From assembly GCF_000732535.1 (NCBI RefSeq), contig NZ_APNK01000023.1, positions 1 through 60,532 on the forward strand: 60,532 nt of DNA. Reading direction: 5' to 3'. A program made the translations under genes and the position numbers. How positions within the stretch are numbered: position 1 is the first letter of the stretch; each line of letters starts with the position of its first letter. Positions 1 through 60,532 of this stretch are shown here, in pieces. The DNA is from Salinisphaera hydrothermalis C41B8 (GTDB lineage Bacteria; Pseudomonadota; Gammaproteobacteria; Nevskiales; Salinisphaeraceae). Below the pieces are notes generated by a model. That model searched no databases. It was not told the DNA's origin and saw nothing but the letters and a program-made list of their open reading frames with translations.

Positions 1-40
1 TGTGGGGTCTCCCCATGTGAGAGTAGGTCACCGCCAGGCT
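1..40 (+). rRNA. rrf: 5S ribosomal RNA, 3' end only
   Basis: The first 40 bases match the 3' end of gammaproteobacterial 5S rRNA: GGGGTCTCCCC hairpin loop region, then GAGAGTAGGTCACCGCCAGGC. The 5' two thirds lie outside the window, so an rRNA operon ends here. The identification is by recognition of the conserved sequence, and the exact mature end is uncertain by a few bases. Confidence 0.93.
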
Positions 41-47
41 CCAAACG

Positions 48-83
48 AAAAAGCCCCGTCGCTCTCGCGTCGGGGCTTTTTTT
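48..83 (+). terminator. Rho-independent terminator of the rRNA operon
   Basis: Inverted repeat AAAAAGCCCCG / CGGGGCTTTTTTT (48-58 and 71-83) with a 12-nt loop, ending in seven T. It lies 8 bases after the 5S end, which is the normal place for an rRNA operon terminator. Confidence 0.93.
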
Positions 84-84
84 A

Positions 85-613
85 TGGGCAATAACCGCCC
101 ACAACGCCGCCCTTGCACGGCCGCTCGCTCGGCCCTCGCCGATAGGCTCGGGACCGGGTGGTCGTGCAACGCGCTATCGGCTCCCTCTGCAGACGCTCGG
201 GCCGTTCGATAAAACACAGTGCATTCGTATTCTTCGGCGCCGTCAACGGATTTAGAGATTCGCAGAACCTCAAGAAATTTTTATTTTTGAGCCAGTATTT
301 TTTAAAATCGTGCAGGTAGTGGCTTAAATAAAACTATTAAGGCCCGTGAGCCACCATGTGTCGGCCTGCTCGCGGGCCGTGCTATAGCCGTCCCGGAATG
401 ACGTCTGGCGGATCGGTTGAAGAGTCGAGTAGATCGAAGCGCCGCGGCAATTTCCGTCTCGGGTTGAGCCCCATGCCCCGTCAGTTGTCGCCGAGACGCG
501 GGCGAGCCATCGGGCATACTGCGTGCGCGGTACCCATAAGGCGCCGTCAATTGCCGCAAGCGATCACGACAGGGCAATTTAACGCGGATTGAAACGCATT
601 CAGAGGAGCGACC
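85..613. other. Intergenic region without a supportable gene
   Basis: About 530 bases between the rRNA terminator and the hemerythrin gene. Open frames here have no recognisable product and run on both strands. A patch at about 268-345 is clearly AT-rich compared with its surroundings and is a plausible promoter region, but I could not pick a confident -35/-10 pair. Confidence 0.5.
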
Positions 614-1201
614 ATGGCCGACATCCCCGAACATCTCGCGCTACCCAACCGTGCCGAGTTGCCGTCTGAAGTCGCCATTCTTCGCGAGCGCTATCCGCGG
701 CCCGAATGGCGAGAGCACGCCAATTATGGAGAGTTATCGGCGTTCTGGCTGCATGTCCATGACAGTCTGCGACAGCAGGGCCGTGCGCTACAGGAATTTA
801 CTCACGGGTTCCGTGAGGACGATTGCTCCAACCCCGGAGAGTTCCAGCGTCGTTTCATGCCGAGTCTGGGGCAATACCTGCAGCATCTCGAAGGTCACCA
901 TCATATTGAGGACAGCCACTATTTCCCGCGCTTCCGCTCGCTCGATCGCCGCGTGGCGTTCGGGTTCGATTTACTCGAGGACGACCACGACATTATCCAT
1001 CGCGGCGTGACGACCGTTGTCGCAAGCGCTCGCGCATTCATGCAGGCCCTGTCGCGGAACGCCGACGCGGCGCGATACGCGGCCGACGCGTACGTCGACG
1101 AGTCCGACCGCCTGTTACGGCTGCTCAAACAACATCTGAGCGACGAAGAGGATCTGGTGATACCGGCCATGCTTGAGCACAGCGAGCGCCCGCTACGATG
1201 A
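614..1201 (+). CDS. Hemerythrin HHE-domain protein
   Basis: 195 aa, cytosolic, all-helical. The hemerythrin/HHE cation-binding pattern is visible: HVHD at 47-50, a histidine-rich helix with H91, HHH 95-97, E99 and H102, H125, and a final KQHLSDEE helix with H174 and E178 (HxxxE). Such proteins hold a non-haem di-iron centre and serve in oxygen, iron or nitrosative-stress handling; the role here is unknown. The start is set by a good ribosome site (GAGGAG 7 bases upstream). It is a single gene after the rRNA operon. The stop is immediately followed by a remnant of the palindromic repeat family (CTAGGG at 1203). Confidence 0.9.
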   Translation: MADIPEHLALPNRAELPSEVAILRERYPRPEWREHANYGELSAFWLHVHDSLRQQGRALQEFTHGFREDDCSNPGEFQRRFMPSLGQYLQHLEGHHHIEDSHYFPRFRSLDRRVAFGFDLLEDDHDIIHRGVTTVVASARAFMQALSRNADAARYAADAYVDESDRLLRLLKQHLSDEEDLVIPAMLEHSERPLR

Positions 1202-1202
1202 T

Positions 1203-1273
1203 CTAGGGCGTCTCTCGTGACGACACGCCCGAGGGCCTGTTGCCGTTTCGTACGAGTCCGCGCCAAGTGCTGG
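1203..1273. repeat. Degenerate remnant of the CTAGGG palindromic element
   Basis: Begins CTAGGGCGT two bases after the hemerythrin stop. Bases 1237-1272 match 33 of 36 positions of the left arm of the full copy at 48514 (CTGTTG..GTTTCGT.CGAG, then TCCGCGCCAAG). About 25 bases separate the CTAGGG end from this match. Bases 1206-1230 can also fold as GGGCGT/ACGCCC. No matching right end was found. Confidence 0.6.
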
Positions 1274-1383
1274 CGCATGGTCCACGGTGCTCGCTGGGCC
1301 CATGCGCCGCGATCGGGGCCAGCCTCCGTGGGAAGAGAACTCGGGATGCCCCGCGCCGGACGTTCGCGAACCGGAATGGGCTG

Positions 1384-1433
1384 CGCCTGCCAAACGCAGG
1401 CGACCGACGCCGCCCCGAGCGAGACGGCGTCGG
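1384..1433 (-). terminator. Two tandem hairpins downstream of the MFS gene
   Basis: CGCCTGC/GCAGGCG (1384-1402, 7 bp, 5-nt loop) and CCGACGCCG/CGGCGTCGG (1404-1433, 9 bp perfect) lie 14 bases after the stop of the leftward MFS gene. There is no T tract, so they are either weak terminators or 3'-end stabilisers. Confidence 0.5.
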
Positions 1434-1446
1434 CGCGCGGTGTCGA

Positions 1447-2802
1447 TCAGTTCGCGTGATCGGTCGCGTAGGGGTGGCCGATGGCGTGCGCGTCGGGCCG
1501 GTGAAACAGCAGCGTCAGAATCACCGACGACAGCCCCAGCGCCGCGAGCAGGAAGAACGCGTCGTCGAAGCTGCCCTGGCTACCGACAACCCATCCGGTA
1601 ATGGCCGGCGCCAGGAAACCGGCAATGGCGAAGCCGAAATCCATGATGCCGAGCGCGGTTGCCGAACGATCCGGGGCGACGTCCACGTTGACCGCATAGT
1701 AGGCCGAGTTGGCGCCCATCGATGCGGCCAGCGCGATCGTGATGAAGATCAGCGAAAGCGTCAGGCTGGATGAGAAGGCGACTGGAATGATCGCCACGGC
1801 GGCGATGGCCTGGGTACCGGCAATCAGGTGGCTGCGCGCCGGGCGCAAGCGACGCGTGCGCTTGAGCAGGTTGTCGGAGAAATGGCCGAGGCTAAACAGC
1901 ACCACCGCAGCGGCCGCCCAGGGTACGACCGAAAACCAGCCGACGGCCGACACGCTCAGATGGAACACGCGTTCCAGATAGCCCGGCAGCCAGGTCATGA
2001 AAAAGAACAGAAAATAGCCGAAAACGAAGAAGGCCCAATAATTGGCCAGCAGCGTCGGGTTGGTCAGCAGGCGATGCCAGGAAGTCGACGTGGCGCCATC
2101 GGCGGACGCGGGGGCGACCGCGTCATCCGACTCGGCACTCGCATCCGAGGCGTCGCCCAGGCGGCGGATCTCGCGCAGTTCCGCTTCATTGACGAAGCCC
2201 GACTGCTCCGGTCGATCGCGGAACATGAACCACCACAACGGCAGCCACATAAAGCTGACGACGGCCAGCACATAGAACATGCCGCGCCAGCCCAGCCAGG
2301 CGATCAGGCTCGATACGATCGGCGCACCGATGGCCAACGACAAGGGCACCGCGGTCAGCGACGACCCCATGGCCTTGCCGCGTTCGCGGGGGGACAGCCA
2401 GCGGCTGATCGCCCCGGTCATGCCCGGAAACATCGGCCCCTCGGCCAAGCCCAACGCCGCGCGCGCGACCAGTGCCAGCATGAAACCCTGGACCAGGCCG
2501 GTGCCGCCAATCGAGACCACCCAGAGCGCGACCGATATGGCCAATACGATACGCGCGCCAAACCGGTCGACCAGAATGCCGCCGATGAACGTCGTCAGCG
2601 CATAGCCGATGCCGAACGCGCCGAGGACGAGACCCTGCTGTGAGTCGGTGATGCCGAGTTCCTTGGCCATCGGGCCGATGGCATAGGAGATCGCCGAACG
2701 GTCGATGTAATTGATAACAATGATCGCGAACAGCAGCGCGACCACCACCCAGCGATAATAAGTCGCAGCGGACGCACTGGCCCGAGACGATATGTCACTC
2801 AT
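1447..2802 (-). CDS. MFS transporter, anion:cation symporter (ACS) type
   Basis: 451 aa with about 12 hydrophobic segments. The first helix contains NYIDRSAISYA, followed by the DRFGAR loop between helices 2 and 3, and LSPRERGKAMG in the middle loop: the pattern of hexuronate/galactonate/glucarate-type ACS family members. It should import a small organic acid or sugar acid across the inner membrane; the substrate is not deducible. I chose the internal ATG at 2802 (MSDISS) over the longer frame because hydrophobic sequence starts soon after it and GAGAG lies upstream. It is co-directional with the alcohol dehydrogenase gene upstream, across a 434-base gap. Confidence 0.88.
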   Translation of the reverse strand: MSDISSRASASAATYYRWVVVALLFAIIVINYIDRSAISYAIGPMAKELGITDSQQGLVLGAFGIGYALTTFIGGILVDRFGARIVLAISVALWVVSIGGTGLVQGFMLALVARAALGLAEGPMFPGMTGAISRWLSPRERGKAMGSSLTAVPLSLAIGAPIVSSLIAWLGWRGMFYVLAVVSFMWLPLWWFMFRDRPEQSGFVNEAELREIRRLGDASDASAESDDAVAPASADGATSTSWHRLLTNPTLLANYWAFFVFGYFLFFFMTWLPGYLERVFHLSVSAVGWFSVVPWAAAAVVLFSLGHFSDNLLKRTRRLRPARSHLIAGTQAIAAVAIIPVAFSSSLTLSLIFITIALAASMGANSAYYAVNVDVAPDRSATALGIMDFGFAIAGFLAPAITGWVVGSQGSFDDAFFLLAALGLSSVILTLLFHRPDAHAIGHPYATDHAN

Positions 2803-3236
2803 GACGTGCTCTCGTGGTTTGGGTTGGTAAACGATCGATACACGCACAACTTATCAGGCGGGCCAAGCGATGAGTGCGCCGGACGTACCCCCGGTGTTTC
2901 CGCCATGTCGCGATGGTGGTCGAATCGTTGTTTGGTGAGGTGGTTGCCGCCCGGGTGTGCGGCGCGTTCTAGCGGCGTGACCCACCCGTGGCGCGCTCGC
3001 GAACGGCATGCGCGCCGCGCCCGGACGAATCCGCGCACAACAGCGAGCCCGTATGCCCACAACGCGCTGCCCGCGGCGTCCGACTGCGAACCTAGCCGTC
3101 CAGCGCCAAACGCGGCGAACGCCGACTATGCCCGACTCGATGCCCCGGACCGAGCCGCCGGGTTGCGGAGTCTGCCGAGCGGACCGGGCGAGGCAGGCGA
3201 AAAGCCCGACCGCCCGGTATCAACAGGGATGATGAT
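2803..3236. other. Intergenic region without a supportable gene
   Basis: 434 bases between the alcohol dehydrogenase stop and the MFS start. The open frames on both strands are arginine/proline-rich shadows of GC-rich DNA with no family signature. It presumably holds the MFS promoter. Confidence 0.45.
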
Positions 3237-4310
3237 TTACGGCGTGATCGCGATCTTGAGTACGCCGTCTCGCTGGTGAGAGAACAGGTCGTACGCGGCC
3301 TCGATGTCGTCCAGCTTGAAGTGGTGAGTGACGAGGGGCGCTAGATCGACGCGCCCGGACGCGACCACGTTGAGCAAGCGGCGCATGCGCTCCTTGCCAC
3401 CGGGGCAGAGCGTCGTCACGATCCGATTGTCGCCCAGCCCGGCGCTGAAGGCGCCGAGCGGGATTTTCAGATCTTGTGAATAGACGCCGAGGCTGGACAG
3501 CGTGCCGCCGGGACGCAGCACACTCAGGGCCGATTCGAAGGTCGCCTGGGTGCCCAATGCTTCGATGGCCACATCGACCCCGCGACCATCGGTCAGCGCA
3601 CGAATCGTTTCCACGGGGTCGTCTTTCTTGAAATCAACCACGGTATCCGCCCCGAGCCGGCGCGCGGTTTGCAGCCGCTCGGGCACCGTATCGACCACGA
3701 TGATGCGCGTTGCGCCCTGGAGACGGGCGCCCGCCGTAGCGCACAACCCGATCGGACCCTGGGCGAAAATCGCCACCGTATCCCCGATCCGGATACGGCC
3801 GCTCTCGGCGCCGGAAAAGCCGGTGGACATGATGTCCGGACACATCAACACCTGCTCGTCGGTCAGATCGTCGGGAATCGGCGCGAGGTTCGCCATGGCA
3901 TCCGGCACGCGCACGTATTCGGCCTGGCACCCGTCGATGGTGTTGCCGAAGCGCCAGCCGCCCATGGTTTTCCAGCCATGGGGCGCACCACAGCCACACT
4001 GCGAGTGAAAACCGTCCAGCGACGCATAGCTCGTGCCGTCGGGCGTAATCGCACCGGCGATCACCCGTTGGCCTTCACGGTAACCTTTGACTTCCGAACC
4101 CAGCTTCTCGATCACGCCGACCGGTTCGTGCCCGATCGTCAGTCCCGGCGCCACCGGGTACTCGCCTTTGAGAATGTGGACGTCAGTTCCGCAAATGGTG
4201 GTCGTGGTAATGCGTATCAGCGCATCCGCCGGGCCAATATCGGGAATCGGTTTGTCTTCGAGCACAATGCGGCCGGGCTCGACAAAAACGGCGGCTTTCA
4301 TTTGTGTCAT
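3237..4310 (-). CDS. Zinc-dependent secondary alcohol dehydrogenase (MDR family)
   Basis: 357 aa medium-chain dehydrogenase/reductase. Catalytic zinc ligands fit C40 (TTICGTDVH), H61 and E62 (GHEPVG), with a PDIMSTGF aspartate as in the NADP-dependent Thermoanaerobacter/isopropanol dehydrogenase branch. The nucleotide-binding loop AQGPIGL follows. The four-cysteine structural zinc lobe is replaced by a region with SQCGCGAPHGW. It oxidises or reduces a secondary alcohol/ketone or similar substrate in the cytosol. The start MTQMKAAVF has AGGAGAA upstream. It may be co-regulated with the MFS gene downstream. Confidence 0.9.
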   Translation of the reverse strand: MTQMKAAVFVEPGRIVLEDKPIPDIGPADALIRITTTTICGTDVHILKGEYPVAPGLTIGHEPVGVIEKLGSEVKGYREGQRVIAGAITPDGTSYASLDGFHSQCGCGAPHGWKTMGGWRFGNTIDGCQAEYVRVPDAMANLAPIPDDLTDEQVLMCPDIMSTGFSGAESGRIRIGDTVAIFAQGPIGLCATAGARLQGATRIIVVDTVPERLQTARRLGADTVVDFKKDDPVETIRALTDGRGVDVAIEALGTQATFESALSVLRPGGTLSSLGVYSQDLKIPLGAFSAGLGDNRIVTTLCPGGKERMRRLLNVVASGRVDLAPLVTHHFKLDDIEAAYDLFSHQRDGVLKIAITP

Positions 4311-4487
4311 GGTGGGCTTCTCCTGGTTTACGGGCGGCGACAGTGCCGAAGGAGAAGCTCACCATGCGCCGGAATACGGGCCCCACGTATTGATCTGCGT
4401 CATCTGCGGCGCCGATTCCGGTCTCCGCGATAAGCGGCTGGCCCGAGAGGCGGTCCAGCGGGACCGGGCGGACGCCGTGTAGTGGGC

Positions 4488-4511
4488 AAGAGCCTATTCC
4501 AATAGGCTCTT
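4488..4511. repeat. 24-bp palindrome, copy 1
   Basis: AAGAGCCTATT-CC-AATAGGCTCTT: an 11-bp perfect inverted repeat around CC, about 60 bases downstream of the stop of the leftward DUF2938 gene. A near-identical copy with GG at its centre is at 8132-8155. It may act as a terminator or as a dispersed REP-like palindrome. Confidence 0.75.
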
Positions 4512-4571
4512 ATCAGTCGTCATCCTCGCGACGTCACGGGCGCAAGGATGAACGACGAAACCGCTCCGAAC

Positions 4572-5063
4572 TTAGAGCGTCGCGGCCAGACAGAGCGCGG
4601 TGAAGTACTGGGCCAGCATGAAGACGACGTGTCCCACAATCATGCGGGCGATTGCCGCCTTCTGATCGGGCAGTCGCGCACCAGCCAACCCGGCGCCCAG
4701 TGCCGGCAGGAAAATAAACAGGCCGGCAAAGGTCGTCAGAAACAGACCGATCACCACCGTGGGCCACAGCGTCGGATGGACGGCGAATGCATAGCCCCAG
4801 ATGAGAAAGAGCAGGAGTGCGTAGGCGATACCCACCAGATAGTGGAAGATCCAACCCACGACCTTGTCGTCATGCGTCGGGGCTTTACCGTCCGACGAGT
4901 CCAGTACGAACTGGAATCGCGTGAGTCCCTTCACCCAGCGCCCGGCCACGCTCCAATCGGGTGCCTCGATCCCGGCGACGCGTTGCTGCAACAAGGCCCA
5001 GAGATCCAGAACGAGCGTCGACACGACGCCGATAACGAGAGTGAAAACGATGATCGTGCCCAA
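4572..5063 (-). CDS. DUF2938 family integral membrane protein
   Basis: 163 aa from a TTG start at 5063, which has GAGGAGC 8 bases upstream; the longer frame to 5159 has no hydrophobic or conserved sequence. It has four membrane segments (N-terminal FTLVIGVVSTLVLDLWALL, a central YLVGIAYALLLFLIWGYAF, then two more). The length and the WxxxGLTRFQF-type loop fit DUF2938, a family of unknown function. Downstream lies the 24-bp palindrome. Confidence 0.75.
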   Translation of the reverse strand: MGTIIVFTLVIGVVSTLVLDLWALLQQRVAGIEAPDWSVAGRWVKGLTRFQFVLDSSDGKAPTHDDKVVGWIFHYLVGIAYALLLFLIWGYAFAVHPTLWPTVVIGLFLTTFAGLFIFLPALGAGLAGARLPDQKAAIARMIVGHVVFMLAQYFTALCLAATL

Positions 5064-5201
5064 GACGGCTCCTCGACATTGACAATGTAACGGGCCGGGT
5101 CGGCCAGCGACTGCGTTCGCGCGATACGCCAGAGCGTCGGCGAACCGAGACTCTACCAAGGCGGCGGAAACTTGCCACCCGGTCCGTGAAGGCCGCGGTA
5201 T

Positions 5202-6113
5202 TCAGCGCGCCGCATCGTCCCCGGGCAGGATCTCGAGCAGGTTGGCCAGCAGCGGGCTCGTGTCGTCGCGTCGCCACACGATGCCCGTATCCAGATAGGG
5301 CGGGCGGCGCTGCAGCGGCACGTAGCACGTGCCGGTGCGGGCCAGATGCCGCAGCGATTCCGGCACCAGCGCAATGCCGAGGCCGGCCGAGACCAGGCTG
5401 ATGATGGTCTGCATCTGGATGGCTTGCTGCGCGATGTCGGCCGGCCCGCCGCTATCGAGGTAGTACGTCGTCACGAGATCGTGGAACGACGGCGCCACAT
5501 GCCGGGGAAAGACCACGAGCGGCGACGCGACCACGGCTTCCGGCGAGAGGCGGCCGTCGGTCAGTTCGAGCCGGCCGCTATCGAGCCACTGTTCGGGCAC
5601 GGCCGCGATCAATGGCTCCGACATCAGGCGGCGATAGACCAGTTCTTCGGGTAGTGCGGCGTTCGCCGGGGGGATCATGATACCGGCCTGAACCTCGCAC
5701 CGGAGCAGGGCAGCGATCTGGATATCGCTGGTGGCCTCTGTCAGCGCCAGATCAACCTTCGGATAAAGCATGCGAAAGCGTTGAACCAGATCCGGCAACA
5801 GGCTGTAGTCGGCGGTGCTGACGAACGCGAGATTCAGCCGACCCGTTTCGCCGCGGCGGATGCGCTCGGCCGTGTCCGGCAGCGCGTCGATGGCTGCCAG
5901 GGCTGCGCGCACCGGGTCGAGCCATTGAGCGGCGAACGGCGTGAGCGCCACGCTGCGCTTGGTCCGGACGAACAGCGCGGTCCCCAGCTCTCGTTCGAGC
6001 GCCCGGATGGACTGGCTGAGTGGCGGCTGGGTCATGTGCAGGAGCTCGGCCGCCCGGCCGAAATGCAATGTCTCGGCGACGGCTACGAAATGCCGGAGTC
6101 GGCGCACGTCCAT
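5202..6113 (-). CDS. LysR family transcriptional regulator
   Basis: 303 aa. The N-terminal winged helix-turn-helix MDVRRLRHFVAVAETLHFGRAAELLHMTQPPLSQSIRALE is typical of LysR, followed by an effector domain with the ADYSLLPDLVQRF and GLGIALVPESL motifs (BenM/CatM-like subgroup). It is divergent from ilvD with a 104-base AT-rich intergenic region, so ilvD and its own gene are candidate targets; the true ligand is unknown. Confidence 0.92.
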   Translation of the reverse strand: MDVRRLRHFVAVAETLHFGRAAELLHMTQPPLSQSIRALERELGTALFVRTKRSVALTPFAAQWLDPVRAALAAIDALPDTAERIRRGETGRLNLAFVSTADYSLLPDLVQRFRMLYPKVDLALTEATSDIQIAALLRCEVQAGIMIPPANAALPEELVYRRLMSEPLIAAVPEQWLDSGRLELTDGRLSPEAVVASPLVVFPRHVAPSFHDLVTTYYLDSGGPADIAQQAIQMQTIISLVSAGLGIALVPESLRHLARTGTCYVPLQRRPPYLDTGIVWRRDDTSPLLANLLEILPGDDAAR

Positions 6114-6217
6114 AATTGATATCTAAAACGACTTAATACGCGCCGAATAATATATTTCAAAAACGAATTGTCGGTAAATACGCTACGCGCACGTCATAAA
6201 TGAATGGAGGAGATGCC
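6114..6217. promoter_or_regulatory. Divergent promoter region between lysR and ilvD
   Basis: AT-rich 104-base gap, in contrast to its GC-rich surroundings, containing several TA-rich -10-like words (TAATAT, TTAATA). A strong Shine-Dalgarno GGAGGA precedes the ilvD ATG at 6218. No clean T-N11-A palindrome could be fixed by eye. Confidence 0.5.
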
Positions 6218-8068
6218 ATGCCCGCCTATCGTTCCCGTACCAGTACGCACGGCCGCAACATGGCCGGTGCCCGCGCGCTCTGGCGTGCCACCGGCATGAA
6301 GGACGGCGATTTCGAAAAACCGATCATCGCCGTTGCCAACAGCTTTACCCAGTTCGTGCCGGGGCATGTGCACCTGAAGGATCTGGGCCAGCTCGTGGCC
6401 GAGGAAATCGCGGTGGCCGGCGGCGTGGCCAAGGAATTCAATACCATCGCGGTCGACGACGGCATCGCCATGGGCCATAACGGCATGCTCTATTCGTTGC
6501 CGTCGCGCGAACTGATCGCCGACAGCGTCGAGTACATGGTCAACGCCCACTGCGCCGATGCGCTGGTGTGCATCTCCAACTGCGACAAGATCACCCCCGG
6601 CATGCTCATGGCCGCGATGCGGCTCAATATCCCGACCGTGTTCGTCTCGGGCGGGCCGATGGAAGCCGGCAAGGCCGTAGTGAAAGGCAGCAGCCGGGCC
6701 TTCGACCTGGTTGACGCCATGGTGGTGGCCGCCGACGACAGCTATTCGGATGAAGAGGTCGCCACCGTCGAACGCTCGGCTTGTCCGACCTGTGGTTCCT
6801 GCTCCGGCATGTTCACCGCCAATTCCATGAACTGTCTCACCGAAGCGCTCGGGCTGGCGCTGCCGGGCAACGGCTCGGTACTCGCCACGCACAGCGATCG
6901 CGAACGTCTGTTTCGCAACGCCGGGCAGACCGTCGTCGATCTCGCCAAACGCTACTACGAAGGCGACGATGCCAGCGTGCTGCCGCGCAGCATCGCCAAC
7001 CGGGCGGCGTTCGAAAACGCCATGAGCCTCGATATCGCCATGGGCGGCTCGACCAATACCGTGCTGCATTTGCTGGCGGCTGCCCAGGAAGGCGAGGTGG
7101 ATTTCTCTATCGCCGAAATCGATGCGCTGTCGCGTCGCGTGCCCTGCCTGTGCAAGGTGGCGCCGGCCAAGTCCGACGTGCATATGGAAGATGTCCATCG
7201 CGCCGGCGGCATTATGGCCATTCTCGGCGAGCTCGATCGGGCCGGCCTGCTGGACACCTCGCTGCCGACGATCCACTCGTCGAGCATGGGCGAAGCGCTC
7301 GCGCGCTGGGACGTGATGCAGACCGAAGACGCCGCGGTCGAAAACTTCTATCGGGCCGCCCCGGGCGGCGTCCCGAGCCAGACGGCGTTTTCGCAATCTG
7401 CGCGCTGGGACAAGCTCGATACGGACCGAAAATCAGGCGTCATTCGCTCGGCCGAACATCCGTTTTCCGCTGACGGCGGGCTCGCAGTGCTGTTCGGCAA
7501 TCTCGCGCCGGAAGGCTGCATCGTCAAGACGGCCGGAGTCGATGACTCGATCCTGAAATTCACTGGCACGGCCCGGGTCTATGAAAGCCAGGACGCGGCG
7601 GTGGCCGGCATTCTGTGCAACGAAGTCAGCGCCGGCGACGTCGTGATCATCCGCTACGAAGGCCCGAAGGGCGGCCCCGGCATGCAGGAAATGCTGTATC
7701 CGACCAGCTATCTCAAATCGAAAGGGCTGGGCAAGGCCTGTGCGCTGGTGACCGATGGCCGTTTTTCCGGTGGCACGTCCGGGCTGTCGATCGGTCACGT
7801 GTCGCCGGAGGCAGCCGAGGGCGGGCTGATCGGTCTGGTCGAAACCGGCGATACCATCGCCATCGACATCCCGAATCGCCGCATCGAGCTCGAAGTCGAC
7901 GATGCCACGCTCGCCGCGCGCCGGGTGGCGATGGACGAAAAAGGCATCGAAGGCTGGACACCACAGAATCGGTTGCGTAAGGTGTCGCCGGCGTTGAAGG
8001 CCTATGCGGCTCTGGCGACCAATGCTTCCAAGGGCGCGGTGCGCGACGTCGATCAATTATCGTCATAG
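6218..8068 (+). CDS. ilvD: Dihydroxy-acid dehydratase
   Basis: 616 aa, the usual length. It converts 2,3-dihydroxyisovalerate and 2,3-dihydroxy-3-methylvalerate to the 2-oxo acids of valine and isoleucine synthesis, using an iron-sulfur cluster. Visible signatures: [19 protein letters not shown], the cluster motifs [10 protein letters not shown] and [17 protein letters not shown], and the C-terminal [21 protein letters not shown]. The match is to the Escherichia-type enzyme. The ATG at 6218 (MPAYRS) is preferred to 6200 because GGAGGA lies just upstream of it. It is not next to other ilv genes. Confidence 0.97.
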
Positions 8069-8131
8069 CCGCTGCTTCGGCTCGTTCGCGGGTTCGAGGC
8101 GGCTCAGGCCGGACCGAACCCGCGGCGGGTT

Positions 8132-8155
8132 AAGAGCCTATTGGAATAGGCCCTT
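8132..8155. repeat. 24-bp palindrome, copy 2
   Basis: AAGAGCCTATT-GG-AATAGGCCCTT: the reverse complement of the copy at 4488-4511 with one mismatch. It lies between the convergent ilvD (stop 8068) and MFS (stop 8177) genes, where a bidirectional terminator would be useful, although there is no T tract. Confidence 0.75.
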
Positions 8156-8176
8156 AGGCTGGCGGATGCGGTTGCC

Positions 8177-9412
8177 TCATGAACGGCACGGCGCCGCGGC
8201 CTGGCGTCGTTCGCGCAGCAACTCGACCAGACAAACGCCGGCCGCCGCCACGCCGGACATACAGCCGATGCCCATCGCCCAGCGTGGCCCGGCATGATCC
8301 GCGGCCCAGCCGACGATGGGAGCACCCAGCGGCGTGCCGCCGCGTACGATCGCGATCCGCAATGCCATCACCCGGCCGCGCATGTCCGCATCGGTGGATA
8401 GCTGCATCAGAGCGTTGGTCGACGTATTGAAGCTCAGCGCGGACAGCCCGATGAGCATCAGAGCCGCCGCGAACAACCATTCGTCGGGTGCGATGGCTGC
8501 CAATCCGCAGAACAGGCCGAAGCCGAACGTGGCGATACAAGCCAGGGACATGCTCGGCTGCTCTCGCTTGGCTGCCAGCAGCGCGCCGGTGACCGAGCCG
8601 ACAGCAAGAGCTGAGGTCAGAAGGCCGTACTGGCCGGCGTTGCCGTGGAATACGGTCACCGCCATCGTGGAAATAAAGATCGGGAAGTTGAAGCCAAAGG
8701 TGCCGATCAGGAACAGCATGATCAGCAGCGTCTTCAGATCGGGGCGCCGCCACACGTAGCGGAACCCCTCGGTAAGCCCGCTCAGCTTGCGAGCCGGCCG
8801 GCGGGCCGGACGCAATTCGTGGACCCGCAGCAGGCACAGCGAGCCCAGTACGGCGGCGAAAGAGGCCGCATTGATCAGGAATACCCAGCCCACGCCCACG
8901 GCGGCAATCAGCAGGCCTGCCACGGCCGGGCCGACCATGCGCGCACTGTTGAATGAGGTCGAATTCAGGGCGACCGCGTTCGACAGATGAGTTTCGCCCA
9001 CCAGATCGTTGACGAAGGTCTGACGGGTCGGCGCATCGAAAGCCGTTACGCAGCCGAGCGCGAGGGCGAAGCCATAGACCCCCCAGAGGGTGATCACGCC
9101 GGTCACGGTCGCCACGCCGAGGCCAAAAGCCAGCAGACCGAGCATAGTCTGGGTCAACATGATGAGCTTGCGCCGATCGAAGTAATCGGCGGCGTAGCCG
9201 GTCAGTGGCAAGAGCAATAGTTGAGGGCCGAACTGCAGCGCCATGGCCACACCGACGGCACCGGCATTGTGGTGCGTCAGAATGGTCAGCACCAGCCAGT
9301 CCTGGGCCACGCGCTGCATCCAGGTGCCGACGTTCGACACCAGCGCGCCGATCGCCCAGACCCGAAAATTGTAGATCTCCAGTGCCCGAAACAGGCGGGT
9401 ATCGCGACTCAT
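8177..9412 (-). CDS. MFS transporter, MFS_3 (EntS-like) exporter
   Basis: 411 aa, about 12 membrane helices. The N-terminal FRALEIYNFRVWAIGALVSNVGTWMQRVAQDWLVL and DAPTRQTFVNDLVGETHLSNAVALNS segments are hallmarks of the MFS_3 group, which includes the enterobactin exporter EntS and uncharacterised drug effluxers. The stop is convergent with ilvD. The marR-type gene 143 bases upstream on the same strand suggests a regulator-efflux unit. Substrate unknown. Confidence 0.9.
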   Translation of the reverse strand: MSRDTRLFRALEIYNFRVWAIGALVSNVGTWMQRVAQDWLVLTILTHHNAGAVGVAMALQFGPQLLLLPLTGYAADYFDRRKLIMLTQTMLGLLAFGLGVATVTGVITLWGVYGFALALGCVTAFDAPTRQTFVNDLVGETHLSNAVALNSTSFNSARMVGPAVAGLLIAAVGVGWVFLINAASFAAVLGSLCLLRVHELRPARRPARKLSGLTEGFRYVWRRPDLKTLLIMLFLIGTFGFNFPIFISTMAVTVFHGNAGQYGLLTSALAVGSVTGALLAAKREQPSMSLACIATFGFGLFCGLAAIAPDEWLFAAALMLIGLSALSFNTSTNALMQLSTDADMRGRVMALRIAIVRGGTPLGAPIVGWAADHAGPRWAMGIGCMSGVAAAGVCLVELLRERRQAAAPCRS

Positions 9413-9555
9413 GGATGCTCTGCCCGGGCGCCCGACACCGCATGATTGATCGAGTACATAAACTGCTCCATTGCGAGGGTCCGCGGCCGCTCCGCTCGCT
9501 CGTGAGCGGTGTCGTGTTCGCCGCCATTGCCTGCGGCGCCCGGCCGCGCGTCGCT

Positions 9556-10005
9556 CTACTCTTCGGTAAGCCGCTTCAACAGCGTGACGGCGTGTGCCAG
9601 CGCGGCCTGTTCCTCGGCATCCAGGCGCGCCTGGATCGTGCGATAGAGCCAGCCATCGCGCATGGCACGGCCGGCTTCGACGCGTTCACGCCCGTACGGC
9701 GTAAGCGACAGCAGCATCCGGCGACCGTCATTAGGGTCTGGCCGTGCTTCGACGAAGCCGTCGGCCTGAAGCCTGCTGACGGTATGCCCCATCGATTGCG
9801 AACGAACGTTCTCGGCGCGCGCCAGCTCGCTTGTCGTCTCGCATTCGCCGCGATAGAGCCGCCCGAGGACGGCGACCTGCGACAGATTCAGCCCGCGGTT
9901 AACCGATTCCTGACGCAACCGCCGTTTCAGCCGGCCGGTGAGTTCGCGGAGCTCGCCGGCAAGCGCGGCGGCATCGGTCGGCGTTGAAGAACCGTCTTGC
10001 TTCAT
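9556..10005 (-). CDS. MarR family transcriptional regulator
   Basis: 149 aa. The winged helix region reads LSQVAVLGRLYRGECETTSELARAENVRSQSMGHTVSRLQADGFVEARPDPNDGRRMLLSLT, with the DxNDGR wing of MarR proteins. There is one cysteine (in GECETT) and no OhrR-type N-terminal cysteine, so direct peroxide sensing is not indicated. It is upstream of and co-directional with the MFS exporter, and divergent from the glutathione peroxidase gene. A 19-bp palindrome at 10026-10044 sits just before its start and is the likely operator. Confidence 0.92.
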   Translation of the reverse strand: MKQDGSSTPTDAAALAGELRELTGRLKRRLRQESVNRGLNLSQVAVLGRLYRGECETTSELARAENVRSQSMGHTVSRLQADGFVEARPDPNDGRRMLLSLTPYGRERVEAGRAMRDGWLYRTIQARLDAEEQAALAHAVTLLKRLTEE

Positions 10006-10025
10006 GATGCAGGCATTCTACATGA

Positions 10026-10044
10026 TGTGAAGATAAACTTCACA
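10026..10044. promoter_or_regulatory. Candidate MarR operator palindrome
   Basis: TGTGAAG-ATAAA-CTTCACA, seven-base perfect arms around five bases, 21 bases upstream of the marR start (10005) and 76 bases before the glutathione peroxidase start. Its size and position are typical for an autoregulating MarR dimer; it could control both divergent genes. Confidence 0.65.
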
Positions 10045-10119
10045 GATGGCCTGTCTTGCTGTAAGCCAAGGTGTGCGGCTTCGGGTACATTGATCGTCAT
10101 ACGTTGCCCAGGAGGGCCC

Positions 10120-10602
10120 ATGTCGCTTTACGACATTGAAGTCACGACCATCGACGGGCGCCGCGAACGCCTCGAGGCCTATCGCGGCCAGGTTCTTTTG
10201 ATCGTTAACGTCGCCAGCGAGTGCGGCTTTACACCGCAATACGAGGGGCTGGAAGCGCTGTATCGGCAATACGCGGCCGACGGTTTTGCCGTGCTGGGTT
10301 TCCCCTGTGACCAGTTCGGCCATCAGGAACCGGGCGACGAAGCGACGATTCGCGATTTCTGCTCGACGCGTTACAGCGTCAGTTTTCCGATGTTTGCCAA
10401 AATCGAAGTCAACGGGCCGCACGCGCACCCGCTGTATCGCTATCTCAAGGCCGAGCGTGGCGGACTGCTCGGCCGGCGTATCAAGTGGAACTTCACCAAG
10501 TTTCTGGTCGATCGGAACGGCCGGGTGGTCCAGCGCTATGCCCCGACCGTGAAGCCGGAAAAGATCGCCGAGGATCTGCCGGCCTATCTCCAAGCGCGCT
10601 GA
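10120..10602 (+). CDS. Glutathione peroxidase family (cysteine type)
   Basis: 160 aa. It reduces hydroperoxides with glutathione or, as in many bacterial members, thioredoxin. The catalytic set is present: C35 in NVASECGFTPQY (Cys, not Sec), Q69 in FPCDQFGHQEPG, and W123-N124 in IKWNFTKFLVD. The start at 10120 follows a strong AGGAGG; the upstream in-frame sequence is non-conserved. It is divergent from marR, with the palindrome at 10026 in between. The usual FPCNQFG reads FPCDQFG here, a mild variant. Confidence 0.94.
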   Translation: MSLYDIEVTTIDGRRERLEAYRGQVLLIVNVASECGFTPQYEGLEALYRQYAADGFAVLGFPCDQFGHQEPGDEATIRDFCSTRYSVSFPMFAKIEVNGPHAHPLYRYLKAERGGLLGRRIKWNFTKFLVDRNGRVVQRYAPTVKPEKIAEDLPAYLQAR

Positions 10603-10704
10603 TCGACTTCTACGGAAGGCGCGACTGACGACAAGCATGGTTTCGGCCATGGCGACGGCCGAGCGGCCCGAGCGCGGGCTCGGCGCCGTGACCGCGCCAG
10701 CGGA

Positions 10705-11130
10705 CTATGTCGCGAAGAGCTGGCCGCGATCCCGAAAAGCCTTGAACTCCAGCGCGTTGCCGCAGGGATCGAACAGGAACATCGTGGCCTGTTCGCCCGG
10801 TTGCCCCTTGAATCGAACATACGGCTCGATCGCGAACACGGTCCCCAGCGATCGCAGTCGTTCGGCCAGCGCTTCCCATTCCGTCCAGTCGAGCACGATG
10901 CCGAAGTGGGGTACCGGCACATCGTGGCCGTCGACCGGGTTGGTATGCGCCTGCGCCTGAGCGGCCGTTTTTGGATGCTCGTGGATGACGAGCTGGTGGC
11001 CGTAGAAATCGAAGTCCACCCACTGGTCGCTCGATCGGCCTTCGCGTAGCCCGAAGGTTTCGCCGTAGAACCGGCGCGCGGTGGGCAGGTCGTCTACCGG
11101 GATCGCGAGATGGAACGGGCTGAGAGCCAT
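10705..11130 (-). CDS. VOC family (glyoxalase/dioxygenase fold) protein
   Basis: 141 aa, single vicinal-oxygen-chelate domain. The metal-ligand positions are plausible: H8 in PFHLAIPV, a histidine in VPHFGIVLD, and a glutamate in GNALEFKAF. It begins [26 protein letters not shown], the standard first beta-alpha unit. Substrate not predictable. It stands alone, convergent with the glutathione peroxidase gene. Confidence 0.88.
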
Positions 11131-11297
11131 GGATTTGCCGTCGGTTGGGCCGAGGCGATCAGTCTAGCGGTCATCGTGGCCCGCCACGAGCCGGCCCTGG
11201 TTTGACCGAAATCAATCGTCGCAGGCCGTCGGCGTTGCAATTTTGAGAGGCTGGCCGAAACGGCCGGCCAACCGGAATTTTGCAGCAGGAGACCCCG

Positions 11298-11708
11298 ATG
11301 GATCTGATGACATGGAACCCGTTGCGTGAAATCGACGACATGTTCAAGCGCGGCGGCATGCGCGCGCTTGACCGGGATGAATGGATGCCGGTGGTCGATA
11401 TTCGCGAGAAGAAGAAGGAATACGTGATCCGTGCGGACGTGCCCGGCGTCAATCGCGAGGATATTCATCTCACGGTGGACAAGGGCGTACTCAAGCTCTC
11501 CGGCGAGCGTCGCTGGGAGCATGAGGAAAAAGACGAAAAACAGCACCGGCGCGAGAGTTATTACGGGCAATTCACCCGTAGCTTCAGCCTCCCGGACAAC
11601 GCGGACGGCCACAAGATTCAGGCCAAGTATCGCGACGGTGTTGTCGAAATCCGTATGCCGAAAACCGCCGATAACTCGGGTGCTCATACCGAAATTGCGA
11701 TCGAATAG
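11298..11708 (+). CDS. Hsp20/alpha-crystallin small heat shock protein
   Basis: 136 aa, ATP-independent holdase chaperone. After an N-terminal MDLMTWNPLREIDDMF arm, the alpha-crystallin domain runs from about residue 30 (WMPVVDIREKKKEYVIRADVPG) to the end, including the DKGVLKLSGER strand and a C-terminal FSLPDNADGHKIQAKYRDGVVEIRMPK. The start is placed at the ATG with GCAGGAG upstream. It is upstream of the CYTH-CHAD gene on the same strand, 280 bases away. Confidence 0.94.
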   Translation: MDLMTWNPLREIDDMFKRGGMRALDRDEWMPVVDIREKKKEYVIRADVPGVNREDIHLTVDKGVLKLSGERRWEHEEKDEKQHRRESYYGQFTRSFSLPDNADGHKIQAKYRDGVVEIRMPKTADNSGAHTEIAIE

Positions 11709-11987
11709 CGGGCGTGTCCACCGCGTGCGCGGCTTCGGATGCCGTCGAGACGAATCGGTCACCCACGGCATTCGAAGTCGCCCCCAACCCCGTCGATGCC
11801 AGGCGCGTGGCTCGGTGAGTAGGGTAGTGCCCGCGCGAGCCCTCGAAGGTTATTCCGGTGAGCGCGGGCCTGCGTTGGGCGGCCGGGGCCACGAACGGAA
11901 TCTTGGCCACGCGTGCGTGACGGATTTGCCGACGTCGATGCTCTCGGGTTGATTTCGGTCAAGTCGACGGTCTGACGTTACCGGAAG

Positions 11988-13658
11988 ATGACAGTGCAAG
12001 CGGTCCGTTATGACGAGCGAGTGAAATGTCGGCACCGGCGAACCATGCAAGCGATGTCTTCCGGTCGGATCAAACAACAGGGCGCGGCTTCGACCGCCGA
12101 GCCGGGCCGGCCCCGTCCGGCCGTGTTGCGGTTCGCAATGAGCGAGCCGGCAACTCGGGCGGCCTGGCGGCGTGCCCGATCATTGGGCTACTGCGAACAT
12201 GTTCCGCGGGCGCGCGCGCTGACCCGAATCTGTTTCGACACCCCAGCCCAGGCGCTCGCCCATGCCGGTATCGTCTTGCGGCTCGAGAAACAGGGTAAGC
12301 AGTGGGTGCAATCGGTGGCGCGCCGCCGGCCAGAATATGAGCGGACGCGGATCGATTCGAGCATCCCGGTGCCCGAGCCCTCGGTGGCTCTTGAGCACAT
12401 TGTTGATGAGATGCTGCGCGACGATATCGTCCGCGAAACGCGGGGCCAACCGCTGGAGCCGCAATACGAGGCACAACTCAAGCGAGCGACCGGCACGCTG
12501 CATGCCGATGACGGCGTCACGATCGAAATGACGGTCGAAACGGGGCGGATCGCGGCGAATGGGCATGCCGTGCCCTGGCACCAGGCCGAACTCGAACTGA
12601 TCGAAGGCGAGCCCGTGACATTGTTCCGGGTCGCCAAGGCCTTGTTTCCGACGGACGGGCTCGATCTGTCGCGCTATTCCGGCGATGGCACCGAGCCCAT
12701 GCTCGCAGCGTTGGCGGCCGGTGAGACACCGACCGTACCGCGCAAGGCCGAACCGGTCGAATTGCCTGCGTCCGCCGACGTGGATTCGGCTGCGCGCCGG
12801 ATTCTGCGGGAATGCCAGCAGCAGATCGCGCGCAATATCGTCGTAATCCAGGAAACGACGGACATTGAGGGCCCGCATCAGTTGCGAATCGGCCTGCGCC
12901 GCCTGCGCAGCGCGCTGTCGGTATTCAAGTCGGCGTTTCCCGACGCGGAGATTCGCCGCCTGCGTGCCGAAGCCCAGTGGCTCGGCGCGGAAGTTGGGCG
13001 GCTGCGTGATCTGGATGCGGTCATGGCGGACGTCGTATGTCCCGAGGCCGAGCAATTTCCCGACGAGCCCGGTTTCCCCGACCTCATCGGTTCTCTCGAG
13101 GCCGCGGCCGCGGCCGGCCGCACACAGCTGCGAAAAACATTGCGGACCGAGCGCGTCCAGGCGTTCGGGCTTGATCTGATCCAGCTTGTCGAAACACGTG
13201 ATCCGACGGTGGGCACGGACAGCGACGCCTCTCCGCCAGCCGAAATGGCGATCCGCCGATGCGCCAACCGGGCCTTGCGCAAGCGTTGGCAAAAAGTGCT
13301 CGCACGCGGCGAGGAGATCGAGGCGTTGACGCTGGAACAACGTCACGCGCTGAGAAAGGAACTGAAAAAAATCCGCTATATGGTCGAGTTCTTCGAGCCG
13401 TTGTATCCGCACGGACGCGTCGCGCCGTTTCTCAAACGACTCAAGAAGCTCCAGACCGTGTTCGGGGCGCTCAACGATGCCCGCGTGACGCAACGCGTGC
13501 TCGATCAACGGCGGCCCCAAGCGGCCGACGAGCCGGCGGCGGTCGAGCGTGCTGCCGGCTGCGTGATCGGCGCCACCCGAACGCGGGCGATGTTCGACTG
13601 GCGCAAGGCGCGAAAACACTGGGCTCGGCTGGGCCGGGCGAAGCCGTTCTGGCGCTAG
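11988..13658 (+). CDS. CYTH-like plus CHAD domain protein
   Basis: Up to 556 aa; starts at 12045 or 12054 are equally possible. Residues from about 45 to 250 resemble a CYTH/triphosphate-tunnel domain (FDTPAQALAHAGIVLRLEKQGKQWVQS, EMTVETGRIAANG, AELELIEGEPVTLFRVAKAL), and about 265-550 is an alpha-helical CHAD domain with the basic repeats HQLRIGLRRLRSALSVFKSAF and RHALRKELKKIRYMVEFF. CHAD domains bind polyphosphate. The N-terminal ExExK motif of active CYTH enzymes is replaced by LRFAMSE, so the triphosphatase activity may be lost. Pit and PPK2 genes lie 10-12 kb away. Confidence 0.9.
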   Translation: MTVQAVRYDERVKCRHRRTMQAMSSGRIKQQGAASTAEPGRPRPAVLRFAMSEPATRAAWRRARSLGYCEHVPRARALTRICFDTPAQALAHAGIVLRLEKQGKQWVQSVARRRPEYERTRIDSSIPVPEPSVALEHIVDEMLRDDIVRETRGQPLEPQYEAQLKRATGTLHADDGVTIEMTVETGRIAANGHAVPWHQAELELIEGEPVTLFRVAKALFPTDGLDLSRYSGDGTEPMLAALAAGETPTVPRKAEPVELPASADVDSAARRILRECQQQIARNIVVIQETTDIEGPHQLRIGLRRLRSALSVFKSAFPDAEIRRLRAEAQWLGAEVGRLRDLDAVMADVVCPEAEQFPDEPGFPDLIGSLEAAAAAGRTQLRKTLRTERVQAFGLDLIQLVETRDPTVGTDSDASPPAEMAIRRCANRALRKRWQKVLARGEEIEALTLEQRHALRKELKKIRYMVEFFEPLYPHGRVAPFLKRLKKLQTVFGALNDARVTQRVLDQRRPQAADEPAAVERAAGCVIGATRTRAMFDWRKARKHWARLGRAKPFWR

Positions 13659-13797
13659 TCGTGTGAGCGCGGTGCGATGTCGGCGCATCTGAATGCCGCG
13701 ATCGATCGCCCGGCTGTTCGACCTTGATCCAAAGCAAACACGCGCCTGGGCCGCCAGAGAATACTGAGGCTTTCGTCGACCTGATCGGACTCTTTCG

Positions 13798-15237
13798 ATG
13801 AAACAGCGCGAACCGTTGTCATCCGTGGATCGAGCCTGGCTCCGCATGGAGAGCGAGGACAATCCGATGATGATCACCGCGGTGATGGTCCTAGAAAGTC
13901 CGCTCGATATGCGTCGTTTCCGGCGTGTATTGCGCGAACGCCTGTTGGCCTTCGATCGTTTCCGCCAGCGCGTGGTGCGACGGGGCGATGCTGCCTGGTG
14001 GTCCGAGGACCCACACTTCAACCTCAATAACCACGTGCATATCGTGGGCTTGCCGGGCCAGGCCGGTAAACGGGAGCTGGAGCAGCTTGTCGGCGATCTC
14101 GCGAGTACGCCACTGGATTTTCGGCATCCGCTTTGGCAAACCCATATCGTCGATCATTATCACCAGGGATCGGTGGTGATTGCCCGGTTGCACCATTGCA
14201 TCGCTGACGGCATCGCGCTGGTCCAGGTGCTGCTCTCGCTGACCGACGAATCGCCCGAACCCGAGGTGCATCCGGTCAAGGCGCGGTCGAGGCGCCGCCC
14301 GAGCCTGAACCCCTCTCGGCGCGTGCTCGGTAGCGCGCAACGACTCGCTCGCGTCCTACTCGGCGAAGCCCTGACGTTGGCGCGTCGCCCCGGGCGTATA
14401 CGCGAACTGGCCGACCAGGCGTTTCACGTCAGCGAAGCGCTGGCCTACGTCGGGCTCATGCCGCGCGACCCGCCCGGGCCGCTCAAGGGTCAGCTGTGCG
14501 GGCGCAAGCGAGTGGCCTGGGCCACGCCGCTCGATCTGGCCGAAGTCAAACGGATCGCGCACGCGCTCGACGGCACGGTTAACGATGTTCTCATGACCAC
14601 GGCTACCGGTGCGCTGCGAAACTATCTCGGGGCACAGAATCAGGCGATCGAGCGCGGGATTCATGTGACGGTACCGTTCAACCTGCGTCCGCTGGACCAG
14701 CCGATCCGCTCCCTGGGTAATCGTTTCGGTTTCGTCATTGCCCATATGCCGATCGATATCCCCGGCGTGAGAGCACGCTACGAAGCCGTACGCGAACATA
14801 TGCGGGCGCTCAAACATTCGCCCCAGCCGATGATCTTCTACGGCATGCTCAACGCTTTCGGCTGGGGGTCGGACCGGCTTGAGCGTACCGCGCTGAATAT
14901 CCTCAGCGACAAGGCGACGCTGTTGATGACCAACGTGCCGGGGCCGCAGAAACCACTCTATATCGCCGGATCGCGGCTACTACAACCCATGGTTTGGGCA
15001 CCGCAGTCGGGCCACATCGGATTGGGGCTCACGATTTTCAGCTATGCCGGTGAAGTGCAGTTCGGTGTGGTTGCCGATACCAATCTCATCCCGAGGCCGA
15101 GCGAGCTCGCCCGGCAATTCACGGAAAGCTTTGCCGAGCTCGTGCGGGAAGTCGATGCCGGCTCGACGCCGACAAAGAGCACCGCCCGCAAACGGCGACC
15201 GCCATCGACACCCCCACCGGACAGCTCGATCGGCTGA
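13798..15237 (+). CDS. Wax ester synthase / diacylglycerol acyltransferase (WS/DGAT)
   Basis: 479 aa, the normal length. It esterifies acyl-CoA to fatty alcohol or diacylglycerol for storage lipid. The active-site motif HHxxxDG is H132-H133-C-I-A-D137-G138. The family's start (MKQREPLSSVDRAWLRMESEDNPMMITAVM), PLWQTHIVD and NDVLMTTATGALRNYL segments, and the C-terminal TNVPGPQKPLYIAG are all present. The tail (470 on) is lysine/serine/proline-rich and variable. It appears monocistronic, 140 bases after the CHAD gene. Confidence 0.95.
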   Translation: MKQREPLSSVDRAWLRMESEDNPMMITAVMVLESPLDMRRFRRVLRERLLAFDRFRQRVVRRGDAAWWSEDPHFNLNNHVHIVGLPGQAGKRELEQLVGDLASTPLDFRHPLWQTHIVDHYHQGSVVIARLHHCIADGIALVQVLLSLTDESPEPEVHPVKARSRRRPSLNPSRRVLGSAQRLARVLLGEALTLARRPGRIRELADQAFHVSEALAYVGLMPRDPPGPLKGQLCGRKRVAWATPLDLAEVKRIAHALDGTVNDVLMTTATGALRNYLGAQNQAIERGIHVTVPFNLRPLDQPIRSLGNRFGFVIAHMPIDIPGVRARYEAVREHMRALKHSPQPMIFYGMLNAFGWGSDRLERTALNILSDKATLLMTNVPGPQKPLYIAGSRLLQPMVWAPQSGHIGLGLTIFSYAGEVQFGVVADTNLIPRPSELARQFTESFAELVREVDAGSTPTKSTARKRRPPSTPPPDSSIG

Positions 15238-15932
15238 ACGAGCCACACCCCACGGCGGCCCCGGCGACAAGCTGCGAGTCGCAACCGTGCGACGGCCAAC
15301 GATCTCGTCTGCGTGCTTTACCCGCCCCCATGTGGCGCAAGCGCGCATGGCGCGATTGGGGGTCGCCGAATATATTCCATAAACCCGTTGAAAGATCGTA
15401 TTTCAGGAAAATCTACGGATTGTTAAAGCATCGAGTAATCAACGAAATACGGGCCTCGCTGTTGTGGTTGGGATGGCGTAGATCGATCCTTGGTGGGAGC
15501 GGACGATGCCTGCCGAGAGATCGGCGTACACCGGTGTCTTTACAATTGCCTTTAGCTATTGAGCTGGAAAGAATAATGTCCATGCTGAACTAGCTAAGCG
15601 ATCTGCCCACATCCCTTTTCATCGTTTTTACAATGATCGGGGGTAGTTTTTATGCGTTCTGCTGATAGGGCCACGATGATTTTCGGGCGATGACCGTCTC
15701 GTCTTGATTGTCTGGGGCTATTGCCGTAGCGTGTAGAAATCGCTGTTCCAGCAGTAAGGGGCTGCGCCGCGCTGAGTGCATGTGTGCGTCGGTTCGGGCT
15801 CGTGGGGCGCCCGGTTCGACCGAAAGAGAAGACGAGCGGCCGCACCATATACAGACCGTCATCGGCGAATTCGGGTCGTGCGGTACGGAACGGCATTAAA
15901 TTTCAAGCCAGAAATTCGAGGGGATAGGCTGC
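15238..15932. other. Low-GC intergenic region, no supportable gene
   Basis: Almost 700 bases. From about 15370 to 15760 the composition falls towards 50% GC, against about 64% around it. Open frames of 87 and 100 codons occur but have no family features or convincing ribosome sites. The last bases (GAGGGGAT before 15933) are the ribosome site of the methyltransferase. It could contain the promoter and leader of the downstream cluster or a decayed gene. Confidence 0.5.
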
Positions 15933-16736
15933 ATGTCCGATCACTACAATGATCGTGGTGTCGATAGGCTGTATTCGGCTGTTTGGGGCGAGAACATCCA
16001 TTACGGCGTCTATGAATCCGGCGATGAGAGCATCGAGGCCGCGACCTGGGTCGCCAAGCGAATCATGGCCGATGCGGCCGGGCTGAATACCGGCGATGCG
16101 GTGCTGGAAGTCGCCTGTGGGTACGGCGCCACCGCCCGCTACCTGGTCGAGCAATACGGCGTCTCCGTCCTGGCGACCAATATTTCAGAAACCCAGCTCG
16201 AACGCTGCCGGGAAATGGCCACGGCTCATGGCCTGAGCGATCGGCTGCGCTTCGAGTATGCCGACTACCACGACCTGCCCTTCCCGGATGACAGCTTCGA
16301 TGTCTGGTGGTGTCAGGAAGCACTCGTGCACTCGGACGATAAGGATCGCGTGTTGCGGGAGGCATTTCGTGTGCTCCGACCCGGCGGTCGGGTGGTCATT
16401 TCGGACCAGATCTTCTGGCCGGAAAAACTCACCCCTGACGAGCGTACCGCGGTCGAAGCGCGCTACGGAATGAGCAATCTCTCGTCGCCGGCGGATTATG
16501 CACGTCATATCACCGGGGCCGGCTTCGAGCTGATCGAACATCGCGATTGGCAACCGCACGCGGCAACGCATCGTGCCCGGGTGGTCAAGCGTCTCGACCA
16601 GCTCACACCGGAGCTTTCCGCGGAGGTCGATCGGGCCACGCTCGAAGACAACCGGCGCAGTTGGGCGCACTGGGCCGAGCTCGCCGCCGATGGAAAGTTG
16701 AGTCTGGATTTCTATCTTGCCCGCAAACCGGCGTGA
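15933..16736 (+). CDS. SAM-dependent N-methyltransferase, sarcosine/dimethylglycine-methyltransferase-like
   Basis: 267 aa, cytosolic. The SAM-binding motif I is VLEVACGYGATARYL (about residues 53-67), with LATNISETQLERC, DLPFPDDSFDVWWCQEALVHSDDKDRVLREAFRVLRPGG and a start (VDRLYSAVWGENIHYGVYESGDESIEAA) laid out like halophile sarcosine/dimethylglycine N-methyltransferases and phosphobase methyltransferases. The likely role is methylating an amino or phospho-amino alcohol. The neighbours downstream (choline-kinase-like, HAD phosphatase, betaine-type binding protein) point to choline or betaine metabolism. GAGGGG lies upstream of the start. Substrate not proven. Confidence 0.85.
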   Translation: MSDHYNDRGVDRLYSAVWGENIHYGVYESGDESIEAATWVAKRIMADAAGLNTGDAVLEVACGYGATARYLVEQYGVSVLATNISETQLERCREMATAHGLSDRLRFEYADYHDLPFPDDSFDVWWCQEALVHSDDKDRVLREAFRVLRPGGRVVISDQIFWPEKLTPDERTAVEARYGMSNLSSPADYARHITGAGFELIEHRDWQPHAATHRARVVKRLDQLTPELSAEVDRATLEDNRRSWAHWAELAADGKLSLDFYLARKPA

Positions 16737-16755
16737 ACCTGGCAGGTCCATGGAT

Positions 16756-16780
16756 GGCGGGAAAGCCCTTCTGTCCCGCC
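16756..16780 (+). promoter_or_regulatory. Intergenic hairpin between methyltransferase and kinase genes
   Basis: GGCGGGA/TCCCGCC, seven perfect pairs with an 11-nt loop, in the 76-base gap before the kinase start. Without a T tract it is more likely an mRNA processing or stability element than a terminator. Confidence 0.4.
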
Positions 16781-16812
16781 ACCGACCGTTCAACGACAGG
16801 GAAGAGGAAATA

Positions 16813-17733
16813 ATGGATCAGGCGTTGACTCGCGCGACCGCGCGTATCCCCAAGCTGCGCAATTTATCGGCCGAGGCGATGCACGCCGAGCGTCTCGGCG
16901 GTCTGACCAATCTCGTGTATCGCATCCAGGCCGGAGACGAGTCTCTGGTGCTGCGTATCCCGGGCTCGGGGACCGAGGCTTACATCGATCGCAGCATCGA
17001 AGAGCACAACACCCGCGGCGCCGAGAGGGCGGGCGTCGGCGCGGAGGTGCTGTTTTTCGACGACAGCGACGGCCTGATGCTGATGCGCGAGCTGGAAGAC
17101 TGCCGAACCATGTCGCCGGATATGTTTCGTGCCGGCCGGGGTGCGGCGGCGCGCGCCGGCGAAGCGCTGGCCCGGATGCATGGCTCCGGCGAGGTCTTCA
17201 AGTTCCGCTTCGAGTTGTTCGACATGATCGATGAGTATCGGCGTGTGCTCTCGAAGCTCGATACCCAGCTCCCGTCGGGCTACGAGGAGGCCGTGGATCG
17301 CGCGCAGGGGATCCGGCGCGCGCTGGATGCCAATCCGGCCGAGCTCGCGCCGTGTCACAACGATCCGCTGTGCGAGAACTTTCTCGACGATGGCGAGCGC
17401 ATGTGGATTGTCGACTGGGAATATTCCGGTATGAACGACCCGTTATGGGATGTCGGCGATTTCTCCGTCGAAGCCGGGCTCTCGCCTGAAGAAGACGAAC
17501 AACTCCTGCGCGCCTATCTCGAGCGCGAGCCCACGGCTGCCGAACGCGGGCGCATGATTCTGTACAAGGCCGCTTGCGACCTGCTCTGGACCCTGTGGGG
17601 TCTGATTCAGCACGCTCAGGGCAATCCGGCCGAAGACTTCTGGGCCTATGCCACCGAGCGATTCGAGCGCTGTCGGCAAACGATGGACGATCCGGATTTC
17701 GCCGCCCACGTGGCCGCGGTCGAACGGGGATGA
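16813..17733 (+). CDS. Choline/ethanolamine kinase-like phosphotransferase (LicA/APH fold)
   Basis: 306 aa. Protein-kinase-like fold: nucleotide lobe ERLGGLTNLVYRIQAGDESLVLRIPG, catalytic loop HNDPLCENFL (Brenner motif, near residue 200) and metal-binding IVDWEYSGMNDPLWDVGDF, which closely follow the bacterial LicA choline kinases. It would phosphorylate choline, ethanolamine or a related amino alcohol with ATP. The internal ATG at 16813 with AGAGGAAA upstream is chosen; the longer frame overlaps the intergenic hairpin. Its stop TGA overlaps the ATG of the next gene (ATGA), so the two are translationally coupled. Confidence 0.88.
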   Translation: MDQALTRATARIPKLRNLSAEAMHAERLGGLTNLVYRIQAGDESLVLRIPGSGTEAYIDRSIEEHNTRGAERAGVGAEVLFFDDSDGLMLMRELEDCRTMSPDMFRAGRGAAARAGEALARMHGSGEVFKFRFELFDMIDEYRRVLSKLDTQLPSGYEEAVDRAQGIRRALDANPAELAPCHNDPLCENFLDDGERMWIVDWEYSGMNDPLWDVGDFSVEAGLSPEEDEQLLRAYLEREPTAAERGRMILYKAACDLLWTLWGLIQHAQGNPAEDFWAYATERFERCRQTMDDPDFAAHVAAVERG

Positions 17734-18500
17734 CGCCGATGGCGCCCGTCGATATGGGGTCTCTACGATCGCCGGGGGCGATCCGCGGTGTGCTGTTCGA
17801 CAAGGACGGCACCCTGTTCGATTTTCAGCGCACCTGGGTTCCGGTCAATCGTGTTGCGGCGATGGCCGTGGCCGAACAAGACCCGAAACTGGCCAAGCGC
17901 CTGCTCGAACGCGCCGGGCAGGATGAATCCGGCCGGGTTGCCGGCGGAAGTCTGCTAGCGGCCGGGCATACCGGCGAAATCGCCGCGGCTTGGGCCGATT
18001 TGATGGGGCTGGATGACACATCGCTACCTGGGTTGGTCCGTCGGATCGACGAGGTATTCCAGCGTCATGGTCCGGAGCACGCCGCCCCGGTCACCGATCT
18101 GTCGAGCCTGCTCAACGATCTTCGATCGCGAGGGCTGTTTCTGGGCGTGGCCACGAGCGACAGCGAACACGCGGCGCGCCGGATGCTCGCGCGTTTCGTG
18201 GCGCCAGACATGCTGGATTACATCGCCGGCTACGACAGTGGCCACGGTGGCAAGCCGCAGCCGGGCATGGTTTATGGCTTCTGCCGGGACGCAGGCATCG
18301 CCCCCGCAGAGGTCGTGGTGGTCGGCGACAACCTCCACGACATCCATATGGGCAAGGCCGCCGGCTGCGGCCTGACCGTCGGGGTGCTCTCCGGCACCGG
18401 CGAACGGGCGATTCTCGCGGCGCATGCCGATGTGGTGCTGAATTCGATTGTTGAACTGCCGGCATGGCTGGCCGAGCACGGGCATCGTGCCGGTCCATAA
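17730..18500 (+). CDS. HAD-family phosphatase, subfamily IA (phosphoglycolate-phosphatase-like)
   Basis: 256 aa. All four HAD motifs: VLFDKDGTLFDF (nucleophile Asp), GVATSDSE, the lysine in GGKPQPGMVYGF, and VVGDNLHDIHMGKAAGC. The start at 17730 is set by the ATGA overlap with the kinase stop; further ATGs at 17739 and 17754 are possible. In this context it could dephosphorylate phosphocholine or a related phospho-amino alcohol rather than phosphoglycolate; this is inference from the operon only. Confidence 0.9.
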   Translation: MTPMAPVDMGSLRSPGAIRGVLFDKDGTLFDFQRTWVPVNRVAAMAVAEQDPKLAKRLLERAGQDESGRVAGGSLLAAGHTGEIAAAWADLMGLDDTSLPGLVRRIDEVFQRHGPEHAAPVTDLSSLLNDLRSRGLFLGVATSDSEHAARRMLARFVAPDMLDYIAGYDSGHGGKPQPGMVYGFCRDAGIAPAEVVVVGDNLHDIHMGKAAGCGLTVGVLSGTGERAILAAHADVVLNSIVELPAWLAEHGHRAGP

Positions 18501-18592
18501 GCGTGCGGCGGCAGGCGGGGCGGTCAGTCAGCTGGCCCGCGATGCGGGACGGATTCTGTCGTGTGACTCAACCCGAGGAAAAGGGGGAACTG

Positions 18593-19549
18593 ATGAATAG
18601 GTCGTTTTCTATGCGTTCCGGAATGACGGGCTATGGCGCGCGATTGCTGGCGACTACCGCGCTGAGTCTGGGAGTTCTAGGGTCGGCCTATGCCGCCACC
18701 CAGGTCAAGTTCGGGCAACCGCCGTGGCCGGGCGCCTCGGTGCGCACCGAAGTGGCACGCGAGCTGCTCGAGGCGATCGGTTACGAGACGTCTGTCACCA
18801 AGGGCAGCTGGACGCTCGATATCATGGGTGTGGCCCAGGGGTCGCTCGACGCCGACGTCGCTCTTTGGCTGCCGACCCAGAAATCGACGGTCGAGCCGTT
18901 GGCCAAATCGGGCAAGATCGATCTGATCGCGAAGATCGTGCCCGACGCCAAGTACGACCTGGTCGTGCCGGACTATGTCTGGAAAGCCGGCGTGCATTGC
19001 ATCTGCGATCTGCACAAGTATGCCGACAAGTTCGACCACACGATCTACGGCATCGAGGCCGGCAACGACGGCAACGTGCTGATGAAGAATGCCATCAAAC
19101 ACAACACCTACGACTTGAAGGGCTGGCACGTGCAGCCGTCGAGCGCCGCCGCCATGCTGACCCAGGCCGGGCGGGACATGCGCCGCAAGAAGTGGATCGT
19201 GTTCCTGGGCTGGAAGCCGCACTGGATGAACATCAAGTACAACATCCGGTATCTCGAGGATCCGAAAAAGATCTGGGGCGGCAAAAGTGTGGTCTGGACC
19301 GCCATCAACCCGGCGTTCGCCGCCAAGCACCCGAACGTGAAGAAGTTCCTGTCGCAGATGGTGGCGCCGGCCAAGATCGAGAGCCAGTGGATCTACGATT
19401 ACGGCCAGAAGAAACAGCCGCTAAAACAGGTGGCAGGTACTTGGATCAAGAACAATCTCGATCTGGTGAGCCAGTGGATGCAGGGCGTGAAAACCGCGGA
19501 TGGCAGGCAGGACGCCATGGCCGCTTTGAAGGCCAAGTTCTCGCCCTGA
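18593..19549 (+). CDS. Glycine betaine/choline-type ABC transporter substrate-binding protein (OpuAC family)
   Basis: 318 aa, exported to the periplasm: the signal peptide has hydrophobic LLATTALSLGVLGSAYA ending near residue 28. The mature part opens VKFGQPPWPGASVRTEVARELLEAIGY and keeps the tryptophans (PWPG, KGSWTLD, ALWLPTQ, FLGWKPHWMN) that form aromatic cages for quaternary ammonium groups in ProX/OpuAC proteins. No permease or ATPase gene adjoins it, so it is an orphan binding protein, 92 bases after the HAD gene. The start has AAGGGGGAA upstream. Confidence 0.92.
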   Translation: MNRSFSMRSGMTGYGARLLATTALSLGVLGSAYAATQVKFGQPPWPGASVRTEVARELLEAIGYETSVTKGSWTLDIMGVAQGSLDADVALWLPTQKSTVEPLAKSGKIDLIAKIVPDAKYDLVVPDYVWKAGVHCICDLHKYADKFDHTIYGIEAGNDGNVLMKNAIKHNTYDLKGWHVQPSSAAAMLTQAGRDMRRKKWIVFLGWKPHWMNIKYNIRYLEDPKKIWGGKSVVWTAINPAFAAKHPNVKKFLSQMVAPAKIESQWIYDYGQKKQPLKQVAGTWIKNNLDLVSQWMQGVKTADGRQDAMAALKAKFSP

Positions 19550-19598
19550 TTCGCGGGACCGGTCCGGCAGCGCCGGGCGGCGCTGCTGGAGCGGCAAC

Positions 19599-21125
19599 CT
19601 AACGCGAGGCTGAGGCCGGCCTGCTATACCGCTTTACGTCGTACATGGCGCGATCGGCATGTTGCAGCAGGGTTTCCGCGGTATCGGCATCGTCGGGATA
19701 AACGGCAACGCCGATGCTTGGAGTGACCCGCAACGCATGTCCGGCAATGGTGAAGGGGGTTGCGAACATGTCCTGGATGCGATTCACCACAGCGTATGCG
19801 TCGCCTGACGTCGCGAGTTCGTCGACCAGTACGGCGAACTCGTCGCCGCCCAGACGTGCCACGGTCGACGATTCGCGCAGCGTATCGTTCAAGCGATGCG
19901 CGACCGCTTGCAGCAGTGCGTCGCCGATTTCGTGACTGTAGGTATCGTTGATGTCTTTGAAACCGTCGAGGTCGAGATAGAGCAGGGCGACGCGGATGTC
20001 GCGGCCGTCAGCCGCAGCGAATGCACTGGCCATGCGCGCTTCGAGCTGGCGGCGATTGGCGAGCCCGGTCAGTGAATCGTGATGCGCCATATGGCGCAGG
20101 CGCAGATACAGGCGCTTGCGTTCGATCGCCTGGGCAACCTGGGTGGATACGAATTCGAGTAACTCGAGGTCGCTCTCGGTATAAGTCAGGCCGCCCTCGT
20201 AACTTTTTACGATCAGCGCGCCGATTGTGCGGTCGTCCAGTTTCAGCGGCGCGCCCAGCCAGTAGCGAGTGCCGCTGTCCTTGAGCTGGCGAATGCTGGC
20301 GGGCCACTCATCGAAATTTTCCGGCGCCAGCAAGAGGTGTGTCCCGGTACGAATCACGCGTGCACCGAGCGTGTCGGCGTCGATCGTGGTGGTTCGGGGG
20401 GCGCCGCCGCGCTCGTCGGCACAGTACGGGTATTCAATCAGCTGGGCACGTGCATCCAGCAAGGCCACGCAGAAATTGGCCGCCGGCAACAGATGGCTGA
20501 TGATGGCATGGATGCGGCTGAACAGGTCGTCTAGGTCTTCGGCCGTGTGAGCCGCCTCGGATATCGAATACAGCGCGGATTGAACAGACTTGGCCTCGCG
20601 AAGACGCGTGACGTCGTGGGCTACGGCGACCCGGACCTGATCGGCCTCGGACCAGCGCGCCGACCACATCAAATGCACGATGCCGCCGTCCTTGCGGCGA
20701 TATCGATTCTCGAAATTGGTTTGGTCTTCACCCGCTTTGATGCGTTCGATATGTTCACGGGTACGCGCTTCGTCGCCGGGCAGCACGAATTCGCAGACAC
20801 GCCGGCCGATCATTTCCGCCGGCGTATATCCGAAGATCCGCTCACCGGCCGGACTGATCCAGACAAAACGATCCTGCGCATCGACGATACAGATCGCATC
20901 CAGCAGCAGGTCGAGAAAATCGATGTCGGGTATTGCTGGCTGGTCCAAAATCGCGCGTCGCCCCCATCCTGTATCGCGCCACAATCCGCCGGATGCCATC
21001 AAGTGCAGCCGCCGCCGCGCCGCGCGACACGCCGCATCATCATTATGCTGACGGCCTGCGTCGACGGCATGACGGCCAGCACCGCGGGCCTCCCATGCGG
21101 GGCGCGTGGTATTCATTATAACCAT
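19599..21125 (-). CDS. PAS-GAF-GGDEF diguanylate cyclase
   Basis: About 508 aa; the true start may be 21116 or later since the first 60 residues are not conserved. A PAS domain (DAICIVDAQDRFVWISPAGERIFGYTPAEMIGRRV) with PAC (FENRYRRKDGGIVHLMWSARW), then a GAF domain (about 180-330), then GGDEF from about 345 (HDSLTGLANRRQLEARM, LARLGGDEFAVLVDEL written as ARLGGDEF). The GGDEF site is intact, so it should make cyclic di-GMP from GTP. No EAL domain and no membrane segment, so a cytosolic sensor is likely. Confidence 0.93.
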   Translation of the reverse strand: MVIMNTTRPAWEARGAGRHAVDAGRQHNDDAACRAARRRLHLMASGGLWRDTGWGRRAILDQPAIPDIDFLDLLLDAICIVDAQDRFVWISPAGERIFGYTPAEMIGRRVCEFVLPGDEARTREHIERIKAGEDQTNFENRYRRKDGGIVHLMWSARWSEADQVRVAVAHDVTRLREAKSVQSALYSISEAAHTAEDLDDLFSRIHAIISHLLPAANFCVALLDARAQLIEYPYCADERGGAPRTTTIDADTLGARVIRTGTHLLLAPENFDEWPASIRQLKDSGTRYWLGAPLKLDDRTIGALIVKSYEGGLTYTESDLELLEFVSTQVAQAIERKRLYLRLRHMAHHDSLTGLANRRQLEARMASAFAAADGRDIRVALLYLDLDGFKDINDTYSHEIGDALLQAVAHRLNDTLRESSTVARLGGDEFAVLVDELATSGDAYAVVNRIQDMFATPFTIAGHALRVTPSIGVAVYPDDADTAETLLQHADRAMYDVKRYSRPASASR

Positions 21126-21198
21126 TGTGCGGCGACCGGTGCGTCGAGCCGATTCCGTATTTGACAGTTCAGCGGTCCGGATTTGATGAATCGCTCGA

Positions 21199-22197
21199 AT
21201 GTCCCCATATCACGCGTTAAGCCGGTGGTTCGATCGAGGGCCTACGATCCGCGAGATGTTCGATTTCCTTCAGGGCTTTTCCTACGGGCTGTTCTTGTCC
21301 TGCCTGCCGTGGTTTCTGATCGGCATGCTGGAACCGAGGCTCGCGGTGCCCACCGAACCGCCACGACGCTGGCAGGCCGTGGTGCGTTATTGGTTCGGTG
21401 TGCCGTTTATGGCTTTCGTGCTGTGGCTGACGTCGCTTTGGGGCGGTTTCTCGCCCAGTCTGGCGGGCTGGGTGGCCGGCCTTGGGGCGCTGGCGGTAGA
21501 AATTCCGGTCGAGCGCTGGTGGCGTCACCGCAGCCGCCGGCGGCGCGAGCGGCGGCAACAGGCAGTCGAAACCGCCGCGGCCCGACAACGCCAGGCCGAG
21601 GCCGAGCGCGCCCGGCGCGAAGCCGGTGTGGCGGAACTCGATCCGAGCGCACCGCCTGCGGATGCGGACGAGGTCGTACAGGCGCTATGCCGCGCCAAGC
21701 AGAGCCTGCTCGATGCCGGCCGGGCCGATCTGGCCGAGCAGGTCGACCGGCTCTATACACGCTACGCCCGCGTCCTCGATGTCCTGGAAGCTAAATTCGA
21801 TCGGCGCGAACTCACCTACGATCGGTCGCGGGCCATCGTGGTCCAGGTGGGCCTGAATGCGGCCGACAATCTGAAGGCGATGGGCGCGCTCGCGGCGGGC
21901 GTTGTCGGCATCGACCCGGCCTACGTCCGCCGGCGTCTGGCCGCGAAAGATCGACGCGCGGTGGCCGATGAGCGCGATGCTCTGCAGCGTCGGCTCGATC
22001 TGATCGAGGACACCGAGCGCCGTTTACGCGAGCTGTCGGCTCGTAACGAAACAGCGATGACCACGTTGGACCACGCTGTGGTCGTGATGTCTCGTGTCGA
22101 GACTCATCGGCCCCAGGCCGATGTCGCCGCCGATCAGGCGCTCGACGATCTGAAACGTTTCATGGACAAGGCAGAGCGCTATGGACACAAAGCATGA
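21199..22197 (+). CDS. XpaC-like (5-bromo-4-chloroindolyl phosphate hydrolysis family) membrane protein
   Basis: Up to 332 aa; a start at 21256 (MFDFLQG) is also possible. Two membrane helices (FSYGLFLSCLPWFLIGML and FGVPFMAFVLWLTSLWGG), a strongly basic stretch RHRSRRRRERRQ, then an alpha-helical cytosolic domain with coiled-coil character. Placement directly before and overlapping (17 bases) a TelA gene is the conserved arrangement of this family. Function is not established beyond association with TelA. Confidence 0.75.
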   Translation: MSPYHALSRWFDRGPTIREMFDFLQGFSYGLFLSCLPWFLIGMLEPRLAVPTEPPRRWQAVVRYWFGVPFMAFVLWLTSLWGGFSPSLAGWVAGLGALAVEIPVERWWRHRSRRRRERRQQAVETAAARQRQAEAERARREAGVAELDPSAPPADADEVVQALCRAKQSLLDAGRADLAEQVDRLYTRYARVLDVLEAKFDRRELTYDRSRAIVVQVGLNAADNLKAMGALAAGVVGIDPAYVRRRLAAKDRRAVADERDALQRRLDLIEDTERRLRELSARNETAMTTLDHAVVVMSRVETHRPQADVAADQALDDLKRFMDKAERYGHKA

Positions 22198-23401
22198 TGG
22201 CAACGACGATCACCGAACGCCGCGCAGCCCGCTGAGTCTGTCGCTGCCGGTCGACGAGATCGCCAGCGAGGTCGAGGCCGAAAGCCGGCCACGCGTCGAA
22301 GCCGCAGCCGAGGATCCGGAACTGGCTCGGACCGCCGATGCGTTCGTCGCCGACGTGCTGTCGATGGACGAAACCGAGGCGGCTACCGCGCATGCCAAGC
22401 GCGAGGCGGTCGACGACATGGGCGCCGAGGTTCAGCGCCAGGCCGCCCATCGCAGCGCCATGCTCGACACGCCGATCCGCCAACTCGCCCAACACGGGCA
22501 GGAGGGCGGCCCGGTCGCCAAGGCGCTCACCGATCTGCGCGGGCGCATGGAAACGCTCGATCCCAACCGGCACAAGCTGTCCGCTGGGCCGCTGGCGCGC
22601 GCGCTGTCGTTCATCCCCGGCATGGGCAACCGGTTGCAGCGTTATTTCCAGAAGTTCGAGACCGCCCAGGAAGCCATCGACGCCATCATTCGCGATCTGG
22701 AAGCTGGCAAGGACATGCTGCGGCGCGACAATCTCACGCTCGCCGATGACCAGGACGCGCTGCGCGAGTCGTTGATCCAGCTCAGGCGTCAGATCGAGCT
22801 CGGCCAGCTCATCGACCAGCGTCTGCAGGCTGCGGCAGGCGAATTGCCCGAAGAGAATGCCAAGCGGCGGTTCATCGAGGAAGAACTGCTGTTCCCGCTG
22901 CGCCAGCGCATCGTCGATCTGCAGCAACAGCTCACAGTGAGCCAGCAGGGCGTGCTGGCGTTGGAAGTCGTCATTCGCAACAACCGCGAGCTCATGCGCG
23001 GCGTGGATCGGGCGCTCAACGTCACCGTCTCGGCGCTTAACGTCGCGGTGACCACTGCGCTCGCTCTCGCCAACCAGCGGCTGGTGCTCGATCGGGTCGA
23101 ATCGATCAACAAGACGACGTCCGACATGATCGCCGGTACCGCCAAGCAACTCCGTTCTCAGGGCGTGGATATCCAGAATCGGAGTGCCTCGACCCTGCTC
23201 GATATGGAACAGCTGGAAAGTGCGTTCGCCGACGTTATCGGTGCGATCGACGAGGTCTCGCGCTATCGCCGCGAGGCGCTGCCTCGTCTCGACGAACAGA
23301 TCCGGCGGCTGGACGAAATGGCAGAGCGCGGTGACACGGCCATCCGCGATATGGATCGCGGCAATAGCGCGGCCACGGCGCGGCCTGACCAAGCGTTATA
23401 G
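22181..23401 (+). CDS. TelA/KlaA toxic-anion-resistance family protein
   Basis: 406 aa, soluble and almost all-helical. Central segments LSFIPGMGNRLQRYFQKFETAQEAIDAIIRDLEAGKDMLRRDN, DQRLQAAAG and VTTALALANQRLVLDRVESINKTTSDMI are diagnostic of the TelA family (PF05816), named for tellurite resistance but found widely with envelope-stress or ter-type genes. Its start overlaps the end of the XpaC-like gene, so they form one operon. It converges on the DUF47 gene, 22 bases away. Confidence 0.93.
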   Translation: MDTKHDGNDDHRTPRSPLSLSLPVDEIASEVEAESRPRVEAAAEDPELARTADAFVADVLSMDETEAATAHAKREAVDDMGAEVQRQAAHRSAMLDTPIRQLAQHGQEGGPVAKALTDLRGRMETLDPNRHKLSAGPLARALSFIPGMGNRLQRYFQKFETAQEAIDAIIRDLEAGKDMLRRDNLTLADDQDALRESLIQLRRQIELGQLIDQRLQAAAGELPEENAKRRFIEEELLFPLRQRIVDLQQQLTVSQQGVLALEVVIRNNRELMRGVDRALNVTVSALNVAVTTALALANQRLVLDRVESINKTTSDMIAGTAKQLRSQGVDIQNRSASTLLDMEQLESAFADVIGAIDEVSRYRREALPRLDEQIRRLDEMAERGDTAIRDMDRGNSAATARPDQAL

Positions 23402-23423
23402 AGAACCGCTCGGCGGCGAGATA

Positions 23424-24176
23424 TCACGCCACCTTCGCGACGATATCGTGCAGGACTTCGCCGGCCCGGGCGACGCGGTCCGCGCCGTTGGACATATGCC
23501 GATACACCTCGCGGCGCTTGAGGATTTCCAGCACGAAGCCCACGGCCGAGCCGATCGCCGAGGTTTCCGAGGCATCGACGCCATCAGCCAGTACAGCGAG
23601 CGCGGCAGCGCTGCGACGCTGGTCCGGCGTCAGCGTGGCGTGATAGTGCTCCACATCGAACAACTCGCGTAGCGCGCGACGATAGATTCTTTCCGTGGCG
23701 CGTTCAGTCTTGCGGGCCGCATCGGCATGGCGCTCGGCGGTCAGCGGGTCCTTCGCGAGGCTTGCGTAGCCCTGCTGCAGAGCCGATGCGCCGCGGTACA
23801 TCAGCTCGGCCATGGCGCGGGTGTGCTCGTCGGGCCTGAGTTTCAGCGCCCGCATTTCGCGCACCGTGGCCTTGGCGTAGTTGAGGATCTCGTCGATAGC
23901 GGCGATCGAACGATAGATATCCTCGCGGTCGATGGGCGTGGCGAACGCTTGGTGCAGCGTGGTCATATTCGTGGCTTTGAGCGCGTCGCCCTGTTTTTCC
24001 AACTCGAGCACACGCTTGGCCGTGTCGTCGTCCGGCTGTCGCATATAAGCCACGAGGGCTTCGATGGCAGCGACCGTGAGATCGCACTGCGCATTCAGGC
24101 AGGCATAGAAATCCGGCGTCCTCGGGAACAAGCGCGCCAACCAACGCCCGCGTCCGGATGTGCTGTCCTCGCCCAT
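23424..24176 (-). CDS. DUF47 (PhoU-like) protein
   Basis: 250 aa, alpha-helical PhoU-like fold: LFPRTPDFYACLNAQCDLTVAAIEALVAYM, LELEKQGDALK, TPIDREDIYRSIAAIDEILNYAKATVREMRAL. DUF47 proteins accompany Pit-type phosphate transporters and probably regulate or tune them. It is downstream of pit with a 23-base gap, so co-transcribed. The length and the DREDI motif are normal for the family. Confidence 0.93.
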   Translation of the reverse strand: MGEDSTSGRGRWLARLFPRTPDFYACLNAQCDLTVAAIEALVAYMRQPDDDTAKRVLELEKQGDALKATNMTTLHQAFATPIDREDIYRSIAAIDEILNYAKATVREMRALKLRPDEHTRAMAELMYRGASALQQGYASLAKDPLTAERHADAARKTERATERIYRRALRELFDVEHYHATLTPDQRRSAAALAVLADGVDASETSAIGSAVGFVLEILKRREVYRHMSNGADRVARAGEVLHDIVAKVA

Positions 24177-24199
24177 GGTCGTGTCCTACTGCCTCCGGT

Positions 24200-25234
24200 T
24201 TAGTGCACGAGAAGTTGGGCCAGCCCGCATAGCCCGGCGCCAGCCAACGCGGACCCCGGCAGGGTGACCACCCAGGTGAGCACGATCTCGCGGGCCTTGA
24301 GCCAGTGTACCCGGCGCACATGCTCGGAGGCGCCGATGCCCATGATCGACGAGTTCACCACGTGTGTCGTGGAGACCGGCCCGCCGAATAGCGACGCGCC
24401 GAACACGACCGCCGAGGAGGTGAGCTGAGCGTCCAACCCGTGAATGGGACGCAGCTTGTAGATGCCGAAACCGACGGTCCGCACGATGCGCCAGCCGCCC
24501 AGCACCGTACCCAGCGTCATGCTGGTCGCACTCAGCGCGATCACCCAGATCGGCACGCTAAACGTGGGCAGCGTGCCGGCCAGTACGAGTAGCAGGGTGA
24601 TGATGCCCATACCTTTCTGGGCATCGTTGGCGCCATGTGAGAACGCCAGGGCCGAAGCGGTCAGCCATTGGCTCTGGCGCAGCCGGCGGTTGATCGAGGG
24701 ATGCGCCGCGCGCAACAGAAACAGCATCAGGCGGTGTAACAGCCAGCCGGCGATGAACCCTGCCGGCGGCGAGAGCAGTAACGACAGGAGCACCTTGGTC
24801 ACGCCGGTCATCTGACCGTGAATCAGTGGATCCAGACCCCAGTTCACTGCGCCCGCGCCCGTGCTGAGCCAGACCGCGCCAACCAGGCTGCCCACCAGTG
24901 CATGGGTCGATGACGATGGCATCGCCCACCACCAGATCACGATGTTCCAGAGCACCGCCCCCAGCACGCCGCAGACGACGACCAGAACGCCCGTCGACGG
25001 TGGCAGAGGCCCGAGATCCACGAACCCGCCGATCGTGTCGGCCACGGCGGTGCCCGCCAGAACCGGTCCGGCGAACGTGAATATCGCGACCAGGATGACG
25101 GCTTGCAACGGCGTCATGGCACGGGAAGCGACCAGAGTCGCGACCATGTTCGCGGCGTCGTTGAACCCATTGGTGAAATCGAAGGCCAGAACCACGGCGA
25201 TGCCCAGGGTCAGCAGAAGCAACAGCGACGTCAT
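24200..25234 (-). CDS. pit: Inorganic phosphate transporter, PiT family
   Basis: 344 aa with about 10 membrane helices. The duplicated PiT signatures are present: AFDFTNGFNDAANMVATLVASRAM at the N terminus and AFSHGANDAQKGMGIITL in the second half. It carries low-affinity phosphate (as a metal-phosphate complex in characterised members) across the inner membrane. It forms an operon with DUF47 downstream; PPK2 lies 127 bases upstream on the same strand, which links import to polyphosphate. Confidence 0.94.
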   Translation of the reverse strand: MTSLLLLLTLGIAVVLAFDFTNGFNDAANMVATLVASRAMTPLQAVILVAIFTFAGPVLAGTAVADTIGGFVDLGPLPPSTGVLVVVCGVLGAVLWNIVIWWWAMPSSSTHALVGSLVGAVWLSTGAGAVNWGLDPLIHGQMTGVTKVLLSLLLSPPAGFIAGWLLHRLMLFLLRAAHPSINRRLRQSQWLTASALAFSHGANDAQKGMGIITLLLVLAGTLPTFSVPIWVIALSATSMTLGTVLGGWRIVRTVGFGIYKLRPIHGLDAQLTSSAVVFGASLFGGPVSTTHVVNSSIMGIGASEHVRRVHWLKAREIVLTWVVTLPGSALAGAGLCGLAQLLVH

Positions 25235-25360
25235 GGCGGATCGTCTCTACATGTACGGCCGCGACAGTTCGGGCGTGCGCAGCCGGTCGGCGCCCATCGA
25301 AGCGCGACTCGCGCTTTGCGATCTGACGCCGGCGCGACGCGTCTCATCACGAGCGCCCGG

Positions 25361-26170
25361 TCACACCGCGATCATGCCGTTGCTAAGACAGGCTTCGTCA
25401 TAGGCGAACACGATGTCCGGGTTGGGCAATACGAGCGCCTCGTCCTTGCCCTCGTAGTCGAGCCGGAGCAGCAGATCCTTGATCACGTTCAGCCGCGCGA
25501 CACGCTTGCGGTTTGCTCGGACCACGGTCCACGGCGTCAACGGCGAATGCGTGCGGGCGAGCATCTCGTTGCGGGCGTGGCTGTAATCCGCCCAGTGCTT
25601 GACCGCCTCGTTATCGATGGCGCTGACTTTCCACTGCTTGAGGGGATCGGTTCGTCGATCCTCCAGCCGTTTCTTTTGCTCGGCCTGACTGATGTCGAGG
25701 TAATACTTGAACAGCTTGATGCCCGACCGGACCAGCATCTGTTCGAAGTCCACCACGGTGGCCATGAACTCCTCGTACTGATCGTCGTCGCAGAAACCCA
25801 TCACGCGTTCGACGCCGGCCCGGTTGTACCAGCTGCGATTGAACAGCACGAACTCCTCGGCGGTGGGCAGATGCGGCACATAGCGCTGGAAATACCAGGC
25901 ACTACGATCGGCCTCCGAGGGCCGTCCGAGCGCAACCACCCGCGTTTCACGCGGGCTCAGATGCTGCACGATACGCTTGATCGTGCCGTCCTTACCGGCG
26001 GCGTCGCGTCCTTCGAAGATCACCAGAATCTTGTCTCGATGCCGGATGAAATGACGCTGCAGTTTCACCAGCTCGACCTGCAACCCATGCAGCGTCTGCT
26101 TGTAGTCGCGCTTGTCCATCGGCGGCACCGGGGCCACAGTAGGTCGAGAGGCTGAGTGCTTGGCATTCAC
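25361..26170 (-). CDS. ppk2: Polyphosphate kinase 2
   Basis: 269 aa, single-domain PPK2. Walker A FEGRDAAGKDGTIKRI (about 50-65), lid and base-binding segments SPRETRVVALGRPSEADRSAWYFQRYVPHLP, Walker B region EFVLFNRSWYNRAGVERVMGF, and the C-terminal KQWKVSAIDNEAVKHWADYSHARNEML. It transfers phosphate between polyphosphate and nucleotides; the direction and the preferred nucleotide (class I assumed from length) cannot be settled from sequence. It precedes pit and DUF47, a coherent phosphate storage/import block. Confidence 0.95.
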   Translation of the reverse strand: MNAKHSASRPTVAPVPPMDKRDYKQTLHGLQVELVKLQRHFIRHRDKILVIFEGRDAAGKDGTIKRIVQHLSPRETRVVALGRPSEADRSAWYFQRYVPHLPTAEEFVLFNRSWYNRAGVERVMGFCDDDQYEEFMATVVDFEQMLVRSGIKLFKYYLDISQAEQKKRLEDRRTDPLKQWKVSAIDNEAVKHWADYSHARNEMLARTHSPLTPWTVVRANRKRVARLNVIKDLLLRLDYEGKDEALVLPNPDIVFAYDEACLSNGMIAV

Positions 26171-26357
26171 GAATCACCTCCGGTCAACACGGCGCGCCTC
26201 CGGCACGCCCGGCGAGGGCCGCTGGTCTCTTTCTGGATGATAAACGCCGGATGGCTCGAGCGGGAGAGGCACGCCCTAGGCATTCGCCGCAAGGCCGATG
26301 GGGGCGCCGCATTGCATGTGCTGCGCCGCGAGCGGATCGCAGAAAAGCAGCAGGGTG

Positions 26358-26792
26358 TTATTCCAGACGCGCGGCGATCGCCGCCAGTCCGGCCCGGAAC
26401 ACGCCGTCGGATACGGTTTCTACCATGGCCTCGGCTTCCGTCGCGGGCACTTCGAATTCCGCTGTCCAGACGACCAGGCTGCCACCGTCTTCGGTAATCG
26501 GCAGAACTTCGATGCTGGCATCGTAGCCCGTCACCGGCATGGGCGAATCGAGAATGATGTAGCGCATCCGCCGGTTGGCGTCCGACAGTTCTGTCAGCTG
26601 TTCACGCAGATGCGCGCCATCGGCGAGATGAAAGCTGCGAACACAGCCCACCGCGTCCGCGGCGCGCCCGTCCTCAATGGTGCTGTCGGCGATCGCCGGA
26701 TGCCATTCGGGCATGCCGTTGAAATCACGCAGCACGGCCCAGACGGCGTCGGGGCTCGCATGAATGACGCGGCTGATGAATATTCTTTCCAT
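26358..26792 (-). CDS. SRPBCC family protein (polyketide cyclase/START-like fold)
   Basis: 144 aa. Pattern of SRPBCC small proteins: ISRVIHASPDAVWAVLRDFNGMPEWHPAIADSTIEDGRAADAVGCVRSFHLADGAHLREQLTELSDANRRMRYIILDSPMPVTGYDASIEVLP. These bind hydrophobic or aromatic ligands. It is the last gene of an operon after the PEP-hydrolase-family and UPF0261 genes (21-base gap), so it may act on or bind the compound handled by that pair. Confidence 0.88.
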   Translation of the reverse strand: MERIFISRVIHASPDAVWAVLRDFNGMPEWHPAIADSTIEDGRAADAVGCVRSFHLADGAHLREQLTELSDANRRMRYIILDSPMPVTGYDASIEVLPITEDGGSLVVWTAEFEVPATEAEAMVETVSDGVFRAGLAAIAARLE

Positions 26793-26813
26793 GACAAGTT
26801 CCCGAAAAGTGGT

Positions 26814-27659
26814 TCAACGTTCGGAGCTATTGATCTGCAGATCGACGAAGCGGCGAGTCTGCGCGGTCAGTGCCTGTTCGACCGGCAGCCGTTCCATGCT
26901 GCTGGCACCGTAGAAGCCGTGGCAGCCCGGGCATCGCGAGAGTACGAACTCGGCGTCTTCCGGCTGGGCGATCGGGCCGCCGTGGCAAAGCACAATCACG
27001 TCATCACGCACCGCGCGCGCGGCCTCGCCCCAGCGATTGACCCGCTCGACCGCGCCGTCGAGATCGACGCCGGTTTCGGCGCCGATGGTGCCGCCGGTGG
27101 TCAACCCCATGTGGCAAACGACGATATCGGCGCCGGCCTCGGTCATCGCGCGGGCATCGTCCTCCGAGAACACGTACGGCGTGGTCAACAGATCCGCAGC
27201 GTGCGCCCGGCGGATCATGTCGACTTCCAGGTCGTAACCCATGCCCGTCTCTTCGAGGTTGGCGCGAAACGTTCCGTCGATCAGCCCGACGGTGGGGAAA
27301 TTCTGCACGCCCGCGAAACCGAGGCCCTTGAGCCGGTCGAGGAATACATCCATCGACACGAACGGATCGGTACCGTTCACACCGGCCAGCACCGGTGTGT
27401 GTTCGACCACGGGCAAAACTTCGCGGGCCATATCGACGACGATTTCGTTGGCGTTGCCGTAGGCGAGCAGGCCGGCGAGCGAGCCGCGTCCGGCCATGCG
27501 ATAGCGGCCGGAGTTGTAGATCACGATCAGATCGATGCCGCCGGCTTCTTCGCACTTGGCGGACAGGCCGGTGCCGGCGCCGCCACCGACGATCGGCCGG
27601 CCGGCGCTAATCTTGGCGCGAAGTGCATCGAGAATGGTCTGGCGGTCGATACGGGGCAT
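26814..27659 (-). CDS. Phosphoenolpyruvate hydrolase-family TIM-barrel protein
   Basis: 281 aa. A TIM barrel of the PEP_hydrolase/IGPS-like type: [86 protein letters not shown], and the terminal [18 protein letters not shown]. Family members almost always stand next to a Tm-1-like UPF0261 gene, as here (10 bases upstream), but the reaction of the pair is unknown; the family name reflects weak similarity, not a demonstrated activity. Confidence 0.9.
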
Positions 27660-27669
27660 GGGAACTCCT

Positions 27670-28878
27670 TCAAACTGGGGTCGCGGGCATCACGTCGGCG
27701 AACGCGTCAAGCGCGGCGTCGACGAAACCCGGGTCGTTGATATGGTGCGGCACGCGGATGACGCGGCGATCGGCCGTGGATTGCACGTTGGTTTCGATCG
27801 CATCGAACAGCGCGGCGTCCGCCTGCGGGTCGTAAAAGGGCTGGCCGGGCGCGTCGATCGCGGATACGCCGCCCTCCGGCAATAGGAAACGGACCGGGCC
27901 GTTGCAGGCATTGAGTTTGGCGGCGATCCATTCGCCCATGCGCCGGTTCTCGTCGACCGTCGTACGCATCAGGGTGACCTGGGCATTGTGCTCGTACAGC
28001 AGCCGGTCGCGATACTTGTCCGGCACGGTGTCACGGGCGCCGAAATTCACCATGTCGAGCGCGCCGCAGGCGCCGACGTACGGCACGCCGGTATGGGCGA
28101 TCGCATCCAGGCGCGACTCGCCGGCGCTCATCACGCCGCCCATGAGCAGATCGCAGACCTCGGTCGTACTGATATCGAGCACGCCGGCCAGGGCGCCGGA
28201 CTCGACCAGCTTCTCCATGGACTGACCGCCGGTGCCGGTGGCATGGAACACCAGACAGTCATAATCAGCCGACAGTTTATCGGTGAGCTGGGTGATACAG
28301 GGCGTGGTCACGCCGAACATGGTCAGACCCAGCGCCGGCTTGGTCCCAGTGGCGTCGGGTATCGGATGCTGCACCATGCCGGCCAGGGCATGCGCGGCGT
28401 TGCCGATGACCACCCGCGAGATACGGTTCAGGCCGGCCACATCGGTCACCGAATACATCATGCAGATATCGCTTGGCCCGACGTAGGGCGCGACATTACC
28501 GGAGGCGACGGTGGACACCATGACCTTCGGCAAGCCGACCGGCAGACGCCGCATCGCCGGTGTCACAAGCGCGGTGCCGCCGGAACCGCCCAGACCCAGA
28601 ATGCCGGCGATATCGGACTGGTCCTGGACATATCGTTCAAAGGCCAGCGCCATCGCGGCCACCGCCTTGCCGCGATCGTCGATGGTCAGAATAGAAGTGC
28701 CGTCGGGGTGGTAGGCCGCAACGGTAGCGGCATCGATATCGGCCGGCTCGCGCTCGGCTTGGCCGGTGCCGAGATCGACGATCCGGGCCGCCACGCCGAC
28801 CGCGTTCAGGCAATCCCGGGCATAGTGCAGCTCGGCGCCCTTGGTATCGCAGGTGCCCGCGACGAGTACGGTACTCAT
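27670..28878 (-). CDS. UPF0261 / Tm-1-like ATP-binding domain protein
   Basis: 402 aa. It begins [23 protein letters not shown], the UPF0261 N-terminal motif, with [35 protein letters not shown], then [18 protein letters not shown] and [14 protein letters not shown]-type ([15 protein letters not shown]) loops, and the C-terminal [12 protein letters not shown]. The plant relative Tm-1 binds ATP and inhibits a viral replicase; the bacterial role is unknown. It is the first gene of a three-gene operon with a ribosome site GGAGGAG just upstream. Confidence 0.93.
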
Positions 28879-29086
28879 CGGCTCTCCTCCTGTTTTTGAG
28901 GATCACGATACCACTTCGGCTGGCGCTTGCTCGCGCGCCCAGCGGCGTGCCGGCGTAGGGCGAGTTGCGGGGCGCATGGGCCGCGTCAGGATGCAGGCCG
29001 CGGACTCGTTACGAGGCCCCATGTCATCTTGTTTCGGCCGCCGGTCGCGATCTTTGGGGTTGCGACCGGCGCCTGCTATGACGCGA

Positions 29087-30898
29087 TCAGGACGTGCGTC
29101 GCTTGGCCTTCGACGGGCTCTTCGAACCGGCCTTCATCTTTTTCTTCTTTGCGGCCGACTTCTTGTGGCGCGGCTTGTCCTTCCCGGGCCCGGGCTTACG
29201 GCGACCGGCCGAGGCGCTGTCACCGAAGCTGTTTTTCACCCGGCTGATTGCGAGCTGCCGGTTGGCCACCCAGACGGTCTTCAGATGTTCGAAGACATCA
29301 TCGGGCATACCCTGCGGCAGATCGACCAGGCTGAAATCGTCGTGGATCGCGATTCGGCCGATATGCTGGCTGTCCACGCCGGCCTCGTTGGCAATCGCGC
29401 CCACGAGATTGCGCGGTGCCACGCCGTGCTCGCGGCCGACCTCGACGCGGAAGGTCTCGAGGTTCGAGTCGTCGGTCGCGATCTTCTTCTTGCGGCCTTT
29501 CTTTTCGCCGCCGGCGTCGTCATGGAAAGCCGTGCCGGCGGATTTCTCGACCGGGGCAGATTCGAGCATCAACGGCTCGCCGCCCTGAGCCAGGCGGGCG
29601 AGGGCGGCCGCGAGCTGTGCCGGGGCGACGTTGTGCTCGTGGCGGTAGGTTTCGACCAGCTCCTCGAACGGTTCCAGACCGCCGGCGGCCAGCGTCTCGG
29701 TAATGCGCTGCTTGAAGCGTTCGACGCGCTGGGCGTTGACTTCCGCGATGCTCGGCACGTCCATCGGCTCGATGGCCTGGCGGGTCGCGCGTTCGATGTT
29801 CTTGAACAGCCGCTTCTCGCGCATGGTCACGAACAAGATCGCGTCGCCGCGACGGCCGGCACGCCCGGTCCGGCCGATGCGATGCACGTACGACTCGGTG
29901 TCGTACGGGATATCAAAGTTGATGACGTGACTGATGCGCTCCACGTCCAGCCCACGGGCGGCGACGTCGGTGGCCACGATGACGTCGATCTGTCCGTTCT
30001 TGAGCTGGGCGATCGTGCGTTCGCGCTGGGCCTGCACGATGTCGCCGTTCAAGGCCGCGGAGGCATAGCCGCGGGCGGCGATCTTCTCGGCCAGCTCGTC
30101 GGTGGCTTTCTTGGTTCGCGCGAACACGATCATCGCGTCGAACGGTTCGGCCTCGAGCAGGCGGGTAAGCGCTTCGAGCTTGCTGATACCACCGCCGACG
30201 ATCCAGTAGCGCTGGCGGATATTGTCCGCGGTTGTCGTGCGCGTCTTGATCGTGACTTCCTGCGGATCGCGCAGGTGCGTCTTGGCAATACGGCGGATCG
30301 CGCCTGGCATGGTGGCCGAAAACAAGGCGACCTGACGTTCCGGCGGCGTTTTTTCGAAGACATGCTCGACGTCGTCGATGAAGCCCATGCGCAGCATTTC
30401 GTCGGCTTCGTCAAGCACCAGCCATTCCAGGCTGTCCAGGCGCAGCGTGCCGCGATTCAGATGATCGATCACCCGCCCCGGCGTGCCCACGACCACGTCT
30501 ACACCGCGCTTGAGAGCGGCCAACTGCGGGCCATAACCCTGGCCGCCGTAGATCGGCAGCACATGAAAGCCGGGCATATGCGAGGCATAGCGCTGGAACG
30601 CTTCGGCCACCTGAATGGCCAGCTCGCGCGTCGGCGCGAGTACCAGCGCCCGGGGGGCCTTGGTATCGCCGGCACGCAGGGTCGACAGAATCGGCAGCGC
30701 GAAGGCCGCCGTCTTGCCGGTGCCGGTCTGGGCCTGGCCCAGCACGTCGCGCCCGGCCAGCAGCGGGCCGATCGTGGCGGCCTGGATCGGCGAGGGCGTT
30801 TCATAGCCGACGTCGGACAATGCCGCCATTACGGCATCGGACAGGCCCATGGCCGCGAACGGCATGGGTTCGGTATCGGGAGTATCGGGGGAAGACAT
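29087..30898 (-). CDS. deaD: DEAD-box ATP-dependent RNA helicase (DeaD/CsdA-like)
   Basis: 603 aa from the ATG at 30898 (MSSPDTPD); the frame runs on upstream without conserved sequence. Motifs: Q motif (GYETPSPIQ), I (AQTGTGKT), Ia (PTRELAIQV), GG, II (DEAD), III (SAT), and the helicase-C IV-VI block including ARGLDVERISHVINFDIP and HRIGRTGRAG. A C-terminal DbpA-like RNA-binding domain (about 470-545, VGREHGVAPRNLVGAIANEAGV) is followed by a lysine-rich tail. It acts in ribosome assembly and mRNA turnover, often cold-induced. The 5' region (30899-31012) could be a leader. Confidence 0.94.
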   Translation of the reverse strand: MSSPDTPDTEPMPFAAMGLSDAVMAALSDVGYETPSPIQAATIGPLLAGRDVLGQAQTGTGKTAAFALPILSTLRAGDTKAPRALVLAPTRELAIQVAEAFQRYASHMPGFHVLPIYGGQGYGPQLAALKRGVDVVVGTPGRVIDHLNRGTLRLDSLEWLVLDEADEMLRMGFIDDVEHVFEKTPPERQVALFSATMPGAIRRIAKTHLRDPQEVTIKTRTTTADNIRQRYWIVGGGISKLEALTRLLEAEPFDAMIVFARTKKATDELAEKIAARGYASAALNGDIVQAQRERTIAQLKNGQIDVIVATDVAARGLDVERISHVINFDIPYDTESYVHRIGRTGRAGRRGDAILFVTMREKRLFKNIERATRQAIEPMDVPSIAEVNAQRVERFKQRITETLAAGGLEPFEELVETYRHEHNVAPAQLAAALARLAQGGEPLMLESAPVEKSAGTAFHDDAGGEKKGRKKKIATDDSNLETFRVEVGREHGVAPRNLVGAIANEAGVDSQHIGRIAIHDDFSLVDLPQGMPDDVFEHLKTVWVANRQLAISRVKNSFGDSASAGRRKPGPGKDKPRHKKSAAKKKKMKAGSKSPSKAKRRTS

Positions 30899-31012
30899 GC
30901 AATGCCTGCAGTATCGGGCGCCGTGTCGCGCCGGAAAACATCCGCGCCGGAACGGCACGGGAGCGCATAGTGTAACGATTTCGGCCGGCGTTCGTGGGCG
31001 GTAAATCGACAT

Positions 31013-31377
31013 CGAGCGCGAATAGAGCTGATGAGCGCCGTCTCAACGCGGCGGCGGCGATACAGCGCCCGAATCACAAGGGGGGCGACGTTGCCTGGAT
31101 CGAACCGGCGTTGATCTTCGGCATGCGGCGTTTCTCTGGCTGTCGACAAAACTGACGGCCCGTGGATCCTGCGGTCCTCGCTGCGTCGGGCTACCCCGAT
31201 GGCTGGATCGGCGGGGGCGATGTATTTATCGCAGCCTGCGAGTTCGTGGCTTGGCGTGCTTGGTGACGCGGCGATGGGTGTGCGCTGCGGGAGGCGTGTC
31301 GAAAATAGTTACAGTCTACCCCGGCGAATCGAGTTGGATCGTCTTTGAATGCAATGAAAACAAAAAGATATAGGGGT
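31013..31377. other. Intergenic region upstream of helicase and PEP-CTERM genes
   Basis: Divergent spacer. It becomes AT-richer from about 31300 to 31377 just before the sigma-54 promoter. It probably holds the helicase promoter and activator sites for the PEP-CTERM gene; no individual site could be fixed. Confidence 0.4.
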
Positions 31378-31393
31378 TGGCATGCGATTCGCT
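31378..31393 (+). promoter_or_regulatory. Sigma-54 (RpoN) promoter
   Basis: TGGCATG-CGAT-TCGCT: compare the consensus TGGCACG-N4-TTGCT. The GG (31379-31380) and GC (31391-31392) doublets are exactly 12 bases apart, giving a start site near 31404 and an 80-base leader before the PEP-CTERM gene. PEP-CTERM genes are commonly driven by sigma-54 with the PrsK/PrsR system. Confidence 0.72.
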
Positions 31394-31485
31394 AAGGACA
31401 ATCTTCAAAGGCTGTTTCTGGCCAACGACCGCCAGCCCGCATCGGTGCTCGGCGGTTGATTGCTACAGGTTCGAGGGGACCCCGG

Positions 31486-32475
31486 ATGCATCGTTATTTG
31501 TCGGTCGTGTTCGCTGCGGCGATTGGTCTGTCGGTTGCAAGCACTGCCTCGGCGAGCATGCTCTCGGCCGGCGACGTGCTCAACCAGTTCAATCTGGTGG
31601 TATTCGGCGATCTGAATACGTCGTCGCACGTCGACGGGCGGACTTATGTCGGCGGGAATCTCACCGGCAACGGTGATTTCTACCAGCACGGCAGCCAGGC
31701 CCCGACGTCGGCCTATCCGGCGCTGATCGTCGGGGGCAACGTTACCGGCGGCGACAAGCACGTCAACAGCAACGGCGACGCATGGATTGGTGGCAACGTC
31801 GATCACCTGACCATGAACGGCGGTACCGCCACCGTGGGCGGAAGCGTGGATACGTCGAGCTCGCACGGCAACATTCAAACCGGCAGCGTGGCCATTCCGG
31901 ATCTGGAATCGATCCTACGTGGTTACTCGAGTTCGCTCGCGGGTGAAGCCGGCAATGCAACGGTCAGCATCAACGGCGGCCGGGCCACGTTCACGGCCGA
32001 TGCCAGCCAGCCGCTGACCGTATTCAATATCGCGGGCAGCTTCTTCAACGGCATCAACGAAATTCAGGTGAACAGCGATCCATCGGCTCAGGTACTGATT
32101 AACGTGGACGGAGATCCCGGCCGGATCGCTGCCAACTTCCTGGGCGATTATTCGTCGTCGCAGCCGAACCTGCTGTGGAACTTTTTCGATGCCTCCGCCA
32201 TCGATTTCCAGAACCAGTTCCGCGGCTCGATCCTGGCGCCGGATGCATCGATCTCCAATGAGAACAACCTCGAAGGCAGCGTCGTGGCGAACACGTTCGA
32301 CCAGCATGGCGAAGTGCATCTGCCGGGGTTCGGCAATAACTTCCCGCCGGTCGATCAGCCGCCCGCCGATGTGCCGGAACCGTCGGCCTGGCTGTTGTTC
32401 CTGGTGGGCATCGTCGCGATCGGCGTCGTGCGGTATCGCCGAACGCCGCTCGATCGGGCCACGGCCGGAGCCTGA
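31486..32475 (+). CDS. Choice-of-anchor A family protein with PEP-CTERM sorting signal
   Basis: 329 aa, secreted. Signal peptide MHRYLSVVFAAAIGLSVASTASA, then the choice-of-anchor A domain (LNQFNLVVFGDLNTSSHVDGRTYVGGNLTGNG, later FVNG-type repeats and GSILAPDASISNENNLEGSVVANTF), then a C-terminal tripartite sorting signal VPEPSAWLLFLVGIVAIGVV followed by basic RYRR. PEP-CTERM proteins are processed by exosortase and linked with exopolysaccharide and biofilm matrix. The start at 31486 has GAGGGG upstream. No exosortase gene is in the window. A sigma-54 promoter precedes it. Confidence 0.93.
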   Translation: MHRYLSVVFAAAIGLSVASTASASMLSAGDVLNQFNLVVFGDLNTSSHVDGRTYVGGNLTGNGDFYQHGSQAPTSAYPALIVGGNVTGGDKHVNSNGDAWIGGNVDHLTMNGGTATVGGSVDTSSSHGNIQTGSVAIPDLESILRGYSSSLAGEAGNATVSINGGRATFTADASQPLTVFNIAGSFFNGINEIQVNSDPSAQVLINVDGDPGRIAANFLGDYSSSQPNLLWNFFDASAIDFQNQFRGSILAPDASISNENNLEGSVVANTFDQHGEVHLPGFGNNFPPVDQPPADVPEPSAWLLFLVGIVAIGVVRYRRTPLDRATAGA

Positions 32476-32597
32476 GCGGCCTTCTTTGGAATGCCGCCGT
32501 CGTGATTCAGCCGTATCTTCGGCGCGCCGCCCAAGCGCGGTATCATCAATCTGCGTCGCCAGGCGGCGTCCTGATCCGCGGCCAACGTGACGGCTGA

Positions 32598-33512
32598 ATG
32601 AATCGCTACGACTGTGACCGGATGCTGGTGGCCGTGCTGGAGCTCGGCAGCTTCGCGGCCGCGGCACGACGCATCGGGGTGAGCTCGGCGACCGCCTCTA
32701 AAATGATCGCGCGTCTGGAGCAGCAGCTCGGCGTTCAGCTGATCCAGCGCACCACGCGGGCGCTGTCGGCGACGGAGGCGGGGCAGCTCTATTTCGAGGG
32801 CATTCGGGGCGTGCTCGAATCGCTCGACGAACTCGACACGGCGGTCACGACACGCAGTGCGGAGCCGGCCGGGCATCTACGTATTTCCGTGCCGCATACA
32901 TTCGGCGTGCGCTGGGTGGTGCCGAGCCTGAACGCGTTCGCCGCGCGCTATCAACGGATCAGCCTGGACGTGTCGTTCGCCGATCGGGCGGTGAATCTGG
33001 TTCAGGAAGGTTACGACGCGGCCGTGCGTATCGGTCGTCTCACCGACAGCACGCTGGTCGCACGGCGCCTCACGTCATCACGCGCCTGGCTGGTTGCGGC
33101 CAAGGGCTATCTCGACCAGCACGGCACACCCCAGACGCCGGGCGATCTGGCGAAGCATGATTGCGTCATCGATACCAATTTCCCCGATCCCTGTATCTGG
33201 CGGTTCGACGCCGGTGCGCATGAGCCCGCGGTGCGTGTCGCGGTCGAATCCCGGCTCAGTTTCTCCGATGCCGAAGCCGTGCTGGAAGCGGCCCGCGCCG
33301 GCCTCGGCGTAGCGCGCATACCCGGCTTCGTGGCTTCTTCGAGTGTGGCCGACGGCCATCTGGTGAGGTTGCTGCCGCGGTGGACGATTCCGGGTACCGG
33401 CGTTTATGTGGTGCATCCGGCGGGCCGTCGTCCGCCGCACAAGGTACGGCTCCTGATCGATTGGCTCGTCGATTATTTCGATGATCCGCCGGCATGGGAA
33501 GCTTCCGGCTGA
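32598..33512 (+). CDS. LysR family transcriptional regulator
   Basis: 304 aa. The N-terminal DNA-binding domain MNRYDCDRMLVAVLELGSFAAAARRIGVSSATASKMIARLEQQLG is followed by a substrate-binding domain with LRISVPHTFGVRWVVPSLNAFAARY and GLGVARIPGFVA, typical of the large DsdC/AaeR-like group. Targets unknown; the nearest genes downstream are the small membrane protein and VOC gene. It is on the same strand as both. Confidence 0.93.
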   Translation: MNRYDCDRMLVAVLELGSFAAAARRIGVSSATASKMIARLEQQLGVQLIQRTTRALSATEAGQLYFEGIRGVLESLDELDTAVTTRSAEPAGHLRISVPHTFGVRWVVPSLNAFAARYQRISLDVSFADRAVNLVQEGYDAAVRIGRLTDSTLVARRLTSSRAWLVAAKGYLDQHGTPQTPGDLAKHDCVIDTNFPDPCIWRFDAGAHEPAVRVAVESRLSFSDAEAVLEAARAGLGVARIPGFVASSSVADGHLVRLLPRWTIPGTGVYVVHPAGRRPPHKVRLLIDWLVDYFDDPPAWEASG

Positions 33513-33622
33513 CGATTGTTTCGATTTCGGAAAGTGTCAAAACACGGTCGGGCGGCTGGCGGCCGACGCGACGAGCGCGCAATCTCGTGCCATGACGTGT
33601 AATGGCATACGCGAGGTTGACC

Positions 33623-33823
33623 ATGGTTGATGATCGTTTAGCCCCCTGGGCGTGGCGCTTGTTGCGCCTTGGGCCGGCCGCTTTGTTGTGGTTTTACGGC
33701 CGGGAATATCCGGCGTTCGTGATGCTGCCGCTCGGGGCGGTTTCGCTGTCCGGCAATGGCGTACTGGTGTGGCAGCGACGGCTCGAGGGCACGCGTCTTC
33801 GTGCCGGCTGGAGCGCGGCATGA
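33623..33823 (+). CDS. Small membrane protein of unknown function
   Basis: 66 aa from ATG at 33623 with GAGG upstream. Two short hydrophobic stretches (LLRLGPAALLWFYG and FVMLPLGAVSLSGNGVLVW) suggest membrane insertion. I do not recognise a family. The case for it is its stop TGA overlapping the next gene's ATG (ATGA at 33820-33823), a translational coupling geometry, and a sensible ribosome site. It could still be a chance frame. Confidence 0.5.
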   Translation: MVDDRLAPWAWRLLRLGPAALLWFYGREYPAFVMLPLGAVSLSGNGVLVWQRRLEGTRLRAGWSAA

Positions 33824-34629
33824 ACGCGTCATCGACATCCGCACTGACGATAGACCGCGTTGAACTGGTGGTGCGCAATTTGCGCGCCACACGGGCGTTC
33901 TATGAAAACGTGCTCGGTCTGCATCCCGTGTCCGAACAGACCGGCGAGTTGTCGCTCGGGGCCGGCGGGCGTGGTTTCCTGCGCCTGATCGAACGGCCCG
34001 ACGCCACGCCGTCCAATCCGCGGGCTGCCGGCTTGTTCCACACGGCTTTTCTGATGCCGTCGCGCGGCGAACTCGCGCGTTGGCTTCGGCATGTCCTCGA
34101 TCGCCGGGTCCGGCTCGACGGCGCGTCGGATCATCTCGTCAGCGAAGCAATCTATCTGCAGGATCCGGAAGGTAATGGCGTAGAGGTTTATGCCGATCGG
34201 CCGCGCGCGGTCTGGGGCTGGCAGGACGGTCAGGTCCGGATGGCCACGGCGCCGCTCGATGTGCGCGATCTGCTGGCAGCGGCTGACGAACGCCAGTGGT
34301 CGGGTGTCGCGGATACGGCGTGCATCGGGCATGTCCACCTGCAGGTCGGCGATACGAAGGTTGCCGAACAGTTCTTCGGAGAGCAGATCGGTCTCGATCT
34401 GACCTGTCGCTACCCCAGTGCGAGTTTCTTCTCGCGGGGTGGTTATCATCACCACATCGCGGCCAACAGCTGGAACAGCGCTGGCGCGGTGCGCCGTGCC
34501 GAGGGCGTTGCCGGATTGCAGCGCATCGCGTTGGGACTGGCGTCGGGTCCGGCCCGCGCGACCGAAGTGGTCGACCCCTGGGGCATGGTCTATCAATTGG
34601 CGCCGCGTTCCGAAAGTTCCGCCGCTTGA
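33820..34629 (+). CDS. Two-domain VOC protein, catechol-2,3-dioxygenase-like
   Basis: 269 aa, two vicinal-oxygen-chelate domains. Domain 1: VELVVRNLRATRAFYENVLGLHPV with HTAFLM and GNGVEVYAD; domain 2: CIGHVHLQVGDTKVAEQFFGEQIGLDL with GYHHHIAANSWNS. The histidine/glutamate metal set of extradiol dioxygenases (CatE/YfiE-type) is plausible: H in FHTAFL, H in GHVHL, H in YHHHIAAN. Catalysis unproven. It is coupled to the preceding small ORF and ends before a hairpin at 34668. Confidence 0.9.
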   Translation: MNASSTSALTIDRVELVVRNLRATRAFYENVLGLHPVSEQTGELSLGAGGRGFLRLIERPDATPSNPRAAGLFHTAFLMPSRGELARWLRHVLDRRVRLDGASDHLVSEAIYLQDPEGNGVEVYADRPRAVWGWQDGQVRMATAPLDVRDLLAAADERQWSGVADTACIGHVHLQVGDTKVAEQFFGEQIGLDLTCRYPSASFFSRGGYHHHIAANSWNSAGAVRRAEGVAGLQRIALGLASGPARATEVVDPWGMVYQLAPRSESSAA

Positions 34630-34667
34630 GAACGCGGCCCCGTACGCGAATGCGGGGTCGGCTCGCG

Positions 34668-34694
34668 ATCGGCAGGCACAGGTGGCCTGCCGAT
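34668..34694. terminator. Hairpin between convergent genes
   Basis: ATCGGCAGGC/GCCTGCCGAT, ten perfect pairs with a seven-base loop, between the convergent VOC and flavin-binding genes; it overlaps the stop codon region of the latter. No long T tract. Likely a bidirectional 3'-end structure. Confidence 0.55.
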
Positions 34695-35239
34695 TACGGC
34701 GCTCGGGCGCGACGCGCGCCCTGTCCATGCATGCAGGCGCTACGCGGCCGGGTTGCCGGCGATCCGGGCTCGAGCGGCACTTCAACCCGCATGTCCACCG
34801 TGGACGGCTCGAGCTGTTGTTCCGAAAGACAGTTCAACCATGCCTGGATCGGGCGGGCCCGATAAAAACGCCGGAGCCCGTCACCGAAAAACGCCTCGAG
34901 ATCGACATCCTGACCCGGATAGATCAGCTCATGCGCGCGCCGGGCTTCACCGCGGTCGGCCACGACGGCCGCGTCACACCGCAAGTAAAGACAACGGTGG
35001 TTGTTCGTGCCGCGCTCACGCATCGAATCGTAATACGTCACGAACACCGTCGGGTTCGCTCGGATATTTCGCGAGTGGATCGCCTCGGTCCAGGACGACC
35101 AGTAAAGATCGAGATTCGTATCGGCGATAGCGGTCACCGGCGTGTTCCAGGGCCGATCGTCGTGCGACGTGGCGACGTTCGCACACAGTATCGTGCTCAA
35201 TAGCTCGGCGCCGCGTGCGCCCAGGTCTTGTGTATTCAT
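34694..35239 (-). CDS. Pyridoxamine 5'-phosphate oxidase-family flavin-binding protein
   Basis: 181 aa from the ATG at 35239 (MNTQDLG). Split-barrel pattern LSTILCANVATSHDDRPWNTPVTAIADTNLDLYWSSWTEAIHSRNIRANPTVFVTYYDS, as in PNPOx-like FMN or F420/haem-binding proteins of general stress or pyridoxal function. The upstream in-frame sequence is not conserved and was excluded. It is divergent from the broken LysR gene (127-base gap), its probable former regulator. Confidence 0.88.
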   Translation of the reverse strand: MNTQDLGARGAELLSTILCANVATSHDDRPWNTPVTAIADTNLDLYWSSWTEAIHSRNIRANPTVFVTYYDSMRERGTNNHRCLYLRCDAAVVADRGEARRAHELIYPGQDVDLEAFFGDGLRRFYRARPIQAWLNCLSEQQLEPSTVDMRVEVPLEPGSPATRPRSACMHGQGARRARAP

Positions 35240-35366
35240 CAGAGTCCCCGTTTGGCAACGAGCGGGGCGGTGTGGGTGTGGAGGCCGGCCGCGGACTGCC
35301 GAGCCACTGTAAGCAAGCACCCGAATCATAAAAAACGATTTACGCTGATATTTTCGATCGCAAATA

Positions 35367-36280
35367 ATGATGAGGTCGTCGCCCCGTGCAGCTCTAGTCG
35401 CTACGCTGTTCGTTTCGGTGGCCGAGACCGGCAGTTTCAGTCTTGCGGCCCAACGCATGCATACCGTGCAATCGAATGTCACCGCGCATGTGAAGAAACT
35501 CGAGCGCGAATTGAGCGTCGCATTGTTTCAGCGGAACGGTAAGGTCGGTCTCACGTCGGCAGGGCATCGGCTGTTGTCGCATGCCAGACGAACGCTCGCC
35601 GCCCAGGATGACGCGCTGGCCGTCTTTCGCGATAGCAATACACCCAGTGGCGTGCGCCGTATCGGCTCGATGGAAACCACCACGGCAGACGTTCGGCTCC
35701 CACGCTCTTGACGCGCTATCACGCCGATTTTCCGGCGGTCGGTCTGCGTTTGAGCCCGGGCAGCACGGCCGATATCGGGGCCCAGCTGCTCGAGGGTACG
35801 CTGGACGGTGCGTTCATCGCCGGCCCGGTACCGCATTCACGGTGGTATACCGTGGACGCCTTCCATGGATCCCTGGTACTCGCGACCGATAAGCCGTTGC
35901 AGGCTTTGCCATCGGCCGACGAACTGTTCGAACTCCTGTTTCGGGCCTTCGCCCCAGGCTGTCACTATCGCCACCGCGTCGAGAGCCTGTTTGATCATCT
36001 GGGGCTCTACGGCGGTCGTATCTTCGAGTTCGGCTCCAACGAGGGCATTCTCGGCTGTGTTGCGGCCGCTATGGGCTATGCGCTGCTGCCCAAAACGGTG
36101 GTCGAGGCGCAACGCTCGGGTTTCGCCGTGTATTTCTTCGATCTGCCGAGCGATGTCGGTCATGTCGTGACGCGGTTCGCAGCCATGTGCAGAGCAGGGT
36201 GGTCGCCGGCGCTGGTGGCTTTCGAGCGGTCGGTGCGCTGTGCCGGTTTCGAAAGTGCACTGCCCGCGGCGAGCGCATAG
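35367..36280 (+). pseudogene. LysR family regulator, frameshifted
   Basis: The first part (35367-35711) gives the LysR helix-turn-helix VATLFVSVAETGSFSLAAQRMHTVQSNVTAHVKKLERELSVALFQR and stops after RRIGSMETTTADVRLP. The second part (35708-36280) continues in another frame as LLTRYHADFPAVGLRLSPGS to the C terminus (LLPKTVVEAQRSG). Normal relatives read GSMETTTA.RLPPLLTRYH, so one base is missing near 35700-35704 (CCCACGCTC; CCACCGCTC would restore it). Either a real recent loss or a sequencing error. Confidence 0.85.
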
Positions 36281-36361
36281 CGGCGGGTTTTCGACCGGGC
36301 GACATGGCCCGGTCGATCGCTGCGTGGCCTGGGCCGTGGCAAGAAGGCCCCGCCGCGAGAC

Positions 36362-37633
36362 TCAGGCGGAGTCGAGCCCCATGCCACGGCGGCCGTGTTC
36401 GTTCAGATCGGTTGCCCCGAAGCGGTTCGACCAGTCGGCCTCGTAATGCTCGGCCGGGAAATCGTCGGGCGAGTGGCCTTGTTCAAAGGCGCGGGCAACG
36501 CGCTGCGCGTAATGCGCGTTGCGATCGCACCACGGCGCAGCGGGGATGTAGATTACGTTGCTCCACCCGGTCTGATTCTCGACCGGCGCGACCGAATGGA
36601 TCACGTCGCAGTGCCACCAGACCGAGTCGCCTGCGTTGATCTCAGGAACACCGGTCAACGCCCGCATGAGCAACGGATGCCATCGTTCGCTGATCGGTAG
36701 GGCCTGGTGTGGGGCGGCGCCGCATAGCGAGTCTTCCGGCACATCCGAGAGCAACGGCCGCAGCAGCACGTAGATGATGGCCGCCGGGATCGGCACGGTA
36801 TGCAGCACGCCCTGATCGGCCGGCATGTCGGATAGCGCGGTCCAGCCCTGGAACGTGCGAAACGCCGAGCACATGGTGGAACTTTCATATTCGTCGATGG
36901 TGCTCCGCCAGGCCGCGTCCCACGGATCGTACCGGTCGAACGCGTGGTTCAGAACATGCCGAAATACTTTCTGATACGCCGGATGTAGCCAGCGCTCGAT
37001 CGAGCCGGAGTCGACATGCGCGCCCAGTCCGTCGGAGGTCGTGCCCGGCGGGCGCCGACGCACGCGATCCGGGTAGAGCAGATTACGATCCGGATCGAAC
37101 CATGTCTGTCCTTCCGATTGGTGCGCCCACAGCCGATTCATGAACGACTGGACCGTGGCCATGCGCTCGTCCTGCCGTGCTTCCATCTGGGCGTGCGACC
37201 AGTAGATCGGAAGAATCGGCGGGCGCGATGCCGACAAACTGCCGAAGAAATCATCGGCCGGGCCGCGATAGACGTTGTCGAAGTCGTTGTCGTCCAGATA
37301 CGCCACCAGCGAGCGATCCCATTCAGCCGCCCGGTCGTGCGGAAAGTGATTGCGGATCACCGCACAGCCGCGGCGTTTGATATCCCGTATCTGCGCATCG
37401 GTGACACGGCCGTCCGCAAGTGCGTCGTACTCGATCTGTGGCCAGACGTTGCTGCCGGCCGCACGAGCCGACTCGATGTCCTCGACCTCTCGTTCGATAA
37501 ATGTCTCGACCGTCTTGAACAGTCCTTCAACGTCGCCGATCTGCGCTCGTGCCGCCTGTTTCAGCGAGCGGATCTGGTCCGAAAGATCATGCGGCAGTGT
37601 AGAAGCCGAGACGGCCAGCGCGGTATCCGACAT
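36362..37633 (-). CDS. DUF1479 (YbiU-like) putative Fe(II)/2-oxoglutarate dioxygenase
   Basis: 423 aa from the ATG at 37633 (MSDTAL, with GGTGA upstream). DUF1479 signatures: IKRRGCAVIRNHFPHDRAAEWDRSLVAYLDDNDF, IYWSHAQMEARQDERMATVQSFMNRLW, GLGAHVDSGSIERWLHPAYQKVFRHV, and VWWHCDVIHSVAPVENQTGWSNVIYIPAAP. The HVD and later histidine fit a facial triad of 2-oxoglutarate oxygenases. The substrate of the family is unknown. It is divergent from a ROK regulator with 106 bases between, so probably controlled by it and a sugar-like signal. Confidence 0.92.
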   Translation of the reverse strand: MSDTALAVSASTLPHDLSDQIRSLKQAARAQIGDVEGLFKTVETFIEREVEDIESARAAGSNVWPQIEYDALADGRVTDAQIRDIKRRGCAVIRNHFPHDRAAEWDRSLVAYLDDNDFDNVYRGPADDFFGSLSASRPPILPIYWSHAQMEARQDERMATVQSFMNRLWAHQSEGQTWFDPDRNLLYPDRVRRRPPGTTSDGLGAHVDSGSIERWLHPAYQKVFRHVLNHAFDRYDPWDAAWRSTIDEYESSTMCSAFRTFQGWTALSDMPADQGVLHTVPIPAAIIYVLLRPLLSDVPEDSLCGAAPHQALPISERWHPLLMRALTGVPEINAGDSVWWHCDVIHSVAPVENQTGWSNVIYIPAAPWCDRNAHYAQRVARAFEQGHSPDDFPAEHYEADWSNRFGATDLNEHGRRGMGLDSA

Positions 37634-37739
37634 GCGGGTCACCGTTAGTTTGTAAATGGGGTTAACTATTAGGCTATAACCATAGCTTTTCGCCGCGGCA
37701 GCTGTCACGCTTAATCGGGTCAATTTCGACAAAAGTGCT
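37634..37739. promoter_or_regulatory. Divergent regulatory region between DUF1479 and ROK genes
   Basis: AT-rich spacer with GGTTA...TAACC arms (GGTTAACTATTAGGCTATAACC, 37661-37682 approximately) near its middle. The arms are only five bases long, so an operator is suggested, not shown. Confidence 0.35.
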
Positions 37740-38867
37740 ATGACCGCACAGCAACCGACGTTATGCGATGAGCCGGCGCTAATGGCCATCACTGATGTGG
37801 ATCGCCAGTTTTTCCATCATTTGATCGCCTATGGGCAGACCTCTCGCGCCGCGCTTTCGGCCGATATCGGTATTTCCCGTCCCACGGCTTCCCAGTCGGC
37901 GAGGCGACTCCTAAGAGCCGATATCATTCGAGAAACGGGCCGGCCAAGCGTCCAGCGCGGACGCGTGCCGCTGCTATACGACGTCAACGGCGCCCGGGGC
38001 TACACCCTGAGTCTGGCCCTGGATCACGATTGGATCGGGCTGCGTGTCAGCGACTTGTCGCGGCGAGTGCTCTGGGAAAAAATCGAGCAATCCACCCCGG
38101 AAACCACAGCCGGGCTGCTGATTGAGCGAAGCCGAGCCCTGGTCGCTGAAGGGCGAGCGCGTGCGACCGGCGAATGCCTTGCTGTGACCTGTTCGGTGGC
38201 TGACCCGGTCGACCCCTGGACGGGGCAAGTGATCGATATGCCAAATTCGCCGTTCACCGCGGGGCACATCGACGTGGGCTCGGCGATTTTCGAGCTCGCC
38301 CCCGATCGGCTGCATGTCGACAACGATGTGCATTGGGCCGCGTTCGCCGAGAGCCGGATCGGTCTGATGTGTTCGCAGCCGAATTTTCTGTATGTCTTCA
38401 TCGGCGCCGGCATCGGTTCGGCGATTTACGTCAACGGCGCGCTATATCGAGGCGCGTCGGGGCTTGCCGGCGAGATCGGCCATGCCCGGGTCGCGCCGGG
38501 CCAAACGCTGGTCGAGCGTTTGATCGAATTGGGCGTCGCCTCGCCGGACGATTCCTCGATCGATACCGACAAGCTGATCGAGGCGTTCGAAACCGGGCCA
38601 GCGGGCGACAAGGCCAAAGCCGTGATCAACGCGATCGCCTGGGCGATCGCCAACACTATCATCACGCTGAACCCGGCCGTGGTGGTATTCGCTGGTCGGG
38701 TTTTCGGTACTCCGGCGTTTTCCAGTCGCCTGCGAGGTGCGGTGCTGAACATGCTGCCGACGCCCATCGATATTCGGGAAACGGCGTTCGGCCCCTACGC
38801 TCCGTTGCTGGGCGCGACCCTCGGCGCCGCGGAGCGCGCGGAGTCTTATCTGAATCTGAGGCATTAG
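37740..38867 (+). CDS. ROK family transcriptional regulator
   Basis: 375 aa; a start at 37782 is also possible. An N-terminal winged helix (HLIAYGQTSRAALSADIGISRPTASQSARRLLRADIIRETGRP) precedes a ROK/hexokinase-like domain with LHVDNDVHWAAFAESRIG, FIGAGIGSAIYVNGALYRGASGLAGEIGHARV. The usual zinc motif CxCGxxGCxE after GHxxV is absent: the sequence continues APGQTLVERLIELG, as in some divergent NagC/XylR relatives. It is divergent from DUF1479. Confidence 0.92.
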   Translation: MTAQQPTLCDEPALMAITDVDRQFFHHLIAYGQTSRAALSADIGISRPTASQSARRLLRADIIRETGRPSVQRGRVPLLYDVNGARGYTLSLALDHDWIGLRVSDLSRRVLWEKIEQSTPETTAGLLIERSRALVAEGRARATGECLAVTCSVADPVDPWTGQVIDMPNSPFTAGHIDVGSAIFELAPDRLHVDNDVHWAAFAESRIGLMCSQPNFLYVFIGAGIGSAIYVNGALYRGASGLAGEIGHARVAPGQTLVERLIELGVASPDDSSIDTDKLIEAFETGPAGDKAKAVINAIAWAIANTIITLNPAVVVFAGRVFGTPAFSSRLRGAVLNMLPTPIDIRETAFGPYAPLLGATLGAAERAESYLNLRH

Positions 38868-39286
38868 ATGCTCGGCATGGGCGACGAGCCCGAATAGGCA
38901 ACGTCATTTCCCACGAAACGAGTACGCCGCCGCTGAGCAGGCCGGCGCCGGCTGGGCGGCCCTGCGAGGGAGCCACGGCATCGGCCTGTGCGTGCAGGGC
39001 AAGCCAGCCGCCCCGCGGATCGTGAGCGACGGGGTCCAAGGACGGCTTTGCCCGACGACGGCGCCACGCCCGGTCAGCGGACTGCCTGCATGTGTTCACG
39101 GGCGACCATCGGGGCTTTCTTCCGAGCGTCAATTCCGCCGTCGGGAGCCTATCGCAGCTCGTCGTAACCTACGGTTTGCCTTGAAAAACCAATCGGGTGT
39201 CTGCATCAACCAATCACCAGCGGACGGTAAGACCGGGCTCGTACCGGCTTGCCAGTGCCGCACCATTGAGTGTTTTGGAGAGCCGT
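38868..39286. other. Intergenic region without a supportable gene
   Basis: About 420 bases after the ROK gene. GC-rich in its first half, with frames on both strands but no family signature. It should include the promoter of the aldehyde dehydrogenase; TTGAAAAACC at about 39180 is the only AT-rich word of note. Confidence 0.4.
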
Positions 39287-40666
39287 ATGACGGAACCCGT
39301 GAAAAGCATCAACCCGGCCAACGGCCGTACGATTCGTGAATTCGAAACGATCACGGACGAACAGCTGCAACAGAAGATCCAGCAGACCCACGAGGCGTTT
39401 GTTGATTGGAAACAACGCTCGCTCGACGAACGCGGCGCCATCATTCGCAAGGTGGGCGAGCTGCTGGTCGAGCGCAAGGATCGGCTGACGCGCCTGGCGA
39501 CCGAAGAGATGGGTAAACCGATCGCGGAGGCGCCGGGTGAGATCGATCTCTGTAAAGGCATCTGCGATTACAGTGCCGACAACGCGGCGGAGGTGCTTGC
39601 CGACGAGCAGCGCGATCTGCCCGGCGGTCGAGCGATCGTCAGCCATCAACCGATCGGCATCATTTTCGGCATCCAGCCCTGGAATTTCCCCTTCTATCAG
39701 GTCATCCGTTATACGGTCGCCAACCTGATGGCCGGCAACACCGTGTTGCTCAAGCATGCGCCCAACGTCTGGGGCTGCGCCGAGGCACTGGAAGAGATCT
39801 TCCGCGACGCCGGCTTGCCCGAGAACGCGTTCAACGTGCTCTACATCCGCGACGAGCAGGCCAGCCAGGTCACCGAGCATCGGCTCGTGCGCGGCGTGAC
39901 CTTTACCGGCAGCGCGGCCACCGGCCGCAAGATCGCCGCGGATGCCGGCCAGCACATCAAGAAGACGGTGCTCGAGCTCGGCAGTAACGATGCGTTCCTG
40001 GTGCTGGAAGACGCGGATATCGACAAGGCTGTGAATGCCTGCGTGACCGGCCGCATCAACAACAACGGCCAGACTTGCGTTGCCGCCAAACGCTTCGTCG
40101 TGGTGGACGCGGTGTACGACAAATTCCGCGATGCCTACGTCGAAAAAATGAAGCAGATCGAGTTCGGCGATCCGTCGGACGAAAACACCCAGCTCGGCCC
40201 GCTCGCCCGTGAAGACTTGCGCGACAAACTGCACGAGCAAGTCCGGGAATCGGTCGAGAAGGGCGCCACGGCCACCATCGGCGGCGAAGTGCCGGACGTC
40301 GAAGGCTTCTTCTATCCGGTCACGGTGCTGGAAAACGTCAAGCCGGGTATGCCGGCCTATGACGGCGAACTGTTCGGCCCGGTGGCCTCGCTCATTCGGG
40401 CGAAGGACGAGGCGGATGCCATTCGCATCGCCAACGATTCGGTCTACGGCCTGGGTGGCGGCGTATTCTCGGAAGACGAGGATCGTGCCGTGCGTCTGGC
40501 TCGTGACCACTTCGATACTGGCATGGTGAGCATCAACGGCTACTACATTGCCCAGCCCAACCTGCCGTTCGGCGGCGTGAAGGACAGCGGCTACGGTCGC
40601 GAACACGGCGGCTTTGGCATGCGTGAGTTCGTCAACAGCAAGTCGCTGATGATTTCTCAGCAGTAA
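39287..40666 (+). CDS. NAD(P)-dependent succinate-semialdehyde-type aldehyde dehydrogenase (Sad/YneI-like)
   Basis: 459 aa. It oxidises an aldehyde, probably succinate semialdehyde, to the acid. Aldehyde dehydrogenase motifs: IGIIFGIQPWNFPFYQVIR (catalytic Asn), VTFTGSAATGRKIAADAG, catalytic Glu in VLELGSNDAF, and catalytic Cys in NNNGQTCVAAKRF; C-terminal NLPFGGVKDSGYGREHGGFGMREF. LELGSNDAF rather than LELGGxxP matches the short Sad/YneI branch. The start at 39287 follows TTGGAG. A perfect terminator follows. Confidence 0.94.
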   Translation: MTEPVKSINPANGRTIREFETITDEQLQQKIQQTHEAFVDWKQRSLDERGAIIRKVGELLVERKDRLTRLATEEMGKPIAEAPGEIDLCKGICDYSADNAAEVLADEQRDLPGGRAIVSHQPIGIIFGIQPWNFPFYQVIRYTVANLMAGNTVLLKHAPNVWGCAEALEEIFRDAGLPENAFNVLYIRDEQASQVTEHRLVRGVTFTGSAATGRKIAADAGQHIKKTVLELGSNDAFLVLEDADIDKAVNACVTGRINNNGQTCVAAKRFVVVDAVYDKFRDAYVEKMKQIEFGDPSDENTQLGPLAREDLRDKLHEQVRESVEKGATATIGGEVPDVEGFFYPVTVLENVKPGMPAYDGELFGPVASLIRAKDEADAIRIANDSVYGLGGGVFSEDEDRAVRLARDHFDTGMVSINGYYIAQPNLPFGGVKDSGYGREHGGFGMREFVNSKSLMISQQ

Positions 40667-40717
40667 GCCAAACGTTGCCCACCGGTGATACGGCCGCCCA
40701 CGTGGCGGCCTCGGTAC

Positions 40718-40750
40718 AAAAGCTCCCGGCGTCACGCCGGGAGCTTTTTT
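40718..40750 (+). terminator. Rho-independent terminator
   Basis: AAAAGCTCCCGGCG-TCA-CGCCGGGAGCTTTTTT, more than 12 perfect pairs with a three-base loop and a T tract, 52 bases after the aldehyde dehydrogenase stop. A smaller hairpin (GGCCGCC/GGCGGCC) lies just before it at 40692-40710. Confidence 0.93.
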
Positions 40751-40874
40751 GTGTTCTTCGAGGCGATTTCGCTCAGATGGCGCTGGCCCACGCCGAGGAT
40801 GCCCGACGCGTAAGATGGCCCCGCTGGCGCAGCCCGCGCGCCGGCACATCGTGCCCACTAACCTGAGCGAGTGT

Positions 40875-41465
40875 ATGTCGAACGATCGTATGCGCGAGCA
40901 GTTGGCGTTTCTCGCCGAAATCGATGCGTTGAAAACCATCGTACGCCAATCCCCGTTGGCCGATCGGAGCCGTCGTGAGAACTCGGCGGAGCATTCCTGG
41001 CATCTGGCCATGTTCGCGCTCGTGTTCGCGGACGACGCGACCGTCGATACTGCCCGGGTGATCCAGATGCTGCTCGTCCACGACATTGTCGAAATCGATG
41101 CCGGTGATACGCCGATTCATGGCGACCACGATCGACAGGCTGTGGCGGCTCGGGAAGAGGCGGCGGCCGATCGCTTGTTCGGCATTCTGCCCGAGGATCA
41201 GGCCGCAAATCTGCTCGCGCTCTGGCAGGAATTCGAGGCGGCCCAAACGCCGGAAGCCCGGTTCGCCAAGGCGCTTGATCGTCTGCAGCCGCTATTGCTG
41301 AATACGCTGACCGGTGGTGGCACGTGGGCCGAAAACGGCGTCTCCGAGGCCGACGTTCTCGCCCGTTACGGGCCCACCATCGAGCGCGGGTCAACCGCGT
41401 TGTGGCGCCACGCGCGAACGCTGGTCGAGCGTCATTTCGCTGATGCCGGCGTGGATCGTGGATAA
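40875..41465 (+). CDS. HD domain-containing hydrolase
   Basis: 196 aa from ATG 40875. Metal-binding HD pattern: RRENSAEHSWHLAMFALVFADDATVDTARVIQMLLVHDIVEIDAGDTPIHGD (H near 38, HD near 68, D further on). It falls with HD_3-type proteins such as YfbR-like 5'-deoxynucleotidases, which hydrolyse dNMPs, but the substrate is not established here. It follows the terminator, so it has its own promoter. Confidence 0.87.
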   Translation: MSNDRMREQLAFLAEIDALKTIVRQSPLADRSRRENSAEHSWHLAMFALVFADDATVDTARVIQMLLVHDIVEIDAGDTPIHGDHDRQAVAAREEAAADRLFGILPEDQAANLLALWQEFEAAQTPEARFAKALDRLQPLLLNTLTGGGTWAENGVSEADVLARYGPTIERGSTALWRHARTLVERHFADAGVDRG

Positions 41466-41818
41466 CAAACAATTCGTTGCGGCCCGCAACGGCCCTGCCT
41501 GGGCACGAGTAACGATCACACGAGTGGCCAGTCGGGCGTGTCGACCGGGTCGGTTGGTCGCTGCGATCGACATATTCGGCGCGGGCGGGCCTCCTGGCAG
41601 CGTCCGGTTCGACCGGGGGGCGCGACTCGAAAAATAGAAGGGCGCCTCGAGTCTTGCTATTGTCCACCGAGCTTCACGGTACGGAAAGACGCACAAGCAG
41701 GCCCTGGCTATACCGCCATGCAGGTCGACGGCGCCGGCCATGCGGTGGTGGACGCACCGATAATCGAACACGTCGTAAGGCGCGTGTTCCAGTGTTCGGG
41801 TTGGGGGGTAGAACAACC
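41466..41818. other. Intergenic region without a supportable gene
   Basis: About 350 bases. It holds the promoter of the GGDEF gene; a TATTGT word at about 41657 resembles a -10. No gene seen. Confidence 0.4.
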
Positions 41819-42916
41819 ATGCCAAGGGACGTCTCGGACGGGCGTTACGTGCATACCGCGGTGGTCGTCATGATGTCGCTGGCGATTTTCGCCTCCGCCT
41901 CGGCCACGCTCGTGAACGCGCTAAACCCCGGAAGCCATCTGATGGACGTGGTTGTACCGCCCCTGATGTGCCTGGTATTCGCCGGCTCGCTCGTTGCGCT
42001 GGTACGCCATCCCGAATGGCTATTGCCGGTCACCCGGTCGGCATTATCCGCGTCCAGCGTCGCGCTTATTGCACCTACTTGGCTATATACCGTGCAGGCG
42101 CTTACAACCCCGGGTACCCAGCTCATCGCGATACTGCCGCCGATCTCATCGCTGCTGGTGGTGCTGATCGTCATGGTGATGTTCTTCTTCCCATTACGCC
42201 AAGCGTTCTGTATCGCACTCTTGCTCTGGCTATTGATCGCCTTGCCGGTGCTGATTTATCTGGTGGCACATCCGGCCGAAATGTGGACACCCCGTGGCAC
42301 CAGCCTGCTGATGACCTATGGCCCGATCATCCTCATGCTCGTCGTGCTGTTGCCCATGCTGTCGGGCATGCACGGCACGATCGATCGCCTGGCCTCGGAT
42401 CGCGTATCGATGGAGGCGCTGATCAATCTCGATCCGTTGACGAAAATCCACAATCGGCGCGTTAGCGAGCAACTCCTGAAAAACTGTATCGCCGAGCGGA
42501 TTGGCGGCGGCGTCATCATGTTCGACCTGGACCGGTTCAAAGCAATCAATGACACGTACGGCCACGCCGTCGGCGACCAGGTACTCACCGCCGTGGCAGC
42601 CCGCTGCAAGGCGCTTTTGCGTGCCAACGAGTGCGTCTCGCGATGGGGTGGCGAAGAATTTCTGGTCGTCATTCCCGGCGCCGACGATGTCGTCGTCCGT
42701 CAGGTAGCGGAACGCCTGCGGCGGGCGATTGCGAATGCGCCGATCGGCGCTGTACCCCGAGTGACCGCGTCGTTCGGCGTTACGACGATCCGCCCGGACG
42801 ATAGCCTAGCTGGGGTACTGGAGCGAGCCGACCGGGCGCTTTATCGGAGCAAGCAGCGCGGCCGTAATCGCGTCGCCGTCTCGCCGGCCTTGTTGGACGG
42901 CGAGCCGATGGCCTGA
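41819..42916 (+). CDS. Membrane-bound GGDEF diguanylate cyclase
   Basis: 365 aa. About six membrane helices (residues 10-185: VVVMMSLAIFASASATLV, VVPPLMCLVFAGSLVALV, SSLLVVLIVMVMFFFPL, FCIALLLWLLIALPVLIYLV, and others), then a GGDEF domain from about 205: INLDPLTKIHNRRVSEQLL, IMFDLDRFKAINDTYGHAVGDQVL, and WGGEEFLVVIPGAD. The active site is intact (GGEEF); no RxxD inhibitory site is obvious. GGGGGTA precedes the start. It makes cyclic di-GMP at the membrane. Confidence 0.94.
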   Translation: MPRDVSDGRYVHTAVVVMMSLAIFASASATLVNALNPGSHLMDVVVPPLMCLVFAGSLVALVRHPEWLLPVTRSALSASSVALIAPTWLYTVQALTTPGTQLIAILPPISSLLVVLIVMVMFFFPLRQAFCIALLLWLLIALPVLIYLVAHPAEMWTPRGTSLLMTYGPIILMLVVLLPMLSGMHGTIDRLASDRVSMEALINLDPLTKIHNRRVSEQLLKNCIAERIGGGVIMFDLDRFKAINDTYGHAVGDQVLTAVAARCKALLRANECVSRWGGEEFLVVIPGADDVVVRQVAERLRRAIANAPIGAVPRVTASFGVTTIRPDDSLAGVLERADRALYRSKQRGRNRVAVSPALLDGEPMA

Positions 42917-43059
42917 GCGTCGACACGGCGTGCGCCCCGCGAGGCGTGAGAACCGGGCGCCCGCGGCGCGAGGCCGGGCGCCGTGTGTGGCTTCGGGCAC
43001 GAACGCCGCGGCATCAGAGGCCCGGCGTTCGCAGGCCGCCGCAAGTGGCCGGGTAGCCG

Positions 43060-44211
43060 CTACCAGAAGCTGTAGCGGGCGTCGTCGTTCAGCGCCACGA
43101 GCGGCTTTCGCGCAATGACACGCGAGCCCAGCTTCACCACCAGATGCCCGATCGGCTGGCCTTTCTTGATGGGCGCCGTAATCGAACCGGGCAGCTCTAC
43201 ATGAGCTTTCAGCTCGGAATACTGGCCGCGCGGCACCGTGGCATACAGCGAATGCCGTAGCCCAAGCGCCACCTTGTCCTTCTCGCCGTGCGCCACCTTC
43301 GCCTTGATCACCGACTGGCCTGCGTCGTACACCTTGTGCACGGCATAGTTGTGAAACCCGTAGTCCAACAGCGAGCCGGTGACCTTGGCCAGATTGATGT
43401 AGTTGGCCGCGCTCGAAGCCTTCGGCTTGTCGGCGCCCATCACCACGCCGATCAACCGCATGCCGTGGCGCTCGGCCGAGGCTGCGAGGTTGTAGCCCAC
43501 CGCGCTCACGTAACCCGGCTTGAGACCGTCTACACTGGGATCGCGCCACAGCAGCTTGTTGTAGTTGTTCTGGTGGATGTGGTTCCAGGTGAACGACTTC
43601 AGCGCGAAGAAGCGTTCGTAGTCGTCCGGGAACTGGCGGATGATCGCCCGCGACAACTTGGCCAGATCGAGCGCCGAGCTGTGTAGGCCCGGCTTGGGCA
43701 GCCCGTTCGGGTCCGTGTAATGCGTGTCGTGCAACCCGAGCTGGCGTGCCTGCTGGTTCATTCGCGCCACAAACGCCTGCTCGCTACCGGCGACCCCTTC
43801 GGCCAGGGTCATCGCGGCGTCGTTACCCGATGGCACCAGCATGCCTTTCAACAGATTGTCGACGCTCACGTCCGAGCCGACCTTCAGGAACATGCGCGAG
43901 CCGCCTTCATGCCAGGCTTTCTTGCTCACATGGAACTTCGTATCCAGCGAAATATGGCCGCGCTTGATGTCCTGGAACACGATGTACGCGGTCATCAGCT
44001 TTGTCGTACTCGCGGGCGCCAATTCCTTGTCCCGGTCCTTGGCCGCGAGTATCTGCCCGGTTCGATAGTCCATCAACACGTACGCCTTGGCATCCAGCGG
44101 CGGCAGCGACGGCACGATAACCGGCGGCGTCGCGGGCGTATCGGCAGCCGAGGCGGCGCCGCTGAAGGCCGACATAACGAACAGACACGAACAAAAAACT
44201 GACTTCCGCAT
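43060..44211 (-). CDS. dacA: D-alanyl-D-alanine carboxypeptidase, PBP5/6 type, with altered KTG motif
   Basis: 383 aa, exported (signal peptide MRKSVFCSCLFVMSAFSGAASA), periplasmic. It trims pentapeptide stems in peptidoglycan. SxxK is S68-T-T-K71 (ASTTKLMTAY), SGN is 128-130 (VPSGNDAAM); the third motif, usually KTG as in VDGLKTGHT, reads K231-P232-G233 (VDGLKPGYVSAVGYN). The C-terminal beta domain (res 290-383) has PITAPIKKGQPIGHL and ends FW without an obvious membrane-binding amphipathic helix. Activity may be altered by the proline. Confidence 0.92.
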   Translation of the reverse strand: MRKSVFCSCLFVMSAFSGAASAADTPATPPVIVPSLPPLDAKAYVLMDYRTGQILAAKDRDKELAPASTTKLMTAYIVFQDIKRGHISLDTKFHVSKKAWHEGGSRMFLKVGSDVSVDNLLKGMLVPSGNDAAMTLAEGVAGSEQAFVARMNQQARQLGLHDTHYTDPNGLPKPGLHSSALDLAKLSRAIIRQFPDDYERFFALKSFTWNHIHQNNYNKLLWRDPSVDGLKPGYVSAVGYNLAASAERHGMRLIGVVMGADKPKASSAANYINLAKVTGSLLDYGFHNYAVHKVYDAGQSVIKAKVAHGEKDKVALGLRHSLYATVPRGQYSELKAHVELPGSITAPIKKGQPIGHLVVKLGSRVIARKPLVALNDDARYSFW

Positions 44212-44551
44212 GAGGTGATAAGACCGTAGAAACCGAGGGCTGGATAATGAGCGGGGCTCGTCGAAGCGGGGATTCTACAGTCAGGCGGCGCGAGATACTG
44301 AAAGGTTTATCCGGTGCAACGAAGACGTGCCTGGGTTTCTGCTCTGCCGCGCGGGCCCGGTGGTTCGAATCAACGCCCCCGTTGGGCGGTAAGCCCACCG
44401 GGCCGATTTTGCGACGTTCGGGCCGACGCGTGCTCGTGCCAGGGAGCCAGGCAGGACTGCCCGAAGGCGTGTCACTCTCGGCCGGCAGAGGTTTTAAGCG
44501 TTGGCGGCCGCCGCTACGTGCCGTGCCGCTACAGCCGCGATAGTCAGGGCA
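44212..44551. other. Intergenic region, tRNA-like T-loop but no tRNA
   Basis: A GGTTCGAATC word at about 44371-44382 looks like a tRNA T arm, but its flanks do not pair and no acceptor stem or anticodon arm can be drawn, so no tRNA is called. No open frame has a recognisable product. Confidence 0.45.
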
Positions 44552-44935
44552 CTACTTCGCGTCGTCGACCATACGGATGGTTTTTTCTTCCACTTCCGTG
44601 GCGACCGATGCCAGCGCGGAGTCGTCGGACAAGGACGCGAGCATCGGCGCGGGGCGAATCAGCCCGATCCGGGTCTGCCCGTTTTCGGTGTAGACCGAGA
44701 TGCGGCAGGGCAGCGCCATATTCAGCCGCATGTCGGCGGACAGCACCTTAGCCGCCTGTCGCGGATTGCAGACCTCGAAAATCCGGCACTGCTCGTCGAA
44801 TGCGACCCCTTTGTCTCGCAACGTCGCGCCGAGATCGTGTATATGAAGAACCCCGAATCCATGCTGCTTGACCGCAGCCTCCAGATCCACCGATGCCTGG
44901 TCGAACGATTTGTCCGTCTCGACGATGTAATACAT
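44552..44935 (-). CDS. DUF302 domain protein
   Basis: 127 aa from ATG 44935 (MYYIVETD), with GAGGCGG upstream. DUF302 core: KSFDQASVDLEAAVKQHGFGVLHIHDLGATLRDKGVAFDEQCRIFEVCNPRQAAKVLSADMRLNMALPCRISVYTENGQTRIGLIRP. A cysteine in EVCNP and another in LPCRI are the conserved ones. The family is small, cytosolic or periplasmic, of unknown function, often near redox or metal genes. No signal peptide here. The palindromic element copy R1 begins 84 bases upstream of its start. Confidence 0.9.
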   Translation of the reverse strand: MYYIVETDKSFDQASVDLEAAVKQHGFGVLHIHDLGATLRDKGVAFDEQCRIFEVCNPRQAAKVLSADMRLNMALPCRISVYTENGQTRIGLIRPAPMLASLSDDSALASVATEVEEKTIRMVDDAK

Positions 44936-45018
44936 GTGCAGCCGCCTCGGGTCATGGTTTAACGACCACTGCAGCATAAAGACGACGCGTTCGGATTTCG
45001 CAAGCACGTCAGGCCGCG

Positions 45019-45292
45019 CTAGGGCGTGTTGCGGTTTCGTGTGCGCACCGCGTTGGCGTCCGCAAATCGTGTCCGGCAAGGCGCGAGTCGCCGCGTCGTG
45101 GCGTGCCACGACCCAGGCTCGCAACGCCGCCGGGCGCGATTTGCGGCCCAACCCGGAGGGACAAGCGCTGTTTTGTGGCAATCCAGCGTTGTCGCTCCCT
45201 CGCGTAGAACGACTACGCCACGTTCGCTACGCCTCGTCTTGCCGCAAAACTGCGCTTGGCGCGGACGCGCACGAAACCGCAACACGCCCTAG
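45019..45292 (-). repeat. CTAGGG palindromic element, copy R1 (inverted)
   Basis: 274 bp bounded by CTAGGGCGTGTTGCGG... and its mirror ...CCGCAACACGCCCTAG, with 23 perfect terminal pairs. An internal hairpin at 45162-45181/45239-45258 (CAAGCGC.GTTTTG.GGCAA type, two non-matching pairs) and a second one near 45056-45147 (CCGCAAAT...ATTTGCGG). The order of the two hairpins is opposite to R2, so it is in reverse orientation. GCCGC stands directly outside both ends, a possible target duplication. Open on both strands, it mimics an 88-codon gene. Confidence 0.9.
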
Positions 45293-45421
45293 GCCGCTCC
45301 GAGCGCAGCGCTCTCAGCAAAACGCAGGCCCGACGCCGGCTTCGGACGCCAGCGACGCCATGCGGATCGCAATCGCCGGGCGTTACGGGCTGTTCGGTTT
45401 GCGACCCGGCTTCATCGGCCC

Positions 45422-46087
45422 TCAGAGTGCGAGCAACCGGTCGGCCACTTCAACCAGATCATCGCCATGGGCATCGGCCGGGAGAAAGACGTCACCCGGC
45501 TCGCCCTCCAGCCGAGAACACCAGCCGGCAAGAGCGCCGGCGCGTTTGGCGCCATGGCAATCCCAGGCATGCACGGCCACCAGAGCCATACGATCCAACT
45601 CGCAGCCCAGCGCTTGCGCGATGTGATGATAAACATCCGCCGCGGGCTTCCAGGTCCCGACCACGTCGCAGGTCACGACCTGATCCACGTAGCCGTCGAG
45701 GCCGGCCCCGGCGAGGAACGATCGGGTATTCGCCGGATCGCCGACGGTCAGGCAGCCGATGTGCACGCCGGCCTCGGATAGTTTACGCAGCGCCGGCGCC
45801 GCATCGGGAAAGGCAGGGACCCGGGCAAAACCTTCCAGCACATGGGCCATCTCGTCTTCCGACATGGCCTGCTGGGTTTCGGTACGCAGAGCCTGGCGGG
45901 CGGTCGCGGTGAAATCCGGAAAGTCACCGGCCAGCGTCAACGCCATGGCATCGCGCTGGAAGCGCATGAAAAAAGGCCCCAGCACCTCGGCGGGCTGCCC
46001 GACTGCCTCAAGCCGCTTAGCGATAGGTGCGAGGTTGAGCAGGGTCTCCAACACGTCGAAAGCCACGGCGTCGATGCGATGAGTCAT
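45422..46087 (-). CDS. HAD-family hydrolase, 2-haloacid dehalogenase-like
   Basis: 221 aa. The nucleophile motif VAFDVLETLLNL carries D at about 10 and T15 (DxxxT); motif II HIGCLTVGDPANT; a lysine in VGTWKPAADVYHH; motif IV is weak (MALVAVHAWDCHGAKRAGALAGW). Cap domain between residues 18 and 95. Close to the haloacid-dehalogenase-like II type, but substrate could be any phosphate or haloacid. It stands alone between R1 and the phospholipase D gene. Confidence 0.88.
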   Translation of the reverse strand: MTHRIDAVAFDVLETLLNLAPIAKRLEAVGQPAEVLGPFFMRFQRDAMALTLAGDFPDFTATARQALRTETQQAMSEDEMAHVLEGFARVPAFPDAAPALRKLSEAGVHIGCLTVGDPANTRSFLAGAGLDGYVDQVVTCDVVGTWKPAADVYHHIAQALGCELDRMALVAVHAWDCHGAKRAGALAGWCSRLEGEPGDVFLPADAHGDDLVEVADRLLAL

Positions 46088-46343
46088 ATCCGGCTCCCGA
46101 GCGCGATGAGCTAATAGCCACGGGTGACGGGTATCAGCCCGGGCGAACGAGCGTCAAGGCGCATGTTTCCGCTTCTGGTGCCGCTCGCGCCCGAGCGCGC
46201 CGGATTTCAGTAAAAGACGAAGTACCCGCCGTCCAATGGCACGCGGACGTTTGGGTTAGCCGGAGAAGCAATTCGCGTAGACAAGGGCAGGCCTGTGATC
46301 GGCCTCGTCATTATTTATTTTAATTGCTTATGTGAGCGGCGGA

Positions 46344-47804
46344 TTAAAACCACCACGCGCCGAGCCGGGTAAAGCTTTCTTCGAAGCGCTCCCATAGCGA
46401 TCGCCGCTCCCATGCCCAACGCGTTATGCGTTTGGACTTGGCGCGATCCTTCTGGAATTGGGCCTCCATTTGGTGCCCGAAGGCCTGCCCCAATACGACC
46501 GCGTTGACCTCGTCGTTGTGCCGGAAACTGCGCCAATCCAGATTCGTCGACCCCACGGTGGACCAGACACCGTCGATCACGATCGTCTTGGCGTGCAGGA
46601 TGGCGTCCTGGCGCTCATAAATTTTCACGCCGGCCTTGAGCAACGTCGAGTAATAAGATCGCCCGGCAACCCGTACGAATCCCTTGTCGGTATGGGCCGG
46701 CAGAATGAGGACAACGTGCACGCCGCGCCGAGCGGCCGCGGTCAGGGCCTTGATGAACGCGTCGTTGGGCACGAAGTAGGCCGCGGTGATATGGATGGAT
46801 TGCTGGGCGCTATTGATCGCCGATAACAGCGTGGCGTAAATCTTCGGCTGGGGTTCGTCGTGCCGACTCGCCAACGCCCGTACCACCTGCGAACCGACGT
46901 CATGCAGTGGCGGGAAATAATCCGGCGGGTTTATGGTCGGCCCGTTCTGGCTCTGCCAGTGACTGATGAAGATCTTCTGGAAATCCGCCACCACCGGGCC
47001 CTGGATTTCGATATCCGTATCACGCCATTTCCATCGATCGTCATGTTCCTGTAGCCGACGCTCGGGCGAAGCTGAATAAACCGACGTGATGTTGATGCCC
47101 CCGGTAAACGCGATACGTCCATCCACGATGATCAGCTTGCGGTGATCGCGATTATTGAGATTGGCTAGCGAACCGCCTTTGAGGGGGTCGATCGGATGGT
47201 ATTCCACCACCTGTACGCCGGCGGCTTGTAACCGGTCGAAATAGGCAGCCGGGGTATCCATGGAGCCGTAACCGTCATACATCAGGTTGACCTTCACACC
47301 CTCGGCACGCTTCTTCAGCAGCAGCTTCGCCAAACGCTTGCCGATCGTATCGTCGTTGAGGATGTAGGTCTCGATGTTCACCGTATGCCGGGCGTGGGCA
47401 ATCGCATTGAAAATCGCCGCGAACGCCGAGGGCCCGTTGATCAGGAGGGTCGCCTTGTTCCCCGTCACCAACGGGTTGTTTGTCAGCGCGGCTTCGACGG
47501 CCAGATGACGGCGCAGCAGGCCACTATCGTCGGCGCCTTGCTGCAGGTGCTGAATGACGTGCTCGCTCTGGGCGCGCGAGAGGGGGCCATGGGCACCAAA
47601 CACGATCGGTTTGGCGGCGGGCACTGGTTTGTCGGTGTGAACTGCCCGAGGCAGCGAGGCGCAGCCGGTCATGACCCAACACAGCAGCAGCGCCGTGCCG
47701 AGGCCGCAACCCTTGATGGTTGAGTTCCACGCACTGGCGTGACGGACAGCAGGGCCGTTTTTGCGAATACGCCCGCGTGGGCTCGGCAGCCAGCGTTTGT
47801 TCAT
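46344..47804 (-). CDS. Phospholipase D-family lipoprotein, cardiolipin synthase C-like
   Basis: 486 aa from ATG 47804; the N-terminal basic region before LGTALLLCWVMTGC is long, so a later start is possible. A lipobox (VMTGC) predicts a lipoprotein, and two HKD motifs are visible: HRKLIIVDG (about 225) and HAKTIVIDG (about 390), each followed by GG.N or GSTNLDWRS. It resembles ClsC/YmdC, which make cardiolipin from phosphatidyl lipids, though a nuclease role cannot be excluded. Confidence 0.9.
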   Translation of the reverse strand: MNKRWLPSPRGRIRKNGPAVRHASAWNSTIKGCGLGTALLLCWVMTGCASLPRAVHTDKPVPAAKPIVFGAHGPLSRAQSEHVIQHLQQGADDSGLLRRHLAVEAALTNNPLVTGNKATLLINGPSAFAAIFNAIAHARHTVNIETYILNDDTIGKRLAKLLLKKRAEGVKVNLMYDGYGSMDTPAAYFDRLQAAGVQVVEYHPIDPLKGGSLANLNNRDHRKLIIVDGRIAFTGGINITSVYSASPERRLQEHDDRWKWRDTDIEIQGPVVADFQKIFISHWQSQNGPTINPPDYFPPLHDVGSQVVRALASRHDEPQPKIYATLLSAINSAQQSIHITAAYFVPNDAFIKALTAAARRGVHVVLILPAHTDKGFVRVAGRSYYSTLLKAGVKIYERQDAILHAKTIVIDGVWSTVGSTNLDWRSFRHNDEVNAVVLGQAFGHQMEAQFQKDRAKSKRITRWAWERRSLWERFEESFTRLGAWWF

Positions 47805-48513
47805 TCCACTGCGCCCATGCAATCGGCCCTACAATTTTTATCGATTATCTGCCATACCGTGGCGTGGCGACGCTTACCGGCTGCTGACTCGATACTGAGC
47901 GCCGGCCCGGCGTGGTCCAGTTTGCCCTGGTACGCGCCTTGTAAGGACGGTCGCCTTGCCGACCGAATAAGCAAGGTGGCCATGATGCGTGTGATCGCCT
48001 CGACCCTGCTGCCGGGCAAGGCTCCAGCCACAGGCGGTCTCCGCTCGCCATGTCGCGCACCATGCGGACACAGAAAACCATCGCAGCGCTGATGGAACTC
48101 AACGGCATGGCCCGTATTCGGCACGCGAGCGCGCCGCCACGATCGGACCGTAACCGAGACCTATCGGCTCGGATCAGCAATACGGGTTAAGAGGCTTTCT
48201 CGGGCGCCAGCCTTTGGCATTGGCTACGTCGATTGGATGACGAGCGGTGCACGAGTTCGTTCAATACGGGCAACCGCCGAGAGAGGCGATCGAGTCGCGC
48301 GCCAGCAGTGGCTCGAATGCGGCGGCAAATGGATGGTGTCCCGAAGGGAGGCTTGTTTAGAGCAGTAACGGCGAACGTCAGGATGGCCGATTTACACGCC
48401 GTCCGCGTCTCAGGCCGAGCGGCGGCAACAATGAACTATTTCGCAAAACCACGTGTCGTATGCAACGACCTAAGTTTTTGACGGACCTTCGACGCGCGCT
48501 ATCAGAACAAGCT
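47805..48513. other. Intergenic region without a supportable gene
   Basis: About 700 bases between the phospholipase D gene and element R2. Frames of 82-117 codons exist on both strands but none has a signature or a convincing ribosome site. It may contain a decayed gene; the 5' end of the phospholipase gene must have its promoter here. Confidence 0.45.
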
Positions 48514-48787
48514 CTAGGGTCTGTTGAGGTTTCGTGCGAGTCCGCGCCAAGCGCTGTTTTGCGGCAAGACGAGGCGTAGCGAACGTGGCGTAGTGGGTCT
48601 ACGCGAGAGAGCTATAACGCTGTATTGCCGCAAAACAGCGCTTGTCCCTTCGGGTTGGGCCGCAAATCGCGCCCGGCGGGGTTGCGAGCCGGGGTCGTGG
48701 CACGCCACGACGCGGCGACTCGCGCCTTGCCGGACACGATTTGCGGACGCCAACGCGGCGCTCGCACGAAACCTCAACAGACCCTAG
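48514..48787 (+). repeat. CTAGGG palindromic element, copy R2 (best preserved)
   Basis: 274 bp. Left end 48514-48540 (CTAGGGTCTGTTGAGGTTTC then GTGCGAG) and right end 48761-48787 are perfect 27-bp inverted repeats. Inside: hairpin A, 48548-48567 with 48625-48644 (20 perfect pairs, CAAGCGCTGTTTTGCGGCAA), and hairpin B, 48660-48669 with 48737-48746 (CCGCAAATCG/CGATTTGCGG) whose tip is CGTGGCACGCCACG. No transposase. It ends 32 bases before the DUF2076 start, so it is in that gene's promoter or leader region. Confidence 0.93.
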
Positions 48788-48819
48788 GCGCGTGCCGCGG
48801 CCAGCGAGGTGGACAGACT

Positions 48820-49539
48820 ATGGAATCGCAGGAAAAACAAATGATCGACGGGCTGTTCGATCGGCTTCAACAGGCCGAGGAGCAGACCGGCGCACGAGAC
48901 GGGGAAGCGGCCACGCATATTGCAGAGCGGATCAAGGCCCAACCGCACGCACCTTACTACATGGCCCAGGCCATGCTGATACAGGAAGCTGCACTCAAGA
49001 AACTCCATGCCCAGGTCTCCGAACTGGAGCAACGTCTGGCCCAGGCGGAGCAGCACCCCGCATCAGGCAACCGTGGCGGCTTTCTGGCCGGCCTGTTCGG
49101 CGGCGGTGGATCGGGTGCGTATTCTTCCGCCCCATCGAACGCCGCTGGAAGCGCGTCGAGTGGCGGCTCGTCCTACACGCCGCCGCCGTCTGCCGGGCCT
49201 GCGCCGTCACGCGGCAGTGGCTTCCTCGGTGGCGCCTTGCAAACCGCGGCCGGCGTGGCTGGCGGCATCATGGTGGCGGATATGCTGACCGGCATGTTCC
49301 ACCATTCCCAGCCCGAAGAAATCGTCAACGTCATCAACGAGCCGGGCGCCGCCCCAATGGATGCGGGCTTCGACAACGGCGGTGCGGGTAATTTCTACGA
49401 TCCCGGCGATACGCGCTGGGACGCGGGCGCCGGTAACGATTATGCCAATACCGGCTACGACGATCCCGGCAACGGGTTGGGCGACGGCGGGTGGAACGAT
49501 GACGGCTGGAGCGGTGGCGACAACGACGATTTTGTTTGA
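48820..49539 (+). CDS. DUF2076 family protein
   Basis: 239 aa from ATG 48820 with GAGGTGG upstream. N-terminal QEKQMIDGLFDRLQQAEEQTGARDGEAATHIAERIKAQPHAPYYMAQAMLIQEAALKKLHAQVSELEQRL is the DUF2076 signature (helical, coiled coil to about 75), followed by a glycine/serine/proline-rich linker, one hydrophobic GALQTAAGVAGGIMVADMLTGMF segment, and an acidic, glycine/asparagine/aspartate-rich tail. Probably a periplasmic or membrane-associated protein; function unknown. Element R2 lies immediately upstream. Confidence 0.92.
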   Translation: MESQEKQMIDGLFDRLQQAEEQTGARDGEAATHIAERIKAQPHAPYYMAQAMLIQEAALKKLHAQVSELEQRLAQAEQHPASGNRGGFLAGLFGGGGSGAYSSAPSNAAGSASSGGSSYTPPPSAGPAPSRGSGFLGGALQTAAGVAGGIMVADMLTGMFHHSQPEEIVNVINEPGAAPMDAGFDNGGAGNFYDPGDTRWDAGAGNDYANTGYDDPGNGLGDGGWNDDGWSGGDNDDFV

Positions 49540-50020
49540 CCACTGGCTCTAAACAAGTCAGCACGGTATCGGGGTGCCGCCGTGCGTGCGGCGCCGCTGG
49601 CCCGCATCGAGACCGAGCATTTCTCGTAGCCACCCGGGCTGACGCCAAAAATGCCACGAGGCACGCCCGATAAACCGCGACGGAGAGCCGGCTCGGCCAC
49701 GTGGTTCCGTCTGATGCCGATCGAGCGTCGTTGGCGTTGTCACCGCTGCCGCGTCGTCTTTCCACGAGATCGTCCGAAGATCATCGCGCGGGCGAATGGT
49801 TGAAATAGCGTGCTCTGGCGCCGTTAACCCTCGTCGGACCGATCATGTGCAATCGCGACGATCCGATTGGCCGGGTGGTGTGCTCGTAGTGATCCGCGGA
49901 GCGATAGCGAGGCGGTCGTGCGGGGCCGTGGTGTTGAACCGGGGCAACCCGGTTTGCGTGGAAAATCTTCGCGGGGCGTGGCAAGTTCGCTCTGCCGGCC
50001 ATCAGAAGAACGCGCTGAAG
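49540..50020. other. Intergenic region without a supportable gene
   Basis: About 480 bases between the DUF2076 and WG-repeat genes. A 61-codon leftward frame at 49558-49743 (RASWHFWRQPGWLREMLGL) looks protein-like in composition but has no family I can name, so it is not called. Promoter presumably present for the WG-repeat gene. Confidence 0.4.
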
Positions 50021-51319
50021 ATGTCATCCACGTACCGTTTGTTGTCCGCCGGGCTCTTGCTCGCCTGCGGTGTTGTTTCGACGCCGGTCGTAGCTAAGCC
50101 GGAGTACACGATGGCACCGCGTGCCGGGCTGTACGAGATCAACGCGTTCAGCGAGGGACGGGCTCGTGTCGGCGGAAACCTGTACGAGGAAAATCTGAGC
50201 GGCTTCGGCTTTCTCGACCCGCGGGGGCAATACGTCGTCAAACCGCAATACGACAAGGCGGGAAACTTTCACGACGGGCGTGCCGCCGTAGCCAGGCAGG
50301 AAGTGCACGATAAGGTGGTCGAGAAATGGGGCTATGTCGATCGTAACGGTAAGACCGTGATCGATCTCCAATATGCGCGGGCGCATGCTTTTTCCGACGG
50401 CCTGGCCGCCGTCGAGACTCAGGACGGCGACTGGCAGTTCATCGATCGCAGCGGCCGGCATGTACTGGATGTGGATTCACGCTGGTACGGCGTCGATGCC
50501 GACAACCCGAATCTGCACCATCCGCTCGGCGACTTCCACGACGGCTGGCTTCTGATCGTGGACGAGCGGGGCGGCAACAACTTCGTCGACCGCGACGGCC
50601 ATAAATTGCGCGACGAACCCTATCCAGCGGCCGAGCGGTTCTCAGACGGCCTGGCCGTGGTATCGATCCACGCAACCACCGACCCGGGGCCCAAGGGTGA
50701 CAACGCACTCAGCCGCATCTACAACAACTTGCCCGGGCCGGCGCCCAAGACCTACGAATGGGCCGTCATCGATACACAGGGGCGGGTGCGCTTTCGCGTG
50801 CCCGACGATATCGATCGGCTGGGGCCATTCATCAACGGCCGGGCCCGGTTCTATCGCAACGGCAAATGGGGTGTGCTCGATGACAAGGGCCAGGTCATCA
50901 TACCCGCCCGCTATGAGCACAAACCGCGCGGCTATGGGCGGGACGTCATGCTCTTCGCCGTCGACGGCAAGCGAAGCAACAACAGCGACGGCTATATAGA
51001 AACCTTCGATCGCGACGGCCATTTGATTGCACGCATCCCGTTCGTCGACGACCAAGGCCGCTTCATGATCGACGGCAAGCATCGATTTCATGAGGGCCTG
51101 CTTGGCGTCGAGCTGGCCAGCGGCCTTGGCGGCGATAAACCCTTCAAGTCACTGGGTTGGGGCTTTATCGACGCGCACGGCAACGTGGTAGTCGATCCGC
51201 AATTCGACTGGGTGAGCGACTTCGACGGCGGCCACGCCTTCGTCAGCCCGAAAGACACGGGCACGGTCGGCATCATCCGCAATCCGGTCGACGCCCCGCA
51301 GTCCGCCAACGACTCGTAA
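50021..51319 (+). CDS. WG-repeat exported protein
   Basis: 432 aa from ATG 50021. Signal peptide STYRLLSAGLLLACGVVSTPVVA, then tandem WG repeats built on [FW]GFLDxxG...VVxPQYD..xxFxxGxAxV: for example FGFLDPRGQYVVKPQYDKAGNFHDGRAAV, WGYVDRNGKTVIDLQYARAHAFSDGLAAV, WGVLDDKGQVIIPARYEHK, WGFIDAHGNVVVDPQFDWVSDFDGGHAFV. This is a secreted beta-propeller-like repeat protein, probably a binding scaffold. Partner unknown. Confidence 0.9.
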   Translation: MSSTYRLLSAGLLLACGVVSTPVVAKPEYTMAPRAGLYEINAFSEGRARVGGNLYEENLSGFGFLDPRGQYVVKPQYDKAGNFHDGRAAVARQEVHDKVVEKWGYVDRNGKTVIDLQYARAHAFSDGLAAVETQDGDWQFIDRSGRHVLDVDSRWYGVDADNPNLHHPLGDFHDGWLLIVDERGGNNFVDRDGHKLRDEPYPAAERFSDGLAVVSIHATTDPGPKGDNALSRIYNNLPGPAPKTYEWAVIDTQGRVRFRVPDDIDRLGPFINGRARFYRNGKWGVLDDKGQVIIPARYEHKPRGYGRDVMLFAVDGKRSNNSDGYIETFDRDGHLIARIPFVDDQGRFMIDGKHRFHEGLLGVELASGLGGDKPFKSLGWGFIDAHGNVVVDPQFDWVSDFDGGHAFVSPKDTGTVGIIRNPVDAPQSANDS

Positions 51320-51408
51320 CGAACACCCTGCGCCCGGCAGGCCACACGCCATAAAGCCGGCCCGGCGCCGCGATCGGCGGGCGGCGCCGGGCGGCCCCGC
51401 GACCGGGG

Positions 51409-51867
51409 TCAAACGAAATGAATGCCGTGGGCCAGGCCGATTTCGACCAACCGTGTCTTATCCGGTCGCTCGGATTTCGCAAACTCTGCCGCACTTTCCG
51501 CGAAAAAGATTTCGAACCCGGCCGGCGCGGCATGGATCAACAGCCGGCCCGGTGTCGCGCCGACGTTGCGGTACGCATGCACCGAAAGTCGGGGCGCGAA
51601 CACCGCGCCATGCACGCCCACCGGCCGCCATTCCCCGCCGGCAAGAAATTCAAAATCGCCGGCCACGACGAAAAACCACTCGTCCTCGTTCTCGTGATAA
51701 TGCGGCGGCGGCCCGCCGCCCGGCGGCGTCAGGGCCGTGAACACCACTAATCGGCCCTCGGTTTGCGCACCGTCCAGATAAACCCTCACCTCGTCACCAT
51801 AGGCATGCAGTACCTGGCCGCCGGTGGCCTCCGTAATCACGGCGTCCGGCGCGAATGCAACGCTCAT
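51409..51867 (-). CDS. Cupin-domain protein
   Basis: 152 aa, single-domain cupin. Metal ligands in PPPHYHENEDEWFFVVAGDFEFLAGGEW (H, H, E) and in SVHAYRNVG (H) match the two cupin motifs. The start MSVAFAPDAVITEATGG is typical of quercetin-dioxygenase-like small cupins. Substrate unknown. It stands alone, facing the WG-repeat gene. Confidence 0.9.
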   Translation of the reverse strand: MSVAFAPDAVITEATGGQVLHAYGDEVRVYLDGAQTEGRLVVFTALTPPGGGPPPHYHENEDEWFFVVAGDFEFLAGGEWRPVGVHGAVFAPRLSVHAYRNVGATPGRLLIHAAPAGFEIFFAESAAEFAKSERPDKTRLVEIGLAHGIHFV

Positions 51868-52109
51868 AGATGTTCACCGTTAGTCAGCTATCGAACACGC
51901 TCGATCCAAACCACGACTCACCTATCAACCTTCAACGCCAAGCCGGCAGACGGCCCGCCTAAAAATAATACTGCGCCACAAGCGGATTGTTCGGTTTCGA
52001 CGAAAAAATATGTAGGGGATGCTGTAGTTGCGGTCCTGACGGAATTCAGAGGACAACAGGTCATCGGGCCTGGACCAATCGGCGTCGAGGCCGCCGACTA
52101 GTGTTCGCG

Positions 52110-52700
52110 TTACTCAATCCAAAGCGCGGAGATCGACAAGGCGAGCAAGCCGCCAAGCGTCCAGTTCGCAATCTGCCAATGCCGATCCGCACGCAGGAAT
52201 TGTCCCAACGCGCGGCCTATCAGGCACCACAGCGTCAGCGAAACGAGAGCCGCACTGGCAAAGGCCGTTGCCAGTATGGCGGCCAGCGTCCAGGGGTTCG
52301 CGGCTAGCGTGCTGAACGAAACGGCGGCGCTCAACGTCACCGCCCAGCCTTTCGGATTCAACCAAAGTAGGGCAGCGGCGCCGGTGAACGAGATCGGCTG
52401 GCGTAGGCTCTTCGAATCCGCGTTCGGTCGGCCGGCGGAGGCGACCCGCCATGCCAGATAGAGCAGATAAGCCGAGCCGGCAATCTGCATCGCCAGGTTT
52501 AGCGCCGGGAACGCCTGCAACAGGCTGCCCAGACCGAGTGAGCTTGCGGCTGCCAGACTCGCCAAGCCGAGGGCGATGCCGGCAATCAACGGCAAGCTGC
52601 GGCGCAGGCCGTGTTGGGTACCGGATGCGGTAGCCAACGTGGTTGCGCCACCGGGCGTGATCGTTGCCACCACAACAAAAACCAATAGCGAAGGCCACAT
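52110..52700 (-). CDS. LysE/RhtB-family amino-acid exporter
   Basis: 196 aa, six hydrophobic segments. Start MWPSLLVFVVVATITPGGATTLATASGTQHGLRRSLPLIAGIALGLASLAAASSLGLGSLLQAFP, with the family's TPGGATTLA motif near residue 16, and SAYLLYLAWRV later. It exports amino acids (lysine, threonine or homoserine lactone type); substrate unclear. It is divergent from the LysR-type regulator at 52811, which likely controls it. Confidence 0.92.
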   Translation of the reverse strand: MWPSLLVFVVVATITPGGATTLATASGTQHGLRRSLPLIAGIALGLASLAAASSLGLGSLLQAFPALNLAMQIAGSAYLLYLAWRVASAGRPNADSKSLRQPISFTGAAALLWLNPKGWAVTLSAAVSFSTLAANPWTLAAILATAFASAALVSLTLWCLIGRALGQFLRADRHWQIANWTLGGLLALSISALWIE

Positions 52701-52767
52701 TGCTCGCCCCGAAAAATATGAATCCGGCGATTCTCGGATGCTCGGGCCGATACGGATATCGAATGTT

Positions 52768-52794
52768 TATAATGCGGGGTATTAGCTTTGCTAA
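52768..52794 (+). promoter_or_regulatory. -10 box and TTAGC palindrome before lysR
   Basis: A perfect TATAAT at 52768-52773 and TTAGC-TTT-GCTAA at 52782-52794, the latter where the transcription start would be, 16 bases before the alternative start or 17-30 before ATG 52811. Consistent with autorepression by the LysR protein; the -35 is not clear. Confidence 0.45.
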
Positions 52795-52810
52795 AGCCTC
52801 GGGCTTCGCG

Positions 52811-53668
52811 ATGCCCCGGAATATTGAAATCCGTCTTCTGCGGACGTTTGTCGCCGCCGTGCATCACGGCAGCATGGCCAAGGCCGCCACCGCACTGCAT
52901 TTAACGCAAGGCGCGGTCAGCCAGCAGATCAAACGGCTGGAAACCGTTCTGGGCCAGCATCTGCTGGAGCGTGGGAGTTATGGTCTGAATCCAACGGTCG
53001 ACGGTGCACGTCTGCTCCGTCACGCCGAGGACATGCTCGATCGAAACGATCGTTTCGTCGCCGAAGCCAGGCCGGGAAAGCTCGACGCGCCGGTGCGGCT
53101 CGGTCTGCCCGGCGATCTGATCGGCCGCTATATGCCGGCCATTCTCTCGTCGGTCGCGACCACCGACCCGGATATGGAGCTTTCGGTGCGTAGTGCCACC
53201 TCTCCGGAGCTCGATACCATGCTCCGGTCGGGCGAACTCGATCTGGCTGTACTCGAAGCACCCGAACGAGCCAGTGGATCCACAGCGCTCATCTCCGATC
53301 GCCTCGTATGGGTCGGCGGCTCGGCATCACCCGTTCATACCCGGCGCCCGCTGCCGTTGTCGTTCGTCAGCGAAGGCTGTGTATTCCGCAGTTCCGTTCT
53401 CGATGCGCTCCGCGGACATCACATCCCGTGGGTCAGCCGGTTCGAAGGCGGCAACCTCGAAGCCACCACGGCCGCAGTCGCTGGCGGCCTGGCGATCACT
53501 GTCAGCCTCGAATCCGTTGTACCGCCCCAGTTACATATTTTGCCGCCCGAATCGGGGCTGCCGGCGCTGCCGCGATTTTCCATCCATCTCTGCCGGAATT
53601 CAGGTTCGCGGTCTGCATCGATCGATCGGGCGTCCGAATTCATATGCCGCGCGATCGAGGCCGCATAG
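52811..53668 (+). CDS. LysR family transcriptional regulator
   Basis: 285 aa from ATG 52811 (MPRNIEIRLLRTFVAAVHHGSMAKAATALHLTQGAVSQQIKRLE). Effector domain with VRLGLPGDLIGRYMPAILSSVATTDPDMELSV; the C terminus is short, ending RAIEAA. It is divergent from the LysE exporter, which it should regulate. Its stop codon TAG (53666-53668) is the TAG of the CTAGGG-type end of repeat remnant R4, so the 3' end of the gene seems to have been cut or completed by the element. Confidence 0.9.
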   Translation: MPRNIEIRLLRTFVAAVHHGSMAKAATALHLTQGAVSQQIKRLETVLGQHLLERGSYGLNPTVDGARLLRHAEDMLDRNDRFVAEARPGKLDAPVRLGLPGDLIGRYMPAILSSVATTDPDMELSVRSATSPELDTMLRSGELDLAVLEAPERASGSTALISDRLVWVGGSASPVHTRRPLPLSFVSEGCVFRSSVLDALRGHHIPWVSRFEGGNLEATTAAVAGGLAITVSLESVVPPQLHILPPESGLPALPRFSIHLCRNSGSRSASIDRASEFICRAIEAA

Positions 53669-53757
53669 GGCGTGTTGAGGTTTCATGGGAGCGCCGCGTT
53701 GGCGTCCGCAAATCGTGACCGGCGAGACGTGAGTCTGGGTCGTTGCGAGCCACGGCT
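53665..53757. repeat. Truncated CTAGGG element, copy R4
   Basis: Starts ATAGGGCGTGTTGAGGTTTC, as in R3, then CCGCGTTGGCGTCCGCAAATCGTGACCGGC as in R1 orientation. It loses the hairpin B tip and diverges after about 53757; a weak CTAGGC at 53866 might be the other end. Its first bases supply the lysR stop codon. Confidence 0.7.
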
Positions 53758-53866
53758 GTAGCGGTAGCGGGACTACACCGGAGGGCTATCCATATCGCCA
53801 GACCTGGCCGGAAAGGGGGAGCCGCCTAAGGCGCGAGAAGCCGGGGCAGACGAGAAGAGAGTCGGA

Positions 53867-54805
53867 CTAGGCGAGGGGGTGGAGACCCTGGTCTTTTTGC
53901 TGAGTATCGCGCGCATAATCGCGCGGCGAACAACCCATCACACGCTTGAATGCGGTACTGAACGCGCTTTCGGAAGCGTAGCCGAGCGACATCGCTATCG
54001 CGGAGATCGGCTCGGCATCCGCGCTTAAGCGGTCGCTTGCCAGAAGCATACGCCAGCGCGTCAGATAATCGATCGGTGACGATCCGACCATCGTCTTGAA
54101 GCGGCGGGCGAAACTCGAGCGTGACATACCCGCTTTCGAAGCAAGCCGCGGCAAGGTCCAGCGCGTGCCCGGGTCGGCGTGAATGGCGCCAATGGCTTTA
54201 GCTATTTGGGGATCGCTCAGGGCAAACAGCCAGCCGGCGTTTTGGTTAATGCCATGGGCCAGATAGAGCCGAAGGGCGTGAACCAGCATCAGGTGAGCCA
54301 GATGCTGGGCGATCAAGGCATTGCCAGGCCGCTCGTCGAGCAACTCCCGGCGCATGCGCTCCAATGCCCAACGCAGTTCCGTTTTATCGTGCTGCTCGTG
54401 CAAGTGGATGATGGGCGGCATCGCACCAAGCAGAATTTCGGTATGGGCGCCGGCGAAGACGAAATGACCGCCGAGGATCAGCGTTTCATGGCCGCCATTG
54501 ATCGTCGCCACGCCATTGTTCCACCCGTCCCGCCTCAGATCGAGAAACGGTACGGGATCGAGGTCGAGCCGCCGCGCCAGACGAAACGGACGCCCGTTGG
54601 GCAGCAGAATGCAGTCGCCGGCCTGCAACTGCACCGCATGATCCACGCCTTCGACAGCGAGCCAGCACGTGCCGGACACCAGTGCGTAACACTTGATCCC
54701 GCTGTGGGCCTGGAACGCGATCGACCAGTCGCCCCCGAGGTCGAAGCCGCCGGCGACGTAGGTCACCGGCTTGAGTAGGCGAAGCACGTCCGATAACGGA
54801 TCCAT
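53867..54805 (-). CDS. AraC family transcriptional regulator
   Basis: 312 aa. An N-terminal cupin-like sensing domain (Cupin_6; DVLRLLKPVTYVAGGFDLGGDWSIAFQAHSGIKCYALVSGTCWLAV) and a C-terminal AraC DNA-binding domain with two helix-turn-helices (WTLPRLASKAGMSRSSFARRFKTMVGSSPIDYLTRWRM and ISAIAMSLGYASESAFSTAFKRVMGCSPRDYAR). It is divergent from the NAD-epimerase gene at 54926, its probable target. Confidence 0.94.
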   Translation of the reverse strand: MDPLSDVLRLLKPVTYVAGGFDLGGDWSIAFQAHSGIKCYALVSGTCWLAVEGVDHAVQLQAGDCILLPNGRPFRLARRLDLDPVPFLDLRRDGWNNGVATINGGHETLILGGHFVFAGAHTEILLGAMPPIIHLHEQHDKTELRWALERMRRELLDERPGNALIAQHLAHLMLVHALRLYLAHGINQNAGWLFALSDPQIAKAIGAIHADPGTRWTLPRLASKAGMSRSSFARRFKTMVGSSPIDYLTRWRMLLASDRLSADAEPISAIAMSLGYASESAFSTAFKRVMGCSPRDYARDTQQKDQGLHPLA

Positions 54806-54925
54806 AAATGTTCTGAGACGATTACGAAATTATTAGAGACTTTAAAGCATAGTTCGTCCCAGTTCGATCGCCTATGCTCAACGCTCCCGCCGCTCCGGCG
54901 GCCTGTTTTTGTAAGGAGCAAGCTG

Positions 54926-55846
54926 ATGCGCGTATTCGTAACCGGTGCGACCGGGTGGGTGGGGGCAGCGGTGGTCAAAGAGCTGATCGATGCCGGTCAT
55001 CAAGTTCTCGGGCTGGCCCGCTCCGAGGACAGCGCTCGTATGCTCGTCGAAGCCGGAGCCCGCGTGCACGAGGGCGCGTTGGATGATCTGCACAGCCTGC
55101 GGGCGGGAGCGTCCGAGTGCGACGGCGTCATTCACACCGCGTTTAAAAGCGACTTTTCCCAGTTTCAAAAAAACGCCGATCTGGATCGCCGCGTCATTGA
55201 GGCCATCGGCGACGTGCTGGCTGGGTCAAATCGCCCGTTCGTAACAACATCCGGAACCTTGATGATCGCGATGGCCACACCCGGCCGCTTGGGCACCGAA
55301 CAAGACACGCCCGATGCCTCGATCCCGCGCGTACCGTCGGAGCTTGCGACGCTGTCGCTGGCGTCCCGGGGCGTTCGCGCTTCCGTAATGCGCTTGCCGC
55401 CGTCCGTACATGGCGATGGCGATCGGGGATTTGTTCCTCGCCTTATCGATATCGCGCGCCAGACCGGTGTTTCGGGCTTTATCGGCGACGGCAGCAACCG
55501 CTGGCCAGCCGTTCATCGCGCCGATGCGGCCCGCGCCTTCCGGCTCGCGCTGGAAAACGGCCAGGCCGGCGCTCGCTATCACGCAGTCGACGACGACGGC
55601 ATACCCGTTCGCGAGCTGGCGGAAATCATCGGTCGACGACTGGGCGTACCGGCCGCCTCAATAGACCCCGACAAAATACAGGCACATTTCGGTTTCCTCG
55701 CCATGTTCATCGGCCTGGACGCACCGGTTTCCAGCATGCAGACCCGCGAGCAACTCGGCTGGACGCCGGTCGAGCGCGGGTTGTTGGCCGACTTGGCACA
55801 AGGCCGCTATTTCGATGGGACGAAAAGTAAATTCACGAGCGGCTGA
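54926..55846 (+). CDS. NAD-dependent epimerase/dehydratase family protein (atypical SDR)
   Basis: 306 aa. Rossmann motif MRVFVTGATGWVGAAVVKELIDAGH at the N terminus, then DGVIHTAFKSDFSQF, the typical NADH-binding atypical SDR pattern, and ASVMRLPPSVHGDGDRGFVPRLIDIARQTGVSGFIGDGSNRWPAVHRADAARAFRLAL. The classical YxxxK active site is not evident (SELATLSLASRG in its place), as in this SDR_a group. AAGGAG precedes the start, and the 5' region has a CCGCC/GGCGG hairpin. Substrate unknown. Confidence 0.93.
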   Translation: MRVFVTGATGWVGAAVVKELIDAGHQVLGLARSEDSARMLVEAGARVHEGALDDLHSLRAGASECDGVIHTAFKSDFSQFQKNADLDRRVIEAIGDVLAGSNRPFVTTSGTLMIAMATPGRLGTEQDTPDASIPRVPSELATLSLASRGVRASVMRLPPSVHGDGDRGFVPRLIDIARQTGVSGFIGDGSNRWPAVHRADAARAFRLALENGQAGARYHAVDDDGIPVRELAEIIGRRLGVPAASIDPDKIQAHFGFLAMFIGLDAPVSSMQTREQLGWTPVERGLLADLAQGRYFDGTKSKFTSG

Positions 55847-56089
55847 ATGGTCCGCGGCGCAACCAAGCAGTGACAGAGGACGATCTCTACCAAACGAATT
55901 CGAAGGCGAAGCGGCGGTAGGGGTAGGACGCGTGAGGCCCGAGACGCTGGGCGGTGGAAGAAGGAGTCGAGCGAGGCGAAGGCGCCGGCCACTGGGCCTG
56001 CCTCCTACTGCCGGCACCGTATAAGCCGCGCCTTTGGCCAAAGCGGGGCAAATTGCGGGCGAGGATCGCGAGCACTACACTGACTGGCG

Positions 56090-56390
56090 CTAGGGCGTGT
56101 TGAGGTTTCGTGCGAGTCCGCGCCAAGCGCTGTTTTGCGGCAAGACGAGGCGTAGCGAACGGGGCGTAGTCGTTACGCGAGAGAGCTACAACGCTGGATT
56201 GCCGTCGTGTCGTCAATTTATATGGGCGCTTGTCCCTTCGGGTTGGGCCGCCCATAAAAAATTAACCATGGGCGCCCGGCGGCGTTGCGAGTCTGGGTCG
56301 TGGCACGCCACGACGCGGCGACTCGCGCCTTGCCGGACACGATTTGCGCACGCCAACGCGGCGCTCGGACGAAACCTCAACACGCCCTGG
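56090..56390 (+). repeat. CTAGGG palindromic element, copy R3 with AT-rich replacement
   Basis: 301 bp, ends CTAGGGCGTGTTGAGGTTTC and ...CAACACGCCCTGG (two mismatches between the ends). It is in R2 orientation, with hairpin A left arm intact (CAAGCGCTGTTTTGCGGCAA), but the right arm of A and left arm of B are replaced by AT-rich sequence. The replacement makes a new stem, TATGGGCG (56221-56228) with CGCCCATA (56249-56256). The element is in the gap between the epimerase and the GGDEF gene. Confidence 0.88.
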
Positions 56391-56491
56391 GTCCGGCGGG
56401 TACGGAGTGAAGCATTCGCCAGGAATGAATGCGGAGACTCTCAAGAGGGGCGGATGACGCATCGGCGGGTCCGGATGGTGTGGCGCTGACA

Positions 56492-57367
56492 ATGCAGGAA
56501 TTCGACACGCGTACCGCGCCGCTCACGATTAAGTCGGGTCCGGAGGTCGGTTGGCTGCGTCGGTTGGTACGACGCGCGGGGGTCTGGTGGGGCACGTTGC
56601 TGTTCGTGGCAGTCGGCATCGTGACTTCGTTCGCGATCACCGGGACCGCCATGGCCGTAGCGGGGTTGCCAGACATGATGATTGGCTATGTCTGCGCCCT
56701 GATCTGTTCTGTGACCCTCGTGCCCCTGATGGCGGGCAGCCTGCTATCGCTCATCCGGCGTCTGGATGAAGCCGAAAGCCAGCTCTACCATCTGGCGCGG
56801 ACTGACGAGCTGACCGGCCTGCCGAATCGCCGCGCCCTGATCGAGGCCGGCCTGCGATGCTCCGGGCCTCGCGCGGTCTTGATGATCGATGTCGATTACT
56901 TCAAGCGCATCAACGATACCTATGGCCATCAGATCGGTGATCTCGTCCTCTATGAAGTGGCCGGTCGATTGGCGTCGCAATTCGCTAGGGCTGGCCTGCT
57001 GTGTCGTTTTGGGGGCGAGGAGTTCACCGTTTTGCTCAACGACACAGACCGCCAGAGCGCGCATGACCTGGCCGAACGTGCCCGCCGGAACATGGCCGAG
57101 ACACCGCTACAGGTCGCCGACTTGCCCGCGCTGCACGTCACCGTGAGTATCGGCATCGCTGTGACGTCGGTCGATCATTCGCTGGCTACAGACAAACTCA
57201 TTGATGCGGCGGACCGTGAGGTCTATCGGGCCAAGCATAAGGGACGAAACTGTGTATGTCTGGCCGATACCACGGCCGACCCGCCCGGTTCGGATGAGTC
57301 ACCGCCGTACTGTTCCGAAGACGGGGCGAGCGAGGGGCAAAACACGGCGGTTTCCGGCGCCGCATAA
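56492..57367 (+). CDS. Membrane GGDEF diguanylate cyclase
   Basis: 291 aa from ATG 56492 (MQEFDTR), though the start is uncertain because the ribosome site is weak. Two membrane helices (GTLLFVAVGIVTSFAITGTAMAVAG and MIGYVCALICSVTLVPLMAGSLL), then a GGDEF domain (RTDELTGLPNRRALIEAGL, MIDVDYFKRINDTYGHQIGD, CRFGGEEFTVLL). The catalytic GGEEF is intact and no RxxD inhibitory site is seen. The third diguanylate cyclase in this window. Confidence 0.9.
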   Translation: MQEFDTRTAPLTIKSGPEVGWLRRLVRRAGVWWGTLLFVAVGIVTSFAITGTAMAVAGLPDMMIGYVCALICSVTLVPLMAGSLLSLIRRLDEAESQLYHLARTDELTGLPNRRALIEAGLRCSGPRAVLMIDVDYFKRINDTYGHQIGDLVLYEVAGRLASQFARAGLLCRFGGEEFTVLLNDTDRQSAHDLAERARRNMAETPLQVADLPALHVTVSIGIAVTSVDHSLATDKLIDAADREVYRAKHKGRNCVCLADTTADPPGSDESPPYCSEDGASEGQNTAVSGAA

Positions 57368-57442
57368 TAAGTTCGCCTCGCCAAAAATTAGAGGCTTAGG
57401 CGAATTTCGTCGTACATGAGTCGGGTTTGATTCATACCCGGC

Positions 57443-57814
57443 ATGGGCGGGAATGGCAGGCGGGCAAGACCCCTCCTCGGCTTGTTGCCAGGTCAATTCG
57501 AGGTGCTGGCCACGCGCAAGCGATCCGGCGAACCTGATGCGCTATTACCGACTGAGCTGTAGCGGCTGATGATGATTTCGTCGGGCGGCGTAACCAGTCG
57601 TGTCGATCGGCTTGAAAAGGCGGGTCTAGTTCGTCGTAGACGCAGTCCAAAAGATCGGCGAAGCGTTCAGGTCGAGCTGACAACCAAAGGGTTGGCCAAA
57701 ATCGATGCCATACTCGAGTGGTCACAAAGAGATTGCTCAAAGGCCTCGGGGCCGAGACACCGAGATATGGAGAAGCCGGGTTTCTCGCGATTCTTGCTTG
57801 GCGCAGATCCTTGA
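57443..57814 (+). pseudogene. MarR family regulator, disrupted by a stop codon
   Basis: The frame from ATG 57443 reads FEVLATRKRSGEPDALLPTEL then TAG (57560-57562), and continues RLMMISSGGVTSRVDRLEKAGLVRRRRSPKDRRSVQVELTTKGLAKIDAIL, a clear MarR winged helix (wing DRRSVQVELT). The N-terminal helix is shortened, and after about 57725 the sequence no longer looks like MarR and may be frame-shifted. Dead regulator or pseudogene; a single-base error could explain only the stop. Confidence 0.75.
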
Positions 57815-57961
57815 AGCGCATGAACTCTTAACCAGCCCGACGCGTCTGGATGGGCTGTTATAGCGTCTGGCGCACCACAGTTGTGGTAGATTTTAGTTTC
57901 GAACGATGGGCGCGCGGCAATGCGGCCATCACATGATCTGCGACAACGCAGGAGGCTGGTC

Positions 57962-58297
57962 ATGGCTACTGAAAGTGTTCGCCTATCACGTGCCATTCTT
58001 GGTCAGGCACGAAAGGAAGCGGGCGTGATGTCTCGCACCGTTCAGGCCCAGCTGGAGCATTGGGCTCGTGTCGGCCAGGCGATCGAGAACGCGCCGGGGT
58101 ATGACCGGACCAAGGTGCACGACGCACTCCGCGGGCATATCTCTCCCGACGAACTGGACCCTTATGAGCGGTCCGTATACGACGTGGAGCATGAGGCCAT
58201 CATGGAGAAGGCGGGCGACGAAGAAAGAGCCTTTTTTAAACAGCTCGCTGACAAGCAGCGCGCCGCAGGCGTCAATTCGGAAGACTTAGGCACCTGA
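57962..58297 (+). CDS. ParD-like antitoxin
   Basis: 111 aa from ATG 57962 with GGAGG just upstream. N-terminal ESVRLSRAILGQARKEAGVMSRTVQAQLEHWARVGQAIE fits the ParD-like family (ribbon-helix-helix type, PF11903), which are antitoxins of hybrid modules. The C-terminal half is acidic and helical and should bind the toxin. The stop is 19 bases before the ATG of the zeta-type toxin gene. It probably autoregulates the pair. Confidence 0.85.
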   Translation: MATESVRLSRAILGQARKEAGVMSRTVQAQLEHWARVGQAIENAPGYDRTKVHDALRGHISPDELDPYERSVYDVEHEAIMEKAGDEERAFFKQLADKQRAAGVNSEDLGT

Positions 58298-58316
58298 GGT
58301 GGAGTCGAGGCCGACG

Positions 58317-58880
58317 ATGTATGTGCTCGCCGGCCCGAACGGCGCCGGCAAGTCGACGCTCTATGAGCAACGGGTTCGCGCCATCACCGACGTCCCATTC
58401 GTGAACGCGGATGAGATACGGCAGGAAAGACAGGCTCAAGGCGAAGAACTGGATGCCTACGAGGCCGCGCGCTTGGCTGGGGCGACGCGCGATGCGTATC
58501 TGCACGAGAGGCGCTCGTTCGTTACCGAAACCGTTTTCTCGCACGAGAGCAAGCTCGATCTGATCCGAAATGCCCAGGCCCAGGGTTTTCGTGTCGTGAT
58601 CTTCCACGTCAACGTTCAGAGTGCCGACATATCCGTGGCCCGCGTGCGTTTTCGCGTGACTCAGGGCGGGCACGACGTACCCGAGCATAAAATCCGCGAG
58701 CGATACGAACGCAACAAGCGGCATATTCGAGCGGCCGTGGCATTGGCCGATCTCGCCCAGATCTTCGACAGCTCGAAGGCGAATGCGCCAGCGCGACATA
58801 TTCTGACCTTCAAGCAAGGCCAGCTTGATAAAGCCGCGGACCATATCCCGGGCTGGGCCAAGGCAATCTACGGTCTGTAA
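58317..58880 (+). CDS. Zeta toxin-family kinase
   Basis: 187 aa from ATG 58317 (GAGG six bases upstream); a GTG at 58299 is possible and would add six residues. P-loop MYVLAGPNGAGKSTLYEQ, the FVNADEIRQE catalytic-Asp strand, ETVFSHESKLDLI, and RFRVTQGGHDVPEHKIRERYERNKRHI (arginine-rich substrate/lid region) mark a zeta/UMP-type toxin that phosphorylates UDP-N-acetylglucosamine or similar. Toxicity is inferred. Paired with the ParD-like antitoxin rather than the epsilon antitoxin. Confidence 0.9.
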   Translation: MYVLAGPNGAGKSTLYEQRVRAITDVPFVNADEIRQERQAQGEELDAYEAARLAGATRDAYLHERRSFVTETVFSHESKLDLIRNAQAQGFRVVIFHVNVQSADISVARVRFRVTQGGHDVPEHKIRERYERNKRHIRAAVALADLAQIFDSSKANAPARHILTFKQGQLDKAADHIPGWAKAIYGL

Positions 58881-59061
58881 GTGCTCGCCCACGCAGGCGA
58901 ACAGTAGAGCGCAGGGTGGTGGGGAGGCTCGCATTGTGCGCAAAATCTAAAGATAGACTTTATAAATCCCCTCAATTGGAGCGGCCGCGAACCGGGCGGC
59001 GCCGGCAGTCGCCCGAGGCTCTTGCGCTTGGCCGCATGCAGGGACTGCGGCAAAGCTGCCG

Positions 59062-60273
59062 TCAGATGTCTTCTCGCGAGGCTTTGTTGAGCCGCGTCAC
59101 CTTGCGATGACGCATACGCTGGCGGTAACCATAAGTCGCGTTGCGAACCGTTGTATCGCCCTCCAGGCTCAGGCCGAGCGCACCGGTAATCGTGGCCACC
59201 GAGGTAATTAGCCAGGCGAGGCCCAGATAAGTGCCGAGCCCGACAGGATGACCGAGTATCTGTTGCAGGTAATGGCCGGGGATGAAAATCAAGGACGTCG
59301 TAAAAAACAGAGCGAAAAGCCCCAGGTAATAACACACCACGCCGATAAACAGCGTGGTCAGTGTGGTGGCGTTATACAGCCAGACGAGGGCAAACCTCGT
59401 GTTTGCGCTTCTGGGTTCCCACAACCCATGCGCGATTGTGATCCAGGCAATCATCGCGGTGAACGAGGTGCCCATAAGTGCGATAAGGCGCGTTGCGCCG
59501 TATGCATCGCTCAAATGCCAGAGCGTCGGGAACACCAGGCCGTAGGTTCCGGTCGCGAACGCAATGGCGACCACCCGTTTGAACGAGGGCAGAATCGTCC
59601 ACGGCCGGTTGGCGTGCACCATGCCCGCCAATAGCTGGATATAACCGCGCCAGCGGCTTGTGGTGACGAAGCGGACATCGATCGCCGATTCGTTTGGTAT
59701 AAGACGCTGAAGAGAAACGAACGGCCAAAAATAGCGGCTACTCACCAGCTCACGGGCATTGACGCTGATGTCGCCGCGCTGTCCGTAGCGGCCGGCGCGG
59801 CGTGCCATGTGTGCTTGCTGACGGTCGCGCGCCGCATCCGAACTGCCATGATGCATTTCATTGACTAGTTGTAGGATGGCATCCCGCAATCGCCGCGTCG
59901 GCTGGACGAACCCCAAGGCGGGCTGAGACAAAACGCTCGCGCCATGCCGGCCGTCCGCTTCGGCGATCGTGAGCCGACCGTGGCGCACGATCGGCAGATC
60001 CGTTACGCATACCACATACTGCCACCCCTGGCTCTGCATGACCTGGCGTGCCTTGGCGATAATGTGCTCCGTATCGTCTTCGGCTCCGATCAGTGGATCG
60101 GTCATGGTCTCGACATGCCAGACCAACCGATCATCGATGCACTGGCGCAGCAATTCCGGCAAGTTGGCGACGATGCGCCCCACGGCCGCCTCTGGCAGAT
60201 CGGGCGCCGGAATTAAACCTAATGTCGCCTCGACGCGCGAAGCTGGCGCCGTATCGTGTTGCTCTGACCGCAT
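59062..60273 (-). CDS. Uncharacterised membrane protein with an actinobacterial-like N-terminal domain
   Basis: 403 aa from ATG 60273. The N-terminal half (to about 165) reads LGLIPAPDLPEAAVGRIVANLPELLRQCIDDRLVWHVE, then YVVCVTDLPIVRHGRLTIAEADGRHGASVLSQPALGF, a pattern I recall from actinobacterial proteins of unknown function (often mislabelled as methylene-tetrahydrofolate dehydrogenase). The C-terminal half has four to five membrane helices (VVAIAFATGTYGLVFPTLW, LIALMGTSFTAMIAWITIAHGLW, TTLTTLFIGVVCYYLGLFALFFTTSLIFIPG). Function unknown; neighbouring toxin-antitoxin genes hint at accessory DNA. Confidence 0.75.
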   Translation of the reverse strand: MRSEQHDTAPASRVEATLGLIPAPDLPEAAVGRIVANLPELLRQCIDDRLVWHVETMTDPLIGAEDDTEHIIAKARQVMQSQGWQYVVCVTDLPIVRHGRLTIAEADGRHGASVLSQPALGFVQPTRRLRDAILQLVNEMHHGSSDAARDRQQAHMARRAGRYGQRGDISVNARELVSSRYFWPFVSLQRLIPNESAIDVRFVTTSRWRGYIQLLAGMVHANRPWTILPSFKRVVAIAFATGTYGLVFPTLWHLSDAYGATRLIALMGTSFTAMIAWITIAHGLWEPRSANTRFALVWLYNATTLTTLFIGVVCYYLGLFALFFTTSLIFIPGHYLQQILGHPVGLGTYLGLAWLITSVATITGALGLSLEGDTTVRNATYGYRQRMRHRKVTRLNKASREDI

Positions 60274-60532
60274 CGTTGACTTTGGCGATTTGCAGGTAAC
60301 GAGTTGTTTGGGCGATCCAATTTGGGGGCTCGGGCGAAGATTGCAATCGGGGCGGCCGCCCGCCTGACTCCAGCGTTGGCCCGCACCGCAGATCGAGCAT
60401 TTCGCATTTCGGATAGGAAACAGTGGAATTCCGACTCGGAGCAAGAAATCGGGATAACCAGCGTCCACGGCCGAGCTATATGCAAGTCTGGTGTATGGAG
60501 ACTTGATCAAGCGGCGCTCCGGCGGTCCTGGG
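60274..60532. other. Window end, no gene seen
   Basis: Upstream of the membrane protein. The frame continues to 60510 but lacks conserved sequence and a ribosome site, so it is likely leader or the beginning of a gene beyond the window. Confidence 0.4.

Follow-up and report, generated by a model that had tools for sequence, protein, structure and literature searches.

Bacterial MITEs are usually regarded as transient derivatives that arise from a single insertion sequence by deletion, and REP and REPIN repeats are short GTAG-type hairpins with a Y1-type transposase. Among the insertion sequences, members of the IS630 family have TA or CTAG as their target, and those of the IS427-like subgroup of IS5 duplicate TA and have ends that start with G. 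A MITE of Pseudomonas syringae, MITEPsy1, is described as a 100-nt element attributed to the IS5-type ISPsy2 and mobile in the laboratory (PMC3189936).

Here we describe R2, a palindromic unit found in the window, by which we mean the whole stretch of DNA that was analysed (60,532 nucleotides), one contig of the 4.28-Mb draft genome of Salinisphaera hydrothermalis C41B8 (G000). Comparison of sequences establishes that the element is present in many copies, was inserted, lacks genes, has the tips of insertion sequences and contains a folded core homologous across the class. It is short, has terminal inverted repeats and the ends of a resident autonomous element, and is accompanied by a TA duplication and by empty sites in relatives. 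The most suitable reading of R2 is that of a MITE mobilised in trans, a movement that we infer. In fuller terms, it is probably a non-autonomous IS5-type DNA transposon, moved in trans, with a folded core that serves its own spread.

Architecture of R2 and its copies in the genome

The features of R2, followed by the further copies in the window, are given below with strand and supporting evidence.

48514-48787, plus strand: R2, complete 274-bp unit including the CTAG target (covariance model, 286.4 bits over positions 1-269 of 269)
48514-48517, no strand: left CTAG, the target, with the TA of the duplication at 48515-48516 (pattern across copies)
48517-48540, plus strand: left terminal arm, its outer 17-19 bp common to IS5-family insertion sequences of the genome
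48548-48644, plus strand: hairpin 1, with 20-bp perfect arms (48548-48567 / 48625-48644) and an inner stem (fold; compensatory changes in 12/20 pairs, 103 copies)
48646-48654, plus strand: CCC-NNN-GGG mini-hairpin between the large hairpins, more conserved than any other spot in the family (in 79/83 copies)
48655-48759, plus strand: hairpin 2, with the inner motif of hairpin 1 (AAGGC ... AACGC) on the opposite strand (fold, alignment, motif counts)
48761-48784, minus strand: right terminal arm, complementary to the left arm throughout
48784-48787, no strand: right CTAG, with the second TA of the duplication at 48785-48786
45019-45292, minus strand: R1, complete, 274 bp, inverted (repeat search; covariance model, 274.2 bits)
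56090-56388, plus strand: R3, complete, a longer form whose hairpin arms hold alternative modules (covariance model, 194.5 bits)
53667-53735, minus strand: partial copy, one tip and the adjoining part of the core (repeats D4, I4 and I5; core block at 53694)
1223-1382, plus strand: weak remnant of a copy, left end (repeat D3; 10.6 bits, E 0.19, alone not significant)

The initial annotation had given R2 perfect 27-bp ends. The pairing of 48514-48540 with 48761-48787 is indeed free of mismatches, but not all 27 bp belong to the element: the outermost C-TA and TA-G constitute the CTAG target with its TA duplication, and the element proper extends from about 48517 to 48784, with a terminal arm of its own of about 24 bp. 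Both internal hairpins were found again, the 20-bp arms of the first being fully complementary and positions 48660-48669 (ccgcaaatcg) of the second pairing with 48737-48746 (cgatttgcgg). Likewise, R1 does equal R2 in length and is 92% complementary to it, and R2 is without a transposase as supposed, no transposase frame being present inside the 274 bp with its paired arms. Folded as single-stranded DNA, R2 reaches -117.1 kcal/mol against a shuffle mean of -62.3 (z -15.3; 0/200 shuffles as good), and as RNA its two strands give z values of -14.4 and -15.5 against shuffles.

The possibility that the genome would hold no further copies had been raised at the outset; about 100 dispersed copies were found. 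The element's ends gave 116+116 matches on the two strands (at most two mismatches) vs 0+3 for the control, and core blocks were matched 70 times on the left and 88 times on the right, with either at 96 places and both at 60. Clusters with an end or a core block numbered 110, at least three of which are insertion-sequence ends (C8, C9 and C13). The two-ended units recovered were 82, including a few false pairs, and 76-78 were used after removal; the set of 78 omits three non-matching units and one longer than 330 bp. For the tip and module test two further units were removed, and for the private-change test three, the latter also setting aside three mixed-tip copies.

Longer forms of 285 and 297 bp, with unpaired or mismatched arms, are also numerous in the genome. 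At three arm positions a short form alternates with a longer form containing a AAAATTAAC-like stretch (e.g. R3 of the window, L075 and L082). These alternative sequences in three arms, referred to as modules, are found in several other species of the genus as well. Seven contigs of G000 (C29, C39, C41, C43, C46, C66 and C68) start within or near a copy, as expected because repeats break assembly. With several contigs here ending within a copy, the covariance model described below could help in annotating this repeat, which interrupts draft assemblies.

Insertion sites and resident insertion sequences

Of the 78 copies, 52 have TA at both flanks and 20 at a single flank, which leaves 6 with none. 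At the left, CTA is found in 53/78, the usual context being CTAG, and GGG ends together with TA are seen in the copies; CTAG is scarce in the window (26 vs 76 expected). Judged by its flanks, the element inserts in TA, mostly within CTAG, and duplicates the TA.

Occupied and empty orthologous sites were compared, as had been proposed, using six junctions with the element left out and 14 genomes of the genus, among them that of the window. Uninterrupted insertion sites were present in relatives for three of the six junctions: the L107 site is continuous in five relatives (G005, G006, G011, G014 and G016), the L096 site in two (G010 and G012) and the L080 site in two (G007 and G015). These alignments are diverged at the junction itself, with no insert present. 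The remaining three junctions gave no continuous match among the genus genomes compared, and for the window's own copies the empty-site search returned no syntenic region spanning R1-R3 among the matches listed from 10 relatives. The L107 site is also occupied in G012, where the copy is L260.

The gene pairs flanking 76 copies are convergent in 14 cases, tandem in 18 and divergent in 6, the other 38 being not assignable. A role as 5' leader, prompted by the position of R1-R3 just upstream of genes, was set aside, as the copies have no such bias. By single sides, 62 of 152 flanking genes are directed towards the copies and 46 away from them (44 not assignable). Furthermore, at 22/156 copy ends in G000 a coding frame crosses into the junction and stops at the TAG that the target supplies (e.g. 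the left end of L007 and the right end of L090), so that insertion there preserves a stop codon. Gene orientation and stop codons of this kind would suit a fixed host repeat, whether a bidirectional terminator or a REP-like palindrome, that is kept for the use of the host. However, the bias of the flanking genes can come from the CTAG target, and the empty sites in relatives, the TA duplication and the insertion-sequence tips indicate mobility, which makes a fixed host repeat very improbable.

A single CTAG at a gene end is occupied in two species, by L007:1503-1772 in G000 and by L268 in G012, and the tips of the two copies differ, at both ends. The pair reflects either two independent insertions or a paired tip change in place. 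As proof of an in-place change it was rejected, because CTAG is scarce, the right flanks are unlike and two independent insertions are possible.

A search for a relative with the same ends and a transposase, also suggested at the outset, led to resident IS5-family insertion sequences. DDE_Tnp_1 matches, indicative of an IS4/IS5-type transposase, occur at seven places in the genome. Three of these loci (C8, C9 and C57), each of about 860 bp, are bordered on both sides by the element's tips with TA, the two ends of the C9 insertion sequence being slightly unlike; at C13 a single end carries the tip, the tips of C6 are of another kind and two places are without tips. The C8 transposase is intact (269 aa) and is assigned to the IS5 family by NF033580, with 257.7 bits against a cut-off of 110. 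Because the outer 17-19 bp of the element are those of the resident ~860-bp IS5-family insertion sequences, it is their transposase that most likely moves the element in trans. On contig C6 a broken IS5-family element with other ends (L161, G000:C6:8650-9800) is located between two palindrome copies.

The IS630 family was ruled out as mobiliser, DDE_3 (PF13358) having 0 matches in G000. On an Azotobacter chroococcum plasmid (NZ_CP066311.1), a copy without its left tip (L350) is situated just before a gene annotated as an IS630 family transposase.

Insertion sequences with such tips also occur in G009, G011 and G013 of the same genus. Their tips in G013 equal those of the sampled element copies, and in G009 and G011 the insertion-sequence variant is absent from the element copies sampled there. 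The class-wide check covered 30 transposase loci in 27 element-bearing genomes and allowed at most two mismatches. The element's tips were found at both ends in only 1/27 genomes (G138, three loci); two other genomes had the tip once and the remaining genomes none. A link between the element and IS5 transposases throughout the class is likely because of the form of the ends and the target, and is seen in few genomes. As regards the genome of the window, the initial description of R2 as a non-autonomous mobile palindrome agrees with its ~100 copies, TA on both sides in 52/78, the 3/6 empty sites and the resident insertion sequences with the same ends.

Spread and conservation of the folded core

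The element is present in 14/14 genomes of the genus and 16/17 of the family; of the three family genomes from other genera, two match weakly or partly. The named carriers are Salinisphaera records, Salinisphaera being a member of the Gammaproteobacteria, and a MAG labelled Lysobacterales. By BLAST, R2 has 72.4% identity to an Azotobacter plasmid over 53% of the unit (E 6e-9), and the Azotobacter copy in turn matches plasmids of Pseudomonas (81.0%) and Halomonas (72.9%) over its full length. A covariance model built from a 16-sequence alignment matched 96/369 genomes of the class, in 76/271 genera, at E <= 1e-5, the E-values being rough and at most five candidates being scored per genome; every match among those listed spans model positions 1-269. 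In parallel, a sequence-only profile of the same 16 found 66/67 further copies and 0/67 reversed controls in which the palindromes were kept. At the level of sequence, these data demonstrate that the body of the element is not species-specific and that its core is homologous across the class. With the core in about a quarter of the sampled related genomes, they point to an old, widespread family of hitchhiking elements, apparently undescribed.

Carriage by phage was rejected, since R2 and the Azotobacter copy gave no phage match and an exact pattern search of viral contigs was also empty. A known structured RNA family was likewise rejected: no Rfam family reaches its gathering score in the window, the best sub-threshold match having 25.0 bits vs 90, and nothing came near threshold in three relatives.

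Two large hairpins, oriented oppositely and separated by a small CCC-GGG hairpin, make up the core between the tips. In the 16-sequence alignment, 51 of the 92 consensus pairs have changed on both sides. A broad set of 83 copies from 63 genomes or records was assembled from 43 of 93 model matches (counting each place on one strand and omitting R1, R3, one duplicate and partial matches) and 40 further copies picked from the matches listed in the class scan. In this set 79/92 pairs have changed on both sides, 72/92 of them in at least three copies, with 36-49 in slid controls, and 79.9% of cells are Watson-Crick vs 26-35% when slid. Within the family (103 copies of 15 genomes), two-sided changes were observed in 13/18 pairs of the tip, 12/20 of hairpin 1 and 5/16 and 12/26 of hairpin 2.

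The conserved letters are located in the inner loops and in the CCC-GGG hairpin. The motif CCCNNNGGG is present in 79/83 copies, AAGGM in 62/83 on the plus strand of hairpin 1 and in 73/83 on the minus strand of hairpin 2, and AACGC in 51 and 62 of 83 (hairpin 1 and hairpin 2, respectively), with 3-4% in shuffled controls; these counts arise partly by construction, because the covariance model chose the copies. Since the same motifs appear on opposite strands, the two hairpins mirror each other, and the covariance model finds most copies on both strands.

The paired changes in tips and stems, far above chance, are what would also be seen in an ordinary MITE that folds only as a by-product, with template switching during replication copying one arm onto the other and the core left unused; the published account of such switching credits it with the ability both to generate perfect stems and to maintain them (PMC8794818). 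The shared insertion L107/L260 (229/270 identical) bears on this in both directions. Two of its changed pairs kept pairing via a two-sided change, as a by-product would, but 20/25 are one-sided. A by-product also leaves unexplained the constant length of the element and the fixed class-wide inner motifs (CCCNNNGGG 79/83; AAGGM 62 and 73/83), albeit in copies chosen by the model, and the mismatched-arm forms of 285 and 297 bp persist. On balance we find an unused core unlikely.

Because L107/L260, the one clear shared old insertion, mostly loses its pairing, we suggest that the element uses its folded core in spreading. With this one shared insertion as the basis, pairing behaves as if kept by the moving lineage and not at the site. 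The relation of copy age to pairing had opposite signs among four genomes.

The balance of G-U and A-C pairs was even in the 103 Salinisphaera-family copies (tip 18:24, hairpin 1 19:21, hairpin 2 18:14) and uneven in the broad set (hairpin 1 85:33, its tip 49:5, hairpin 2 19:38, all 347:248). Neither DNA nor RNA is thus favoured throughout, and the unevenness in the broad set is unlike the prediction of a pure DNA reading. A core that acts as RNA would be read through from neighbouring genes, and its transcript would be cut, bound or used as a small RNA to the benefit of element or host, as is described for transcripts of other bacterial MITEs (PMC10969869, PMC2229807). The strong fold on both strands, the fixed loop motifs and the excess of G-U over A-C in hairpin 1 of the broad set (85:33) and in its tip (49:5) are consistent with this. 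However, the family copies have no such excess, hairpin 2 leans the opposite way in the broad set (19:38), the motif layout is mirror-like and alike on both strands, no Rfam family reaches threshold and the copies have no preference for sites upstream of genes, with 14 convergent, 18 tandem and 6 divergent gene pairs. We therefore doubt that RNA is the acting form. For a core serving the spread of a transposon, the likeliest acting form would be a DNA hairpin or cruciform, or a single-strand hairpin during replication or transposition, with RNA close behind. The alternative first offered for R2, a cruciform or structured RNA, stands in so far as the fold is conserved with compensatory changes; as between cruciform and RNA, the evidence speaks neither for nor against.

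Matched tips, mixed bodies and comparison with described elements

The four variable tip positions are alike at both ends in 67/76 copies, vs 26.5 expected for independent draws. The association from tip to tip, across 250 bp, has a V of 0.92, that between the tip and module A, 30 bp apart, 0.21, and that between the tip and modules B and C 0.03-0.10, values that rest on 61/76 copies with module states taken from simple string tests. Moreover, private changes present at both ends number 15 vs 0.14 expected (72 copies). Matched pairs of tips may mean that the transposase needs two like ends, or that one arm templates the other. Any one of three processes can yield the tip and body pattern: gene conversion acting on the bodies, copying from one arm to the other, or selection in favour of like ends.

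Gene conversion among dispersed copies would shuffle the bodies and leave the tips fixed at each site, any exchange of tips being only apparent. It accords with tips that match each other and not the modules, with the three copies that have mixed major tips and with the partial linkage of modules A-B and B-C (V 0.47), but leaves unexplained the many tips found on one core across genera, where 83 class-wide copies have 57 distinct 16-nt tips. Gene conversion is a possibility that we rate as somewhat doubtful, and it competes with tip exchange within the genome, not with the identity of the element.

For that tip exchange we tentatively propose, at a little under an even chance, that the R2-type elements are a class-wide mobile lineage which has its own folded core, did not arise by deletion from any single insertion sequence and adopts, always as a matched pair, the tips that the resident IS5-type transposase recognises, the mirrored hairpins being needed for the switch or for transposition. 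A single folded core of ~267 bp is found again across a large part of a bacterial class, joined to a wide variety of tips. Should movement depend on the core, a non-autonomous element would have a function beyond its ends, and the change of host transposase by such a satellite could be tested in a genus with two tip types and several body forms.

R2 had initially been left as a type that could not be named. As an IS5-family-like MITE it can be placed; the class-wide structured core matches no described family searched, and no description of the two-hairpin core was found in the open-licence literature searched.

Of the described systems, the Correia or NEMIS repeats of Neisseria resemble the element in having more than 100 copies per genome, TA ends, an internal module that some forms have and others lack, and a stable fold, whereas, compared by description, they are ~107 and 155 bp long and belong to one genus (PMC2229807, PMC10969869). 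ERIC, YPAL and CIR are intergenic palindromes with a conserved fold, CIR having two arms and a linker, but in the account cited they are shorter and have other ends, again a comparison by description (PMC2229807). The MITEs of Porphyromonas gingivalis, such as BrickBuilt, have ends identical or nearly identical to those of resident IS5-family elements; BrickBuilt differs in its minisatellite core, its 19 copies and its restriction to one small bacterial group, as given in that source (PMC4596501). MITEPsy1 is likewise non-autonomous, is attributed to an IS5-type element and inserts at CTAG or YTAA; by its description, it differs in its length of 100 nt, its tips and its 4-nt duplication, and the passages cited mention no conserved two-hairpin core (PMC3189936). 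The resident IS5-family insertion sequences themselves (L162, L158 and L159) have the outer 17-19 bp and the TA flanks in common with the element and differ from it in carrying a transposase gene and lacking the two-hairpin core.
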